Shown in pieces: positions 1 through 51,220 of a stretch of DNA of 51,220 nucleotides. Each line of letters begins with the position of its first letter. Within the stretch, counting starts at the first letter, position 1. The notes below the pieces were generated by a model that ran no database searches, was not told the origin of the DNA, and was given only the letters and a program-made list of their open reading frames with translations. The stretch lies in IMG/VR virus record IMGVR_UViG_3300005096_000113, positions 1 to 51,220 of that record, one strand, 5' to 3'. The position numbers were made by a program, and so were the translations under genes. Source of the DNA: a virus.

Positions 1-174
1 GCTTGCAGTAGCAAGGAATGGGCCAACTTGTGTTGGTACGGATCTTGCAGTAGCAATAAGCATGCCAATGGCATGTGGCATTGGGCTTGCAGTAGCAAGG
101 AATGGGCCAACTTGTGTTGGTACGGGGCTTGCAATAGCAATAATCATGCCAACGGCATGTGGCATGGGGCTTGC
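1..174. repeat. 42-bp tandem repeat cluster A
   Basis: Four consecutive copies of a 42-base unit and the start of a fifth are present; the landmark CTTGC falls at 2, 44, 86, 128 and 170, an exact 42-base period. Copies 1 and 3 are near identical, as are copies 2 and 4, giving an 84-base higher-order period. Each unit holds two small dyads: TTGC-N4-GCAA, then either CCAAC-N4-GTTGG or ATGCC-N3-GGCAT. The second stem differs between subtypes but remains paired, which suggests that structure is conserved. A related cluster lies at 1285-1422. The window begins inside the first unit, so the array may continue past the edge. Function unknown. Confidence 0.9.
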
Positions 175-180
175 ATAACG

Positions 181-214
181 AAAAAGCCCCTTGCTATTTA
201 AGGCAAGGGGCTTT
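181..214 (-). terminator. Intrinsic terminator closing the left minus-strand cassette
   Basis: A perfect 12-bp stem (183-194 paired with 203-214) with an 8-base loop. Read on the minus strand the hairpin is followed by five T (181-185), as expected for an intrinsic terminator downstream of the leftward genes at 243-1125. On the plus strand no T-run follows. Confidence 0.9.
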
Positions 215-242
215 GGGGTTTAAAAGGGGAAAGGAAAGGGGC

Positions 243-446
243 TTAGCAGTTGCCTAAGTGCTCATGCATGGCATAGTAATGGTCATTGCATAGCTCTATC
301 CTGACGGCCGTTGCATGCGCCTCTACGGTCACTTCCCGCACGTCATTGAACAACGCGCCGTTGCAACAATCGCACTTTCCGTGCTGCGTGTCTTCCAATT
401 GGTCAATGACGTAATCTATTTCTGAAACGTTGAATAATTTATTCAT
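243..446 (-). CDS. Small Cys-rich hypothetical protein (67 aa)
   Basis: Not recognised. It is the last gene of the leftward cassette, directly before the terminator at 181-214. The start ATG is preceded by AAAGGA on the minus strand. The protein is acidic in its first third and carries a CDCC cluster near residues 25-28, a later Cys near 53 and a terminal Cys, with several His residues (NDHYYAMHEH) near the C-terminus, so metal binding is possible but unproven. No signal peptide or membrane segment is visible. The three genes upstream on the same strand are also tiny, and all four may form one transcript. Confidence 0.65.
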   Translation of the reverse strand: MNKLFNVSEIDYVIDQLEDTQHGKCDCCNGALFNDVREVTVEAHATAVRIELCNDHYYAMHEHLGNC

Positions 447-459
447 AATTTGTTTTCCT

Positions 460-750
460 TTAGGATTGTTTGAAAAATAATTTAATAGCTTCTAATAAAA
501 AAATAGCGATTAGCCCTTTAGAAAAAATTAAGACTAAACAAATTATTTTTTCCACTGTGCTGTTGTCGGGAATTAATTCCTTAAAAGGACCATGATAATT
601 CGTCCAATTTTTGCCACGTACAATCCCCCTGACTGTCTTGCGGCGATCACGGATGGAGTACTCCCCAACAATAATGAAACGGCCTATAGGGGCCGCCTCA
701 CTTTCTTTTCGGTCAGCGGCCGTGAAAAAATTATCGGCGCGATCAGTCAT
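460..750 (-). CDS. Small protein with C-terminal membrane segment (96 aa)
   Basis: Not recognised. The first 60 residues are polar and charged. Residues about 68-92 form a hydrophobic stretch (IICLVLIFSKGLIAIFLLEA) that is likely to be one membrane segment, giving a tail-anchored topology. The start codon is 3 bases from the stop of the preceding gene (753-911) and the stop is 13 bases before the next start, so this is an operon. The ribosome site is only a weak GGGG. Possible roles include lysis or superinfection exclusion, inferred only from size, membrane segment and context. Confidence 0.6.
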   Translation of the reverse strand: MTDRADNFFTAADRKESEAAPIGRFIIVGEYSIRDRRKTVRGIVRGKNWTNYHGPFKELIPDNSTVEKIICLVLIFSKGLIAIFLLEAIKLFFKQS

Positions 751-752
751 GA

Positions 753-911
753 TTAAACCCCATTAACCGCGCGGTTAATAAAGTCCGCTTTATCAGTGGT
801 GATTTCAGCCGCAACTTCGGCCATTTTTTTCGTACCCACGTCTGTGATCACAGGCAAAACCGCGTGTTGAAAAATGAGTCCTAAAACAATAACAATGATA
901 AGTTTTTTCAT
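753..911 (-). CDS. Short secreted or membrane peptide (52 aa)
   Basis: A short reading frame with an ATG at 911-909 and AGGAAA a few bases upstream on the minus strand. The N-terminus is MKKLIIVIVLGLIF, a short positively charged start followed by a hydrophobic stretch typical of a signal peptide or membrane anchor; the remainder is a soluble, mixed-charge tail of about 35 residues. It ends 2 bases before the start of the next gene. Its leader (921-955) is a diverged copy of the leader of the gene at 964-1125, suggesting shared control or duplication. No family recognised. Confidence 0.55.
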   Translation of the reverse strand: MKKLIIVIVLGLIFQHAVLPVITDVGTKKMAEVAAEITTDKADFINRAVNGV

Positions 912-920
912 TTTGATTTT

Positions 921-1160
921 CCTATGTTGTGTTGTCGTTACTTAATGTATCGGCCCGGCTAAATTAATCTTTAGCAAAAATCGGATAAATATATAACCAT
1001 AAAAAGTAAAGACCAAAGCCCCATAAGCTAACTATTACTGAATACTTAATGGAAGCATAAATAATAATTTCCATAATAAATACTATAACTAAAACAAAAA
1101 TTGCAGTAAGTTTTAATTCGGTCATGTTGATTTCCTATGTTGTTACTTAATGTATCGACC
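921..1160 (-). repeat. Duplicated leader sequence (921-955 and 1134-1160)
   Basis: The upstream regions of two adjacent small minus-strand genes share CCTATGTTG, then TTACTTAATGTATCG, then RCC. The copy at 921-955 has about 8 extra bases in the middle. Both include the ribosome-binding AGGAAA on the minus strand. This indicates duplication of a gene-start module or a common regulatory element. Confidence 0.7.
964..1125 (-). CDS. Short membrane protein (53 aa)
   Basis: A short frame starting at ATG 1125-1123 with AGGAAA just upstream on the minus strand. Almost the whole protein is hydrophobic: residues about 7-24 (TAIFVLVIVFIMEIII) and about 31-50 (a Trp/Tyr/Leu/Phe-rich stretch) would form two membrane segments with a short link. 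It ends in KD. It is the first gene of the leftward cassette. A two-segment hydrophobic peptide of this size could be a holin-like or exclusion protein, but no family signature was seen. Confidence 0.55.
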   Translation of the reverse strand: MTELKLTAIFVLVIVFIMEIIIYASIKYSVIVSLWGFGLYFLWLYIYPIFAKD

Positions 1161-1188
1161 TATCTTTTTTTTTCTTTAGGATTATTTA

Positions 1189-1249
1189 TTGTCGATAAAA
1201 TTTACATAGAAAATTTAGGCTTAACAATTTGTCGATAGAATTTACACAG
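1189..1249. repeat. Pair of 21-bp direct repeats, 40 bp apart
   Basis: TTGTCGATARAATTTACAYAG occurs at 1189-1209 and 1229-1249 with two mismatches. The spacing of 40 bases is close to four helical turns. An inverted copy of the core (TATCGAC) lies at 1153-1159. The position upstream of the leftward cassette suggests operator or protein-binding sites. The whole 1126-1574 interval contains no convincing gene. Confidence 0.7.
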
Positions 1250-1284
1250 CTGAAAACAAGCATCGTGCCAAATCTTTTGGTCCG

Positions 1285-1422
1285 GGGTTTGCATATGCAA
1301 GGGGTGTGCCAAAGGCACATGGCATAGGGATTGCAGTACGCAAGGAATGTGCCAAAGGTACATGGCATGGGGTTTGCATATGCAAAGGGTGTGCCAATTT
1401 GTGTTGGTATGGGATTTGCATA
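1285..1422. repeat. 42-bp tandem repeat cluster B
   Basis: Three full units of 42-43 bases and a partial fourth; the landmark TTGC starts at 1289, 1331, 1374 and 1416. Units contain TTGCATATGCAA or TTGC-N4-GCAA followed by GTGCC-AAA-GGCAC, or in the third unit CCAAT-N4-GTTGG. They are clearly related to cluster A at 1-174. The two clusters bracket the minus-strand small-gene cassette. Open frames through the array arise because 42 is a multiple of three and are not taken as genes. Confidence 0.88.
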
Positions 1423-1574
1423 AAAACTCGCGGGGCGGCCCTCATGGGTAGGTCTATATCGTAATGATAATTTTCCCGAAATTTACTAACTTATAAATAT
1501 TTTGAATTTTCAAAAAAAATTGAATTTGATTTTTGAAATTGTAATTTTTATTCTATCTTTTGTTTTTCAAAAAA
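1423..1574. other. A+T-rich non-coding stretch
   Basis: From about 1490 to 1574 the sequence is almost entirely A and T, with long T and A runs and imperfect inverted copies of GAATTTTCAA-like words. It lies between repeat cluster B and the 3' end of the RusA-like gene. No gene was seen. It could be a DNA-unwinding or promoter-containing region. Confidence 0.4.
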
Positions 1575-2060
1575 TTAGAATATTAGATTCTTTTTATTTT
1601 CAATTTCCGAAAAAAAATCTTTTATGAATTTAGGGTTAACATATTCAAGTATGACAATATCTGTCTTTACCTCTGATGATTTATGAGAAAACACAGCTAA
1701 GTCCATTAGGCATTCTCTTGAGTCATCATGTATAATGCTTAACCCTGATGGGGCGCGCGTTTTATGGTATCGGATAAAACAATCAAGTAAAGGCTTTATG
1801 CCACCTACTAAGCCGTCTATATCAGATCTAGCTGGCTTAGGTGAATGACGGCATATATATACAATACAATGCTTAAATGGGTTGGTTATTAGCTCTCTAT
1901 TACTTGATAGTGAAGCGGCCAACTGGGCTTTTAATGAATGCCTAAGCGCCGCGTATTCCCGATAGTTTAATTGCCTTAACTCATTTGATGTAGGTACCCT
2001 AACTGGGATTGATAGCTGAACGATTCGACTGCTATTTGATAAGATGTAATCAGTATCCAT
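1575..2060 (-). CDS. RusA-like Holliday junction resolvase (putative)
   Basis: A 161-residue protein. RusA-family endonucleases resolve Holliday junctions and other branched DNA, using clustered Asp residues as metal ligands. Here residues about 78-97 read RSDIDGLVGGIKPLLDCFI and residues about 109-125 read IIHDDSRECLMDLAVFSHK, matching the family layout of an Asp-rich first motif, a following K..LD.L helix and a later DD motif with a Lys. Length is a little above the usual 120-140. It diverges from the plus-strand exonuclease operon, consistent with recombination-linked replication. The assignment rests on motif spacing only and the match is partial. Confidence 0.5.
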   Translation of the reverse strand: MDTDYILSNSSRIVQLSIPVRVPTSNELRQLNYREYAALRHSLKAQLAASLSSNRELITNPFKHCIVYICRHSPKPARSDIDGLVGGIKPLLDCFIRYHKTRAPSGLSIIHDDSRECLMDLAVFSHKSSEVKTDIVILEYVNPKFIKDFFSEIENKKNLIF

Positions 2061-2093
2061 AAGCCCTCTTTAATTTGTTATTAATGAAAAGAG

Positions 2094-2099
2094 TATAAT
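2094..2099 (+). promoter_or_regulatory. Likely -10 box of the plus-strand early operon
   Basis: A consensus TATAAT lies 30 bases before the start codon at 2130, in the 69-bp divergent gap between 2060 and 2130. No good -35 hexamer was found at 16-18 bases; TTTAAT at 2069-2074 is 19 bases away. An activator or a relaxed -35 may be involved. Confidence 0.5.
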
Positions 2100-2129
2100 C
2101 TAATTATCTCAATTACTAAAGGAAAGGCA

Positions 2130-2348
2130 ATGAAAAGCAATAAAGCTAAGCATGACATTATCGCTATGATTAACCGAGTCGCCAGTCTTGTTGATGCTGT
2201 TACTATTTCCAGCAAATACCATACCACTTTAAATGAGATGGCCGAGGAGTCTAAGAAGCATGCCGGTTATGACTGGGAAGTTTCTAAGCGCGGGACTAAG
2301 ATATACTATAGAAACGTATTAATAAGGTTTTCAACTAATGGAAAATAA
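2130..2348 (+). CDS. Hypothetical protein (72 aa)
   Basis: Not recognised. A small basic protein with a helical-looking N-terminal half and a C-terminal segment YDWEVSKRGTKIYYRNVLIRFS that looks like a short beta hairpin. AAAGGAAAGG precedes the ATG. Its last codons overlap the start of the exonuclease gene by 11 bases, so the two are translationally coupled. As first gene of the early operon it may be made very early. Function cannot be inferred. Confidence 0.65.
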   Translation: MKSNKAKHDIIAMINRVASLVDAVTISSKYHTTLNEMAEESKKHAGYDWEVSKRGTKIYYRNVLIRFSTNGK

Positions 2349-3414
2349 AAACATAAAAGAAATTATTATCACCTCACTTGATGAGCCTACTGATGATGGT
2401 AATCGGTCTCATTTGGGATTTTCGGAGATAGGTAAAGATGCTCGACTGATATGGCTTAAATTTAGATGGTCTTTTTCAAAGCTAATTACCGGTAAACAGG
2501 AGCGAATATTTTCTGTTGGCCATTCACTTGAATCCGTAATTATTAATCAATTAAAGCGAAACCTTAATATTGTTACTGAGGTTAATGGTAAGCAGATAAG
2601 CTATTCGTACCTATCTGGCCATGTTGGTGGGTCTCAAGACGGAGCTACTTTAATTGACAACGAATGGTATTTAGTTGAGATAAAAACATCTTGCCATAAT
2701 GTTTTCTTAACCGCGAAAAGAAAGAAATTGATTGAATGGAACCCCGGATACTATACCCAAATGCAATGCTATATGGCGTCAGGGAAATATAATAATGGAA
2801 TCTTTATTATCATTGATAAGAACTCAGGTGAGTGCCATATAGAGGTCATTGCCCAAGATCCGATGATACTTAGCGCGTCATTAGATAAGGCTGAAGCGAT
2901 ATTCTCACACCATATTCCAGAATCATCATGGCGGTCAAGATCAAATTATGAGGCAAAGTTTTTAAGCCAGATAGATCAGGAAATATACTGGGGTGACAGA
3001 ATACCTAAACCTAATTGCCGTAATTGTAAGCATGTTGAAATAATTAATGATGGAAAAAAAGAAGGCGGGTGGAGGTGTAATATGTATAATAAAAACGTTC
3101 CCTTAAGCTTCCAAGGTGTAGGATGTGATCGTCACGTTTTTTTTGAAGACTTTATTCCATTTGGCAGGCATAAAGAATATGATGAGTGTTACGACATGGG
3201 AGATGTGTTAGTATTTAATTCATCAGCTAATTTATCAATCGGTGCTAACCGCGCAGAAGTACTTGAGCTAACATCGAAAGAGATACATAAAATATCAAAT
3301 AATGATGTTTTCCTGCCAATGAATAAGCCTGCCCTTAATAACTATTTAAACGGACTTAAAAACATAAAAGATGTGTTCCAATCTGATATTATCACGGATG
3401 ATAAAATAACATAA
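2338..3414 (+). CDS. PD-(D/E)XK exonuclease, Cas4/RecB-like
   Basis: 358 residues. The nuclease core is visible: GHSLE (Glu about 65), GSQDGAT (Asp about 101), VEIKTS (Glu 114 and Lys 116) and YYTQMQCYM (Gln about 141), the order of a RecB/YqaJ-type exonuclease. A C-terminal set of Cys (PNCRNCKH, then RCNMYNK, then GCDRH, residues about 225-265) resembles the Cys cluster of Cas4/AddB-like nucleases and could hold Zn or an Fe-S cluster. Such phage proteins resect DNA ends to give single strands for annealing; a DUF669 protein lies just downstream and a Sak4-like ATPase in another operon, which fits. A regulatory or structural C-terminal 90 residues is unassigned. Confidence 0.8.
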   Translation: MENKNIKEIIITSLDEPTDDGNRSHLGFSEIGKDARLIWLKFRWSFSKLITGKQERIFSVGHSLESVIINQLKRNLNIVTEVNGKQISYSYLSGHVGGSQDGATLIDNEWYLVEIKTSCHNVFLTAKRKKLIEWNPGYYTQMQCYMASGKYNNGIFIIIDKNSGECHIEVIAQDPMILSASLDKAEAIFSHHIPESSWRSRSNYEAKFLSQIDQEIYWGDRIPKPNCRNCKHVEIINDGKKEGGWRCNMYNKNVPLSFQGVGCDRHVFFEDFIPFGRHKEYDECYDMGDVLVFNSSANLSIGANRAEVLELTSKEIHKISNNDVFLPMNKPALNNYLNGLKNIKDVFQSDIITDDKIT

Positions 3415-3429
3415 TGAGGCTAAAGTTTT

Positions 3430-3780
3430 ATGAATAATGAAACGCTGCATGCGAATCGAATTGAAAAAGTAATTATTTCACAGAAACAATTAAAAAGGAC
3501 GGACAAGACATTATTAATGGAGCCCGGTGTTTTTAAAATAGATAGGGAGCATAAGACAAAGTACCTTATATTTTTCGTTGATAATTCCGTTATTGCCACT
3601 ACTTCAATGGTACAGGCAGTTGATTATTGCATCACTTATGTCCGAGGGATGGCAGATTCCCTTATCTTTTCACCAGATAGCTCTGAGTACGCTAAACTGC
3701 ATCGCGTACAATCTGGGCTACTAAAAGCAAGAAACAATTTAATGAAAGCGCTAGGGAAGCGACATATAGCTGTTGTTTAA
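3430..3780 (+). CDS. Hypothetical protein (116 aa)
   Basis: Not recognised. It starts 15 bases after the exonuclease stop, with GAGG about 10 bases before the ATG. The sequence is basic at both ends with a predicted beta-rich centre (KYLIFFVDNSVIATTSM). No signal peptide or membrane segment. Its place between the exonuclease and the DUF669 protein suggests a DNA-metabolism accessory role, which is inference from position only. Confidence 0.65.
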   Translation: MNNETLHANRIEKVIISQKQLKRTDKTLLMEPGVFKIDREHKTKYLIFFVDNSVIATTSMVQAVDYCITYVRGMADSLIFSPDSSEYAKLHRVQSGLLKARNNLMKALGKRHIAVV

Positions 3781-3803
3781 TTTTCCATAAAAAGAGAGAT
3801 AAA

Positions 3804-4304
3804 ATGAGCTTATTACCTGATATTAATTTTAATGACGTTCCTGATAGTAATATTATCCCTGAAGGGAAGTATTGCTTGACTCCTGTTAAATGGGAGATTA
3901 AGCCAACGATTAATAAACTTGGCGAGATTTTATGGGTAACGTTCCAAGTGAGGAATGGAGAGCATAAAAATAAGCAGTTTTCTTATAACTACAATGCTCG
4001 CAACAAAAACCCAGAAGCAGTCCGCATTGGCATGATGGATCTGAAGCGACTCTTGCGAGCTTGCGGCCATACTGGTGATATTGGGCCATTAACTAAGGAG
4101 CTTCTTGATAGCATCATTGGCCAGCTTGTTGAATGCGAGGTTACCGTTGAAAAGCAAGTTGGATACGAAGATACTAACAAGATAAAGAATCCAAAGCTTT
4201 TCAAGCAATCAGGACTTAATGAGCGCAAGCCGGTAATCCAAGCTGAGCCAGTAACAACGGATGACGATTTAGACGCAACAATCGAATCTGATGTTCCATT
4301 TTAG
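3804..4304 (+). CDS. DUF669-family protein, probable ssDNA-binding partner
   Basis: 166 residues. The pattern IPEGKYCLTPVKWEIKPT near residue 18, a middle block in which KNKQFSYNYNARNKNPEA precedes a helix MMDLKRLLRACG, and a late N-K-I-K-N-P-K-L-F segment fit the DUF669 family, phage proteins commonly encoded next to RecA-like annealing ATPases, exonucleases or helicases and thought to bind single-stranded DNA. It has an acidic C-terminus (DDDLDATIESDVPF) ending in a hydrophobic PF, like the partner-recruiting tip of bacterial SSB. That SSB-like tail is a direct observation and supports the role. The ribosome site AGAGAG precedes the ATG. Confidence 0.75.
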   Translation: MSLLPDINFNDVPDSNIIPEGKYCLTPVKWEIKPTINKLGEILWVTFQVRNGEHKNKQFSYNYNARNKNPEAVRIGMMDLKRLLRACGHTGDIGPLTKELLDSIIGQLVECEVTVEKQVGYEDTNKIKNPKLFKQSGLNERKPVIQAEPVTTDDDLDATIESDVPF

Positions 4305-4315
4305 GGGAAATAATA

Positions 4316-4822
4316 ATGAGTAAATTTATTTCAGGTGACATTATCCTTACACGTTTTGGTACAATACCCGGTGTTGGATGTTATGGCCGATTAGATTATT
4401 CGTTCCATGATTTATCGGTTGGCCATGTATTAACTGTTGAAGCGCCATGGGTTAATAATACGCCAAACATTTCTTGCATACCGACAGGAACCTATCAGTT
4501 ACTTCCCCATCCTTTTGATGAGAATAAAATCCGACTCATTAGCTCTGCGTTGGATGTTTATATGCAAGCAAGCGACTCTGAGTATATTAGAGCAAAAATG
4601 GGAGGCCTTATTGCTCGCTGGGGGATCAATATCGAGATTGCCAATGTGCCATCGCAGATAGAGGGGTGCATCGCGCTAGGGACCAAGCATGACGTCTTAA
4701 GCATTAAGGGTCATCGCCCTCAATTAGGCGTATGGGGTGCCCGTGTTGCCATTGAGGAGTTTATTGGGTATCTGGACAAAGAGAAGCTATCTAATGGCGA
4801 GTACTCAATAATTATCGAATAG
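4316..4822 (+). CDS. DUF5675-family protein (168 aa)
   Basis: The layout LTRFGTIPGVGCYGRL, then VLTVEAPWVNNTPNISCIPTG, then INIEIANVPSQIEGCIALG matches the DUF5675 family of phage and bacterial proteins. In typical members the last block carries a His and a GC pair that resembles the active site of L,D-transpeptidases; here the Cys (about residue 120) is kept but the His position appears to be Glu, so activity is uncertain. AGGGGAAA precedes the ATG. A terminator follows at 4844. A diverged relative lies at 5813-6412. Cell-wall activity is inference only. Confidence 0.7.
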   Translation: MSKFISGDIILTRFGTIPGVGCYGRLDYSFHDLSVGHVLTVEAPWVNNTPNISCIPTGTYQLLPHPFDENKIRLISSALDVYMQASDSEYIRAKMGGLIARWGINIEIANVPSQIEGCIALGTKHDVLSIKGHRPQLGVWGARVAIEEFIGYLDKEKLSNGEYSIIIE

Positions 4823-4843
4823 CAAGTAATCACTTAACAACAG

Positions 4844-4868
4844 CCCTACCATCCGGTGGGGTTTTTTT
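4844..4868 (+). terminator. Intrinsic terminator after the DUF5675 gene
   Basis: CCCTACC (4844-4850), a 4-base loop and GGTGGGG (4855-4861) pair with one G-T, followed by seven T. It is almost identical to the terminator at 5710-5733, pointing to a duplicated 3' end. Confidence 0.9.
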
Positions 4869-4986
4869 ATGCCTACCATAAGTCAATGATAAGTTTAATA
4901 TAGGATACTTTATGGAAGTTGCAGTTAAAGGTAATCCTCTTTAATCTACTTCGTTATTTTCAATTTTTTAATAAGGGTATAAGATA

Positions 4987-5685
4987 ATGAAAAAATTTAT
5001 AATTCAAGCCGGTATAGTAGCTTCAGCTTTAGCATTAAATGTGGCAAGCGCCTCGTTAATCCACAGTGTGAATTTGGATTTTGAAGGTGAGTGGCTTTAT
5101 GAATACCCAGGGTCTTCTGTTGTAATTTCTACTAGCTTATTAAATGGATTTTATAATGGCGGAACTGACTCATTAGGTCTGTCTGGTACTGATTTAGGAG
5201 TTGATTCTACTGGAGTAGCCAAAAATGTAATTGGCGTTGGGAACCCGTTTAAATCACCTGGTGGGGGTGGGGTAGGTTTCTCTATCCCTATCAACGGCCC
5301 TGCTATTTTTAGTTTTGAGAGCGGATTCGATTCAATTGAATTTGATTCAATGGCATGGAGAAGTGCGCAATTTGAAATTTATAGCGAAGCAAATGCATTA
5401 GGTGATTTGATTTTTTCAGGAATTACAGCTTGGTCAAACACTTTCTGCTATAAATCCGCGAGATATCAAAGGTCTTGTTGGGAAGAGAATAAGGTTGATA
5501 TTTTAGATATAGCTAAATCCATAAAATTTTTACCGCCTAAAGGTTATGCTTTATTTTTTGACGATATAACCTTCAGTAATTCAAAGGCTCATGATGTATC
5601 TGAACCTAAATTATTTTTATTATTCTTGCTCTTATCCATTTTTATTATCTTTACCACTAAAAGGCGAGTAGTCAGCCATTATTAA
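4987..5685 (+). CDS. Secreted protein with PEP-CTERM-like sorting tail (232 aa)
   Basis: Signal peptide at the N-terminus (MKKFIIQAGIVASALALNVASA). The middle is a Gly/Ser-rich beta-sandwich-like domain of about 180 residues with a FDDITFSN segment, common in PEP-CTERM proteins. The C-terminus has SEP (about residue 206), a hydrophobic span KLFLLFLLLSIFIIF and a basic KRR end, the tripartite layout of an exosortase recognition tail, although the canonical PEP is SEP. Two Cys (FCYKSARYQRSC) may form a disulphide. Such proteins are exported, processed by exosortase at the inner membrane and linked to extracellular polysaccharide in Gram-negative bacteria. A second example is at 6971. Unusual cargo for a phage. 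Confidence 0.7.
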   Translation: MKKFIIQAGIVASALALNVASASLIHSVNLDFEGEWLYEYPGSSVVISTSLLNGFYNGGTDSLGLSGTDLGVDSTGVAKNVIGVGNPFKSPGGGGVGFSIPINGPAIFSFESGFDSIEFDSMAWRSAQFEIYSEANALGDLIFSGITAWSNTFCYKSARYQRSCWEENKVDILDIAKSIKFLPPKGYALFFDDITFSNSKAHDVSEPKLFLLFLLLSIFIIFTTKRRVVSHY

Positions 5686-5709
5686 ATAACAAATAACACT
5701 TAGCAATAA

Positions 5710-5733
5710 CCCTACCATTCGGTGGGGTTTTTT
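5710..5733 (+). terminator. Intrinsic terminator after the first PEP-CTERM-like gene
   Basis: CCCTACC (5710-5716), a 4-base loop, GGTGGGG (5721-5727) and six T. It matches the 4844 terminator except in one loop base. Confidence 0.9.
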
Positions 5734-5812
5734 AATACCTTCTTAATATTCAGCTTGTATATTCTTTATTCAGAGTAGCCATTTCGGTTGCTCATTTTTT
5801 GAGGAAATATTT

Positions 5813-6412
5813 ATGGAAAACGAAACAAGAAAAGGTCCGCCGGTTAATAACCCAATGTGCATTGAGCTTCATCGAACGAGTCGAGATGCCTATATGTATT
5901 ACGGTGAGCTTAGGGTCTATCATAGCCCGACTGAAAGCCTGGTTTATGCGACGGTAGCAAGCGCTAATCATACAAGGGATAATAAGACAGCCGCGCTGCC
6001 AGTAGGTGGGTATTATTTAAACCGAGGGGAGCATGATGGGCTTAATATTAACCTATTAAGCGATAAATTCTATACTTTTCGACTGGGTTTTGGTTTACCT
6101 ATCGCGGCGGCTAGAAAAGAAATAAAAACGTTATCTAATCCACCTCTCATACGGTGGGATATCTCATTAAAACCATTTCCGTCAAATTTTAAATGTAGCC
6201 ACTTATCATTGGAGCATTTAAAAGGTGGCATTGGTGTCGCTATGACTCATGAGGATATTGTGGCAGGCGGTATGGTTGCTTGGCGATCAGGAAACCGAGC
6301 CATGGAAGAAATAATCATAAACCATAGCCATATGATGGAGCCTCAAGGTGGAGGGCGTAAAAATGATGTAAGTACAACAATGATACTCGGCATCTACCCT
6401 CTCGAAGATTAA
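5813..6412 (+). CDS. Diverged DUF5675-like protein (199 aa)
   Basis: Not firmly recognised, but the block LIRWDISLKPFPS followed by LKGGIGVAMTHEDI aligns with IARWGINIEIANVPS then IEGCIALGTKHDVL of the protein at 4316-4822, and the N-terminal halves share an L-x-R / G-E-L / TVAS...LPVGGYYL order. The GC pair is GG here, so the putative nucleophile is lost. It may be a non-catalytic paralog, for example a structural or binding protein. It stands alone between terminators at 5710 and 6435 and starts with ATG after GAGGAAA. Paralogy is my alignment by eye. Confidence 0.5.
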   Translation: MENETRKGPPVNNPMCIELHRTSRDAYMYYGELRVYHSPTESLVYATVASANHTRDNKTAALPVGGYYLNRGEHDGLNINLLSDKFYTFRLGFGLPIAAARKEIKTLSNPPLIRWDISLKPFPSNFKCSHLSLEHLKGGIGVAMTHEDIVAGGMVAWRSGNRAMEEIIINHSHMMEPQGGGRKNDVSTTMILGIYPLED

Positions 6413-6434
6413 CTGTAAATCTCATCATAGCGAG

Positions 6435-6460
6435 CCCGCACTGAGAATGCGGGTTTTTTT
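6435..6460 (+). terminator. Intrinsic terminator
   Basis: CCCGCA (6435-6440), a 7-base loop, TGCGGG (6448-6453) and seven T. It closes the gene at 5813-6412. Confidence 0.92.
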
Positions 6461-6970
6461 CGCCTAAAACTTTTTGACAACAGCTTAACAAAAAAATTTC
6501 ATAAAAAAATTCTATATCAAAAATAAATTCTTCTTATACCTCTTATATCTCTCTCATATATATCTTAACCTGTCTTACTAGAAATAAACGCGGAGGGTAT
6601 ATAAGGGAAGAAAGCTATTAGCAGTAGGTAGAAGGATAGTAGGATTTTTCATATTTACTGATAAGGTGGTTCCGACCCTGGAGGGCCACCTTTATTTATC
6701 AATAATATGTTAATCCTATCATCCTTTTATCTACATGTCAATACCTTCCTTTCTCTACACCCTCCGACCTAAAACCAATCAAAACCAATCAAATCAGAAT
6801 ACTAAAATCAAAATCTCTTAAAAAATTAAAATAGAAAAAATTAAAATAAAAAATCTAACCTGCCTAAGCCTTCCTTAATAATCCCGCCGTATACTAGCTC
6901 CATCAGATCAAGGCAAGGCAGCCAAAAAGGATCTGGTTAACTTCTAACCTTAATAAAGAGAACTTAAAAA
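6461..6970. other. Long non-coding region between 6461 and 6970
   Basis: About 510 bases with no convincing gene on either strand. It starts with a TTGACA at 6474-6479 that lacks a clear -10 at normal spacing, then a pyrimidine-rich stretch (about 6520-6578), then the large inverted repeat at 6591-6766, two copies of AAAACCAATC (6772-6791), and an A-rich tract of lysine-codon-like runs without a frame. A TATACT at 6890-6895 may be a -10 box for the gene at 6971. The region is a candidate replication origin or structured RNA locus. Confidence 0.6.
6591..6766. repeat. Imperfect 176-bp inverted repeat
   Basis: Arms of about 79-80 bases face each other. The outer ends are CGGAGGGT (6591-6598) and ACCCTCCG (6759-6766); intermediate segments GAAGGATAGTAGGATT and AATCCTATCATCCTTT pair with small shifts; the inner stem is AAGGTGG (6663-6669) with CCACCTT (6686-6692), and the loop itself contains CCCT-GG-AGGG. 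Mismatches and small bulges are scattered through both arms, so this is an old or selected structure, not a recent copy. Confidence 0.8.
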
Positions 6971-7693
6971 ATGAACAAAGCAAAATTATTCACTTCAGTT
7001 GCCACCGCCGCTCTTCTTGGTTCAGCTAGCTTAGCTTCAGTTGCAGCGCCGATTACGGTTGAAGGGATTACTTGGGATCCACAGAGCTTTATCGACTTTA
7101 GCGCTCAAAATGTTATGTTTGTGAATGATTTATCAGCCGTTGGCGATGTTGCATCCGGCATGGGTCAAGTATCGGCCATAAATGGGTCGTCAAACTTCGG
7201 TAGCAACGAGTTAACCTATATCTTCGGGGATTATGAGATCGCCACCTTAAATGGCAATGACGCGACATTCAGTGGTGGGTGGGTAAAGTTCTATTCGGAC
7301 GCCAACACGAACTTCGACTTTACCGATATGTCTACGGCTTCCGACGGTACCTTGTGGCTCTCATTAGAAGCGGCGGACCTAAATGGCAACTCGCTCATTG
7401 GAACACTTGCCAGTTTAAACGTGGACGGGAACGCTCAAGGGCTCCTAAACGCAGTGGGTGGTGCCGCATTAGCTAACTTTGATACAAACACTCGCTTAAA
7501 TGGAGCTGACTTTGAGTTCACAGCAAGCTGGAATCAGTTCCCTAACGGTGGATCAACGGTAGACGGTTTAGCTCATGTAGGAACCAGTGAGTTAATCGGT
7601 AACTCAATCCCTACCCCCGCCCCATTAGCCATGATGCTCCTCGGCTTAGGTATGGTTGGCTTCTCGATGAGAAAATCATCTAAAAAAGGTTGA
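6971..7693 (+). CDS. PEP-CTERM-type exosortase substrate (240 aa)
   Basis: A signal peptide (about residues 1-25, ending SLASVAA) precedes a beta-rich, Asn/Gly/Asp-rich domain with no basic clusters. The last 27 residues read PTPAPLAMMLLGLGMVGFSM followed by RKSSKKG: a Pro-containing motif, a short Gly/Leu/Met membrane span and a basic tail, the classical PEP-CTERM organisation with PAP in place of PEP. The protein should be exported, recognised by a host exosortase and placed in the envelope or released into the polysaccharide matrix. It has its own long upstream region and a strong terminator at 7728-7759, so it is a separate transcription unit. Confidence 0.8.
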   Translation: MNKAKLFTSVATAALLGSASLASVAAPITVEGITWDPQSFIDFSAQNVMFVNDLSAVGDVASGMGQVSAINGSSNFGSNELTYIFGDYEIATLNGNDATFSGGWVKFYSDANTNFDFTDMSTASDGTLWLSLEAADLNGNSLIGTLASLNVDGNAQGLLNAVGGAALANFDTNTRLNGADFEFTASWNQFPNGGSTVDGLAHVGTSELIGNSIPTPAPLAMMLLGLGMVGFSMRKSSKKG

Positions 7694-7727
7694 ATCTTAG
7701 GTAAGTAATCAACAAGCCTTCGTGGGC

Positions 7728-7759
7728 AAAAAGCAGGCGGCTAACCCCGCCTGCTTTTT
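7728..7759 (+). terminator. Intrinsic terminator, strong
   Basis: GCAGGCGG (7733-7740) pairs with CCGCCTGC (7747-7754) around a 6-base loop, extended by A5 with T5. The run of T ends only a few bases before the ribosome site of the next gene. Confidence 0.92.
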
Positions 7760-7774
7760 ATTTTGGAGAAAAAT

Positions 7775-8401
7775 ATGGATTATATCTTAATCAGAGAGGC
7801 GATAGAAAACCGGGCAAACCTAAATATGGACTGCCCGAGATCTGAATGTAAAAGTCATCACTTGTATGCGGACATTCAATACAGTAAAGAAGTATGGGTA
7901 TGTAGTGATTGCGAGACAATTTTTAATAAAGAATACCTTGTTGGGGCTCTTAACCAACATATAAAAAATGAAAATTACCAGATGGATAGCAGGAGTATCT
8001 TAGCAAAGAAAGAGTCAACTCAAGGGGTTGACACTTTAAATGCTAATGATTTTATACATAATGACTGTTGCATTACCAAACCTAAAGAGAAAAATGAAAA
8101 AAATATGAATAAGTCAATGATGAAAAAAATGATGATGATGAGCATGATGGGGCAAGGTGGCACGGGAATGGCCAATAATTTATTACCGATGATGATGATG
8201 AGCGACGACGGCGATGACGATGACAGCAAATCATCAATGATGATGCTCATGATGATGCAAGCAAATACCAAGCAAGCAAATACTCAACCAAATAGCACCG
8301 CAGATCAATCGTCTCTTATGCCGCTCATGATGATGATGGATGAGAAAGATAGCTTCGATATGGAATTCATGATGATGACAGCCATTGCCAAATATGACTG
8401 A
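7775..8401 (+). CDS. Met-rich, Asp-rich protein with N-terminal zinc ribbon (208 aa)
   Basis: The start is ATG at 7775, six bases after GGAG; a TTG at 7763 upstream would include the ribosome site and is not used. Residues about 20-50 form a zinc-ribbon pattern (CPRSEC, later VCSDC). The C-terminal half has repeated Met blocks (for example MMKKMMMMSMM, LLPMMMM, SSMMMLMMM, PLMMMM and EFMMM), alternating with Gly, Asp and Gln/Asn segments, including SDDGDDDD. Met-rich and Asp-rich repeats can bind Cu(I) or other metals, and low-complexity Met runs can mediate hydrophobic assembly; both are inferences. No family recognised. Confidence 0.75.
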   Translation: MDYILIREAIENRANLNMDCPRSECKSHHLYADIQYSKEVWVCSDCETIFNKEYLVGALNQHIKNENYQMDSRSILAKKESTQGVDTLNANDFIHNDCCITKPKEKNEKNMNKSMMKKMMMMSMMGQGGTGMANNLLPMMMMSDDGDDDDSKSSMMMLMMMQANTKQANTQPNSTADQSSLMPLMMMMDEKDSFDMEFMMMTAIAKYD

Positions 8402-8546
8402 AAACGAACGGCAGTCTTTATCTGAGGGTAATAAGTCGGCGGCGGTCAAGTCGTATATCTCTCGTCGAATGTCGCCAGGACTAATCCCTACCCAATTTTC
8501 TAACACGAACAGCGAAAAAAGCGCAAAAGTAACTGAATCGACTTAA
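8394..8546 (+). CDS. Possible small coupled protein (50 aa)
   Basis: The ATG at 8394 overlaps the last 8 bases of the Met-rich gene and the frame runs to TAA at 8544-8546. The peptide is polar and Ser/Thr/Asn-rich with SYISRRMSPGLIPTQF in the middle. There is no clear ribosome site, so expression would depend on coupling. It could be a chance frame. Confidence 0.35.
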   Translation: MTENERQSLSEGNKSAAVKSYISRRMSPGLIPTQFSNTNSEKSAKVTEST

Positions 8547-8548
8547 GG

Positions 8549-8577
8549 TTTACATTAAGTAGGGGCTAAGGTATAAT
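8549..8577 (+). promoter_or_regulatory. Sigma-70-type promoter
   Basis: TTTACA (8549-8554), exactly 17 bases, TATAAT (8572-8577): five of six and six of six consensus matches. The predicted start is near 8584. It drives either the short RNA ending at 8651 or, by read-through, the gene at 8680. Confidence 0.8.
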
Positions 8578-8583
8578 ACATTA

Positions 8584-8651
8584 TATGTAATTCCTATGCC
8601 CTCCCCGGCCTAGCCCATGCCTTATGAAATAATAAGCATGGGCATTTTTTT
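8584..8651 (+). ncRNA. Candidate small RNA or attenuated leader (about 68 nt)
   Basis: Between a near-consensus promoter and an intrinsic terminator there are only trivial frames (an ATG followed at once by TAA, and a five-codon frame). The 5' part carries a pyrimidine-rich CCTATGCCCTCCCCGGCC that could pair with purine-rich ribosome sites; the 3' part is the terminator hairpin with seven T. This arrangement is typical of a free-standing sRNA, but since a ribosome site follows 15 bases later it could also be a transcription attenuator for 8680-9078. Confidence 0.5.
8613..8651 (+). terminator. Intrinsic terminator of the candidate small RNA
   Basis: GCCCATG, one bulged C and CTTAT pair with ATAAG and CATGGGC around a short A-rich loop; a seven-T run follows at 8645-8651. 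Confidence 0.88.
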
Positions 8652-8679
8652 AATCTCAATAAAGTAGGAGCAACTCGTT

Positions 8680-9078
8680 TTGAACCTAGCTAGTTTAATC
8701 CATGAATTAAAAATCAGAGAGAATGCGTACAAAAACATTAAAAAAAGAACTCCCTATAGCGATGAGGAAATCAAGCAAGAAGCCGATAAGTATCAGCATC
8801 TGTCAGATTGGCAAAAAGGGCATCGGAAAACATATATGTCTGCGTGGCGACAAGCTAGGGTGGCCGAGTTCTCCAAGCATATGACAAAGAAAGCTCGTGA
8901 GAATATACCTAGAGAATATGGTAAGGGAATGTCGCCTGATGAAATTCAGCTTGAAGCAAATAAGTATAAATACCGAAGTGATTGGCAGCGAAAGTCAAGA
9001 GCCAGCTACTTAGCCGCCTTTCATTCCCTTGGCATTGATCACTTCGCTAAGCATATGGTGAGAAAGCCAATAAAGTAA
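8680..9078 (+). CDS. Protein with two copies of a phage repeat ending in HM (132 aa)
   Basis: The start is TTG at 8680, nine bases after AGGAG; no in-frame ATG lies near. The protein is a tandem repeat: YSDEEIKQEADKYQ-x2-SDWQ-x9-SAW-x6-EFSKHM at residues about 25-71, and SPDEIQLEANKYK-x2-SDWQ-x9-AAF-x6-HFAKHM at about 83-128. Repeats of the form E-x-F/W...Y-x-A...HM occur in phage proteins next to homing-nuclease domains; here no nuclease domain is present. Very basic, so DNA binding is plausible. It converges on the minus-strand gene at 9104. Confidence 0.7.
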   Translation: MNLASLIHELKIRENAYKNIKKRTPYSDEEIKQEADKYQHLSDWQKGHRKTYMSAWRQARVAEFSKHMTKKARENIPREYGKGMSPDEIQLEANKYKYRSDWQRKSRASYLAAFHSLGIDHFAKHMVRKPIK

Positions 9079-9084
9079 TTACTA

Positions 9085-9114
9085 TAATGCCCGCTAATGC
9101 CCGCTAATGCCCGC
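9085..9114. repeat. Three tandem copies of TAATGCCCGC
   Basis: A perfect 10-bp unit occurs three times (9085-9094, 9095-9104, 9105-9114) at the junction of two convergent genes. It encodes the last residues and stop of the minus-strand gene at 9104-9388. One helical turn per unit; possible slippage product or protein-binding array. Confidence 0.95.
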
Positions 9115-9388
9115 GTAGCTCATGATTAGCCGTAATATTCTCAATCCTTCCTATCACCTTATCGTCACTCTTCTCTATCGCGGCGATAAGGTCTTTTCTT
9201 AATTCATGATTTGATGAGGTGATCTTCTCAATGAGCTGCCGGTAATCTTGATTGTGAGACGACTTCATCTCGTTAATGTCATTCGTTGTCTCATTAGCCC
9301 AAGTGCCCATCACGCCAATCAGAGCAGCTAATACCACGCCAAACGTCCCGGCTGTTTTCGCACCTGCTTGAAATTTACTAAGGTCCAT
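9104..9388 (-). CDS. Membrane-anchored coiled-coil protein (94 aa), holin-like candidate
   Basis: Residues about 13-30 (AGTFGVVLAALIGVMGTW) form one membrane segment; the rest is a charged, helical, likely coiled-coil domain (QLIEKITSSNHELRKDLIAAIEK). GAGGAGAAA precedes the ATG. It is the last gene of its strand block and lies next to fibre genes, a position often used for lysis genes, yet one membrane span and a long coiled coil are not diagnostic of a holin. The 3' end has been shaped by the TAATGCCCGC repeat. Confidence 0.6.
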   Translation of the reverse strand: MDLSKFQAGAKTAGTFGVVLAALIGVMGTWANETTNDINEMKSSHNQDYRQLIEKITSSNHELRKDLIAAIEKSDDKVIGRIENITANHELRGH

Positions 9389-9417
9389 TTATTTCTCCTC
9401 GTTTTACCAAAAACCGA

Positions 9418-9446
9418 TTGACACATTACCTTTGATTGGTTAATAT
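9418..9446 (+). promoter_or_regulatory. Sigma-70-type promoter, consensus -35
   Basis: TTGACA (9418-9423), exactly 17 bases, TAATAT (9441-9446). It points rightward, against the surrounding minus-strand genes. The predicted transcript starts near 9453. Confidence 0.78.
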
Positions 9447-9452
9447 ACTCCC

Positions 9453-9561
9453 AGTTGCTTGCTACAGCGACTAACACGACTCTCCCTCTGCTGCTTCTAT
9501 TAAGTTGGATTTAGCTTTGGGCAGGAAGACCCAGGTATCCGAGAAATGCCTGGGTTTTTTT
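9453..9561 (+). ncRNA. Candidate small RNA (about 109 nt)
   Basis: A good promoter at 9418-9446 and an intrinsic terminator at 9529-9561 enclose about 109 bases with no usable frame; the only ATG falls inside the terminator hairpin. Both flanking genes are on the other strand, so the RNA would be antisense to the mRNA leader of 9104-9388 and lies just past the 3' end of 9596-10105. It may act in trans or as a cis antisense regulator. Confidence 0.55.
9529..9561 (+). terminator. Intrinsic terminator of the candidate small RNA
   Basis: ACCCAGG (9529-9535) pairs with CCTGGGT (9549-9555) around a 13-base loop, followed by a run of seven T (9555-9561). On the minus strand no T-run follows, so it acts only on plus-strand transcription. 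Confidence 0.88.
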
Positions 9562-9595
9562 ATCTTACCAAAAAATTAATCGACTTATCCTCGTT

Positions 9596-10105
9596 TTACC
9601 AAAAAATCAAATCAATCGCCGCCTGATCCTGCGCCGCATCCACTTTTGCATCAAGCACGCCTAGCTTAGCCAAATTCTGATACTTCCAATTCAGTCCAGC
9701 CGTCATTACGTCCTTGATCTCCAATGGAGTATGCATTGCTACTGCCCAAACTCCACCGGACTCACGTCGAATCGGATAGCCTTCCAGTGTTGTTTTTGAC
9801 ATATCACTAAGGCCAATGTAGTCACTCTGAGCTTCTGGCGTACTTTTGTAGCCAAACCCATTGAGCGTAAACCCGCTATGCATATCCTCAACACAGGCTC
9901 GGTCGATTTCTTTCCGTTTATCCTTCCTTAGCTTCTCGATATGAGCTTCTGGTAGCGCCGCAATGATATCACTCACTGCTTGGCTGCTAATCGCCTCCGT
10001 GGAATACAACTGGTCACCATCAAGCGTCAATGGCTCTCCTTCAGAAAACTGCCCAAGGTAAATGAGAGAGATGGGCAATATAGTTACTTCAGTTATAAAA
10101 AACAT
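9596..10105 (-). CDS. Tail-fibre-associated protein with DUF4376-like domain (169 aa)
   Basis: The C-terminal 110 residues (from KDKRKEIDRACVED to the end IDLIFW) have the helical layout KR-x-I-x4-x-E...GF...G...STPEAQSDYIGL typical of DUF4376, a domain found at the end of phage tail-fibre operons, often as fibre accessory or chaperone-like protein. The start lies 1-2 bases after the upstream fibre gene stop, so they are co-expressed. These fibre-like genes are well apart from the main tail operon, which ends at 23806. Confidence 0.65.
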   Translation of the reverse strand: MFFITEVTILPISLIYLGQFSEGEPLTLDGDQLYSTEAISSQAVSDIIAALPEAHIEKLRKDKRKEIDRACVEDMHSGFTLNGFGYKSTPEAQSDYIGLSDMSKTTLEGYPIRRESGGVWAVAMHTPLEIKDVMTAGLNWKYQNLAKLGVLDAKVDAAQDQAAIDLIFW

Positions 10106-10936
10106 TTATGCTACCCTATAAATTATTATTCGGACATCCCACGCTGATGACTCAGACGATCCGGTGTCTGTTCTGAATGCAAACCTGACCTGGTGGGCTG
10201 CATTTGTTAATGTACGGATGGCAAAACCAGATGTCTGATATCGCTGGGCAGAACCTGTGCCGCTGAAATTTCCGGCGTTGTCTTTTGGCTCTTGTTTATG
10301 GTTGGCAAAAATTACATTATCCAAAATGACAACCCCTTCAAAGTCATTACCATTCGAATCATGGTTCCACTGGTAATTCCATCCAATATAATAATCCCCT
10401 GCTGGAATGACGGGAATAGTTAATATTCCTTTTGTAATAAATCCCGTAGAGAAAGTCGTTGTTACTGCTGCGCTTTCAACCGATTGGAATTGACTCCCAA
10501 AAATCTCTTGAGGTGACCATAAAACATATGTAGCACCATCATGCTTCCAAGTGGTTGAGTCGTCTGTCTGAAATAATGAGTCACCTTCCTGCCTAAGCGG
10601 AATTAGGGCCAATCGTGCTGCTGCATCCGCCACCACATCGACTTCAGGTATTGCCGCGCTTGGTATATGGATTAGCGGTATCTCATTGAGTGCATTAAGT
10701 GGGGCCACCCCATTTGCAACGCCTTTTTCAGCCACTGGAATAGCACCTACCTGCGCGGCAGTGACTGCGTGAGGATTGGCTATATCATTTAAATGGTTAA
10801 CAAGGTCAGCCGCTGTAGCGAAACCTTGGGTGGCTGCATCCGGTAAATTTTGGACGGGGATTAAATCGGTTGGCGTAAATTCAGCCAAAGTATTGGTATC
10901 ACCAACCTCTGGCAGCACCTTAAGTGGGATTGGCAT
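10106..10936 (-). CDS. Tail fibre protein (276 aa)
   Basis: An N-terminal part with HLNDIANPHAVTAAQVGA (residues about 49-66) carries the NPH-x-VT motif used in many phage fibre shafts. A linker with IP/HIPSAAIPEV repeats follows, then a beta-rich C-terminal domain from about residue 145 with Trp-rich strands (YYIGWNYQWNHDSNG) that resembles a jelly-roll receptor-binding tip. AAGGATTC precedes the ATG. It sits in the minus block with early-type genes, away from the main tail cluster, which may allow separate exchange of receptor specificity. Confidence 0.72.
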   Translation of the reverse strand: MPIPLKVLPEVGDTNTLAEFTPTDLIPVQNLPDAATQGFATAADLVNHLNDIANPHAVTAAQVGAIPVAEKGVANGVAPLNALNEIPLIHIPSAAIPEVDVVADAAARLALIPLRQEGDSLFQTDDSTTWKHDGATYVLWSPQEIFGSQFQSVESAAVTTTFSTGFITKGILTIPVIPAGDYYIGWNYQWNHDSNGNDFEGVVILDNVIFANHKQEPKDNAGNFSGTGSAQRYQTSGFAIRTLTNAAHQVRFAFRTDTGSSESSAWDVRIIIYRVA

Positions 10937-10957
10937 AAAGAATCCTTAGTTATTTCC

Positions 10958-11293
10958 TTAGATTAGGGCAATGCTATCTAACGATCCATTAGCCCGAGCA
11001 AAAGGTATTTCACCACTAACGATAGCGATATTATCTGGCGATCCGTCCGCTCGAAGGAAAGGGATTAACCCTCCAACCGATGCGGGAGGCAATGCCCAGT
11101 TAGTTACCGTTGGTCCATTTTTCAGGTAAATACCCGGCGCGCCTGGGGTTGTTCGAATATAAACCGTAGGCTCTGGCGCATCAGCTAATGCAATAATTGG
11201 ATCAGCATTGCCGGTTAAAAAATTAACACCCCCAATAATAAGGGCATGAAACTCAGCAGCCTCACTGATTTGTTCAAGGTAGTCGGATGGCAT
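10958..11293 (-). CDS. Small fibre-related protein (111 aa)
   Basis: Not firmly recognised. A central segment PEPTVYIRTTPGAPGIYLKNG resembles fibre linker domains, and the C-terminus has two imperfect repeats, GLIPFLRADGSPDNIAI and GEIPFARANGSLDSIAL. It lies directly upstream of the fibre gene at 10106-10936, so it could be a fibre base segment. No clear ribosome site precedes the ATG; the leader is a 45-base pyrimidine tract on this strand (11336-11380). Confidence 0.6.
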   Translation of the reverse strand: MPSDYLEQISEAAEFHALIIGGVNFLTGNADPIIALADAPEPTVYIRTTPGAPGIYLKNGPTVTNWALPPASVGGLIPFLRADGSPDNIAIVSGEIPFARANGSLDSIALI

Positions 11294-11335
11294 GATTTTT
11301 TACAAAAACAAATGGATGAATCTTGATTGTATCTT

Positions 11336-11380
11336 AAAGGGGGAGGGAAAGGAAGGAAGGAAGGGAGGAGAGGAGAGGAG
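11336..11380 (+). repeat. 45-base uninterrupted purine tract
   Basis: All 45 bases are A or G, built of GGAA and GGAGA steps. It lies in the leader of 10958-11293, where the minus-strand mRNA would carry a pure pyrimidine run. Such tracts can form triplexes or change length by slippage. The next bases (11379-11390) hold a degenerate copy of the short leader hairpin found at 12.8-13.65 kb. Confidence 0.95.
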
Positions 11381-11397
11381 CGTCCTTGCTGTGGCAA

Positions 11398-12219
11398 TTA
11401 TCGTTTAGTTAATATCTCTGTTCTTATATCGGCTAACAGTTTGCCTCTAAATTTCCAGTAACCCATTGGCCGACGAGTACGCCCTGTTAAATAATATGTT
11501 AATGCCCCAAGTGTGGTTACTCGTCCATCATAAGATACTTTTCTCCCATTAATCACTTTACACTGAGATGGACGATCTGGAGTTACATTGCCAGTAAAGT
11601 CAAGCATCATCCCAGCGCCAATCCCCATTTGCGTCAACCCAGTCCGTGTCCGCTTTAGCCGTTCTCTGGTTGCCCCTTCATGAGGCAGCAGTAACTTTTG
11701 GCGAGGGTCATCCTCGTACCGAATGCCCGTCCGAAATGGAGAGTGGAGTACGGTTTCTTCCAAGCTATCAATCCGGCTATTGGCATTGACGATCTGCTGC
11801 TTTTGCTCGGCTAAGACTCTCTCTTGCTCAAGTAGCTTATTGATACTATATTGAGCGAGCTCCATTTGAGACATAGGTTTGGCTTCCATCTTCTCAATGA
11901 AAACGTCCTGAACCGCTATTTCTACGTCTACAGAGAGATATTGAGCATAAGCCAGTAGTACGTGCTTATTGCCAAAGCTTCCAGAATCGCCTCTACCCTC
12001 GCTCGTTTCAACTGCACATATATGTGCAGTTGATTCTAGCGCAATAATCAACCTTTTTGCCCGCTCAGTCCGTAACCAACTACCTGGCCTTTTACCCGGA
12101 TCGACAATCATTACGCCATCACCACCTGGCACTAAATGTGATTTATGCAGATCATTTAGGCTGTAAAGCCCATTTGTATTTTGTGATATTTTTACATTCA
12201 GTATTGTTAAATTATTCAT
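11398..12219 (-). CDS. KilA-N domain protein (273 aa)
   Basis: Residues about 18-110 follow the KilA-N pattern: GLYSLNDLHKSHL, PGSWLRTERAKRLI, then GSFGNKHVLLAYAQYLSVDVEIAVQDVFI. KilA-N is a DNA-binding domain of phage and large DNA-virus regulatory proteins. A coiled coil follows (about 130-165, LLEQERVLAEQKQQIVNANSRIDSLEE), then a C-terminal domain of about 100 residues of unknown type. Lambda-like phages use such proteins as antirepressors or regulators. The coding sequence contains a perfect 24-bp palindrome at 12009-12032. Overlaps the upstream gene by 4 bases. Confidence 0.78.
   Translation of the reverse strand: MNNLTILNVKISQNTNGLYSLNDLHKSHLVPGGDGVMIVDPGKRPGSWLRTERAKRLIIALESTAHICAVETSEGRGDSGSFGNKHVLLAYAQYLSVDVEIAVQDVFIEKMEAKPMSQMELAQYSINKLLEQERVLAEQKQQIVNANSRIDSLEETVLHSPFRTGIRYEDDPRQKLLLPHEGATRERLKRTRTGLTQMGIGAGMMLDFTGNVTPDRPSQCKVINGRKVSYDGRVTTLGALTYYLTGRTRRPMGYWKFRGKLLADIRTEILTKR
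12009..12032. repeat. Perfect 24-bp palindrome inside the KilA-N gene
   Basis: The half CAACTGCACATA (12009-12020) is followed directly by its exact reverse complement (12021-12032), without spacer. It encodes STAHICAVE. Possible operator for the KilA-N protein or another regulator, or a coincidental site. Confidence 0.95.
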
Positions 12220-12542
12220 GCTACTACCTCACTATCAACCGGCTTCCGCGCACAAAAAATACCCATTTTATTCTTTTTGTAAACAATTAATTTCGAATCC
12301 TCTACTCTATATACTTTATTCCTCCATCCTCCTTTTTTAAATCCTTTCGTAGAAGCACTTATGCCGCCTAAAAATATAGCCCTAGCATTCCCCCTCCCTC
12401 TATACCAGTGACTCCCATTTTCTGATATCTTAAATGCTTTGGCATCAAACGCAACTACTTGGCCATCCTGGTCTATGCCGAAGTATGTTTCTTTTCCTAT
12501 CATGTTAATGAAACTAAGCAACTTCTTTTCTCGTTTATTCAT
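12216..12542 (-). CDS. Small paralogous protein, copy 1 (108 aa)
   Basis: One of three related proteins (with 12857-13171 and 14210-14542). Shared core: YFGIDQDGQVVAF, then HWYRGRGNA, then FKKGGWRNKVYRV, then LIVYKKN. No family recognised; the small, basic, beta-rich layout with invariant Trp and Gly suggests a compact single domain. I choose ATG 12542 over an in-frame ATG at 12563 because the paralogs begin at the equivalent residue (MNKREKKLLSFIN), but the longer start is possible. It overlaps the KilA-N start by 4 bases. Confidence 0.65.
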   Translation of the reverse strand: MNKREKKLLSFINMIGKETYFGIDQDGQVVAFDAKAFKISENGSHWYRGRGNARAIFLGGISASTKGFKKGGWRNKVYRVEDSKLIVYKKNKMGIFCARKPVDSEVVA

Positions 12543-12549
12543 TTTATCT

Positions 12550-12789
12550 CTACTCAGTGGCATTTCTAAGGTGAAGCATGTAGAACATCAGTGAGACCTT
12601 ATCATACTCATTTTTCTCTATTAATTTGGATATCGAGGAAAGAAGCTCTCCATCATGGACTGAATTCAGTTGCCAATTTTTTCTGCCTTTCTCTTCACCA
12701 ATCTCCAAGCCTTTAGTGAACGACCCAACCACACTATCAAGTAGTATTTTGTTTGCCTCACTCTCTTCGCAATCATTAATTTTTGACAT
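12550..12789 (-). CDS. Hypothetical acidic protein (79 aa)
   Basis: Not recognised. Helical, with an Asp/Glu-rich N-terminus and a C-terminal helix KVSLMFYMLHLRNATE. A strong ribosome site GGAGAGAG precedes the ATG. It sits between two members of the paralog family and is preceded by one copy of the shared leader hairpin (about 12800-12815). Confidence 0.6.
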   Translation of the reverse strand: MSKINDCEESEANKILLDSVVGSFTKGLEIGEEKGRKNWQLNSVHDGELLSSISKLIEKNEYDKVSLMFYMLHLRNATE

Positions 12790-12856
12790 TTCTCTCTCCT
12801 AAAAGGGCGTCCCTGCCTGTGACTGTTTACTTAGAAACGACATTAACCTCGATACT

Positions 12857-13171
12857 TTACCAGTCATCCATAGCTCTAATAATTTGATAAGCGCGACCTG
12901 ATACCTTCTTTGTTTTTAGTATGACTAAAGATCCATTAATAACGACGTATGCGTGCCTTTTCCATCCCCCTCCTTTGAATGGACGAACCTTAGCCCATAT
13001 AGGTATAGCGATTCCACGTGCCCACCACGCCCCATCTTGTGACTTCTTTATAATGCCAGGATTATAATTGAACTTAACAATCTGACCATCTTTATCTGTA
13101 CCGAAAAACATACCTTCATTATACTTGGAAGCATTTATTGCTCTTTCAATTTTTTTAATCCGGCTACTCAT
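12857..13171 (-). CDS. Small paralogous protein, copy 2 (104 aa)
   Basis: Second member of the three-paralog family. Core: FFGTDKDGQIVKF (about residues 22-34), AWWARGIA, FKGGGWKRHAYVV, LVILKTKK. The pair GWKR is shared with copy 3. It is basic and starts MSSRIKKIERAIN, helical. No signal peptide. Its leader carries the repeated hairpin at 13184-13212. Function unknown; in a phage, small multicopy proteins with duplicated control elements are often host-takeover or anti-defence factors, but nothing in the sequence proves this. Confidence 0.7.
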   Translation of the reverse strand: MSSRIKKIERAINASKYNEGMFFGTDKDGQIVKFNYNPGIIKKSQDGAWWARGIAIPIWAKVRPFKGGGWKRHAYVVINGSLVILKTKKVSGRAYQIIRAMDDW

Positions 13172-13215
13172 TTATCTGCTCTCATCTAAAAATGGGCATC
13201 CTTGCCCGTGATTTG

Positions 13216-13617
13216 CTAGTACTTCTTTCCGTCGTTTTTTTCCCTGTTACTTAATTTATGGTCAAGTCGCTTAGTATTATATTCAAGCTTATCATTTATT
13301 GCCCCCTCAAGGTCAAGATCAAAGCCACCAGCCATATCACATATCCTTATAACTGCATCGGCTAGCTCCACCTCAAGCGATGACCTATCTGGGAGGTGAT
13401 CGTCCATTTTATTTTTTCGATGTCCTTCCATTGCCTCAGCCAACTCTGAAACACATAACATAAGCAACTTTGGCACATCACTTTTATCTCGGCCAACCCA
13501 CCACCCATTTTCTTTTGATAGCTTATGGCACTTATTTACTGCTTCAGTAAATTCTAGCCTTTTATCATTAATGCTTTTGGTTTGCTGTTGACCCATATGG
13601 TGATCTTCGTAGTTCAT
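13216..13617 (-). CDS. MazG-like nucleotide pyrophosphohydrolase (133 aa)
   Basis: The all-alpha NTP pyrophosphatase pattern is visible: LCVSELAEAMEGHRK (residues about 55-69, an E-x2-E type metal site) and VELADAVIRICDMAGGFDLDLEGAIND (residues about 83-109, E-x2-D metal site), followed by a K-x-EYN-x-R segment. These enzymes hydrolyse (d)NTPs such as dUTP or modified nucleotides to monophosphates; phage members may also lower alarmone levels. A strong AGGAGA precedes the ATG. Typical length for the family. Exact substrate unknown. Confidence 0.8.
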   Translation of the reverse strand: MNYEDHHMGQQQTKSINDKRLEFTEAVNKCHKLSKENGWWVGRDKSDVPKLLMLCVSELAEAMEGHRKNKMDDHLPDRSSLEVELADAVIRICDMAGGFDLDLEGAINDKLEYNTKRLDHKLSNREKNDGKKY

Positions 13618-13658
13618 ATTATTCTCCTGAAAGGGCGTCCTTGCCCGCGATGTTTTAC

Positions 13659-14207
13659 TTAGAAACGATACTGGACGTTGAGTGAATGAGCAATATTATC
13701 AATCGCGTCGCTATTGTCTGCGCCAGCCCAAAATCCAGTGGTATTGCTCTGCTCTTGAAAGTACCATTGCATGGATGGTCGATAAGATACTGACACATTT
13801 TTGGTAATGTTTGCGCCTACTTCAAGCTCAAAGGTGGCTGTATCATATTTCCATGTATGGTTTGAAAATGAAAGTCTATTCTCATTTCTTAATATCCCTG
13901 CGCCAAGAAATACTTTTTCTGATGCCATTCCTTTAGCGGTAATGCCGAATGAGAAAGCCCTTACGTCAAGATCAGTTTCACGATAAGTGCTGGACACTCT
14001 AGATACTCTCATTGTTGGGCTAATAGTGAACCGATCACCAATGTCAAAATTCAAACTAACGCCAGCTCTCGGCCCAATTAAAGTGATATTTGAATTTGAC
14101 TTATCGAGAATCAACCCAGTCTCTAGTGAGAAACTAGGCGCTGCGAAAGATGATCCACTGATAACAGAGGCAGAAACAATAGCGGCAGTAATTATTGATT
14201 TGTTCAT
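13659..14207 (-). CDS. Outer-membrane beta-barrel protein (182 aa)
   Basis: Signal peptide MNKSIITAAIVSASVISGSSFA with likely cleavage before APSF. The mature part alternates hydrophobic and polar residues in about eight strands (for example FSLETGLIL, RAGVSLNFDI, FTISPTMRVSRV, VFLGAGILR, FELEVGANI, VSVSYRPSMQWYF) and ends in LNVQYRF, with the C-terminal Phe that marks outer-membrane barrel proteins for the BAM machinery. The size fits an 8-strand OmpX/Lom-like barrel. In lambda, Lom is encoded near tail genes and changes the lysogen surface. Here it lies between members of a paralog family. GAGAAC precedes the ATG. Confidence 0.8.
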   Translation of the reverse strand: MNKSIITAAIVSASVISGSSFAAPSFSLETGLILDKSNSNITLIGPRAGVSLNFDIGDRFTISPTMRVSRVSSTYRETDLDVRAFSFGITAKGMASEKVFLGAGILRNENRLSFSNHTWKYDTATFELEVGANITKNVSVSYRPSMQWYFQEQSNTTGFWAGADNSDAIDNIAHSLNVQYRF

Positions 14208-14209
14208 TA

Positions 14210-14542
14210 TTAAGTTCTCTTTGTTTGAATAAAAATAGAAGCCTTGTGAAGAAATAACTTGATTGGCACCTTAATTAACTGATTATTTTTTACTATGTAA
14301 ATATTTCTTTTCCATTTACCCCCTTTGAATTTGCTAACATTAAAAACTTTAGAAAGGAAAGTTGAGGTGCATATTTTACGGCACCACCAATTCCCCTTGC
14401 CCACAATATACTGGCCTTTGTGAAACCTAACAACAGACCCATCCTTATCAATACCGAAAGCATCTCCTTCTTTAAACTCAATCCCAGTCTCTTGCTGGTA
14501 GGCATTTATCTTGCCAGATAATTCTTCTGTTCTTTTACTCAT
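14210..14542 (-). CDS. Small paralogous protein, copy 3 (110 aa)
   Basis: Third member of the family: AFGIDKDGSVVRF (residues about 27-39), NWWCRKICTS, FKGGKWKRNIYIV, LIKVPIK. More basic than the others at its C-terminus and with a longer N-terminal helix. It ends three bases before the outer-membrane gene start and has a good GGAG ribosome site. A shorter frame on the same strand overlaps it but is a shadow. Confidence 0.7.
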   Translation of the reverse strand: MSKRTEELSGKINAYQQETGIEFKEGDAFGIDKDGSVVRFHKGQYIVGKGNWWCRKICTSTFLSKVFNVSKFKGGKWKRNIYIVKNNQLIKVPIKLFLHKASIFIQTKRT

Positions 14543-14545
14543 TTT

Positions 14546-14929
14546 TTACTCCCCTACTGTTAATTTAACTGAATGCAATCCGGTCCCTTCTTTTTTAGAT
14601 ATTTTTACTTTGCCGATAAACTCCTTATTGATAAGTGAATTGAGTAGCTCAATGCCTACTGCGTCGAATTCAACATCAAAATTAGGATGAGCTGGAGAAA
14701 GATGCTGAATTAATTTACTAAAAGACTTGCAATTTTTACTCATTAAGAATGAGTCATTAAGCTTAATGCAATAAGATACAGAAATAACCTCACCGGTCAA
14801 TGGGCCTGAATTAACGCTAAGCTCTACATAAAAAATATAACCGCACCGGCCTTGCTTAGGTCGCTTCCCTACAACTTTATTCACTATAAAATGGTATTCA
14901 CCTGATTGAGTTAGCTTTTTTGTTTTCAT
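14546..14929 (-). CDS. Hypothetical protein, possibly DUF669-like OB fold (127 aa)
   Basis: Weak resemblance to the DUF669 protein at 3804: GEYHFIVNKVVGKRP near the N-terminus, a beta strand block YIFYVELSVNSGPLTGEVISV, then a late LINKEFIGKVKI segment where family members have a strand before the C-terminus. This could be a second single-strand-binding protein next to the primase-helicase. The match is too weak to be sure. It starts just after the stop of the 14931 gene. Confidence 0.45.
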   Translation of the reverse strand: MKTKKLTQSGEYHFIVNKVVGKRPKQGRCGYIFYVELSVNSGPLTGEVISVSYCIKLNDSFLMSKNCKSFSKLIQHLSPAHPNFDVEFDAVGIELLNSLINKEFIGKVKISKKEGTGLHSVKLTVGE

Positions 14930-14930
14930 T

Positions 14931-15200
14931 TTACATGTGCCCCGAGATTAAGTTCAATATGACAATAAGAGCCCCGACACTGGCGGCAACGATTACTGCT
15001 GCAACAATGGTTATGCCAATATAAAAATGAAGAGGTCTGGCGATATATAAGTCAGAGCTATCACTGTTACTACTGTTGATACTATTTTCAATCTGGTTAA
15101 TATCAGAATTTAACGACTCATTTAACACGTCCGCTCTTCCTCTTACCTGTGATAATATCTCTTTTAACTCGGCTAGCTCTTTGTCTTTTTTTGGTGTCAT
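14931..15200 (-). CDS. Tail-anchored coiled-coil membrane protein (89 aa)
   Basis: Residues 1-50 are charged and helical, with heptad-like Leu/Ile spacing (LAELKEILSQVRGRADVLNESL); residues about 58-86 are a strongly hydrophobic segment (FYIGITIVAAVIVAASVGAL) that is likely to span the membrane. No signal peptide. Ribosome site AAAGGG overlaps the end of the primase-helicase gene. It could be a holin- or exclusion-type protein or anchor the replication proteins at the membrane; none is proven. Confidence 0.6.
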   Translation of the reverse strand: MTPKKDKELAELKEILSQVRGRADVLNESLNSDINQIENSINSSNSDSSDLYIARPLHFYIGITIVAAVIVAASVGALIVILNLISGHM

Positions 15201-15205
15201 CTTAT

Positions 15206-17320
15206 TTACCCTTTATTAATGGTGAAAATATCATGAGGGTAACTGCCCCCGTTGCTTTTTATTCTTCCAGTAGCGATCAAGTTTACCAACCCTTTATTAA
15301 GCGCTACTGATAAGTCTATCATTGGTGCTATCTTCCGAGCCATTAAAAAGAGAAGCTCTCTACTTACTGAGTCATTCTTATCCACGGCCAGATCAATAAA
15401 CTCCTCTATATTATCTTCGGTTAACTCATCATTAAATCCATTTTCTGTCACGTAAAGTAACGCCACTTCGATCATATCTTTTGTTGGTACCCGGTCTATT
15501 TTGCTGATCCCAGCTGACATATCAATAAGGTCTTGGTTGTCACTTCGCTTCCCGCTTTTTATTTCATCATCACTAAGATATGATCTCTTAAGTATTAGGT
15601 TCTCACTTAGTTGAAATCGCACTCCTTCTATTTCTTTCCCGTTTCGGTTATGAACCGATATATCGACAATCGGTTCTGCGCTTTCTCTAGTTAATGACAA
15701 ACCTACATCATACGCATTAGCTAACACTGAACTCCCCCTCATCGCTTGCATCCCTTTTCCTTTACTTCCTTTGCCGCTATGATGAACCAGTACAATAGCG
15801 GCCTTTAATGACGATGCTGCCCAAAGGAGCGTATCCATCACGGGCTCCATGTTTGATGCCTTATTGTCATCCTCGACGCAAATCACTTTACCTAACGGAT
15901 CGATTGCAAAAATATCCGGCTCAAAGCGACTAATGTCTTCAATTAATTCCCTAGTTGAAAAAGGGGGGAGGCCATCTTCATCTACGCCACTTAATGATAT
16001 TTTCTTTTTGCTGTCTGCTGTGATAATCATGTTTTGCTCAAGTAGCATAACTTCAGCGCTCGTCATATTATCAATAATCCCTCTCAGCCGATTCTTAAGG
16101 AACCGTCCTTTTACTTCAACCTGTAAGTAATAAACCTTTAATGGCCTCGAAAATTTATAACCAAGCCATGTCCCTCCTGTCGCTGCGCTAATTAATAGGT
16201 CAAGCACAACAAATGATTTAAATGTTTTTGCTTCCCCGGTTAGCATGAATAGGCATTCACGGAAAAGCAATCCATCGGGAAGAAAGTCATCGCACTTAGG
16301 AGACTCAATAGCGAGGATCCCAGATGGTGTGAATTCGTAGTCTTTAAGTGACTTTTTGTCTTTTTTCTTGGCGGCAGGTAAAGGGGTTGGTTCTATTTCA
16401 ATTCTCTCTTCTGGATCGAGCTCAATGGGAGGTAAAGGATCGTGCTTAATGGATACTGAATGATTCCTTTCATGGCTTGATACGATAGATTCCATTGTCG
16501 TTGTTAGCTCATTAAAAGAGAGAGGCGCGGCCATTGTGTCGTTCCATGAGTTAAGCCGCACCATTATCTCGTACTTGCTAAGGCCGTCCGCTATGTATAG
16601 CCCCGTTAACTTTGCTGCCCGGCTATTCCTACCTTCCCCTTCGGCCAGCACCTCGCCTTCTAAATCGAGATAGCTATCCTTATCCTTGACGTGGTCCATA
16701 TCTATATCAAAGTTGCCGTCATGCCCTATAATGCTTGTCTTCGTCCATTCAGTGGTGCTTTGCTTTTTATCTTTCCCGTTGTTCACCGACTCAAGCGATC
16801 TAATTTTATTTATTTCATCAGACGTTAACTCCGGAAGTTCATTAAGTGATATCGCCTCGATTAGTGACGTTAAGTCGTTATCAGTGCCAAACCCATAATC
16901 CGCGTTAACCCTATATTCTACTTTGTTCTTTTTTATAGTCGGGGGAGCAGTAACGAACCCGCCAACTCCACGGAGATCGACCCCCATTTTTGAGGCGGAG
17001 TTCCTAGCGGCTGAGCCCCTGTAATAAAAATGGACACCGCGCTCTGTGACGACGGTGATATTTGAAGCTTTTATGTTTTCATTAACCCAGGTAATCGCCT
17101 CTAAATTATCGCAGTCAATAACGGTAAATTTTTCGCCAGTTAAAATACCAATTGAATCACTAATAAGAAGCGCCGGTCTTAAGTCATCAATAGTATAGGT
17201 ATATTGAGCCCATTTTATTATGGGCTTCCTATTAACGCAGGGAAGCACTTTAATCCCCGCTTCCATATATAATTTAGCTGAATTTATTAGCAGCTCTATA
17301 TAATCATGGTTGTCGCTCAT
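15206..17320 (-). CDS. Bifunctional primase-polymerase/helicase (704 aa)
   Basis: The N-terminal part (about 15-130) matches the prim-pol fold: AGIKVLPC, VIDCDN with Asp 69 and Asp 71, VHFYYRG with His 97, and VDLRGVGGFVTAPPT from about 114. The C-terminal part is a RepA-type hexameric helicase: Walker A-like GEAKTFKS near residue 360, Walker B FAIDPLG near 472, and VLVHHSGKG with a later RGSS motif. It would prime and unwind phage DNA. I start at ATG 17320 (AAAGG upstream) and not the ATG-like start at 17443, which would overlap the divergent promoter palindrome. First gene of the leftward block. Confidence 0.85.
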   Translation of the reverse strand: MSDNHDYIELLINSAKLYMEAGIKVLPCVNRKPIIKWAQYTYTIDDLRPALLISDSIGILTGEKFTVIDCDNLEAITWVNENIKASNITVVTERGVHFYYRGSAARNSASKMGVDLRGVGGFVTAPPTIKKNKVEYRVNADYGFGTDNDLTSLIEAISLNELPELTSDEINKIRSLESVNNGKDKKQSTTEWTKTSIIGHDGNFDIDMDHVKDKDSYLDLEGEVLAEGEGRNSRAAKLTGLYIADGLSKYEIMVRLNSWNDTMAAPLSFNELTTTMESIVSSHERNHSVSIKHDPLPPIELDPEERIEIEPTPLPAAKKKDKKSLKDYEFTPSGILAIESPKCDDFLPDGLLFRECLFMLTGEAKTFKSFVVLDLLISAATGGTWLGYKFSRPLKVYYLQVEVKGRFLKNRLRGIIDNMTSAEVMLLEQNMIITADSKKKISLSGVDEDGLPPFSTRELIEDISRFEPDIFAIDPLGKVICVEDDNKASNMEPVMDTLLWAASSLKAAIVLVHHSGKGSKGKGMQAMRGSSVLANAYDVGLSLTRESAEPIVDISVHNRNGKEIEGVRFQLSENLILKRSYLSDDEIKSGKRSDNQDLIDMSAGISKIDRVPTKDMIEVALLYVTENGFNDELTEDNIEEFIDLAVDKNDSVSRELLFLMARKIAPMIDLSVALNKGLVNLIATGRIKSNGGSYPHDIFTINKG

Positions 17321-17358
17321 ATTTTTGCCTTTCTTGGGTCTTTCTTGGAAAAGGAATG

Positions 17359-17389
17359 ACTTTACTTTATCTTGCCGATAATGTAAAGT
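17359..17389. promoter_or_regulatory. Dyad-symmetric divergent promoter/operator
   Basis: A 31-bp palindrome with 13-base arms matching at 12 positions around a 5-base centre TTGCC. It holds two face-to-face promoter-like sequences: rightward TTTACT (17361-17366), 17 bases, TAAAGT (17384-17389); leftward TTTACA (17387-17382), 17 bases, TAAAGT (17364-17359). Starts would be near 17396 and 17352. The -10 boxes match only four of six positions, so it may instead be chiefly an operator. It lies between the divergent genes 15206-17320 and 17416-17976. Confidence 0.65.
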
Positions 17390-17415
17390 ACGTTTTCCGA
17401 TCAAGAGAGAAAAAT

Positions 17416-17976
17416 ATGAAAGATAAACCTGTAAAAATATCATACGAAAAAATAGCTGAAATGACAGGCGAAGAAGACGGACCGCCTCCTCTCGCTGACT
17501 TAGTTGGCGAATTAAAATGCGCGATTAATAATGAGACCTTAGCTAAAGAATACAGGATCTCTATTGAAAAGGATATCGAGTCAGCACTTATGTATGAAGG
17601 CTTAATTGATGAGGACACAAAAAAGATAACTGCTGACGACCTGGAAATATCCTTTGGTAAAAATATTGTCGTTGACCAAGAAAAGGCTGAAAGCTTCGAG
17701 GCGTGGGTATCCGAGCTTGCCAATGATGAAGAATGGAAGGATAGATTTACAGGCTATGAAGAGGGTTTTTTTAAGAAATCAGTTAAATACTCAACGACGC
17801 AAACTGAGTTAAATTCCATAGATAAATCATCAGACATGTGGGATATCCTTTGCGACATTATTGAATTAAAACCAAAGAAAACATCATTTAAATTCAAGAA
17901 AGAAAATGATGACGCAATAAGCAAGGCTGATAATGTGCAGCGTCGAATATCTGATTTATACAAAAATAAAGGATAA
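17416..17976 (+). CDS. Hypothetical acidic protein (186 aa)
   Basis: Not recognised. Start chosen at ATG 17416 behind AGAGAG; an upstream frame extension to 17356 would run through the promoter palindrome. The protein is very acidic and helical (ISYEKIAEMTGEEDGPP near the N-terminus, a KVSF/KFKKEND basic segment late). It is the first gene of the rightward replication operon and ends 3 bases before the Sak4-like gene. It may load or regulate the neighbouring ATPase, which is inference from position. Confidence 0.65.
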   Translation: MKDKPVKISYEKIAEMTGEEDGPPPLADLVGELKCAINNETLAKEYRISIEKDIESALMYEGLIDEDTKKITADDLEISFGKNIVVDQEKAESFEAWVSELANDEEWKDRFTGYEEGFFKKSVKYSTTQTELNSIDKSSDMWDILCDIIELKPKKTSFKFKKENDDAISKADNVQRRISDLYKNKG

Positions 17977-17979
17977 ACC

Positions 17980-18774
17980 ATGGCATTAATGAGAACGAGA
18001 GGCGTTAACCGTAAACCCTTATTTGTGACAATCTACGGGACTGATCATACTGGAAAGTCAACAGTTGCTTCTAACTTCCCAAAGCCTATTTTTATTGACG
18101 TGGAGAAAGGGACTGATTTGCTTGATGTAGACCGGTGCCAGCCTGATACATATGATGATGTCCTTAACATCCTTAACTCACTCTACACAGACGCTGAAGG
18201 CTTTAAAACAGTTGTTATCGACACGATTGACTGGGTTGAGAAGATGGCAGACTCTGCTATCTGTAAGAAAAAAGATGTTAGCTCGTTAACGGACATGGGC
18301 TGGGGTACAGGGATTAAGCTTCAGAAAGACTATATGTACACCGTCATCGATAAGCTTTGCGCTATCCGTCAGAGCCAAGGGTTGAATATCGTGATCCTTG
18401 GTCATGCAAAGCAGCGACGTTACGATGATCCAGAGCAAGAGCATAGCTATGACCGCTTCCATATGGCGATCAACTCGGACATTTTTGACAAAATACGAGA
18501 GCGGTCAGATGCTGTATTTTTTGTCTGCAAGGATATACGTGTTGTCGTTGATCCTAAAAATCCAATGAAAAAAGCAAAAGGGGTATCCACTGGGAAAGTA
18601 ATGTGCCACACCGAAGAGTCGGCTGGATTTTTTGCAAAAAACAGGTTTGAACTGCCTTCATTCTTTGAATTCTCTTTCTCGAATATAAAGAATGGCATTG
18701 ATAACTTTTATGCCGACAATATAAAGACAGCCACACCATCCATTAAAAAAGATGAGGAAAATAAAGATGCCTAA
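17980..18774 (+). CDS. Sak4-like RecA-fold ATPase (single-strand annealing, 264 aa)
   Basis: Walker A GTDHTGKST at residues 20-28, a D-V-E-K-G-T segment at 39-44, Walker B TVVIDTID near 70-77, then LGHAKQRRYDDPE and INSDIFDKIRERSDAVFF, the order of the AAA_24/Sak4 family of RecA-like phage recombinases. These bind single-stranded DNA and, with a phage SSB-like partner, promote strand annealing. DUF669-type protein and exonuclease are encoded on another plus-strand operon (2.3-4.3 kb). The family is normally 220-270 residues, so this is full length. Confidence 0.8.
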   Translation: MALMRTRGVNRKPLFVTIYGTDHTGKSTVASNFPKPIFIDVEKGTDLLDVDRCQPDTYDDVLNILNSLYTDAEGFKTVVIDTIDWVEKMADSAICKKKDVSSLTDMGWGTGIKLQKDYMYTVIDKLCAIRQSQGLNIVILGHAKQRRYDDPEQEHSYDRFHMAINSDIFDKIRERSDAVFFVCKDIRVVVDPKNPMKKAKGVSTGKVMCHTEESAGFFAKNRFELPSFFEFSFSNIKNGIDNFYADNIKTATPSIKKDEENKDA

Positions 18775-19015
18775 ACATAGTAAAGATTACATCCATGACT
18801 GTGCTTATATTAATAAAGTAACATTTAACGATGATACCGTTGCTATCAAGATAAAAAACAGCGGGAGTGTTACCTATAAAGAATTAATGGACCAGATGAG
18901 CCGCGCAATCGTATCAGACATGGTGCATTATTTTCATGGCAACCAGACGGATGCAGCGAATAAACTTGAGATAAACCGAGGCACACTAAGAAAATACAGC
19001 ACACCTAAACCTTAA
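18767..19015 (+). CDS. Fis-like DNA-binding protein (82 aa)
   Basis: The C-terminal 35 residues (SDMVHYFHGNQTDAANKLEI then NRGTLRKY) match the helix-turn-helix of Fis, including the GNQT-x-AA and NRGTLRK words. The N-terminal half has a beta-rich region and a helix TYKELMDQMSRAIV that could be the dimer part. Host Fis bends DNA and affects lambda excision and replication initiation. Start chosen at ATG 18767, nine bases after GAGG; the upstream ATG at 18752 lacks a site. It overlaps the end of the Sak4-like gene by 8 bases. Confidence 0.8.
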   Translation: MPKHSKDYIHDCAYINKVTFNDDTVAIKIKNSGSVTYKELMDQMSRAIVSDMVHYFHGNQTDAANKLEINRGTLRKYSTPKP

Positions 19016-19023
19016 GGCCAAAC

Positions 19024-19041
19024 AAGCACAGGGAAGTGCTT
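19024..19041 (+). other. Small intergenic hairpin
   Basis: AAGCAC, a 6-base loop and GTGCTT followed by TTAATTT-like sequence lie between the Fis-like gene and 19061. It may be a weak terminator or an mRNA-processing structure. Confidence 0.4.
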
Positions 19042-19060
19042 TAATTTCCGGGAAGCCAGC

Positions 19061-19972
19061 ATGAAACAAGAAAAAAATAAATACAAAATACATACTATTT
19101 GCCTTCATTATGATGACTACAGGTATTTTACTATAGATAAAGAGCCGTGGTTTTTGCTTAAAGATATACTAAGAGCAACGGTTGTTTGGCGAATGAATGA
19201 AGCCGTCATGCCGCTCGATAAGGATCAGTATATGAGAGTAAGTACCGGTGGAGTAATGCGTGAAAGGTATTTTATTCGATGGGATGCTATAGACGCTCTT
19301 TTCAATGATTACGTGAGAAAAGATACTCGGTTTGAGGCATCCTTATCAAGCAGGTTAGCAAAGGCTTTAAATGAAGATATCACACTAAAAAATAAACCAC
19401 TTTATAATAGGCCAAGAACCTTTAATAATCTGATTCCCATTATATGGTATCTTGCTGATAGAAAGTTATTTGTAACCCGGATGCTGACTCAGTATTTGCA
19501 TGATAAGTGCGTTCTTGAATCAACAAAAAAAGGAATTAAATTGCACCGAATTAGTATTCCCGACTGCAGATCAATGGTTGATTTATTTGATTCGGCAATA
19601 ATAGATAAAGTAATGAATGATCTTTTTATTTGGGACACAGAAAGAAATGACAAATCACTTCCTGTTAGAGTTCAACTAAAAGCTAAATACGTTAAAGGGG
19701 ATGAGCAGTTAAATTACCTGACAATTAACGATTATATTGAGCTAAAAAGGCTATCCTTAACACAGTCTCAATATAATTACGCAAGGGTGAAATGCAATCA
19801 GATTCGAGATAATAGTAAGCCAGACAACCGGAGTGTCTCGCATATAGATGGGGGCACGGCTAATATATACGATGAGCGACTAATAAATAAAGCGTTTGGT
19901 GATATTTATCGACAAGCGCAGAATCACCCTAGCGGGTTTTCATATCAAAGCGTGAAAGCAAAGGAAGAATAA
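19061..19972 (+). CDS. BRO-N-like (antirepressor-type) protein (303 aa)
   Basis: Residues about 24-100 resemble a BRO-N domain: FTIDKEPWFLLKDILRA, then KDQYMRVSTGGVMRERYF and IRWDAIDALF. BRO-N proteins of phages are DNA-binding regulators such as antirepressors. The remaining 200 residues are basic and helical with no recognised domain. In this operon, between a Fis-like protein and a helicase, a role in replication control is as likely as antirepression. The stop overlaps the start of the helicase gene. Assignment is tentative. Confidence 0.5.
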   Translation: MKQEKNKYKIHTICLHYDDYRYFTIDKEPWFLLKDILRATVVWRMNEAVMPLDKDQYMRVSTGGVMRERYFIRWDAIDALFNDYVRKDTRFEASLSSRLAKALNEDITLKNKPLYNRPRTFNNLIPIIWYLADRKLFVTRMLTQYLHDKCVLESTKKGIKLHRISIPDCRSMVDLFDSAIIDKVMNDLFIWDTERNDKSLPVRVQLKAKYVKGDEQLNYLTINDYIELKRLSLTQSQYNYARVKCNQIRDNSKPDNRSVSHIDGGTANIYDERLINKAFGDIYRQAQNHPSGFSYQSVKAKEE

Positions 19973-21648
19973 TGACTTCTATTCCCACTCCTTATGCTTA
20001 TCAGCAAAAAGTAATTGATGACTCGATAGCGGCTATTACTTCATCGGCAGACTCATTTGTTGTAAACGCAGCGCCCGGCTCAGGGAAGAGTGTTATATTT
20101 TCATTAACTATTATGGAGTTAATCAGGCTATTCCCGAAAATTAATATATTAATTATTGCCCACAAACAAGATCTAATTAAGCAAGCCGAGAATCATGTGC
20201 TTATTGCTAATAAAGATATCCCCGTCGGTGTTTTTTGCGCGAGTATGAATCGATTTGAGCAAAAACAGATAACGATTGGCTCAAGAGAAACGCTACGCTC
20301 TCGGATAAAAGACCTTGGCCGATATGACGTAGTAATGATTGACGAGTGTCATAAGGTTGATTTTGGGCCAAAGGATAAGCCCTCCTCCTATCAAAAGATA
20401 ATGGCAGCCCTACGAGTAACGCGTCCGGCTATCCGTCTCATTGGCTACTCGGCCACTCCTTACCGACAAGGAACGGGCAACGTGTACGGCCCTGGGAAGT
20501 TTTTTGATAAAGCGATTTGCAATATATCCATTAAGTGGTGCATGGATGAGGGGTATCTATGTAATGTCAGGTCAACGCCCACCACTAGTGAAGCCAATAT
20601 TGACACCTCTCAGATAAAACTTGTTGCTGGGGACTTCAATAAAAAAGAACTCGGGATCGCCGCGGCAAAAACGGAGTTAGTTAGGCGAATGATTGATGAT
20701 TGGCAGATAAATACACGGAGAGCAAATAAGCAATGCACCATGTTCTTCTGCTCAGGTATAAAGCACGGGGAAATGATCACTGAAGAGCTGTCACGCCTTG
20801 GATATGCTGTGCCGTTCGTTACTGGTGAGACGCCAATAAAGAGGCGTGACGAGATACTCAGGCAGCTATCCTTGGGGCTTATTCATGGCGTTGTTAATTA
20901 CGGTCTATATACAGAGGGGACCGACATCCCAAGAATTGATTGTGTTGTTATCGCTCGGCCCGCAAAGGTGTTGTCTCTTTATATCCAGATGGTTACTAGG
21001 GTTGTTCGCCTCTTCGAAGGGAAGACTTACGGACTACTGCTTGATTACGGCGGATGCATCCAGCGCTTTGGGCCAATTGATTGTGCGCTACCTGAAGAGC
21101 CCAAGCAAAAAGACTCACGCGTACAGCCATGCCCTAATGATGAGTGCAAAGAGCTTGTCAGTATCTATGCGAACAAATGCAAGACATGCGGGCTAGTCAT
21201 TAAAGAGGTAGCAAAAAAATGCAGCAACTGCGGCGCAAAGAACTTTCCGTCCGCAAAGGAATGCAAAGAGTGCCAGTATCTTTTTTTTGACCATAGTTTT
21301 ACATCCGATGGCGATATTGATATCCTCTCTGATCGGAAAATAACAAGACCTGCTGCTTTCCATAAGGCCTACCATAAAAAAGCAACCCGTCGATCTTACG
21401 TGAAGGTAATATTTAAAGACACAGAGAATGGTCAAGAATATAGGAAAAATCTATATCATGCCTTTCAAGGTATTGCTGGAATTATTGCCCGTAAGGAATT
21501 GGCAAGATTGATAGGTAAGAATAGATGCTACACATGTGAACAGGTTGTTACCGCAATAACGGAAGCCAACCCTAGCATTAGATCAGTAACGGTGAACCCA
21601 GACTATACGGTTCATTCATTTGAGCTTAACCGAGGAACAGAAAAATGA
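19972..21648 (+). CDS. SF2 DEAD/DEAH-type helicase with zinc ribbons (558 aa)
   Basis: Motif I APGSGKS near residue 35, motif II DECH near 124, motif III SATPYR near 159, motif VI QMVTRVVR near 338. Two zinc-ribbon pairs follow at about 386-436 (CPNDEC with CKTC, then CSNC with CKEC). A C-terminal domain of about 110 residues is unassigned. Related phage helicases remodel replication forks or recombination intermediates (UvsW/RadD-like). Its position behind the BRO-N-like protein and ahead of the ligase fits replication. AGGAAG precedes the ATG; the stop overlaps the next start as ATGA. Confidence 0.85.
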   Translation: MTSIPTPYAYQQKVIDDSIAAITSSADSFVVNAAPGSGKSVIFSLTIMELIRLFPKINILIIAHKQDLIKQAENHVLIANKDIPVGVFCASMNRFEQKQITIGSRETLRSRIKDLGRYDVVMIDECHKVDFGPKDKPSSYQKIMAALRVTRPAIRLIGYSATPYRQGTGNVYGPGKFFDKAICNISIKWCMDEGYLCNVRSTPTTSEANIDTSQIKLVAGDFNKKELGIAAAKTELVRRMIDDWQINTRRANKQCTMFFCSGIKHGEMITEELSRLGYAVPFVTGETPIKRRDEILRQLSLGLIHGVVNYGLYTEGTDIPRIDCVVIARPAKVLSLYIQMVTRVVRLFEGKTYGLLLDYGGCIQRFGPIDCALPEEPKQKDSRVQPCPNDECKELVSIYANKCKTCGLVIKEVAKKCSNCGAKNFPSAKECKECQYLFFDHSFTSDGDIDILSDRKITRPAAFHKAYHKKATRRSYVKVIFKDTENGQEYRKNLYHAFQGIAGIIARKELARLIGKNRCYTCEQVVTAITEANPSIRSVTVNPDYTVHSFELNRGTEK

Positions 21649-22001
21649 TTGATGGAATTGATGAGATTGATGGTTTTATTATTTTGTTCTGCAATCACCT
21701 TTCGGAAATCAACGAAAAAATAAAGGAAGGCGATGAGGTAATCAAGTATCAGTATGTGGTAACTAAAAATGATGATTGTAGAATATTAAATATCGAGATG
21801 ACTCATAAAAATGACACAACGTGTCTAGATATTCCGTATTCATTGATAACTTCTTCTTATAGCTCCTCAGTCGGTGACCACTATGCTTATGGTGTTAATT
21901 CATCAATTATTAGTCAGTTAATTTCAGCGGGGAAAAGTGATGCCACAAAAATTAAATACACAAGGGTTTATAGCAAGGTCCGTAGCGATCCACGGCAGTA
22001 A
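21645..22001 (+). CDS. Hypothetical acidic protein (118 aa)
   Basis: Not recognised. Starts inside the helicase stop (ATGA) and its end overlaps the next gene by about 60 bases in another frame. It is acidic at the N-terminus (MIDGIDEIDGFI) with a beta-rich centre. Translational coupling with the helicase suggests joint expression. Confidence 0.6.
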   Translation: MIDGIDEIDGFIILFCNHLSEINEKIKEGDEVIKYQYVVTKNDDCRILNIEMTHKNDTTCLDIPYSLITSSYSSSVGDHYAYGVNSSIISQLISAGKSDATKIKYTRVYSKVRSDPRQ

Positions 22002-22230
22002 ATATGATTACTCAAAAGCGGTATATGTTAACGCAAGAACAAAACTTAAAATTATATGCCAGCATCCAAAGCATGGATTTTTCTACCAAACGCCAAACAC
22101 TCATCTTAGTGGTAGTGGTTGTCCGGACTGCGGTAAAAATGCAGTAAAGAGGAAGAGGAGGTCAGCCTCATTAATTGGGTTACTAGAGAGGAGCGAAAGG
22201 GAATACAGGCCAAGGCATAAGATAACTTAA
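21940..22230 (+). CDS. DUF723-type zinc-finger protein (96 aa)
   Basis: Residues about 10-67 hold the pattern F-x-A-R...HGSKYDYSKAVYVNARTKL, then IICQHPKHGFFYQTPNTHLSGSG, then CPDCG, the repeat found in phage-borne Vsr/homing-nuclease-associated proteins. No nuclease domain follows: the C-terminus is a short basic tail (KRKRRS). It may bind DNA alone or be the remnant of a larger nuclease. I use ATG 21940 with GGGGAAA upstream; it overlaps the preceding gene by 62 bases, a long but possible overlap. Confidence 0.68.
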   Translation: MPQKLNTQGFIARSVAIHGSKYDYSKAVYVNARTKLKIICQHPKHGFFYQTPNTHLSGSGCPDCGKNAVKRKRRSASLIGLLERSEREYRPRHKIT

Positions 22231-22240
22231 CCCGCAATTG

Positions 22241-22262
22241 AGGCCACTTATAGAGTGGCTTC
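22241..22262 (+). other. Intergenic hairpin, weak terminator candidate
   Basis: AGGCCACT and AGTGGCTT pair (one G-T) around a 5-base loop, followed by CTTCATT and not a clean T-run. It lies in the 55-base gap between the DUF723 gene and 22286. Confidence 0.45.
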
Positions 22263-22285
22263 TTCATTACTAAAGAGGATTAAAG

Positions 22286-22651
22286 ATGATTGAAGAGTTA
22301 AGCAAGAAATCTCAAATTATATTTCTTAAAGAGCAGCTTCAGTATTTTTTTGATGATCCGATTCATGATCAGATAATAAAATTTCAAGCGCGGTTAATGT
22401 CAGGGGGTGATGTAGAAATATCTAATGACGACTTCGTTAAATACATTAATAACTTAATTAAGAATGAGGCCTTACTATCACAGCTGAAAGAGTCATCTTG
22501 GATTGCTGCTAAATTCGACGACCGCAGTTTAAAATTGAACGTCATAATAAACAAGCATCACATTAGGGCAAAGAGAACCACAGATGATGTTATTTGTTAT
22601 TTCACTGAGAAAGGTGGGGATAATAAATCACTGCTACCTTATGACTTGTAG
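22286..22651 (+). CDS. Hypothetical protein (121 aa)
   Basis: Not recognised. Helical, mixed charge, with a beta-like segment SLKLNVIINKHHIRAKRTTDDVICYF near the C-terminus. GAGGAT precedes the ATG. Lies between the DUF723 protein and the ligase in the replication operon. Confidence 0.65.
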   Translation: MIEELSKKSQIIFLKEQLQYFFDDPIHDQIIKFQARLMSGGDVEISNDDFVKYINNLIKNEALLSQLKESSWIAAKFDDRSLKLNVIINKHHIRAKRTTDDVICYFTEKGGDNKSLLPYDL

Positions 22652-22674
22652 CATAAAAATAAAGAGGAAATAAA

Positions 22675-23718
22675 ATGAGTCTTAACACAGTAAAGCTTTT
22701 CAAGTTGCCTAATAGAGAGTGGACTATAACCCCGAATTATAACGACTTAAGTTATACTGTCGAGTATGGAATTATAGACGGCGAACAGCAATTAGCTATT
22801 ACGAAATGCAAAGACGTTAATGATTTGAATGAAAAAATATGGGCAAGGGTCACTAAGCAAATTGATATCAATGACTACCATTATAATCTAGAGCAGAGTT
22901 GCTCACGAATATCGCCGATGCTTGCCTTGGATTACACTAAAGTCCCCCACCGCCTTTCATTCAGAAACAGCGTTGCCTGCCAGCCAAAATTGGACGGCTT
23001 AAGATTGACTTATGGCAAGTCACATAAGCACAAAAAAGTGGACGGCTTCCATAGCCGTGGTGGAAAATCTCGGTATCACTTGGAGCACCTCACTGAAGCA
23101 TCCGCCAATCTACTTAAGGAGGTAAGGAGAATGGCATCCTGCGAGGCGCTTGATGGGGAAGTATGCAAGCATGATGTGTCACTTCAAAAAATAAATAGCG
23201 CAGCCCAAGTAACGAACGACTTAACGCCACAGCTAGAGTACCATGTTTTTGACCTGGTTATTTTAAATATGCCATTCTCTGAGAGGTATGCGATCCTCTG
23301 GGCAGCGATATCCAACCTGGCGGACAGTGATGGCCTTAAGTTGGTCCCGTGCGACTATATTGAATCAGAGGAGCAGGTTATCCCACAGCATAATATCTAT
23401 CGCGCTAGCGGCTACGAGGGCATCATGCTGCGTGATGCAAACTCAGACTACGTTCTCGGGAAGCGAACACCAGGGCTTTTTAAATACAAAGAGTTTGATC
23501 ATTGCCAGGCTGTTGTATTAGGGATTATGACCGATAAAAATGGGCTTGATTATTACCTGGCTAGAAGTCTAGATACAGGCGTAAATTTCGAGGTCGTCCC
23601 AAAACTTCCTGCTGAAGATCGGGAAAATTTATCACATATGACCGGGAAGGAAGTTACGGTTAAATTTCAGAACCTATCGGATGCTGGAGTGCCAGTGTTT
23701 CCTGTTTGCGTTAACTAA
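22675..23718 (+). CDS. ATP-dependent DNA ligase with N-terminal WGR-like domain (347 aa)
   Basis: Residues about 10-60 (SYTVEYGIIDGEQQLAITKC) look like a WGR domain. The nucleotidyltransferase core has motif I KLDGLR with Lys 105 as the adenylated residue, motif III ALDGEVCKHD, motif IV EGIMLRD and motif V GLFKYKEF. The C-terminal 70 residues fit a small OB fold. It would seal nicks in phage DNA replication and recombination. GAGGAAA precedes the ATG. Last gene of the rightward operon, converging with the late operon. Confidence 0.88.
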   Translation: MSLNTVKLFKLPNREWTITPNYNDLSYTVEYGIIDGEQQLAITKCKDVNDLNEKIWARVTKQIDINDYHYNLEQSCSRISPMLALDYTKVPHRLSFRNSVACQPKLDGLRLTYGKSHKHKKVDGFHSRGGKSRYHLEHLTEASANLLKEVRRMASCEALDGEVCKHDVSLQKINSAAQVTNDLTPQLEYHVFDLVILNMPFSERYAILWAAISNLADSDGLKLVPCDYIESEEQVIPQHNIYRASGYEGIMLRDANSDYVLGKRTPGLFKYKEFDHCQAVVLGIMTDKNGLDYYLARSLDTGVNFEVVPKLPAEDRENLSHMTGKEVTVKFQNLSDAGVPVFPVCVN

Positions 23719-23740
23719 GAGAATAAGGGGGGGTTGTGTT

Positions 23741-23784
23741 ATCACGAAGGTCGGCTCGTATAGCGACAAGCAGGCCTTCGTGAT
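23741..23784. other. Long-looped hairpin between convergent operons
   Basis: ATCACGAAGG (23741-23750) and CCTTCGTGAT (23775-23784) form a perfect 10-bp stem with a 24-base loop, between the ligase (plus) and the last late gene (minus). No T-run follows on either strand, so a classic intrinsic terminator is not shown; it may act in mRNA end protection or Rho-linked termination. Confidence 0.75.
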
Positions 23785-23805
23785 TGGGTGGCCGGAAGAC
23801 TTACT

Positions 23806-24876
23806 TTAGAATGGCGCAATCACCGCTTGAGCAACGACACGGACGTCGATTGCATTTGTTGCAGTTAACGATATTGTCATCACTTGAGCAGCGCCAACGC
23901 CTGATAATGCCCGAGTAAAGTTCAATCCAGCAATTGCCGCGCCTGTTGTTTTTGTTAAGCCAATCTGACTAGCAATCGCTGTTGCATCAGCTGCAGCTCG
24001 ACCATCATTTTGAAGCATGACCGTGCCAACGATTGTATTCGCCGGTGTGCCCGCCTCCTGAATAAAAAACTCATATTCTACTTTAGCCGCTGAGTCTACC
24101 AAGATTGAAGCGACAATAGTGGCTGTCGTGACACCAAGCGTCGTTGTTACCGTTCCGCCACCGGATGCGATAACACCCGCTAGCGAGACGTTCAGCTCGT
24201 CAACTGCTTGCTCAAGATCAGTGGTCGTAGGATTGGCAATTACCTGCCCAGCTGTGAAAGTTGGAAGCTCAACGCCTGCGGCTGTTTTACCCACGAAAGC
24301 CCGAAGGTTGGCTAGCTCAGTCTGGATAGCCGCTAGCGTCGCCGGAGTTTCAACCCAAGCAGATGTAGCGCCATTATAGTAAAACCAAGTACCCGCTGAC
24401 GTTCCCTGGGTAACCTGAATGGTATCGCCATCCGCTGGCGTAGCCGACTCGGTCGTTACGGTAAAGGTCCATGCTCCCGTGCCACCAGAAACAAGATATG
24501 ATCCTTCCTGGCCTGCTGTCAGGTTATCAAGAAAGACAATATTCCCGACAACGATGGTGACGCCATCAACGGTATCACCGACATTCGCTGCGGCTTCAGC
24601 GGCTGCCACGTTTGCATAAAGAGTGTTATCCCTAGCAATCGCTGGGTCAAACCAGCTATCGGTATTAAGGATAGCGGTAATTTGCGTTTCTGTTAGATAG
24701 GCTTCCCAGCCTGTGCCTGTGCCGTCCGTATTGCGATACTCAATACCAGCAGCGTTTGTATGTTTACTACCAGCAACGGCAATATGGGAAGGGACGCCTG
24801 CGCCACCTTCCGTAATCTCAACTTCGCCAACGCCAATCGTGACGCCTTCCAAAAAGCCAGGAATGAATAATGGCAT
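23806..24876 (-). CDS. Tail fibre / virion adhesin (356 aa)
   Basis: An N-terminal part with GSKHTNAAGIEYRNTDGTGT (about residues 36-55) and WEAYLTETQ is a motif seen in marine and aquatic phage fibre proteins. The centre has Gly/Thr-rich beta repeats (VGDTVDGVTIVVGNIVFL), and the C-terminal third is Ala/Thr-rich and beta-rich (ending VRVVAQAVIAPF), as in trimeric fibres. AAGGAGAG precedes the ATG. Last gene of the late operon. No enzyme motif seen; receptor binding is inference. Confidence 0.65.
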   Translation of the reverse strand: MPLFIPGFLEGVTIGVGEVEITEGGAGVPSHIAVAGSKHTNAAGIEYRNTDGTGTGWEAYLTETQITAILNTDSWFDPAIARDNTLYANVAAAEAAANVGDTVDGVTIVVGNIVFLDNLTAGQEGSYLVSGGTGAWTFTVTTESATPADGDTIQVTQGTSAGTWFYYNGATSAWVETPATLAAIQTELANLRAFVGKTAAGVELPTFTAGQVIANPTTTDLEQAVDELNVSLAGVIASGGGTVTTTLGVTTATIVASILVDSAAKVEYEFFIQEAGTPANTIVGTVMLQNDGRAAADATAIASQIGLTKTTGAAIAGLNFTRALSGVGAAQVMTISLTATNAIDVRVVAQAVIAPF

Positions 24877-24903
24877 AGTATCTCTCCTTGATTAAGTATT
24901 TAA

Positions 24904-26244
24904 TTATACAATATTTAGCTTCGGATTGTAGAAGAACTGACGACCAGCTTCATATCGGTTAATAAAAATTCTTGCTTTAAATGCACCTATGGTTAGTACG
25001 TTAATAGCTAACTCCAGCTTTACCGCTCTTGATCCCGCGGGAGGGGCTACCCAGTCAGCTAATGAGGTGCCTGCTAGTAAAGGGGTTGGCACTGTCTTGG
25101 TTTTCTCTCGACTACCTAACACTTGCCATAAAGACGATGTCGCTTCGCCAAGGTAAGCTATTTCAATCCATGCATCGAACTGAGTCATAGGGATAGTGAA
25201 ATTTTCTAGGCATTGAATATCAATTGTTTTTACTCCAGTCGTAGTGAATATCCCAAAAAGGTCAAGGCTGGAAAACTGCGATCCTGTACTGATGCTACTC
25301 TTTGATGCCATTTGGTGGCTTAATTGTGTAGCAGCAAGAAGATCAATGTAAGGATTGGCTCCGTTATAATAAACGCCCGTGTCTTGCATGACATCACCGT
25401 AATAACCAAACCTCCTGATATTATACGTTAGCCCGGTGTCATGTGTATTATGAATGTACAGATAAGATGGAGGAACGACCACATCTATATTTGAAATGGC
25501 CTGAGCTGCGCTTAACTTGCAGGCAATTAGCTCACCAATGAACTTTGGTTGATTGGTGTTATTTAGCAACTCAAAAATAAAAGGCATTGAAGTCATTTGA
25601 GAAAAATCACAACCTGTCATTTTAATATGAACTGGATCGCCTACGGACGCTGTAACTAAACCACTGGGTCTAGATGATCCAAGAAAGGTGCATCCCTCGA
25701 TTTCAACAGGGGCGCCTCCTAGTAAAATTGATCCGCCATTCGCGTGGGAAAAATTCACTGTTGTGTTCTTTAGTAATAGTGACGTCTCCCTTACTGCTGT
25801 TGAACTCCCTAGCGTCATAAGCGCGTCATCACTCGTTAAGTCAAAATAACAGTCTTCAAAGTAAACACCCGCATCCGTTGCATTAAGTCGAACATCGTCT
25901 GCAATTCGGAATCTAGCACCATGGAAGGCCACATGGTCCCCATTGGTTATTGACATATCATTAAGGCTGGTCTGATCAAAGTTAATTGTATCCGCGCCAG
26001 TCGTTGGCTCGTATTCATCTGTTATAAAATTAACCCTAAAAACAATAGCGATGTTATCGGTGTCACTTCCAGCTGCAACTAAGTTAAACGCGCCTGCTAG
26101 TACTTCATTATGTAAGCTGCTCATCCATATGGTATCGCCAGGGTTCCATGTTGCGAGCGCGTTAGCTAATGTAGGCTCTGCATTTGCCTTTGATGATCCA
26201 TCACCCGTCCCTACTGCATTGCTATCTAAATAAACTATTGCCAT
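24904..26244 (-). CDS. Right-handed beta-helix tail protein (446 aa)
   Basis: The start AIVYLDSNAVGTGDGSSKANAEPTLANAL is typical of phage pectate-lyase-like proteins (D-x-NA-GTGDGSS). Residues about 80-290 have repeated short strands with Asn/Thr/Gly turns (ITNGDHVAFHGARFRI, GVYFEDCYFDL, VEIEGCTFLGS), i.e. stacked helix rungs. The last 150 residues form a separate beta domain. Such proteins serve as tailspikes that bind or cleave surface polysaccharide; no catalytic residues could be fixed by eye. GGAGAA precedes the ATG. Confidence 0.75.
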   Translation of the reverse strand: MAIVYLDSNAVGTGDGSSKANAEPTLANALATWNPGDTIWMSSLHNEVLAGAFNLVAAGSDTDNIAIVFRVNFITDEYEPTTGADTINFDQTSLNDMSITNGDHVAFHGARFRIADDVRLNATDAGVYFEDCYFDLTSDDALMTLGSSTAVRETSLLLKNTTVNFSHANGGSILLGGAPVEIEGCTFLGSSRPSGLVTASVGDPVHIKMTGCDFSQMTSMPFIFELLNNTNQPKFIGELIACKLSAAQAISNIDVVVPPSYLYIHNTHDTGLTYNIRRFGYYGDVMQDTGVYYNGANPYIDLLAATQLSHQMASKSSISTGSQFSSLDLFGIFTTTGVKTIDIQCLENFTIPMTQFDAWIEIAYLGEATSSLWQVLGSREKTKTVPTPLLAGTSLADWVAPPAGSRAVKLELAINVLTIGAFKARIFINRYEAGRQFFYNPKLNIV

Positions 26245-26799
26245 TTAATATTCTCCAATGTACGAGCCGGCACCCGGTACATGAAATGAGGGGGTTGAAT
26301 TAAAACTGAATATACCTATTAGCGGCATATGCTTCCCATCAACCGGGCCGACAGGCGGATTGACTACAGGTGGCGTATACGGTTGAGACTTTAATTTTTT
26401 ACGGTCTGGAATAACGGCCAGTCCTGGTATATGGAGATCACCTTGATTAGCTAAGCCTAGCCCCGCATCACTTAATAACTCCTGGATCTTTAGCATCCCA
26501 AGCTTTACTAAGGTCGCTGTCTCTATGTCATTTTTTTCAGGAAAGACAATACCATCTGGCGAAGTTCTCGTCGTGGTAATCGAATAGGATAATCCTGCTT
26601 GAGTTAACCCAATGTACGGAGAGTCAAGGATGATTGTCTTTAGTCCATCATCAACGCTTAATATTTTGTACGGTGATACCTCTCCCGTCACAATAAAAAT
26701 ATGTCCTGTCGCGACCGCACTAAAATCAGGTAGGCCAGCAAAGGAAAGGTTTGGGCTTGATGATATTACTGAAACCGTTCCTGTCTTAATCTGAGCCAT
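26245..26799 (-). CDS. Virion-associated protein, duplicated domain, copy 1 (184 aa)
   Basis: Residues 1-110 align with the whole next gene (26809-27150): LSFAGLPDFSAVATGHIFIV, PYKILSVDDGLKTIIL, SYSITTTRTSPDGIVFPEKNDIE. The C-terminal 75 residues are Pro-rich (PPVVNPPVGPVDG) and end SFHVPGAGSYIGEY. Domain of this kind occurs in baseplate/fibre connectors of aquatic phages. It is probably a structural part of the fibre set. Confidence 0.65.
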   Translation of the reverse strand: MAQIKTGTVSVISSSPNLSFAGLPDFSAVATGHIFIVTGEVSPYKILSVDDGLKTIILDSPYIGLTQAGLSYSITTTRTSPDGIVFPEKNDIETATLVKLGMLKIQELLSDAGLGLANQGDLHIPGLAVIPDRKKLKSQPYTPPVVNPPVGPVDGKHMPLIGIFSFNSTPSFHVPGAGSYIGEY

Positions 26800-26808
26800 T
26801 AGTTTTCC

Positions 26809-27150
26809 TTATAATGTATTAAGTATAGCTTGGACGCGCTCAGCCGACTGCTTAAAGATGCTAGCTATTTCAATATCATTCTTCTCTGGATACGGAATGT
26901 TTTCCGGGGATGTTGCTGATGTACTTATCGAATACGCTAAACCACTAGCGGTTGCTTCACCGATATACACGCCGACAATAACAGCCGTCTTTGCCACATT
27001 ATCAACAGAGTGAATAAAATAAGGAGGAACCTCGTCAGCAACAAGTAAAATATGCCCTCGATCAATTCCACTTAGATCAGGACTGCCTGCAAATGAGACA
27101 GCCTGAGAGCCGAGTGTCACGCTGATCGTCCCATCTATTAACTGAGTCAT
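26809..27150 (-). CDS. Virion-associated protein, duplicated domain, copy 2 (113 aa)
   Basis: A single-domain paralog of the N-terminus of 26245-26799, with SFAGSPDLSGIDRGHILLV, IHSVDNVAKTAVI and SYSISTSATSPENIPYPEKN. Starts within the stop of the preceding gene (ATGA). It contains no Pro-rich extension. Likely arose by tandem duplication. Confidence 0.68.
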   Translation of the reverse strand: MTQLIDGTISVTLGSQAVSFAGSPDLSGIDRGHILLVADEVPPYFIHSVDNVAKTAVIVGVYIGEATASGLAYSISTSATSPENIPYPEKNDIEIASIFKQSAERVQAILNTL

Positions 27151-27692
27151 CAGGTTATCTGCTCAATTTTTGTGAAACTAAAGTCAACATCATTAACGGC
27201 GGTATGAGTGAACTGGAAGGTTACATTTAGCGCATCGATAATAAAGTTCATATCGTAAGGGATTATATCACCACCGTGCATCATTTGAATCCCCCGGACT
27301 AAATTAGCCCCCTGGACTATACACATGACTTCTGTATGCATATACTTTGAATCGCCTGAATCCAATATCGATATTAAATATTTAATAGTGGCAAAGTCGT
27401 TTTTTGGGAAAACATCAACATTATGCAACACCGATGGAGCCAACGCCGACAACTTAACTTGAGGGACGCCTGCGCCATTATTGCCTGCAGGACCGCTAAT
27501 CCCCTGGTTTCCATCTGAGATAATAAGCTTAGTGCTATCAACGACAACAGTATCACTGGCTACCTCTTTTAGAATCCTAGTTGAGGCTTCATTGATCGAA
27601 ACAACAGTGCCAGTGGTTTCCTGTAATGTTGTTTTTGACTCATCATCTGAAAGGATAATAAATTGACGGCCATCTTCTGAAAGGACACTCAT
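27150..27692 (-). CDS. Fibre-like protein with collagen-type segment (180 aa)
   Basis: Residues about 60-75 include GNQGISGPAGNNGAG, a short Gly-x-y run as in collagen-like phage fibre linkers. The C-terminal 100 residues are beta-rich. The N-terminal part is Thr/Ser/Asp-rich. Start overlaps the end of 27689-28045. Structural role in the fibre or baseplate is likely. Confidence 0.6.
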   Translation of the reverse strand: MSVLSEDGRQFIILSDDESKTTLQETTGTVVSINEASTRILKEVASDTVVVDSTKLIISDGNQGISGPAGNNGAGVPQVKLSALAPSVLHNVDVFPKNDFATIKYLISILDSGDSKYMHTEVMCIVQGANLVRGIQMMHGGDIIPYDMNFIIDALNVTFQFTHTAVNDVDFSFTKIEQIT

Positions 27693-28045
27693 AAAACAGT
27701 CGTTCCAATTTTTGTTGTGGCGCTCCCTTCAATTAACGGGATGACCGATCCTGAGGCGTCAGTCAGCAATAAGTCATACGTGCCTTCAGCCCAGGTCATA
27801 ACTTTAATGATAGCTTCTGGTACTCGTATATCTAAGCTGCCCGTGACGCCAAGTGGTCCTGCAATATAACCATTAGCTGTGCTTATCTCAAGGTGAACGA
27901 TAGCGCCTCCTGGTGCGTCTCGTATCTCCATCTTTGCTGTTGCTCCTGTCAAGTCCATTGGTGTTTTATCTTTATTGAGAAGCGTTAGATCCCAGATAAA
28001 GTCACTATTTAGCCTGACGGTTATATCCTTTTGAGCTGGGTTCAT
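27689..28045 (-). CDS. Baseplate/fibre attachment domain protein (118 aa)
   Basis: The sequence pattern DITVRLNSDFIWDLTLLNKD, then MDLTGATAKMEIRDAPGG, then GTYDLLLTDASGSVIPLIEG is common in short phage proteins ahead of fibre genes, a beta-sandwich thought to attach fibres to the baseplate. GGAAC precedes the ATG and its stop overlaps the next gene. Confidence in the precise role is moderate. Confidence 0.65.
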   Translation of the reverse strand: MNPAQKDITVRLNSDFIWDLTLLNKDKTPMDLTGATAKMEIRDAPGGAIVHLEISTANGYIAGPLGVTGSLDIRVPEAIIKVMTWAEGTYDLLLTDASGSVIPLIEGSATTKIGTTVL

Positions 28046-28803
28046 TATCGTTCCTGATGGAATATATTGAAGTCGCTATTGATTATCGAGTGCCGATAAT
28101 TTTCCAGGTAATGCGAACTGAAGAAGTTAAATTTAGAGTAGATTAATCTTCTGAAAGTCCCAGGGTTATATAATACACCAAATGGGGTCATTAGTAATTC
28201 ATCGCCAATATGCTTATACCCTGTAAATCTTAACGGCAAGTTTGGCACAGGGTCAGTTCCGTTGACTATTCTTAGTGTTCGATAAGCCATGTAGGTGGGG
28301 GGTCGCCACTGACCCATAAAGCGGGGGCTGCCAAACGTGATCGAATACATTCGACTCCAATCGACATTCAGTCTATAGTCTTGCTGATGAAGAATGTAGT
28401 GAGCCATTTGCGCCAAAGCGCCACCCATTGAGTGACCGCAGAAATAAATATACCTTGGGTTGTAATTATTTATCTCTCTAATTAATTGCCCTTTAATTGA
28501 GGCAAACGCCTTAAGAAACCCGGCATGCATTTGCGGAAGGCCTGGTCCAGCCCTTTCGAACTCACTATTGGCTATTGTTTTTAAATCATTTAACTTGCCA
28601 AATTCAGTCCCTCTGAATGTAACATAAACACTATCATCAACCTTCCTGACCGTTAAATAGATCCCCGTTAAAGCGCTTGAGATTGCAACTGTGTTTATGA
28701 TATTTTGCTTGATCGACTGGTTGGTAATCTGGCAAAGCCTTGATGTTAAATTTATTTTTGCATTAAGGTGATACCCGTGGTCTTGTATTATTAAGTTATT
28801 CAT
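28045..28803 (-). CDS. Class 3 lipase / alpha-beta hydrolase (252 aa)
   Basis: The class 3 lipase layout is complete: VTFRGTE at 61-67 (oxyanion region), FCGHSMGGALAQ with Ser 125 as nucleophile, GTDPVPNLP with Asp 184, and a late His (His 231 or His 238) as general base. No signal peptide. It lies in the tail operon between the tail tip and the fibre genes, so it is probably a virion enzyme; its substrate might be acylated surface polysaccharide, lipid A chains or membrane lipids. Lipases are rare in tail modules, where pectate-lyase or peptidoglycan enzymes are more usual. AAGG precedes the ATG. Confidence 0.85.
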   Translation of the reverse strand: MNNLIIQDHGYHLNAKINLTSRLCQITNQSIKQNIINTVAISSALTGIYLTVRKVDDSVYVTFRGTEFGKLNDLKTIANSEFERAGPGLPQMHAGFLKAFASIKGQLIREINNYNPRYIYFCGHSMGGALAQMAHYILHQQDYRLNVDWSRMYSITFGSPRFMGQWRPPTYMAYRTLRIVNGTDPVPNLPLRFTGYKHIGDELLMTPFGVLYNPGTFRRLIYSKFNFFSSHYLENYRHSIINSDFNIFHQER

Positions 28804-28819
28804 ATTGCAACCTTATCTG

Positions 28820-31800
28820 TTATTTGTATTGCAAAAATTTAACCTGAGATAACTGGACGGAAAATGGTTCATTGACGATAAACTGATCCATTGACACCTC
28901 AAAAACTACATCAGGCGATTGAGTCCAGGTGTTGACTGGAATTACGGGCGGAGAATATAAAAAAGTATTAGCCCCGTTGTTCACGCTATAGCCGATACTT
29001 CCGTCCGCATTGACGACAGCCTCTAGTATTGTATCAACACTAAGCTGGAAAACGCCAGCGCCAGTAACAATTGACGTAGAAAATTGGGTGGTGCCGTCCG
29101 CATATGCCGCAAAAATAGTATGGCCACTTGCTGTATTTTCTATTCGAAAGCCGATCCATTGGGTTACCGTTGCGGACTGAGAGAGCCTGTCGCCGGTGGT
29201 TATATGCATGGACCAGGAGGCTATCCCCGTTGGAAGCTGAAGTGGCTGAACTGCCGTGATAAACCGACGCCTTTTTGTCCAAACTAAAGGAACAACTCCG
29301 CTCTTAAGCATCCGCCTCGCTTCAAACCCATCACTAGCATTGCCACCGCAATTAAACCGGGTTCTACCATTCGCTAATGCGATTGATCCTGCTGTATTGA
29401 TCGACACAGTCTCAATAACTGACGTATCGTTTTTCCAATTATCATAAGCTTCTTGGGCAAAATACCCATCAAAATCAGGGCTGTCATTGTATATAAATAC
29501 CCATACTGCGTTATTTGCCGTGACGTCAGTCGCCATATAAACTGATCCGTCAAAAAACCATCGACTGCCGATTGAATACCCAAGCGTGCTATCTCTAATC
29601 ACAGAAGGCGGAACCGCAGCGCCTATCTCGTCTTTTGGATTTGATACAACAGCCCACACTGCTGCACTGATTGCCACGCTCGTCGCTACATAAGCTATGC
29701 TTCCAAAAATCCAACGGCTGCCTATACTGTATCCCTCAGTGCTATCATTACTTATGTTTGGGACAGCAACAGCAGCCAAATTATCCAATAGACCTGTTGA
29801 GTTCAATTGGTCCCAAACGGCAGCGCCGACAGCTACACTTGACGCCTTATAGTGAGCTTGCCCGAATGTCCACTCACTTCCTATTGAATACCCTTCAGTG
29901 CTATCATTTGATGCCACCGGAGCTGCCACACCAAGATAGTTATTTAATGGAGGACCATTATAAAGCGAGATAAAGTCAGACTTAAATGGGAAAACGTTTA
30001 ACGTCACTCCATGCTGGAACAATGATATCCCATTCGAATTACCAAAAGCAGCGTTGCCCGTTGACCCTCGACCTATTACAAAATAATCATCAATCCCAGG
30101 GGAGAAAACAACAGGAAGCCATGTGTTTCCATCGTTATACTCCCATGTTCCTGAGTTGTATCTGGCGAACGCGTATGTTCTTCTCAAGGTGGCACCGAGT
30201 GTTGTAAAATTTAACGCAGGGGATATCGACGCGTTATAAATCACATACCCGTCATCCGTTTCGCCAGCATGATAGATCGACGCCTCCTCACCAAGTGATC
30301 CAAAATCATTACCTCGGGGAAGCGTTACTGCAACTCCTTTTATATAAATGGTTGCGTCGATATCTGCCGGAGATGCATCTTTGCTGAATCCATGGATAAA
30401 AGATCCAGCAACCAGAGATGCCGCTGTTGATAAGCTTACAAAATTATCCTTGCATGCCGCTAGCGGAGTATTGATTGCGGCATTGTCAGCCGGAATATCA
30501 CCAAGACTATCGCTTATATTTGTCCCCCAGTCCGCACCCAGGGTGGCATTATCATCAGGGATAAAGCCAAGACTATCGCTTATATTTGTCCCCCAGTCTG
30601 CGCCGACGGTGGCGTCATTCTCAGGCTTAAATCCATCCGTATCTCCCACGTCTACCCACTCAATACTGACAGCTAGGGCAGTAAGCGTGACCGCTAACTC
30701 ATTAGTTACATTTGATAAGTCTAATTCGAACTGGTCATAAGGGACTAGCTTGACATAATATGTCGCAAGGTTAACTAGTGGGTTGTCGCTCGGGTCACTA
30801 TCAACAATGACCTGCTGAGCATTACTACCAACCAACCCAAACCTTGTTGCAGCCGTTGGTGTAAAAGCAGGCGTAGTTGATACGTGGATCTCCGAGCCTA
30901 GATAATCAAGGTCATTAGGATGGGCTGTCACATTGACCGTAAATTGCTGCACTCCTGGAGTAATAGACCAGGAAATTTCAGTGACGGCTGAGATTGGATT
31001 AGTGACCGACATCCGTGCCGGTATTGGTGATAAATTATTAAACTGGTCGTAAGCTCTTATCTCAACAGAAAATGATCTGATTGGATCGCCGTTATCCAGT
31101 TTGTTTTTGTCTATCGTGTAATCATACCTTTCATCATGGACCTGCTCCTCACGTAAAAGAAAAGCCTCGATAAACGGCCCCGGCCGATACATCCTAACTC
31201 GGTAGCCCTGGATCGTCGGATCGACATACCCAGTATCGCCGCCATTGTCTTCCGCGCCTAACTCCTGCGAAGGACGGTCTGGAGACTGGACTCTTCGCCA
31301 TTCGAATGAGACATTTGGTGTTGTGTACTCTACTGTATTTATTGGTAAATTTGATATATGCAATCCAGTGACATTTGGTATTTGGATCGCCGCGAAGCCT
31401 GATAGCGCTCGGGCAGAGACCTCTCCGACCTGACTTGATAGATTCCCCGTCGTATCAATAAACTGGATAGCATAATAATAAAGCACACTCTCTGGCGCTG
31501 GGTTAAAAAATGTATCTCCTGTCGTTCTGCCAACCTCAGTAAATGGGCCGCCTGACACAGGAGATCTAAAAACGATGGTTTCGAAGTGGTCAAGCTCAAC
31601 GGAGGCCGTCCATGACACGTCAATACCACCGGTCACTCCTAGTGCAGACAATCCAGTTGGATCAGCTGGCGCAGCCGTTTTACCAATGACCGTATGCGTT
31701 AATGATAAAAAATTAGCTGACCGGCGATTAAAAATATTTATTGGGTAAATCTGAAAGTCATAACTAACTCCATCAGCCAAGTTCGGAATGTATGTCCTTG

Positions 31801-34675
31801 TCGTATTCCTATCCGGCTCGACCGTGTGGGTTACGTATTCAGAGTCCGCCTCTATTGTTCGCTTGTACTGGATTCGATACCGATCTACATACCTGTCGAG
31901 CGTCCTATCCCATGTTAATAAAGCTCTAGTCACTATCTTGCCTGAAGCCGATAGGATCAACTGAGCGGTCCCTGAGAACGCCTGTAGGTTTGACATGTCT
32001 TTTGGTTGAGCGCGGTCATCGGACGGCTCGACTGAGTCGGGGTTTAGTAGGTATGTGATTGAGTGATTTTCACTAAAGAGGTCTCGGGATGCAGAGCCTG
32101 GCTTGTATGATTGCTTTAGGATGTTATCAAGTGGTTGTGTCTTTGGGTAGCTCACCGGATCAACGACGAACTCTCGATCAAAAGGAGAGTACCCTTCCGC
32201 AGGGACTGGCCCATTAAGTGACGCAATAAAATTAGCTTCCGTAAGGATTGGAACGATTGAATTCCTATCAGCAAGCAAGACAATTAATGATCCTGGGTAT
32301 CCTCCACTCCCTGATCCAGCAGCTAGTTTGTTATTCAGTTCTGGGGCTGCCTTTCTCGATCCGGAAGCGCCTGAAAGATTTATCTTGCCGCTCCCCATGA
32401 AAAGACCTTTACAAAAAATAGCAAGCCCTCCGCCGCCAGCTCCTCCGCTGTACCCATTAATAGGAACGGCTAACCCTGGCTCAACACTTGGCGTCTGGAT
32501 CAGCTCTATTCGGCCGCCACTCCCACCTGGGATTCCATTAATATGAATCGGCAGACCGCCTAGCTTGCCAAGCTCTGTCGCAGCAGGATCATCCTCTATT
32601 GATAACGACAAGCCAGACGGTAGTGTTCTAACGTCAGCCATCGAAAAATCTTGAGTTACTTCGCCCGAAGTTGATAGAAAGCTCATATTAAAAACAAGAG
32701 AGTCAGTGAAGGTCTCCCTTATAATTACTCCACCTTGCCCTTCAGTGCTTCCGTAGCCTTTATCTAACCCGCCAGACAAGTCATACTGAGTCCCTCCAAT
32801 CGACCTAATATCGCCATCGAGCGTGAGCAACCCATCGACCACTAGGAGTGTATTCATTGCTTGTAAGTCAAGCGTTACGCCTGCATCAATGACTAAGTCG
32901 CCATCATGGTACCAGACGTTCCTGTCTATATTTTTTTGCGCATTCGTTATTACGACATCAGCCGTTAAATGTCCGACTGGCCCTATTAATGAATATCCAG
33001 CCAATGTATTTATTAAGGTGTAGCCACTTCGCTGGCTAGTTAAATAAGCGAGAAAGTTTGGTATCGCAATGGATGGGATTGTATCATCTGACACAAGGTC
33101 GGTTGACGACAATGTCTTTCTTGTCGAGCCAATCAGCTGGAGAGATATCCCCCCGGTCTCAAAATCATGATCGACACCAATCGTGCGAAACGTTCGATTA
33201 ATTCCTGCCTGCTCACTCTTGTCGTCAAAAATCAATTTTGACTTAACCCGAATATTATCCCCAACCTCTATCGCTGAATTACTATTGGATAGCGTTAAGT
33301 TTAATAATTGGTGCTCAGCAGAATAGACATCACGTAGGTAGTCAATGATCTGCCTAACATTGGCTGATGACGCGTTGTTGCCAGAGAGTCCTTTAAACTG
33401 GTAAAGCTCCGCTGGCTTCCGCTGATACTTACCAATGGAGTCGCTGTCAATATAATCGGTCTGCCTGGCAAACTTTCCGTCGATACCTGAATGATCCCAT
33501 TGGACATTAAACACATTCACAATCGTCGAAGTAGCATGGGTTAAATCGGAGTAGTCAATAATGTCAGGATCTTGGATCTCAACCAAAGCAGCGCTACTAC
33601 TAAGTGGCGACACAGATCTCCGTATTGATAGAGAGCCATTAGCTGTAATTAAGATGTAGCACCCAATCAATGGAAGAAGCTCTCTTTCAATAAAGGCTTT
33701 TGCGTCAGTCTCTGCCAGGCCAATAAACTCAGCCCGAATCCCTTTATCGTTCGATTGAGCCCATAGGTCGTCATCAATACCGGTAAATGAAGGCAGGTCA
33801 ACATGGATTGGGTCTACACCAGCAGACCATGCGGGTGGGATGAATACGCCTTGGTTTAATAGCGCGCCTGTGTAAAGTGCGTATATTAACTTAACAACCG
33901 GCATATCAATATAGATAAACTCAGTGACCTCAACGATATCATCATTACTTGCCCCAAGCACTTCTATCGGCTCATCATCCGTGCCGAATCTTCCCGCCTG
34001 AATTCCATCAAAGGTAGTCGCTGTTTTTGAGGTGTAAGAGAAAATCGTATCCTTTATCTTCACATAGCCTATCGTTACATTGGGATCCTTATTCCAAAAA
34101 CTGGTATGGGCGACCATCTCGAAATTAGTGGTAGTCGCCACATCGAGAGACGTGTCTCCTGGATTATAGCCTGTGATTAGCCTGGTCTTGCGCTGAGTGA
34201 ATATCGACCTTCGAGCTAATCGGTTCGTGTCTGAGCATGTGATAGAGTACTCGTTATCCATACGGGTAACTTCTTCAATGATCTGCACGCCATTAGGTAT
34301 CAGCTCGTACTGTTCAAACCCAAGCTCAGGGAAGCCCATATATATTTTTACAATTTGCCCAGAAAGAGATAGCCCGCTATTGAATTTATCACGAATTTTT
34401 TTTGATAACTGGAAGTCCTTATCAATGAATGAAAAAGTCTGGCTTCCTATCGTGGTAAGGAATTTATTCTCTTGAAGCTTTTGCGATGATCCTGATGGGT
34501 GTGAACTAATTACATCGCTATATATTGTCTCACCGTCTGGCGCTGATGCTTCTGGATGTGATGTAATATAAATTCGATCTGTGACTTGATTGCTAAAATT
34601 AATCTCAATGGTGTAGACAAACTGTTTACTCTTATCAGCGTTAATTAAGGCGAATGCCTCATTATAAATTCTCAT
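28820..34675 (-). CDS. Tail tip / central fibre protein, gpJ-like (1,951 aa)
   Basis: Residues about 1-550 resemble a J-like tail tip core (beta-rich, with IDYSDLTHATSTIVNVFNVQ and a later ITGVDHD-like block). About 570-830 is Gly-rich with a shell-like beta domain. About 900-1230 includes fibronectin type III-like domains (RALLTWDRTLDRYVDRYRIQ; GGIDVSWTASVELDHFE). Near 1350-1400 are short repeats of DSLGxIPxDNA. About 1590-1740 holds three repeats of DSTxGYSIGSxW-x8-YxA-x7-AVW. The start is ATG 34675, overlapping the preceding stop (TAATG), with AGG 8 bases upstream; TTG 34690 is rejected. It determines host binding. Confidence 0.8.
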   Translation of the reverse strand: MRIYNEAFALINADKSKQFVYTIEINFSNQVTDRIYITSHPEASAPDGETIYSDVISSHPSGSSQKLQENKFLTTIGSQTFSFIDKDFQLSKKIRDKFNSGLSLSGQIVKIYMGFPELGFEQYELIPNGVQIIEEVTRMDNEYSITCSDTNRLARRSIFTQRKTRLITGYNPGDTSLDVATTTNFEMVAHTSFWNKDPNVTIGYVKIKDTIFSYTSKTATTFDGIQAGRFGTDDEPIEVLGASNDDIVEVTEFIYIDMPVVKLIYALYTGALLNQGVFIPPAWSAGVDPIHVDLPSFTGIDDDLWAQSNDKGIRAEFIGLAETDAKAFIERELLPLIGCYILITANGSLSIRRSVSPLSSSAALVEIQDPDIIDYSDLTHATSTIVNVFNVQWDHSGIDGKFARQTDYIDSDSIGKYQRKPAELYQFKGLSGNNASSANVRQIIDYLRDVYSAEHQLLNLTLSNSNSAIEVGDNIRVKSKLIFDDKSEQAGINRTFRTIGVDHDFETGGISLQLIGSTRKTLSSTDLVSDDTIPSIAIPNFLAYLTSQRSGYTLINTLAGYSLIGPVGHLTADVVITNAQKNIDRNVWYHDGDLVIDAGVTLDLQAMNTLLVVDGLLTLDGDIRSIGGTQYDLSGGLDKGYGSTEGQGGVIIRETFTDSLVFNMSFLSTSGEVTQDFSMADVRTLPSGLSLSIEDDPAATELGKLGGLPIHINGIPGGSGGRIELIQTPSVEPGLAVPINGYSGGAGGGGLAIFCKGLFMGSGKINLSGASGSRKAAPELNNKLAAGSGSGGYPGSLIVLLADRNSIVPILTEANFIASLNGPVPAEGYSPFDREFVVDPVSYPKTQPLDNILKQSYKPGSASRDLFSENHSITYLLNPDSVEPSDDRAQPKDMSNLQAFSGTAQLILSASGKIVTRALLTWDRTLDRYVDRYRIQYKRTIEADSEYVTHTVEPDRNTTRTYIPNLADGVSYDFQIYPINIFNRRSANFLSLTHTVIGKTAAPADPTGLSALGVTGGIDVSWTASVELDHFETIVFRSPVSGGPFTEVGRTTGDTFFNPAPESVLYYYAIQFIDTTGNLSSQVGEVSARALSGFAAIQIPNVTGLHISNLPINTVEYTTPNVSFEWRRVQSPDRPSQELGAEDNGGDTGYVDPTIQGYRVRMYRPGPFIEAFLLREEQVHDERYDYTIDKNKLDNGDPIRSFSVEIRAYDQFNNLSPIPARMSVTNPISAVTEISWSITPGVQQFTVNVTAHPNDLDYLGSEIHVSTTPAFTPTAATRFGLVGSNAQQVIVDSDPSDNPLVNLATYYVKLVPYDQFELDLSNVTNELAVTLTALAVSIEWVDVGDTDGFKPENDATVGADWGTNISDSLGFIPDDNATLGADWGTNISDSLGDIPADNAAINTPLAACKDNFVSLSTAASLVAGSFIHGFSKDASPADIDATIYIKGVAVTLPRGNDFGSLGEEASIYHAGETDDGYVIYNASISPALNFTTLGATLRRTYAFARYNSGTWEYNDGNTWLPVVFSPGIDDYFVIGRGSTGNAAFGNSNGISLFQHGVTLNVFPFKSDFISLYNGPPLNNYLGVAAPVASNDSTEGYSIGSEWTFGQAHYKASSVAVGAAVWDQLNSTGLLDNLAAVAVPNISNDSTEGYSIGSRWIFGSIAYVATSVAISAAVWAVVSNPKDEIGAAVPPSVIRDSTLGYSIGSRWFFDGSVYMATDVTANNAVWVFIYNDSPDFDGYFAQEAYDNWKNDTSVIETVSINTAGSIALANGRTRFNCGGNASDGFEARRMLKSGVVPLVWTKRRRFITAVQPLQLPTGIASWSMHITTGDRLSQSATVTQWIGFRIENTASGHTIFAAYADGTTQFSTSIVTGAGVFQLSVDTILEAVVNADGSIGYSVNNGANTFLYSPPVIPVNTWTQSPDVVFEVSMDQFIVNEPFSVQLSQVKFLQYK

Positions 34676-35460
34676 TATGTTAACCTGCAAGTAAATGAAA
34701 AACTAAAGTAAGTTGAATTATTCATTCGAGATTTAGTCCAGCCGCCTTCTAGCTGAGCAGTAGGCGTCTCCCCGGCTGATAGTGTTTCCTCATCCCTTCC
34801 AAACTGGAACTCCTCTCCCCTCGATACGGAGTATAAAAATTCTTCTATTTCAGGAACGTCAACCAGTGCTATCTGTGATAGAGTAACAGACACTAAGTTG
34901 ACGGTCGATTTTATTAGTGATTGAGTGTTACCTCCTAGTGATCGAGATACTGACCTCATCCTCTCTTTTGATAATGAATAATCAATTGGAAGTGAGAGAG
35001 TAAATCCTTGAACTATTTTGCATGTGATATCATCAAAGACGCCCGTTCCTATTTCGCCGGGGTCACCAATGCTTGCCGATACATTACACAAGGCTAGCGA
35101 AGACGAAAAAACAAAGCCTAGCCTTGACTCTAGCGCGCCTGCGGGAATAACGATACTTTCGATAACCCCAACTGGTAAGGTAGTAAATGAGTTTGAGACG
35201 ACAAGATAAGAATCATGAGCGGCAGTATATTTAGTTATCTTAACTTCGTATTTTTGGTTAGGCGCAATAACTAAGTTCTGATGAGCATACGACCTGTTGT
35301 TTGTGTAAGCGATATTTAATCTAGAATTAACTGACGATATTATCCCGTTCTGAGAGGACCATCCGATTGCGTTTGAAGTGAAGCTGCCATTATTGACTAC
35401 ATCCACCTGGACATGAGCTGGAATTATTCTTCGCTTTGCATTGTATACAAATATAGCCAT
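34675..35460 (-). CDS. Distal tail protein with carbohydrate-binding-like insert (261 aa)
   Basis: Residues about 17-150 look like a carbohydrate-binding jelly-roll (VVNNGSFTSNAIGWSSQNG, then a strand order ending ASIGDPGEIGTGVFDDI). The C-terminal 110 residues carry a tail-type domain (VDVPEIEEFLYSVSRGEEFQFG, ending FSFTCRLT). It precedes the tail tip gene, so it corresponds in position to the lambda M/L/K region. Its stop overlaps the tail tip start. Confidence 0.65.
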   Translation of the reverse strand: MAIFVYNAKRRIIPAHVQVDVVNNGSFTSNAIGWSSQNGIISSVNSRLNIAYTNNRSYAHQNLVIAPNQKYEVKITKYTAAHDSYLVVSNSFTTLPVGVIESIVIPAGALESRLGFVFSSSLALCNVSASIGDPGEIGTGVFDDITCKIVQGFTLSLPIDYSLSKERMRSVSRSLGGNTQSLIKSTVNLVSVTLSQIALVDVPEIEEFLYSVSRGEEFQFGRDEETLSAGETPTAQLEGGWTKSRMNNSTYFSFSFTCRLT

Positions 35461-35462
35461 AA

Positions 35463-36224
35463 CTAGGTCTTTATAAGTGAGAAATCGTAAGTTACTTTAT
35501 CTTCCGTTGGCCCGATGAAATTCTTTTGCTCGTCACCTTTCATTCTGACCTGGATCGGGTTAACCGGAAAGCCTGGCGATAACGATAGATCGTCATAAGT
35601 GAACTCCCTATAGTCACTAACCAAGTCAAAAAACTCATCCCATTGAATATCAATGGGTGCCGAGATATACCCAGTGGTTACTTGCACCTCCTCCTCTTCT
35701 CTCGTAAAATTAACATAGAGCTGAGTTCCATCTACTGAGCGCCTCATGTCGCTAACTGACACGTCCTTATCAATGAATTGCTGCGCGTTATCCGTTAATA
35801 CCTTCTCATTTGATTGATTCACAATAAAGTCAGAGAAGACGGCTGCTGCGTTTACTGACGCAGTAATCATAACAGCAAAAGAGGTCTGTGACGCCGTGAA
35901 CTGAATAATTATCTCATCACCTTGCCCGGAGATTACCGACAAGTCTGAAGCAATAATAATACCTGGCGGAGCGATTAGGTTTTCAGTGACATAAACTTCT
36001 GCGGATAATGCAGAGTCAACAGTTAATTTAACCTGGATCTTATCACCAATGGTAGAAGCAAAGGTTTGAGTGACGTAAGTTTGTGAGATTGCATTTTGAT
36101 TATATCCGATTATCATTTCTTCATTAACGAATACCACGCCGCTTCCCGCGATTACCCAGGATCCGGGAACGGAGAAGGTGTCGCCTATTTGTGCACCATC
36201 ATAATCTAGATGAGTAAGGACCAT
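35463..36224 (-). CDS. Distal tail protein with carbohydrate-binding-like domain (253 aa)
   Basis: Similar two-part layout: a beta-sandwich at about 10-135 (FSVPGSWVIAGSGVVFVNEE then strands and VFSDFIV), then a tail domain (FIDKDVSVSDMRRSVDGTQL, VTTGYISAPIDIQWDEFF, ending VTYDFSLIKT). Its start overlaps the tape measure stop. It likely forms the first ring below the tape measure. Confidence 0.62.
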   Translation of the reverse strand: MVLTHLDYDGAQIGDTFSVPGSWVIAGSGVVFVNEEMIIGYNQNAISQTYVTQTFASTIGDKIQVKLTVDSALSAEVYVTENLIAPPGIIIASDLSVISGQGDEIIIQFTASQTSFAVMITASVNAAAVFSDFIVNQSNEKVLTDNAQQFIDKDVSVSDMRRSVDGTQLYVNFTREEEEVQVTTGYISAPIDIQWDEFFDLVSDYREFTYDDLSLSPGFPVNPIQVRMKGDEQKNFIGPTEDKVTYDFSLIKT

Positions 36225-39200
36225 TAATTACTAAGCTCCAGTCGCTGCCTGCTTCGGCGGTTAAATAATACTCGGTCACCTCGATCTGATGCTTGCTCAA
36301 TTGCATCCATCACTGAGTCAACCTGTCCTTTACTGAAATTCGTCTGGTCCGTGCCAAACACATTAATTGTCGTTGTTCCTGCCCGCTCCGCATTTGGGTT
36401 CCTTTCCCCATCAATATTCCTCAATGGCTTAGGGGACGGCCTTGTCGATGACACATTTGGTGAAAATGTTGTTGACTCTATTTGCTGTAACTGCTTGCCA
36501 ACGAAGGCCGCTGCCGCTAGCGCGAAGGCTGTACCGGCAGCAGGGTTGATTGCGCTGCCAGCGGCATACGCGTTCATAACAGCAAGCCCGCCTTTTAGTG
36601 CCGCGCTAGCTAAATCAAATTTTTTCTTTATATCAAAAGCTTTTTTCGCTTCTTTATTTAATGCTGCCGTCTGCTGCTGCTCTAACGCAATGAGTGATTT
36701 TGATTCTTTCTCTTTCAGTGCGTTTCTACGATTAGAGAACTCAGTGTCGGTGATATCGCCTGCGTTTCTAGTGTCAACCAGCGCTTGCAATCCCGTATCA
36801 AATTCGCTCTTTATGGCTCGCTCTCTTGCCTTGCCTTCCTTCTCGACTTTGGCTGTTGCCATTTCTTGATCGATCCGAGCAATGCCAGAGATTGAATCAG
36901 CGAATCCGGCGAACCCAGACAGTGCCGTTCTCCACTTGTCTGTAATTTTATCTGCCGTCTTTCCATTGATATCATCGACAAAATCCTGATAGTCAAGATC
37001 AAGCTTTTTCTTAAGCTCGATTGCCAATGTTTTATCACTTAACTCTCGATCAAGGAAGCTCTTCGCGTTATCTGTTATCCGCTTTAATGAAGCAATCGCC
37101 TCAGTAGATCGATCATTTATTTGCTGGAATGTATCATCATCTTCAAACTGAAGGCTTAAGGATATCTCTTTGGCAGATATCTTTTCAATCTCCTGAGTGA
37201 AGGCGTCACCGACAGAGCCTATTAATTTACGTGCTTTATCGATTGAATCAGCGCTACCCGCTCCCGCTTCGAATCCAGCCCTAACGGAGCTGATCAGCTT
37301 TAACGCTTTCTTTTCTGCCTTATCAGTAGCGGATCCTATTTGCTGAACAAAAATATTAAACTGACGAAGAAGCTTTGCTTGTCGAGATGCATCAAGTGCT
37401 GCTGACCTGACTGAGAAATCCTCCTCTAGCTTCAACCTAAGATCTGCAATTAACTTATCGTTATTAAGTAACTGGCTGCCCCTAGCAATGCGTCGATTAA
37501 GTAATTGCTCAAGCGCCTCATCTGTCCTTATACCTCCAACATTGATCAGCTTTAGCTCGGCAGCAATTGAGTTAAATACCCTGGTGACTGTATCATTACT
37601 TAATATTGCGCGCTGAGCTAACTTATCTTCTTCGGCAATTAAGTCATTAATCACCTTGCTTAGCCGGTTGAATCGCTCCTGCTCTGTCTCGGCATTCCTT
37701 AGCTTGCTAAGATCGGCCAATCGTTTATTATTGATGGCGGCAATTCTCTTCCCGCCTTGAGTGGCAATAGCTAGCGAGGCATCCTGGAACTTCTGCTGGA
37801 CCTCAAGAAGCAGTTTATTTCTCTCTAATTCATTTTTTTGACCTGCATTTACAATCTGCTTTTGCTTTGTAAATCTATCCTGAAGTTGAGAAACAATGGC
37901 ATTAGTTTGAGTCTCAATGATGTCAATATTTTTTGTATCAGTTAGTCGCGCTGTCGGTTTATCAACTGCTGATATAATATTTCGAACATCTGATGATATC
38001 TCGATGGCTAGACTCTTCAAGTCTTTGCGCCGCTGGTCTAGATTCCTAACCGTCTTAACTAGGATCTTCTCAGTCAGCTCTGCCTGCTTTCTTTGCACCT
38101 TATCAAGCGCTGACTCAAACTTATCAGTTAGCGCCTGGTTATCCCTATCTAACCGATCTCTGCGCGACTGATCGATAGCAAGCGAGCGTTGATTGAACTC
38201 TTTATTAAGAAGCTCTTCAGCCGCCAATGCAGCCTTTGTCTTTCCAAAGTTCTCTTCTAGAAACGCCTGTTGTGCAGCTCTAGCTTCCGCGATGTTCTTT
38301 TGCGTCCTATCCCCACCAATAGACGACAAGGAAATCTCTCGCTGAATAAGCTTGGCGATTTCTTCTCCGCCTTTCTTGACCGCCTTTACTGAAGCGTCAA
38401 CTCTTAAGTCAGCTCGGATGTTTTTAGTGACGTCTTCCTCAAGCCGCTTTAGGATCCCTTTTACTTTATCTACACCTGTCTCTACGTTTTTAAAGAAAGC
38501 GGCTGCTCGCTTATCCTGCTGGGCAAATACCACCTTGACAATCTTTTTATTAAAGTCCTCATCAAGCTTGGCAAGATCAGCTTCATTAGCGCCCGCTTCT
38601 ATTTTCGACAGCCTTAATTTATTAAACCGAGCCGTTAACTGCTCGACCTCTGTCTGATCAAAGGATGACTCCCGGACCTGCTTCCTTTTTTCTAGAATCT
38701 TTTCTAACTCTTTTGAGAACTTAAGCTCAACCCGATTCCGTGCGGCATTTATTAACCCTGCAGACGCGTTGATTTTATCTCGGCGAGCATTAAAATCTTC
38801 GCTTTCCTTTAAGAACCTTTCTTGGGAAACGCTAAATACTTCCCGTTCTTCGTCTGACAATCCTCCAGGTAATGACGTCTGATCAGCCAGTCTTGTCTTC
38901 GCTCTATTGAAATTAGCAATGGATTTAATCTCATCAATACGGACTTTATCAAGCGCGGCATTACTTACTCGCTCTGCATTGTTTAGCTCATTAAGCAGGT
39001 CTTGCCGCTCCATACCTAATTTACGTGTCTCGCTGATATCGGCAGAGAGGATCTTAAAGACATCACGCCTAGATTCACGAAGGTCTTTATTCAGCTTCCT
39101 GGCTATTTTGACCTGTTCGCGGGCATTTTCTTCCTGGATTTTAATCGCTTCTTTTGACAAGAAAGCCAAAGTAGCCAATCGCTCTTTCTCGCTATCAACA

Positions 39201-40294
39201 TCCTTCTGGCGCTCAAGGTCCATTTCGCTGACACCGGCTATGAAATTTTTAACCCGGTCCCTTCTATTCGCTAACCGTTCTAGCTTTTGCTCGACTAAAA
39301 ATATCTTCTCAACTCGCTCGGCTGCATTTAATGTGTCGTCAGCTCGAATAGCTCGGATCTCATCATTAAAGTTAGCTTGACCTGCTAGGAACTCTTTCGC
39401 GCTACGCCTCGCTAGTTGAGCATTGCCTTGCCCGGATACGGTGATATCTTCAATTGCGCCGACGACTGACGCAGCGACATCAACAACCCATTTTGCTAAT
39501 GGGCCAACTACCTCACCAACGTTCCTAAAGGCTTGGGTTGTCCTTTCGCCTAGCGTATCCATTGATCTAGCAAGTGACGGAGTTTGCCCGGCCGACTGCC
39601 CTGCAACCTTATCGCTTAGCGCTGTCATAATCAGCTCAACCGATTTAGACTGCTGCCCCATCTCTTGGAAGCCCTTGATCGCCTCTCGCTGAGCTTCGCT
39701 AAGGTTAAGAAAGCTACGACCTAAAGAAGCCAACCCTCTCTTTGGGTCATCAAGCGCCTTGGAGATAGACCTGGCTACACTAGTGATTGACTTGCCTGTG
39801 TTCTCTGCAATTGTCTGAGAAAACCTAAGAATGTCCTCAGTGTGCTCCGCTGCCCCTTGGAAGCTAAGAATTACGCTCGCTACTTTATTTAGCTCTTTGG
39901 CTGACGCTAAAGTAAACTCTCCGAGCTGCACGTTAAAGCCATCTAGTGCCTCTGCTGAGAGATTTGTTGACCGACCTAGTAAATCGATCTGCCTTTGTAC
40001 CCGGTTTAATGTTTCCTCAAATTCAGTGAACTCAACAAGCCCAATTTTAACCGACTGTATTAATGCTGCTAGCGCGGTATTGCTTATCGTTGTGGCAAAG
40101 CCGAATCTTTTGAGTGATGTAGCAAGCGCAGTAAGGCGGCCCGATATTCCCCCAAGTGGCCCATCTAAAACTCGAACGGAAGCAGCCAGCCTGTCTATCC
40201 TGGTAATTATCCGGTCAGCGGTAGGGGATACCTTGTCTGTTGCTTTGAATTCAAATTCAGCTTTAGATTTGGTATTACGGCCTCGTGCGGGCAT
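36224..40294 (-). CDS. Tape measure protein (1,356 aa)
   Basis: Long alpha-helical, Lys/Arg/Glu-rich, coiled-coil protein with two hydrophobic stretches: GISGRLTALATSLKRFGFAT-like near the N-terminus and a C-terminal GLAVMNAYAAGSAINPAAGTAF segment at about 1,255-1,290. Position between the G/GT chaperone and the distal tail genes is diagnostic. With about 1.5 angstrom of tail per residue, the tail would be near 200 nm (rule of thumb). AAAGGAA precedes the ATG. Many long plus-strand frames across this gene are shadows. Confidence 0.9.
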   Translation of the reverse strand: MPARGRNTKSKAEFEFKATDKVSPTADRIITRIDRLAASVRVLDGPLGGISGRLTALATSLKRFGFATTISNTALAALIQSVKIGLVEFTEFEETLNRVQRQIDLLGRSTNLSAEALDGFNVQLGEFTLASAKELNKVASVILSFQGAAEHTEDILRFSQTIAENTGKSITSVARSISKALDDPKRGLASLGRSFLNLSEAQREAIKGFQEMGQQSKSVELIMTALSDKVAGQSAGQTPSLARSMDTLGERTTQAFRNVGEVVGPLAKWVVDVAASVVGAIEDITVSGQGNAQLARRSAKEFLAGQANFNDEIRAIRADDTLNAAERVEKIFLVEQKLERLANRRDRVKNFIAGVSEMDLERQKDVDSEKERLATLAFLSKEAIKIQEENAREQVKIARKLNKDLRESRRDVFKILSADISETRKLGMERQDLLNELNNAERVSNAALDKVRIDEIKSIANFNRAKTRLADQTSLPGGLSDEEREVFSVSQERFLKESEDFNARRDKINASAGLINAARNRVELKFSKELEKILEKRKQVRESSFDQTEVEQLTARFNKLRLSKIEAGANEADLAKLDEDFNKKIVKVVFAQQDKRAAAFFKNVETGVDKVKGILKRLEEDVTKNIRADLRVDASVKAVKKGGEEIAKLIQREISLSSIGGDRTQKNIAEARAAQQAFLEENFGKTKAALAAEELLNKEFNQRSLAIDQSRRDRLDRDNQALTDKFESALDKVQRKQAELTEKILVKTVRNLDQRRKDLKSLAIEISSDVRNIISAVDKPTARLTDTKNIDIIETQTNAIVSQLQDRFTKQKQIVNAGQKNELERNKLLLEVQQKFQDASLAIATQGGKRIAAINNKRLADLSKLRNAETEQERFNRLSKVINDLIAEEDKLAQRAILSNDTVTRVFNSIAAELKLINVGGIRTDEALEQLLNRRIARGSQLLNNDKLIADLRLKLEEDFSVRSAALDASRQAKLLRQFNIFVQQIGSATDKAEKKALKLISSVRAGFEAGAGSADSIDKARKLIGSVGDAFTQEIEKISAKEISLSLQFEDDDTFQQINDRSTEAIASLKRITDNAKSFLDRELSDKTLAIELKKKLDLDYQDFVDDINGKTADKITDKWRTALSGFAGFADSISGIARIDQEMATAKVEKEGKARERAIKSEFDTGLQALVDTRNAGDITDTEFSNRRNALKEKESKSLIALEQQQTAALNKEAKKAFDIKKKFDLASAALKGGLAVMNAYAAGSAINPAAGTAFALAAAAFVGKQLQQIESTTFSPNVSSTRPSPKPLRNIDGERNPNAERAGTTTINVFGTDQTNFSKGQVDSVMDAIEQASDRGDRVLFNRRSRQRLELSN

Positions 40295-40308
40295 GGCAAA
40301 TTCCTTTG

Positions 40309-40973
40309 CTATTGATTTAGTTGAGCTGACTTACTGGCTTGCTCTTCGCTATGCATTGAACTGAGAAATTCCATAGCTCTTAAGTAGATGTTTGGGTGCT
40401 GCACTCTAGGGATATTATATAGCAAACTATTAGATAAGTAATCATCAAACAAATCAACGATGACCATATAGCGATGATCTGCCATGGGGAGTAAGCAGGT
40501 TTTTGAAGATATAACATCCTTATTCATATGGGTAATAGTCCATATTGGATATGGGGCAGGATTGTCTTCGCTACAAAACCTACCCCATGAACAGGTGTCA
40601 CATACGAACTTATTCGCGTTCTTTCTTAAGGTGTAATAGATGGCGATTTTTTTTTATCATCAGGCGTCAACTCACTATTTTCCAATAATGAATAGCAGAT
40701 ACCTTTGATATCTTTTGCATAAATTTGCCTATAACTTCTTGCAGTATAGATAACATCCTTACCTTCATCATCCTTTACATCCCAGCCGAGGACGTTATTC
40801 TTCATAATGTACTCGGCTGCTTTACCGGTAAACATGATGCCACCCTCTTCAGAAGTGGCTGTGTCACTCAAAATATGATAAGCATCCATCCCCGTCAATG
40901 GCTTTAAATGATAACTGACTTCAGAGTCATCATCCTTATACCAATAACTGTCTAATTTTTCTATTATATTCAT
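40309..40973 (-). CDS. Tail assembly chaperone GT fusion by -1 frameshift (about 221 aa)
   Basis: The upstream gene (40626-40973) ends just after nine A on the minus strand (plus 40647-40655). In its frame these form an in-phase A-AAA-AAA slippery heptamer. A -1 shift reads on without a stop into IAIYYTLRKNANKFVCDTCS, passes the Cys cluster (CDTCSWGRFC), and enters the frame MNKDVISSKTC of 40309-40527 in phase. This is the lambda G/GT arrangement, in which the GT fusion binds the tail tube protein. The T part thus has no separate start; the ATG at 40527 is internal. Confidence 0.85.
40626..40973 (-). CDS. Tail assembly chaperone, G-like (115 aa)
   Basis: The unshifted product of the G/GT gene. 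It has a compact alpha-beta N-terminal domain (KLDSYWYKDDDSEVSYHLKP, DAYHILSDTATSEEGGIMFT) and ends TPDDKKKSPSITP. The KKK codons are the slippery site. GGAAAT precedes the ATG. Encoded between the tail tube region and the tape measure gene, as in other long-tailed phages. Confidence 0.82.
   Translation of the reverse strand: MNIIEKLDSYWYKDDDSEVSYHLKPLTGMDAYHILSDTATSEEGGIMFTGKAAEYIMKNNVLGWDVKDDEGKDVIYTARSYRQIYAKDIKGICYSLLENSELTPDDKKKSPSITP
40647..40655 (-). promoter_or_regulatory. -1 programmed frameshift site (A9)
   Basis: Nine T on the plus strand give A9 in the mRNA, containing an in-phase A-AAA-AAA heptamer. Six zero-frame codons follow before TAA. The -1 frame is open for 112 codons. 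Confidence 0.85.
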
Positions 40974-40987
40974 AAATTTCCTGATAT

Positions 40988-41236
40988 TTATTCGGCGAAA
41001 ACTTGATAGCGATGGTCAATCCAACTTCTATCACTGAATGGCTCAACGCTCCCTATTTTTTTACATGGGCCAATAGGGATCCAATAAAATTTACCTGCCG
41101 TTATTGTGCAAAATTCTGACATGTGGACCTCATAAACATCCCCTGTATGATTGACAATAACGCAAGCATCATGATCAACTTCAAGGATTATTTCTGATAT
41201 CTGTTTATTCCTGATTTCGGATATTTCAGTGGTCAT
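40988..41236 (-). CDS. Hypothetical acidic protein (82 aa)
   Basis: Not recognised. Start at ATG 41236, seven bases after GGAG; an upstream TTG is rejected. Beta-rich, acidic, with EVDHDACVIVNHTGDVYEVHMSEF and WIPIGPCKKIG; it could be a small beta barrel. Overlaps the preceding gene as ATGA. Lies between tail tube and chaperone genes. Confidence 0.65.
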   Translation of the reverse strand: MTTEISEIRNKQISEIILEVDHDACVIVNHTGDVYEVHMSEFCTITAGKFYWIPIGPCKKIGSVEPFSDRSWIDHRYQVFAE

Positions 41237-41412
41237 GACTTTCTCCAACTAAAAGGAGTAATTACCCGCTGACCCTTGAATTCCCTATTTGGGCTTGATA
41301 GATTACCAGATAGATTACCACTCTGGTTTGACAAATTATCCCCTAGAACAGGGAGTGAAGTCAAGGTAGTCCCGGCGATAACTGTATTTTTTACAAACTT
41401 TCTTCGTCTCAT
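41233..41412 (-). CDS. Small protein with Tat-like signal (59 aa)
   Basis: Start at ATG 41412 behind GGAGAAAATA; a longer frame upstream crosses a terminator-like hairpin and is rejected. The N-terminus MRRRKFVKNTVIAGTTLTSL carries two or three Arg, Phe and Lys before a hydrophobic segment, like a twin-arginine (Tat) signal. The rest is polar and repetitive (NLSNQSGNLSGNLSSPNREF) and basic at the end. Function unknown. Its stop overlaps the next gene start as ATGA. Confidence 0.55.
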   Translation of the reverse strand: MRRRKFVKNTVIAGTTLTSLPVLGDNLSNQSGNLSGNLSSPNREFKGQRVITPFSWRKS

Positions 41413-41422
41413 TATTTTCTCC

Positions 41423-41448
41423 AAAAAAGAAACCACCCGAAGGTGGCC
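41423..41448 (-). terminator. Intrinsic terminator after the tail tube gene
   Basis: CCACC (41433-41437), CGAA and GGTGG (41442-41446) pair; on the minus strand the loop is TTCG and the stem is followed by TTTCTTTTTT (ending 41423). It would lower transcription from the abundant head/tail tube genes into the tail assembly genes. Confidence 0.78.
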
Positions 41449-41479
41449 TTTAAAGTAACCAATAAAGATTAAGGAAATA

Positions 41480-42421
41480 TTAAGAGAACTGAAGTCTCCA
41501 CTCATCATTACCTATCACTCGATTTGCATCAAAAGGTAATGACATGGTTGTCTTGCCACTGCGATCACCCGGACTTGGCGCATCATAAGAAATAGCTGGC
41601 ATGGTCATTTCCCAGCGATTACCGGCCACCGTACCAACAACCCCTGTTGTTAACGCCAAAGTCGTGTTAGCCTTCCATAATGCGATAAAATCAATCGTTG
41701 CAATATTCGCTACATCTTCTGGGTCAATCGTTCCAGCCACTAACCGGTTGGTAATACATACATTGCCATAACCGTCTGCTGAGGCAGGGGCGGGTGGCGT
41801 TGCAATGGTGTTATTTAAGCCCCAAGTGACTGACTCAATAACCCCGGCAAATCCGCCTACCGAGAAGCTGACGCCAATATATACAGGAGGGACGGTTGAG
41901 TCATAGGTAACGGTGGGAATAGCCGTTGATGTAATTGAGGCTACATGGCCCGTTATAGTAAAACTAAGCATTCCTTTGTCGCCGACCTTGGTTACGCCGC
42001 TAACGTCGCCCATGCAGCCAAGGAGTCGATACAGTTTACCATCGTCATAAAATTCAATCGTCGCCGACTCTTGCCCAGATGACACTGGGTTATACGTTAA
42101 AGTGGGGACTAAAGCAGTAGCTGCAATTCCGCAAATTCTCAATGGCACATCAATATCTGGCGGTGCGTCTGCGGTAAAATCAAGCGCGCCGCTAGTAATG
42201 CCTTTAACTTCCATAGAAAAAGTTAGCTGCATCAGTGTGCCGCCATATAATGCTTGGCGCTTACCGAATGTTGCCTCAATCGTTGCCCGCTCGACCTTGC
42301 GATTGCCCACGTGCGACCAAGCGACATTCTCAACCAAGATAGCATCAGCATTGGTCGGAACAGAATCGACACCCTGTGTGGCCTCTTCCTTTATTAAGAT
42401 GACTCGTCTATTTACTAGCAT
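41480..42421 (-). CDS. Major tail tube protein (313 aa)
   Basis: Beta-rich, Thr/Val/Gly-rich protein with the tail-tube pattern: VNRRVILIKEEATQGVDSVP at the start, KVERATIEATFGKRQALYGG near 45-65 and a late WEMTMPAISYDAPSPGDRSG, ending DEWRLQFS. Such proteins polymerise around the tape measure. Position after tail terminator genes and before the chaperone supports this. It starts ATG 42421. Confidence 0.85.
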   Translation of the reverse strand: MLVNRRVILIKEEATQGVDSVPTNADAILVENVAWSHVGNRKVERATIEATFGKRQALYGGTLMQLTFSMEVKGITSGALDFTADAPPDIDVPLRICGIAATALVPTLTYNPVSSGQESATIEFYDDGKLYRLLGCMGDVSGVTKVGDKGMLSFTITGHVASITSTAIPTVTYDSTVPPVYIGVSFSVGGFAGVIESVTWGLNNTIATPPAPASADGYGNVCITNRLVAGTIDPEDVANIATIDFIALWKANTTLALTTGVVGTVAGNRWEMTMPAISYDAPSPGDRSGKTTMSLPFDANRVIGNDEWRLQFS

Positions 42422-42460
42422 GTTCTTTCCTCACTAATCCTAAATACATTCCATTAACAA

Positions 42461-42613
42461 CTACTTAGACGTAGCTTGCCGCTTAGGTACTTCTTTTTTT
42501 GGCGGCGCAACAGCCTGGATATCCTTGGCTTTTTCTACTTCTCGACCTGGACGTTTACGTAGTTTATTGCCAAACTCATCTACAATATAAAAACCACCTA
42601 CTTCTTCAGTCAT
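42461..42613 (-). CDS. Small Lys-rich tail gene (50 aa)
   Basis: ATG 42613 with AAGGATT upstream on the minus strand; TAG at 42463-42461. The first 20 residues are beta-like (EEVGGFYIVDEFGNKLRKRP), the rest is very basic and Pro/Lys-rich (VAPPKKEVPKRQATSK). It lies between the tail terminator and tail tube genes, as do similar short proteins in related phages. Function unknown. Confidence 0.65.
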   Translation of the reverse strand: MTEEVGGFYIVDEFGNKLRKRPGREVEKAKDIQAVAPPKKEVPKRQATSK

Positions 42614-42626
42614 AACACTTAATCCT

Positions 42627-43079
42627 TTATAAACTAATGTCTATATAATTCATCCGAAACCTGACAAACCAGCGCGTATTTAACCTGACGATAGCTACGC
42701 CTGCCTGCTCCACACTTGGAGCGCCCGCGCCATCTGCATAAAGACTTTGAACAAATGGTAAGCCAATCGTGTGATCTGCCAATAAAGCTTTATGAACCTG
42801 CGCATGAATATTATTTACTGAGGTGATCGGCGATTCAACTGTTACCCCGTCAATAATATTAATGAAGATCTCTATATCAACATCATAAAACCCAAGGTTA
42901 ATAGTTGGTAAATCACCTAAAGCGGTAATGTCTCCTTGCTCAATAATGACGGCCGGTAATAAATCAATTTCCAATGAGTCACCCTTGTTCACGAAGACAT
43001 TACTTCCCGCCGAAGTACAGCCTAAGATCACCTCCTTCACTTTGTCAATAACAGCTTCCTGGCGCGTATTGATAATCAC
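42627..43079 (-). CDS. Tail terminator-like protein (150 aa)
   Basis: Start is GTG 43079 overlapping the preceding stop (GTGA), GGAG 8 bases upstream. The layout RQEAVIDKVKEVILGC, LPAVIIEQGDI, VDIEIFINIIDG and a final WFVRFRMNY fits gpU-like tail terminators, which end tube growth and join head to tail. Position supports it. Confidence 0.75.
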   Translation of the reverse strand: MIINTRQEAVIDKVKEVILGCTSAGSNVFVNKGDSLEIDLLPAVIIEQGDITALGDLPTINLGFYDVDIEIFINIIDGVTVESPITSVNNIHAQVHKALLADHTIGLPFVQSLYADGAGAPSVEQAGVAIVRLNTRWFVRFRMNYIDISL

Positions 43080-43387
43080 CTTTTCAGCTCCAGCTCACCA
43101 TCCGACATGCCGGTGCCGTCATCCATAATATCAATCACCTTATAATCATTGCCACTTTCATCTGTAATTAAGTCATTAATAGCCGGCGTAATTAGAGCTT
43201 CGCTATCATACGTAATCACCGGGATGTCTATCATCACACCCCCTATATCACGTTCAGCCGAATCAAAGATGCAATTCAGTGTATAGCCACTCGCCCCGCC
43301 TGCTTTTTTCCCGGCAGGCGTAACTGTCACCACATGGTTAAACTCATGAAAGAAAACAGATCTATCTTCAATAAGTTTATTTGGCAT
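43076..43387 (-). CDS. Head-tail joining protein, FII-like (103 aa)
   Basis: The pattern FFHEFNHVVTVTPAGK, IFDSAERDIGG, ITPAINDLITDESGNDYKVI and a terminal GELELKR fits the small beta-rich head-tail connectors of the lambda FII type. It sits between the capsid decoration protein and the tail terminator, as expected. Confidence 0.7.
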   Translation of the reverse strand: MPNKLIEDRSVFFHEFNHVVTVTPAGKKAGGASGYTLNCIFDSAERDIGGVMIDIPVITYDSEALITPAINDLITDESGNDYKVIDIMDDGTGMSDGELELKR

Positions 43388-43392
43388 GCTGG

Positions 43393-43737
43393 TTATTCAG
43401 TGTGGCCGTTTAATTGGAATTTAACGAGCAAGGTAAGCGCGGGCTTCGCGTTAAAAGCATAGCCTGCATAAGTGTTACCTGCTGCTGAAATAGTCAGCTC
43501 ACTAGCGCCGGCGTCAAAATATAATTTATCACCAATGGCGATGACATCAGCCGAGGCAGCCGGGGCTTCCCACACTTCATTTAACTGGGCTGAATAAACA
43601 TCACCAATAGCGGCGCCGGTTAATGCGATTGCGACCACGTTTGATGTTGAATTAACAACAACGATATCGCCAGAGGCAACAACAGCGGCAGCAGTTAGGT
43701 CGATAATGTGACCTCGTTGAACATGGTTTGTAGCCAT
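43393..43737 (-). CDS. Capsid decoration protein, DUF2190-like (114 aa)
   Basis: HVQRGHIIDLTAAAVVASGD, IALTGAAIGDVYSAQLNEVW and a small-residue-rich strand block are typical of DUF2190, short capsid cement proteins that stabilise the shell (role of lambda gpD). Immediately follows the capsid gene; the hairpin at 43757-43777 lies between them. GGAGAAG precedes the ATG. Confidence 0.8.
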   Translation of the reverse strand: MATNHVQRGHIIDLTAAAVVASGDIVVVNSTSNVVAIALTGAAIGDVYSAQLNEVWEAPAASADVIAIGDKLYFDAGASELTISAAGNTYAGYAFNAKPALTLLVKFQLNGHTE

Positions 43738-43756
43738 TATTTCTTCTCCTAAAGTG

Positions 43757-43777
43757 AGCGCACCTTAGTGATGCGCT
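43757..43777 (-). other. Intergenic hairpin between capsid and decoration genes
   Basis: AGCGCA (43757-43762) pairs with TGCGCT (43772-43777) around a 9-base loop. No T-run on the minus strand, so it is more likely an RNA stability or processing element than a terminator. Confidence 0.55.
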
Positions 43778-43798
43778 AAATCTCGATAATACTAACTA

Positions 43799-45997
43799 CT
43801 AGCCGTTATTTTTGAATCCGCCTTTACGCTCTAAAGGAGATACACCATAGTCAAGACGGACTTTCCATTTAATGCCGTCTGACTCAAAGCCTTCCATGCT
43901 ATCAAGGAAAGGTGTTTGATTACCATCAAGGAATGATACCTGCATCAATGGGGCAACGGTATTGGCAGCCAAAAAGTACCAGGCAGTAGCGGAGTTATCA
44001 TCCATATATGGATCGGTAATCAACTCAACCATGCCTTGGATTGGGTTACGTACATTTGCATTCGCTTGAGATGCGTTCGTTGTATTGATAAGCAGCTCTT
44101 GAGTGCTATCCTGAAGGACAATAGGGGTTAGTACATATTGAGGCTGGATATCAAGAAAATCATTATCATCCAGGTCTTTATGGAGTCTCATTGCTTGGCG
44201 AGCAGCCTGGAAGGTAGCAATTGAAGGAGGACCAGCAACGGCAGCGAGCGTATTGTCTGTTGCATTAAAGATGGGATTGCCATTCGCCATTAATGGGTTG
44301 GCAGCAAGCAATTGGTATACATCCTTGTTAATCGTTCTTGCTGCTGCATGGCCCATCATTTGAGTAACTCGCGTTAATCCACCAAGATCATCATTGATCA
44401 TTGATTGACGGGTAAAGCTGATCATCTTACCTTTAGTTGCGATTCTGTAGGTTTCACGCTCTTCACCAAAAGTGCCAGCAGTATATTCACCGCCTTCAGG
44501 GATTAGATCAAGATTATTAAATGTGCCTAACTGAATCTGCTCATAAATTTTAAAATCAGATACACTACCAATTGAGCACCATTTGCGCCAAGTAAACTCT
44601 TTCGCCATATATGCTTGGAGAAGAATTTTATTTACCACACCTGACATCAATAAAGGGAAGTCGCTTGTTGAGTGAGAAAACGCATTACGAACTAACGAGT
44701 ATTTATCCATTGCGCGAGTATTCACGCCGTTATTTTGCAGGCAGTTCCGAGCAAGATCAATCATAGATAGTGAATTGAACTCATTCGCGCTATCTATTTC
44801 TTCAACACCAACACGCCCTAACATGCTCGCTGATGCGCCCTCCATGAATTTCTCCTGTGATGTTATGCCACCCGTTGCATTACCTGCGCCAGTCGGGCCA
44901 AGCTCTTTCGACATTTCATCAAGAATTAATTGCCGGGCTGTGTCAGCCGTTGCTACCGGGTTTGCGAGGCAGACGTTCATAATACCAGTGAAATCGGGAT
45001 GAGCAGTAAAAACAGCTCGGATGCCAGTTAGCCGCTCAGCATCCATATTGCGGGCATCAATAATCGCTTTAGCTACCGCTTCCTCAACCGATAAAGCAGG
45101 GGCATTCAGAGGAGTAGGGGGATTCGGTAAAGAGGTAGCAGCGGAAGAAGCGGAAGAAGTAGCGCCAGTAGCAGGCAAGCCCAATGTGAGCTTATTTAAA
45201 GCATCAAGAATCTCCGCTTGATTGCCCACCTCTTTATCTGATGAGGCGTCAGCTTTAGCCTTAGCCTCATCAACCATTGTAATTAAATTAGTAATTGCCA
45301 AGCTATCTACATCGGTCGCTACATTAGCCTGTAACTTAGCTAAAGCGGCTTTGATTTTTTCAAAAAAATTCATATCATTTGTTCCCTTATTGACTGGTGT
45401 AACCTTAAAGCCAGGATTATATTTGCAACGCAAATACTCATATCCGCTTGTAGAAGCAACAGCACTTGGCTCTAGCCGCTCAATTATCTCATGAACGAAG
45501 CCAAATGCCAACGCTTGATCTGAATTATATACAGTTTCCTTATCCATGTCAGCCATGATTGCTTTTTCGGATAAATTAGTATTTTCCTTATAAATAGCGA
45601 CCAATGCATCTCTAAACATATCTAAAGTGTCAGCAGCCTTCCTCATTTCGTCTGCCGTACCCCAAACCATATTACTCGGGTTATGAATCATAAAAAAAGC
45701 AGTGGGTTCCATTTTTCTCTTGGTCCCAGCCAAGGCAAAAATGGAAGCGATGCTAGCGGCATGGGTATCAACAATAGTGGTGACAGTCCCTGCGTATCGT
45801 TTTATCTCATTATATATCCTGATCCCGTCGATAACCGATCCGCCAGAGCTCCCGATATAGACATTAACATCCCCAGTCATGCCTCTCATCTGCTGGGAAA
45901 ACTCTTCCCCTGTCACATCCCAGCCTACCTCACCATAAATGTACACCTCGTTACTTCCATCTAAGGCGTTCCTGCCAAACTCAAACCATCTCTTCAT
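43799..45997 (-). CDS. Prohead protease / major capsid protein fusion (732 aa)
   Basis: Residues about 1-190 are a ClpP-type S14 protease: VYIGSSGGSVIDG at 47-58, HAASIAS with the likely nucleophile Ser 82, FMIHNPS with His 106. Residues about 200-380 are helical and Ala-rich, like a scaffold or delta domain (about 270-300 very Ala/Ser/Pro-rich linker). From about 400 the sequence has an HK97-like capsid protein (WRKWCSIGSVSDFKIYEQIQ, EERETYRIATKGKMISFTRQ, ending GVSPLERKGGFKNNG). The protease would cut the scaffold away during maturation. Confidence 0.88.
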   Translation of the reverse strand: MKRWFEFGRNALDGSNEVYIYGEVGWDVTGEEFSQQMRGMTGDVNVYIGSSGGSVIDGIRIYNEIKRYAGTVTTIVDTHAASIASIFALAGTKRKMEPTAFFMIHNPSNMVWGTADEMRKAADTLDMFRDALVAIYKENTNLSEKAIMADMDKETVYNSDQALAFGFVHEIIERLEPSAVASTSGYEYLRCKYNPGFKVTPVNKGTNDMNFFEKIKAALAKLQANVATDVDSLAITNLITMVDEAKAKADASSDKEVGNQAEILDALNKLTLGLPATGATSSASSAATSLPNPPTPLNAPALSVEEAVAKAIIDARNMDAERLTGIRAVFTAHPDFTGIMNVCLANPVATADTARQLILDEMSKELGPTGAGNATGGITSQEKFMEGASASMLGRVGVEEIDSANEFNSLSMIDLARNCLQNNGVNTRAMDKYSLVRNAFSHSTSDFPLLMSGVVNKILLQAYMAKEFTWRKWCSIGSVSDFKIYEQIQLGTFNNLDLIPEGGEYTAGTFGEERETYRIATKGKMISFTRQSMINDDLGGLTRVTQMMGHAAARTINKDVYQLLAANPLMANGNPIFNATDNTLAAVAGPPSIATFQAARQAMRLHKDLDDNDFLDIQPQYVLTPIVLQDSTQELLINTTNASQANANVRNPIQGMVELITDPYMDDNSATAWYFLAANTVAPLMQVSFLDGNQTPFLDSMEGFESDGIKWKVRLDYGVSPLERKGGFKNNG

Positions 45998-46044
45998 AGC
46001 ATCACCCTTTCAAAAAAATCATTAATTTTTTCATAACCACCTTG

Positions 46045-47568
46045 TTAATTGCTATTACCGCTCGAATTAGGAGAATTATCGCCAGTATCATCACTAGCAC
46101 CAGTATTTTGACTACCTGAATTATCAGGGTTGTTAGGGTCATTTGGGTCGCCTTCAATAACTATCCCTAACTCAGCGGCTTTCTCCATTAATTTAGCTTG
46201 ATCGGCTAAGTCATCTAATTGCTCTTGAAGCCGCTGCTTCCTAACTTGAGCTGGATCACCGCCTAACTGCTGAATAATTTGCGTTCTAGACTTGACCTTT
46301 AGCTGATCAAATGATTCAAAGGCCTTACCTTCCTTTCCTGGGTCAGGCCACGCAATGGCAGGACGGCTATATTGAACATCGAATATTGTATCCTCGTCAA
46401 CATCGGGAGGGAGTACAATCCCTCTAGCGAGCATCTCCACCTCCATGAATGCCATGTGTATTTTATCGCAAAAATTACGGCAAAAAGAGCCATGCAATAC
46501 ACCGTAAGGCGTATACTGCTCAACAAGCTCTTGACGCTGAGATGAATAAGTTCCATTGTAATCCCGGCTAATTGAGCTATATCCCACTTCAGCCCCCGCA
46601 GCAGCCGCCTTTAACTGGCCATTACGGAAAGGAAGCAACTGAGGATTAGGCCGATTAGTATCCGTGTTGCCGATCTCTTCTCCCGGATTAAGACCTGTGT
46701 ACACCAAGCCAGCCTCCATAAGGAAATCGTCACGTTCATCCCCCTCGTCACTATATAAGTCAGGCGTTCCTTTTTTTATGTAAAAAGCATTATCTGCCGC
46801 TATCCTTGCTGCAATTCGCTCAGAGTCATCATAGTCCTTTATGTCTTCCATTCTATTTATAATGGAGTGAATTATCGTAACCCCACGGACTTGCTTTACT
46901 CTCAATGACTTCTTCATGTGGATCATTTTATTCGCCGGGATCTTTTTTAGATCTCGCTCTGACACGGAGGCAATCCGGTTTATGCCATCATCCTTTACTG
47001 CAAAATACCGCCTAGGCCTAAACCAGGCGTCAACCTCTATACCTGAGTATATTCGACGAGCTTCATCTGTAAAAAAAATAGGGATATCATCCGACTCTAT
47101 CATCTCATAAGATAACTTAATATCTGTCAGATGTCGGTACTTAGGCACATTTCCGATAAGCAGTTGAGCAAACGAGTCACCATCCCTTAGCCACCCTCGG
47201 CACATTATACGTTGGGCCTCGTAATGATCAAAAGACCCTGTGACTTCAGGTGATTTAGTAAATAGGTTCCAGCGTGCCATTACCATCTCATTGGCTTCAA
47301 GATGGAGGTCGCCGTCTTTTGTTTTTATCTGAGGGACGGAACGTATACCTGTGCCGATCACGTTATTGACTAGGCAATCAAAAATGCCTTTAACAATATC
47401 GTAGTCTTCCTCTAACTGGCGTGCGATTGTTGTTAACTGAGCGCCTTGAGACTGAATAACCAGATTCTTGTTTGGCTGGGCAATACGCCTCTTTCTGAAC
47501 CGTGTTGTTTTTGCCGCCTCATAGTTAATCGGTTTCCCAAATTTATCAACTATTTTAGAAGTACTCAT
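46045..47568 (-). CDS. Portal protein, lambda gpB type (507 aa)
   Basis: RKRRIAQPNKNLVIQSQGAQ near the N-terminus, then RWNLFTKSPEVTG, MCRGWLRDGDSFAQLLIGNV, DDIPIFFTDEARRIYSGIEV, and IHMKKSLRVKQVRGVTIIHS are family signatures. The C-terminal 60 residues are low complexity (GDPNDPNNPDNSGSQNTGAS), Asn/Asp/Ser-rich. Forms the dodecameric DNA channel. It follows the gpW-like gene. Confidence 0.9.
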   Translation of the reverse strand: MSTSKIVDKFGKPINYEAAKTTRFRKRRIAQPNKNLVIQSQGAQLTTIARQLEEDYDIVKGIFDCLVNNVIGTGIRSVPQIKTKDGDLHLEANEMVMARWNLFTKSPEVTGSFDHYEAQRIMCRGWLRDGDSFAQLLIGNVPKYRHLTDIKLSYEMIESDDIPIFFTDEARRIYSGIEVDAWFRPRRYFAVKDDGINRIASVSERDLKKIPANKMIHMKKSLRVKQVRGVTIIHSIINRMEDIKDYDDSERIAARIAADNAFYIKKGTPDLYSDEGDERDDFLMEAGLVYTGLNPGEEIGNTDTNRPNPQLLPFRNGQLKAAAAGAEVGYSSISRDYNGTYSSQRQELVEQYTPYGVLHGSFCRNFCDKIHMAFMEVEMLARGIVLPPDVDEDTIFDVQYSRPAIAWPDPGKEGKAFESFDQLKVKSRTQIIQQLGGDPAQVRKQRLQEQLDDLADQAKLMEKAAELGIVIEGDPNDPNNPDNSGSQNTGASDDTGDNSPNSSGNSN

Positions 47569-47577
47569 AATCTATGA

Positions 47578-47814
47578 TTATTCCCATTTTGCGCGATGGA
47601 TACGGACGCCGCCAATACTTTTACTTTTGCCTGCTTGGAGTCCCGATACAATACCTGTCCAATAATTTATCTGCTGCCTAATCTCAGCGCCGTCATTACG
47701 GATAAGCTGCCTGCCTTTGATTGTGTATTCAAGGCCTGTTGCTGTAGCCCTACTTGCTTTTAACCATTCACTGAGTTGCTCTTGGGCTTCAATTAGTGTA
47801 ATCGCTGGTGGCAT
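47578..47814 (-). CDS. gpW-like head-tail connector (78 aa)
   Basis: Short helical protein: TLIEAQEQLSEWLKASRATA, LEYTIKGRQLIRNDGAEIRQ, INYWTGIVSGLQ. It occupies the W position between terminase and portal and resembles the DUF6148/gpW type, which stabilises packaged DNA and receives the tail. GGAGATT precedes the ATG. Confidence 0.8.
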   Translation of the reverse strand: MPPAITLIEAQEQLSEWLKASRATATGLEYTIKGRQLIRNDGAEIRQQINYWTGIVSGLQAGKSKSIGGVRIHRAKWE

Positions 47815-47838
47815 ACCAATCTCCTGATAATTAAAATA

Positions 47839-49875
47839 TTAGTCTCTACCGCGTCCACGTGGCCTGACCTGCTTCCTATCCCTCTTAGGCTTTACTGTTT
47901 TGTCCTTTGGCGTTACTTTCTCTGTCTTTGCCTTATTTTCCAAAGGAAGCGGTTCTTGAGCAGGTTTCATGTTTTTCGCATGCATTATCGCTAAATCACG
48001 AATTTTTTGCCAGCTTTTGGTAAAAATACCGGTTTTTACAGCAGCAGCGTATGCATAGACTAAACAATCGAGCGATTCGTTTCTTGATCGAGTTTTAACC
48101 CACTCTGTTTTCTTTTCGTTATTTTTGTATGTTGTTGTTAATTTTTCAGACATTAGCTGACGAAAAAATTCTTCATCCATGCCAATCGGAAAATGCAACA
48201 TTCCTGGCCCTGGCTCAGTAATGCCGATTCTAGCCATAATTATTGATTTTACTGTATCCGTACCAATTGACCATAGTTTCACGCCATTCTTCATTGTCCG
48301 GCCATTACTCATCACATCCTGAAAGGTAGGCCTCCCCAGTACTGGAGCGCCTTTTTTTGAGGCGCCGATAAGCGCGAATACGTTGCGCCGCTTCCTGGCG
48401 TAGTTATACACTGCTTGAGTGCGATGCCCACCTGAATCAATACCAAGCATTGATATCTTTAGCGAATACCCGTCTGGGTGTGGAAAGTTATAAAACAGCA
48501 TATCGTCAATTTGACTGAATGACTCACCTGAATCTGGATCCCCCATAAACTCCTGATGGAATACCAGCCACATTTCCTCTCGTTTGCCTACCGCATAAAC
48601 AGAAATAACCATCCTGTCATCCTGGGTATCCGCGCCAGCTATTAACTCAATAGCATCACGGGGAACGGTTAGCGCTTTGTAGTTCTCGCTCCTATTCATG
48701 ATCTCCACCCATTCAGGCACCTTTTGAGTTTCCTCCTCCCATGTCCGGCCAAGCCTTGTATTTGTGAAAGTTTTAAGTAAAGACGTGTCTCCTTCCTTTT
48801 TTGCCTTCATTGCCAGGATATATTTACGCCAAAGCTCAGACCATGGTGTTGAGTAGGAAATGATCGACCAAAGGTGAATCCCGACAGATCTTGGTGAGGG
48901 AGTTCGCTCACCATTTAATCCGTAAAAAAGCCCGTCATCGCCGAGAATTACATTCCCATCATCATTAATCCATCTTCCCCTCAAATCCATCGCTCGGATT
49001 GACGGGTAGTAAATTGCCTCATGACACTCACCGCATTCATAATAAACCTTATTATAATCATCCTGTGGCGCAGTCATTCGTTCAAACTCAAGAACCGCGT
49101 AGGTGTTACAATGCGGGCAAGGAAGTGATCGCTGGAACCTTTCTTCAGACGCGTCATACTCACGCTCTATCTGGCACGTGCCTTTAATTTTACTCGTCCC
49201 TCCTCTAACTGACATCGGGAATGGAGCGCCATCTAGCCTCATATCGCCTAACTCAGCCGCTGAGCCCTCTCCACCGATATCTGCATCGAAAGCGGCATAC
49301 TCATCATACAGCACGTAATCCTTTGTCATTCGTCGATAATTAGTCGGCGACTTGCCTCCACGGATATCAAGAACGGCCCCTTCGAAGACTTTTTTAGATA
49401 AGCTATTATTTGCCCCGCTTTTTTTAGGGTCACCCATCAATGAGCCGCCGACCTTATCCACATCTCGGATCATCGGATTTATCTCATCTTTGCAGAAATC
49501 ATCTGCATCACCATCTGTTGGCTGGAATACGACGCCACTCCTGCGCTTATGGGTTGTCATATAAGCAATAAGTATTAATAGCATCTTCGTGTACCCAACG
49601 CGGGCTGACTTGAATATATTTACCTCTTTGACATCTTGATTAGTGAATAGATTTAATATCGCCTTCTGGTATGGCCTTGTCCTCCATGGACCTTGCACGT
49701 TAGATGACTCAGGCGACAGATAGAAATACTTATCTGCCCAATCTGCCATGCTTATATACCCATCGCCAAGGAAGAGCCTTAATGACCTTCTGGCACTTTT
49801 TACCACTAATTCATAGTCCCCCTTGAAAACTTCCTCGCTTGTTGCCCCTATCCTTAGTTTATTCTCCTTGCTCAT
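47839..49875 (-). CDS. Terminase large subunit, GpA type (678 aa)
   Basis: KSARVGYTKML near residue 90 matches the lambda GpA ATP-binding region; DYVLYDEYAAFD near 190 is Walker B; the nuclease part begins AGADTQDDRMVISVYAVG near 415, followed by LGIDSGGHRTQAVYNYARK. Two Cys pairs (CPHC and CGEC) at about 255-285 form a probable zinc site. The C-terminal 50 residues are very basic. Start at ATG 49875 with AAGGAGG 6 bases upstream; the longer frame to 49926 is rejected. Overlaps the small subunit by 17 bases. Confidence 0.9.
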   Translation of the reverse strand: MSKENKLRIGATSEEVFKGDYELVVKSARRSLRLFLGDGYISMADWADKYFYLSPESSNVQGPWRTRPYQKAILNLFTNQDVKEVNIFKSARVGYTKMLLILIAYMTTHKRRSGVVFQPTDGDADDFCKDEINPMIRDVDKVGGSLMGDPKKSGANNSLSKKVFEGAVLDIRGGKSPTNYRRMTKDYVLYDEYAAFDADIGGEGSAAELGDMRLDGAPFPMSVRGGTSKIKGTCQIEREYDASEERFQRSLPCPHCNTYAVLEFERMTAPQDDYNKVYYECGECHEAIYYPSIRAMDLRGRWINDDGNVILGDDGLFYGLNGERTPSPRSVGIHLWSIISYSTPWSELWRKYILAMKAKKEGDTSLLKTFTNTRLGRTWEEETQKVPEWVEIMNRSENYKALTVPRDAIELIAGADTQDDRMVISVYAVGKREEMWLVFHQEFMGDPDSGESFSQIDDMLFYNFPHPDGYSLKISMLGIDSGGHRTQAVYNYARKRRNVFALIGASKKGAPVLGRPTFQDVMSNGRTMKNGVKLWSIGTDTVKSIIMARIGITEPGPGMLHFPIGMDEEFFRQLMSEKLTTTYKNNEKKTEWVKTRSRNESLDCLVYAYAAAVKTGIFTKSWQKIRDLAIMHAKNMKPAQEPLPLENKAKTEKVTPKDKTVKPKRDRKQVRPRGRGRD

Positions 49876-50380
49876 GAGTCCCCTCCTTGTTTGGCTCGCT
49901 ATCGACTGTCTCATCAGGAAACTCAACTCTAGCGCATTCTTCCATCGCCATCGCTATTTCTAGCTCAATGGTCCGGATGACGTCAGTATCCACCTCTGGC
50001 ATGTTTGACTTCACTCTCGTCGGAATTGCCTCCAAGATAAATACGACACCCGAGATCGCAATGTTAAGCACCTCGCTAAGCAGTGAAATAGGGGCTAGTT
50101 CTTTTGCAGCCAAAGCATTTGAAATCACTATCTTATCAGCCTGGAGCTCGGTTAACCTTAGTTTTGCTCTCTGGACATCAGCCTCAAGTGATTCGAGCGT
50201 TTCATCTCGCTCAGTAAAGAAGCTGAACACAGTAGCGCTGTTGTACACGTAAGCCCCGCTATCCCTTTGCCTGAATTCCATTCCTAAGTCCCTGGCATCC
50301 TTTAGCTGTTTTGTTGATAGGCCTAGCAACGTTTTCAACTCAGGGGCTCCGAGCTCCCGGCCGACGGTAGAAATAGGCAT
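49859..50380 (-). CDS. Terminase small subunit, Nu1-like (173 aa)
   Basis: Residues about 8-70 look like a winged helix-turn-helix (LGAPELKTLLGLSTKQLKDA) as in Nu1; about 60-90 is a coiled coil (LESLEADVQRAKLRLTELQA). It recognises the packaging site and recruits the large subunit. GGAG precedes the ATG; it starts 1 base after the gpZ-like stop. Confidence 0.78.
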   Translation of the reverse strand: MPISTVGRELGAPELKTLLGLSTKQLKDARDLGMEFRQRDSGAYVYNSATVFSFFTERDETLESLEADVQRAKLRLTELQADKIVISNALAAKELAPISLLSEVLNIAISGVVFILEAIPTRVKSNMPEVDTDVIRTIELEIAMAMEECARVEFPDETVDSEPNKEGTHEQGE

Positions 50381-50381
50381 G

Positions 50382-51050
50382 TTAACTCCTGTTGTGCATA
50401 ATTGTGTTCCTTATCCTTCTATTGAACATAATCCGACCTTCCTCTTCCATCCTCGGGAAGGCACTTTCAAACTCAGCCTTAATAGCTGGTCCAAAAATAG
50501 GCTTAAGTGGCTGCCTCTTTATTGGCTGCCCTTTCCTCGGCCCTGCTTTTAATAATCTGCCCGCGTAAGATCCTTTCGTAGGAACGACCTTTGCCACACC
50601 TTTCTGCCTTGACATGGCCACCTTTGCTTTAGCGCTTCTATTCCAGACAAAAACGCCGCGATGAAGGATCGCGCCACTTGAATTGCTTCTTTGCCGCGGT
50701 CCTTTATTTTTCCACGCTCTTGACTTTAATCCTCCCCCAGGCCTTGGCTTCACCCCTTTTGATGGTTTCACAATTGAAAATCCAAAGGAGGCTAGGTTTG
50801 GATGTTTTTTGTAGTTCATTGAGAGTTTTGCTGATAAATTATTACCAACCGCCTTCCTCAATCTGATCCGGCTATGGACGGCTGCAACCTTGACGTTGAC
50901 CACTTTTCGGATTTCTGCGATCCCGACAACTCTTGCTCGAATGATTGCCCGGTTTAACGCGTCCCTAATTCTTGGTTTAGCTAATTGCTCGACATCAGAC
51001 AGATGGGTGACGACTTGTGACATATCTACAGTCAGTTTTAATGAGGCCAT
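50382..51050 (-). CDS. gpZ-like tail protein (222 aa)
   Basis: The N-terminal part (SLKLTVDMSQVVTHLSDVEQ) and RPRIRDALNRAII-like helix, then VNVKVAAVHSRIRLRKA, the basic centre (KGVKPRPGGGLKSRAWK) and a late KPIFGPAIKAEFESAFPRME fit the minor tail protein Z family, needed to position the DNA end or complete the tail. In lambda the Z gene lies between FII and U, but here it precedes the terminase, an unusual place. GGAGACAAG precedes the ATG. Family assignment by pattern only. Confidence 0.68.
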   Translation of the reverse strand: MASLKLTVDMSQVVTHLSDVEQLAKPRIRDALNRAIIRARVVGIAEIRKVVNVKVAAVHSRIRLRKAVGNNLSAKLSMNYKKHPNLASFGFSIVKPSKGVKPRPGGGLKSRAWKNKGPRQRSNSSGAILHRGVFVWNRSAKAKVAMSRQKGVAKVVPTKGSYAGRLLKAGPRKGQPIKRQPLKPIFGPAIKAEFESAFPRMEEEGRIMFNRRIRNTIMHNRS

Positions 51051-51220
51051 CTTGTCTCCGATTTTTTTTATAAAATATTACTTGACCTCGATCAGTATGA
51101 TTCAAATGAAAATTCATAGCAATTAATCAAATCCGATTTCATCACTGTATGATATGTATCTATATGATTCTATTGTGGTTGTTCAGACAATAAAAAATAG
51201 TGAAAAATTATCGGCGGCCG
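51051..51220. other. Non-coding right edge, possible packaging-site region
   Basis: 170 bases without a gene upstream of the first late gene. It ends in GGCGGCCG, a G+C-rich palindrome-containing tip after A+T-rich sequence, and has several ATCATAC/ATCATAT words (51090-51180). In lambda-type phages cos lies just upstream of Nu1, so a cos site here or at the edge is plausible but not shown. Confidence 0.35.
51094..51122 (-). promoter_or_regulatory. Weak late-promoter candidate
   Basis: On the minus strand TTGCTA (51122-51117), 17 bases, CATACT (51099-51094): four of six matches each. The start codon of the first late gene is about 45 bases downstream. It may require a phage activator. Confidence 0.3.

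Follow-up and report, generated by a model that had tools for sequence, protein, structure and literature searches.

At the locus under study, two open reading frames on the plus strand, 4987-5685 and 6971-7693, lie inside a plus-strand gene block (2338-9078) that is flanked by an exonuclease gene and by minus-strand tail fibre genes. The window, meaning the whole stretch of 51,220 nucleotides analyzed here (positions 1 to 51,220 of IMG/VR record IMGVR_UViG_3300005096_000113), is a genuine tailed-phage record, since family searches revealed the large and small terminase subunits, a portal, a head maturation protease and tail proteins as well as primase/helicase, ligase and Cas4-type exonuclease genes. 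The terminase belongs to phrog_15 and is ~36% identical to those of phages from many hosts, giving no host assignment, and an Rfam search returned zero matches. The window also encodes, on the minus strand at 13659-14207, a third exported phage protein with a signal peptide and an outer-membrane beta-barrel ending in YRF; this protein, with a match to PF13505 (E=2.3e-5) that is slightly below the cut-off, looks like a surface-conversion protein.

The original prediction described two secreted proteins with a C-terminal tail made of a proline motif, a membrane span and a basic end, and we recovered both ORFs with exactly the coordinates claimed. We then screened the ORFs of the window with fixed criteria comprising, at the N-terminus, a basic n-region, a hydrophobic core and an AxA-type site and, at the C-terminus, a hydrophobic span with proline just before it, followed by at least two K/R and no D/E. 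Only 4987-5685 and 6971-7693 qualified (2 of 52), compared with a mean of 0.004 qualifying ORFs per window in 1000 composition shuffles, which never yielded two. Strong terminator hairpins (4842-4863, 5708-5729, ~6430-6460 and 7730-7757) isolate each gene on both sides, in agreement with the claim that they are separately terminated. The hairpins upstream and downstream of 4987-5685 (4842-4863 and 5708-5729, both on the plus strand) are parts of two copies of a 44-bp repeat (4831-4874 and 5697-5740) that are 86% identical and bracket this gene, an arrangement that fits insertion of a moron beside a duplicated terminator and is possibly a trace of such an event. The other gene is preceded by an AT-rich intergenic region of 558 bp (6413-6970, plus strand), the second largest in the window, with a hairpin at ~6659-6700, and is followed by a plus-strand hairpin at 7730-7757 with a folding energy of -21.3 kcal/mol (z -4.25). 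As a single gene with its own terminator, a long upstream gap and one of the highest GC3 values of all window genes (rank 50 of 52), 6971-7693 has a moron-like anatomy; the GC3 of 4987-5685 is the lowest of all (rank 1 of 52). The gene between the two (5813-6412) has no signal peptide by the fixed criteria and no significant family match. Directly after 6971-7693 is a plus-strand ORF (7763-8401), likewise without a significant family match, that is strikingly rich in methionine and aspartate, with MMMM and DDGDDDD runs.

The product of 6971-7693 (240 aa, plus strand) begins with a signal peptide, MNKAKLFTSVATAALLGSASLASVAA (6971-7048), recognized from its sequence and by the fixed criteria, and closes with a PEP-CTERM tail, IPTPAPLAMMLLGLGMVGFSMRKSSKKG (7607-7690), in which PEP has drifted to PTP and the hydrophobic span is followed by a basic cluster (LAMMLLGLGMVGFSMRKSSKKG). 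The full-length protein matched the floc_PepA model NF033554 with 40.3 bits (E=3e-10, residues 18-237) and the PEPxxWA-CTERM model NF035944 with E=2.6e-5. With signal peptide and tail removed, floc_PepA was the sole NCBIfam match of the mature domain (E=1.9e-4, 21 bits). Twelve PEP-CTERM-type models matched the tail alone. One of them, NF035944, scored 27.8 bits (cut-off 35), and another, TIGR02595, scored 16.0 bits, the same as its cut-off of 16; TIGR02595 was not reported in the full-length search, in which the Pfam PEP-CTERM model scored 17.6 against a cut-off of 20.7. A profile built from 59 viral PEP-CTERM tails also found this tail (16.2 bits, E=0.0012). When 3380 ORF ends served as background, just one other tail lacking a literal PEP outscored it, and that one is a PEP-CTERM tail with AEP. 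The Pro-Glu-Pro motif is near-invariant in PEP-CTERM tails (PMC1569441) and is absent here, with threonine in place of glutamic acid. Cellular relatives are plasmid PEP-CTERM proteins of Skermanella (34% identity, E=3e-14), which themselves match floc_PepA; PDB sequence searches gave insignificant matches only. As the mature domain and the tail each point the same way despite the PTP, these data support the assignment of the protein as a likely PepA-like exosortase substrate of the PEP-CTERM type. Because its score of about half the floc_PepA equivalog cut-off (40.3 vs. 80 bits) falls short of that threshold, we consider it a distant relative and not a PepA equivalog. As to the prediction that both secreted domains are beta-rich, the predicted strands are compatible with it, but the AlphaFold models of the PepA-like protein (from a two-sequence alignment) and of the 4987-5685 product (from a single sequence) are of low confidence (mean pLDDT 30 and 44, respectively) and leave the fold unproven.

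A homologous gene was found in another phage, as the original prediction had proposed to look for. The homologue, 60.6% identical to the product of 6971-7693, was first recovered by a scan for the VPEP tail pattern across 2.9 million viral contigs and resides in G039 and G017, which are the same phage (99.996% identical over 49 kb). We take G039 (61,060 bp) as complete because it has a direct terminal repeat of 237 bp; its genes include those for terminase, major head protein, tape measure, polymerase, primase, helicase and an anti-repressor. The homologue (P0005) has a signal peptide of its own, MNKATLAVAGIALATSMSAVA, and a canonical VPEP tail, NVPEPASLALLALGLGLIGVSRIRSK, located at the same place as the PTP tail in the window, and it exceeds the TIGR02595 cut-off of 16 with 20.6 bits. 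In both phages, the gene is positioned near the junction of an early plus-strand block with a convergent structural block. Beyond this gene, the two phages have in common only four remote proteins (26-33%), and the terminase of G039 is phrog_38 vs. phrog_15 in the window phage; these different terminase families indicate that the gene moved between, or was acquired by, unrelated phages. Identity between the two genes at codon positions 1, 2 and 3 is 66, 79 and 37%, as compared with 61% for amino acids, which shows purifying selection on the protein. Relatives of 6971-7693 were otherwise scarce: none emerged from viral and genome collections scanned with single sequences, from the first alignment scans or from tblastn of window proteins against 50,697 phage records, and two later alignment scans yielded only the G039/G017 phage. 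Host contamination as the source of the gene was considered and rejected, given that the gene is flanked by phage genes and that the homologue is internal to a complete phage with terminal repeats.

The evidence on the other gene (4987-5685, plus strand, 232 aa), which we refer to as the orphan, is of a different kind. Its product carries a signal peptide and a tail, SEPKLFLLFLLLSIFIIFTTKRRVVSHY (5599-5682), composed of an SEP motif, a membrane span and a KRR end, thus satisfying the fixed criteria, and its low-confidence AlphaFold model places a C-terminal helix at residues 207-230. The span, however, is rich in Leu, Phe and Ile and lacks the usual Gly/Ala pattern. Neither the full protein, its mature part nor its tail matched any family or PEP-CTERM model, the tail alone having no NCBIfam hit at E<=10, and the profile of viral PEP-CTERM tails did not find it either; relatives were absent from the viral contigs (single-sequence scan) and from the 50,697 phage records (tblastn). 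The stretch FDDITF preceding the tail resembles one that we assume to be frequent in PEP-CTERM proteins. Accordingly, of the two exosortase substrates originally predicted, the reading stands for 6971-7693, which has the PEP-CTERM model matches (the tail at the TIGR02595 cut-off), the PepA-like domain and a homologue above that cut-off, and two substrates are not shown because 4987-5685 matches no PEP-CTERM model, even with its tail alone or with the viral-tail profile. Judged by its sequence, the orphan may be a divergent exosortase substrate or a plain membrane anchor, and we did not count it as a member of the family; it may yet prove to be another such surface protein, though a divergent one, beside the PepA-like protein.

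The VPEP tail-pattern scan yielded at least 120 matching stretches, indicating that such tails are frequent in viral contigs and not confined to the window phage and its counterpart. Among the matches listed, at least 66 have the full tripartite tail and at least 53 of these also have a signal-peptide-like start; the matches listed fall into two larger families (at least 18 and at least 11 members) and many singletons. We tested 20 further PEP-CTERM-bearing records for terminal repeats and found them in four, including G008, G009 and G033; PEP-CTERM contigs without a terminal repeat may include host flanks. The PEP-CTERM gene has a clear signal peptide in two of these four (G009, 20430-21233; G033, 23093-23629), while that of G008 (33915-34631) directly adjoins the gene that follows it in its strand block. 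The PepA-like family of the window and two other viral PEP-CTERM families were all absent from the 50,697 isolate-phage records, and in the limited selection of papers searched we found no report of phage-encoded exosortase substrates or PEP-CTERM proteins. We speculate, at somewhat short of even likelihood, that several unrelated phage lineages carry exosortase substrates as a general class of cargo, hijacking the host exosortase to reshape both the extracellular matrix and the aggregation of infected cells, with the window gene belonging to one PepA-like family within that class.

How might the PepA-like protein function? According to Haft et al. (2006), the tail halts in the inner membrane so that the proline motif faces the periplasm, and the exosortase EpsH/Xrt was proposed to cut there (PMC1569441). 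As predicted, a search with PF09721 found no exosortase in the window, and the same was true for 39 viral records examined, related phages included; hence cleavage would depend on the enzyme of the host. In an Aquincola rpoN1 mutant, overexpression of PepA, which is seen as several processed bands in this organism, brings back flocs, lowers soluble exopolysaccharide and raises bound exopolysaccharide (PMC9850573). On balance, we think it probable that 6971-7693 is a moron for a PepA-like matrix protein that is sorted by the host exosortase, binds exopolysaccharide and aggregates infected cells. In this scheme, the protein would be exported by the Sec pathway and retained in the inner membrane by its PEP-CTERM-type tail; a host exosortase would then cut at the proline motif, presumably even with PTP, after which the mature form would pass to the surface of the cell or to exopolysaccharide. 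By analogy with PepA of Aquincola and Zoogloea, the mature protein may tether exopolysaccharide to infected (or carrier) cells, leading to aggregation. The phage might benefit by keeping hosts and progeny close, by shielding the infected cell or by excluding other phages, possibilities that our data do not separate. In environmental Gram-negative bacteria, among them those of activated sludge, flocs and biofilms are organized by exosortase systems, and phages may alter the clumping or slime building of the bacteria they infect; should matrix proteins be provided by phages, an infection could directly move cells from a free to an aggregated state or back.

The PepA-like gene resembles pepA of Aquincola and Zoogloea (NF033554) in its signal peptide, ~190-residue domain and PEP-CTERM-type tail, as well as in standing alone as a gene, with a terminator of its own and an intergenic gap upstream. 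It differs in scoring half the equivalog cut-off, in having PTP for PEP, in being phage-borne, in having no neighboring prsT and in the pepA-type sigma-54 (RpoN) promoter, for which no -24/-12 match with up to 3 mismatches was found in 6413-6970. In common with the PEP-CTERM/exosortase system (TIGR02595, TIGR02602/PF09721; PMC1569441), there is a tripartite C-terminal signal, an N-terminal signal peptide and an expected host-encoded sortase-like partner; in contrast to that system as known from cellular genomes, a phage here carries the substrate gene and has to rely on the host for the processing enzyme. From its sequence features, designation as a phage-borne PEP-CTERM protein of the PepA-like type, rather than a PepA equivalog, is well supported, while its function is what we infer. 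The lom and bor genes of lambda are lysogenic-conversion morons which, as here, are separately terminated accessory genes for exported surface proteins. Their products are outer-membrane proteins or lipoproteins, in contrast to the predicted exosortase route and the matrix-protein relative described here.

A protein sorted in the same manner could also serve mainly to mask or alter the cell surface against adsorption of competing phages, i.e. superinfection exclusion. Lysogenic changes of the cell surface often involve outer-membrane beta-barrel proteins, and the window phage does encode one with a signal peptide (13659-14207; PF13505, E=2.3e-5); PEP-CTERM cargo in several unrelated phages would likewise fit a general surface-modifying role. 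Nevertheless, we deem this explanation unlikely, as the closest characterized relative works in flocculation and not in receptor blocking, and as no integrase was found in a search of both the window and G039. Stable lysogeny of the window phage, and with it lysogenic exclusion over the long term, is consequently no more than a possibility, although a carrier state is compatible with a missing integrase.

That the two proteins are periplasmic and held by ordinary transmembrane anchors at their C-termini, with no role for exosortase, appears to us quite improbable. The orphan, with its Leu/Phe/Ile-rich span, the missing Gly/Ala pattern and no PEP-CTERM match, would agree with such a view, as would the lack of the Glu of PEP in the 6971-7693 tail, but several PEP-CTERM models recognize the latter tail, and the 60% homologue carries a canonical VPEP tail at the corresponding position; a plain anchor therefore suits the orphan much better than the PepA-like protein. 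Finally, the GC3 of both genes at the extremes of the window (ranks 1 and 50 of 52) might reflect a recent and accidental capture of a host matrix gene with no benefit to the phage. This notion is already disfavored and seems to us highly improbable, given the homologue in a second, unrelated phage and the conservation of the protein while identity at third codon positions has fallen to 37%. We favor the PepA-like matrix protein sorted by a host exosortase as the function of 6971-7693.

Some additional features of the window phage were also observed. Two stretches near its start (1-175 and 1285-1397) contain 42-bp tandem repeats in which the sigma-54-like motif TGGCAY-N5-TTGC recurs on alternating strands, and tandem repeats also occur close to the ends of G039. 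The tail gene cluster of the window phage includes, on the minus strand at 28045-28803, a gene for a class 3 lipase (PF01764, E=6.8e-20), a 29% relative of which is present in G039.
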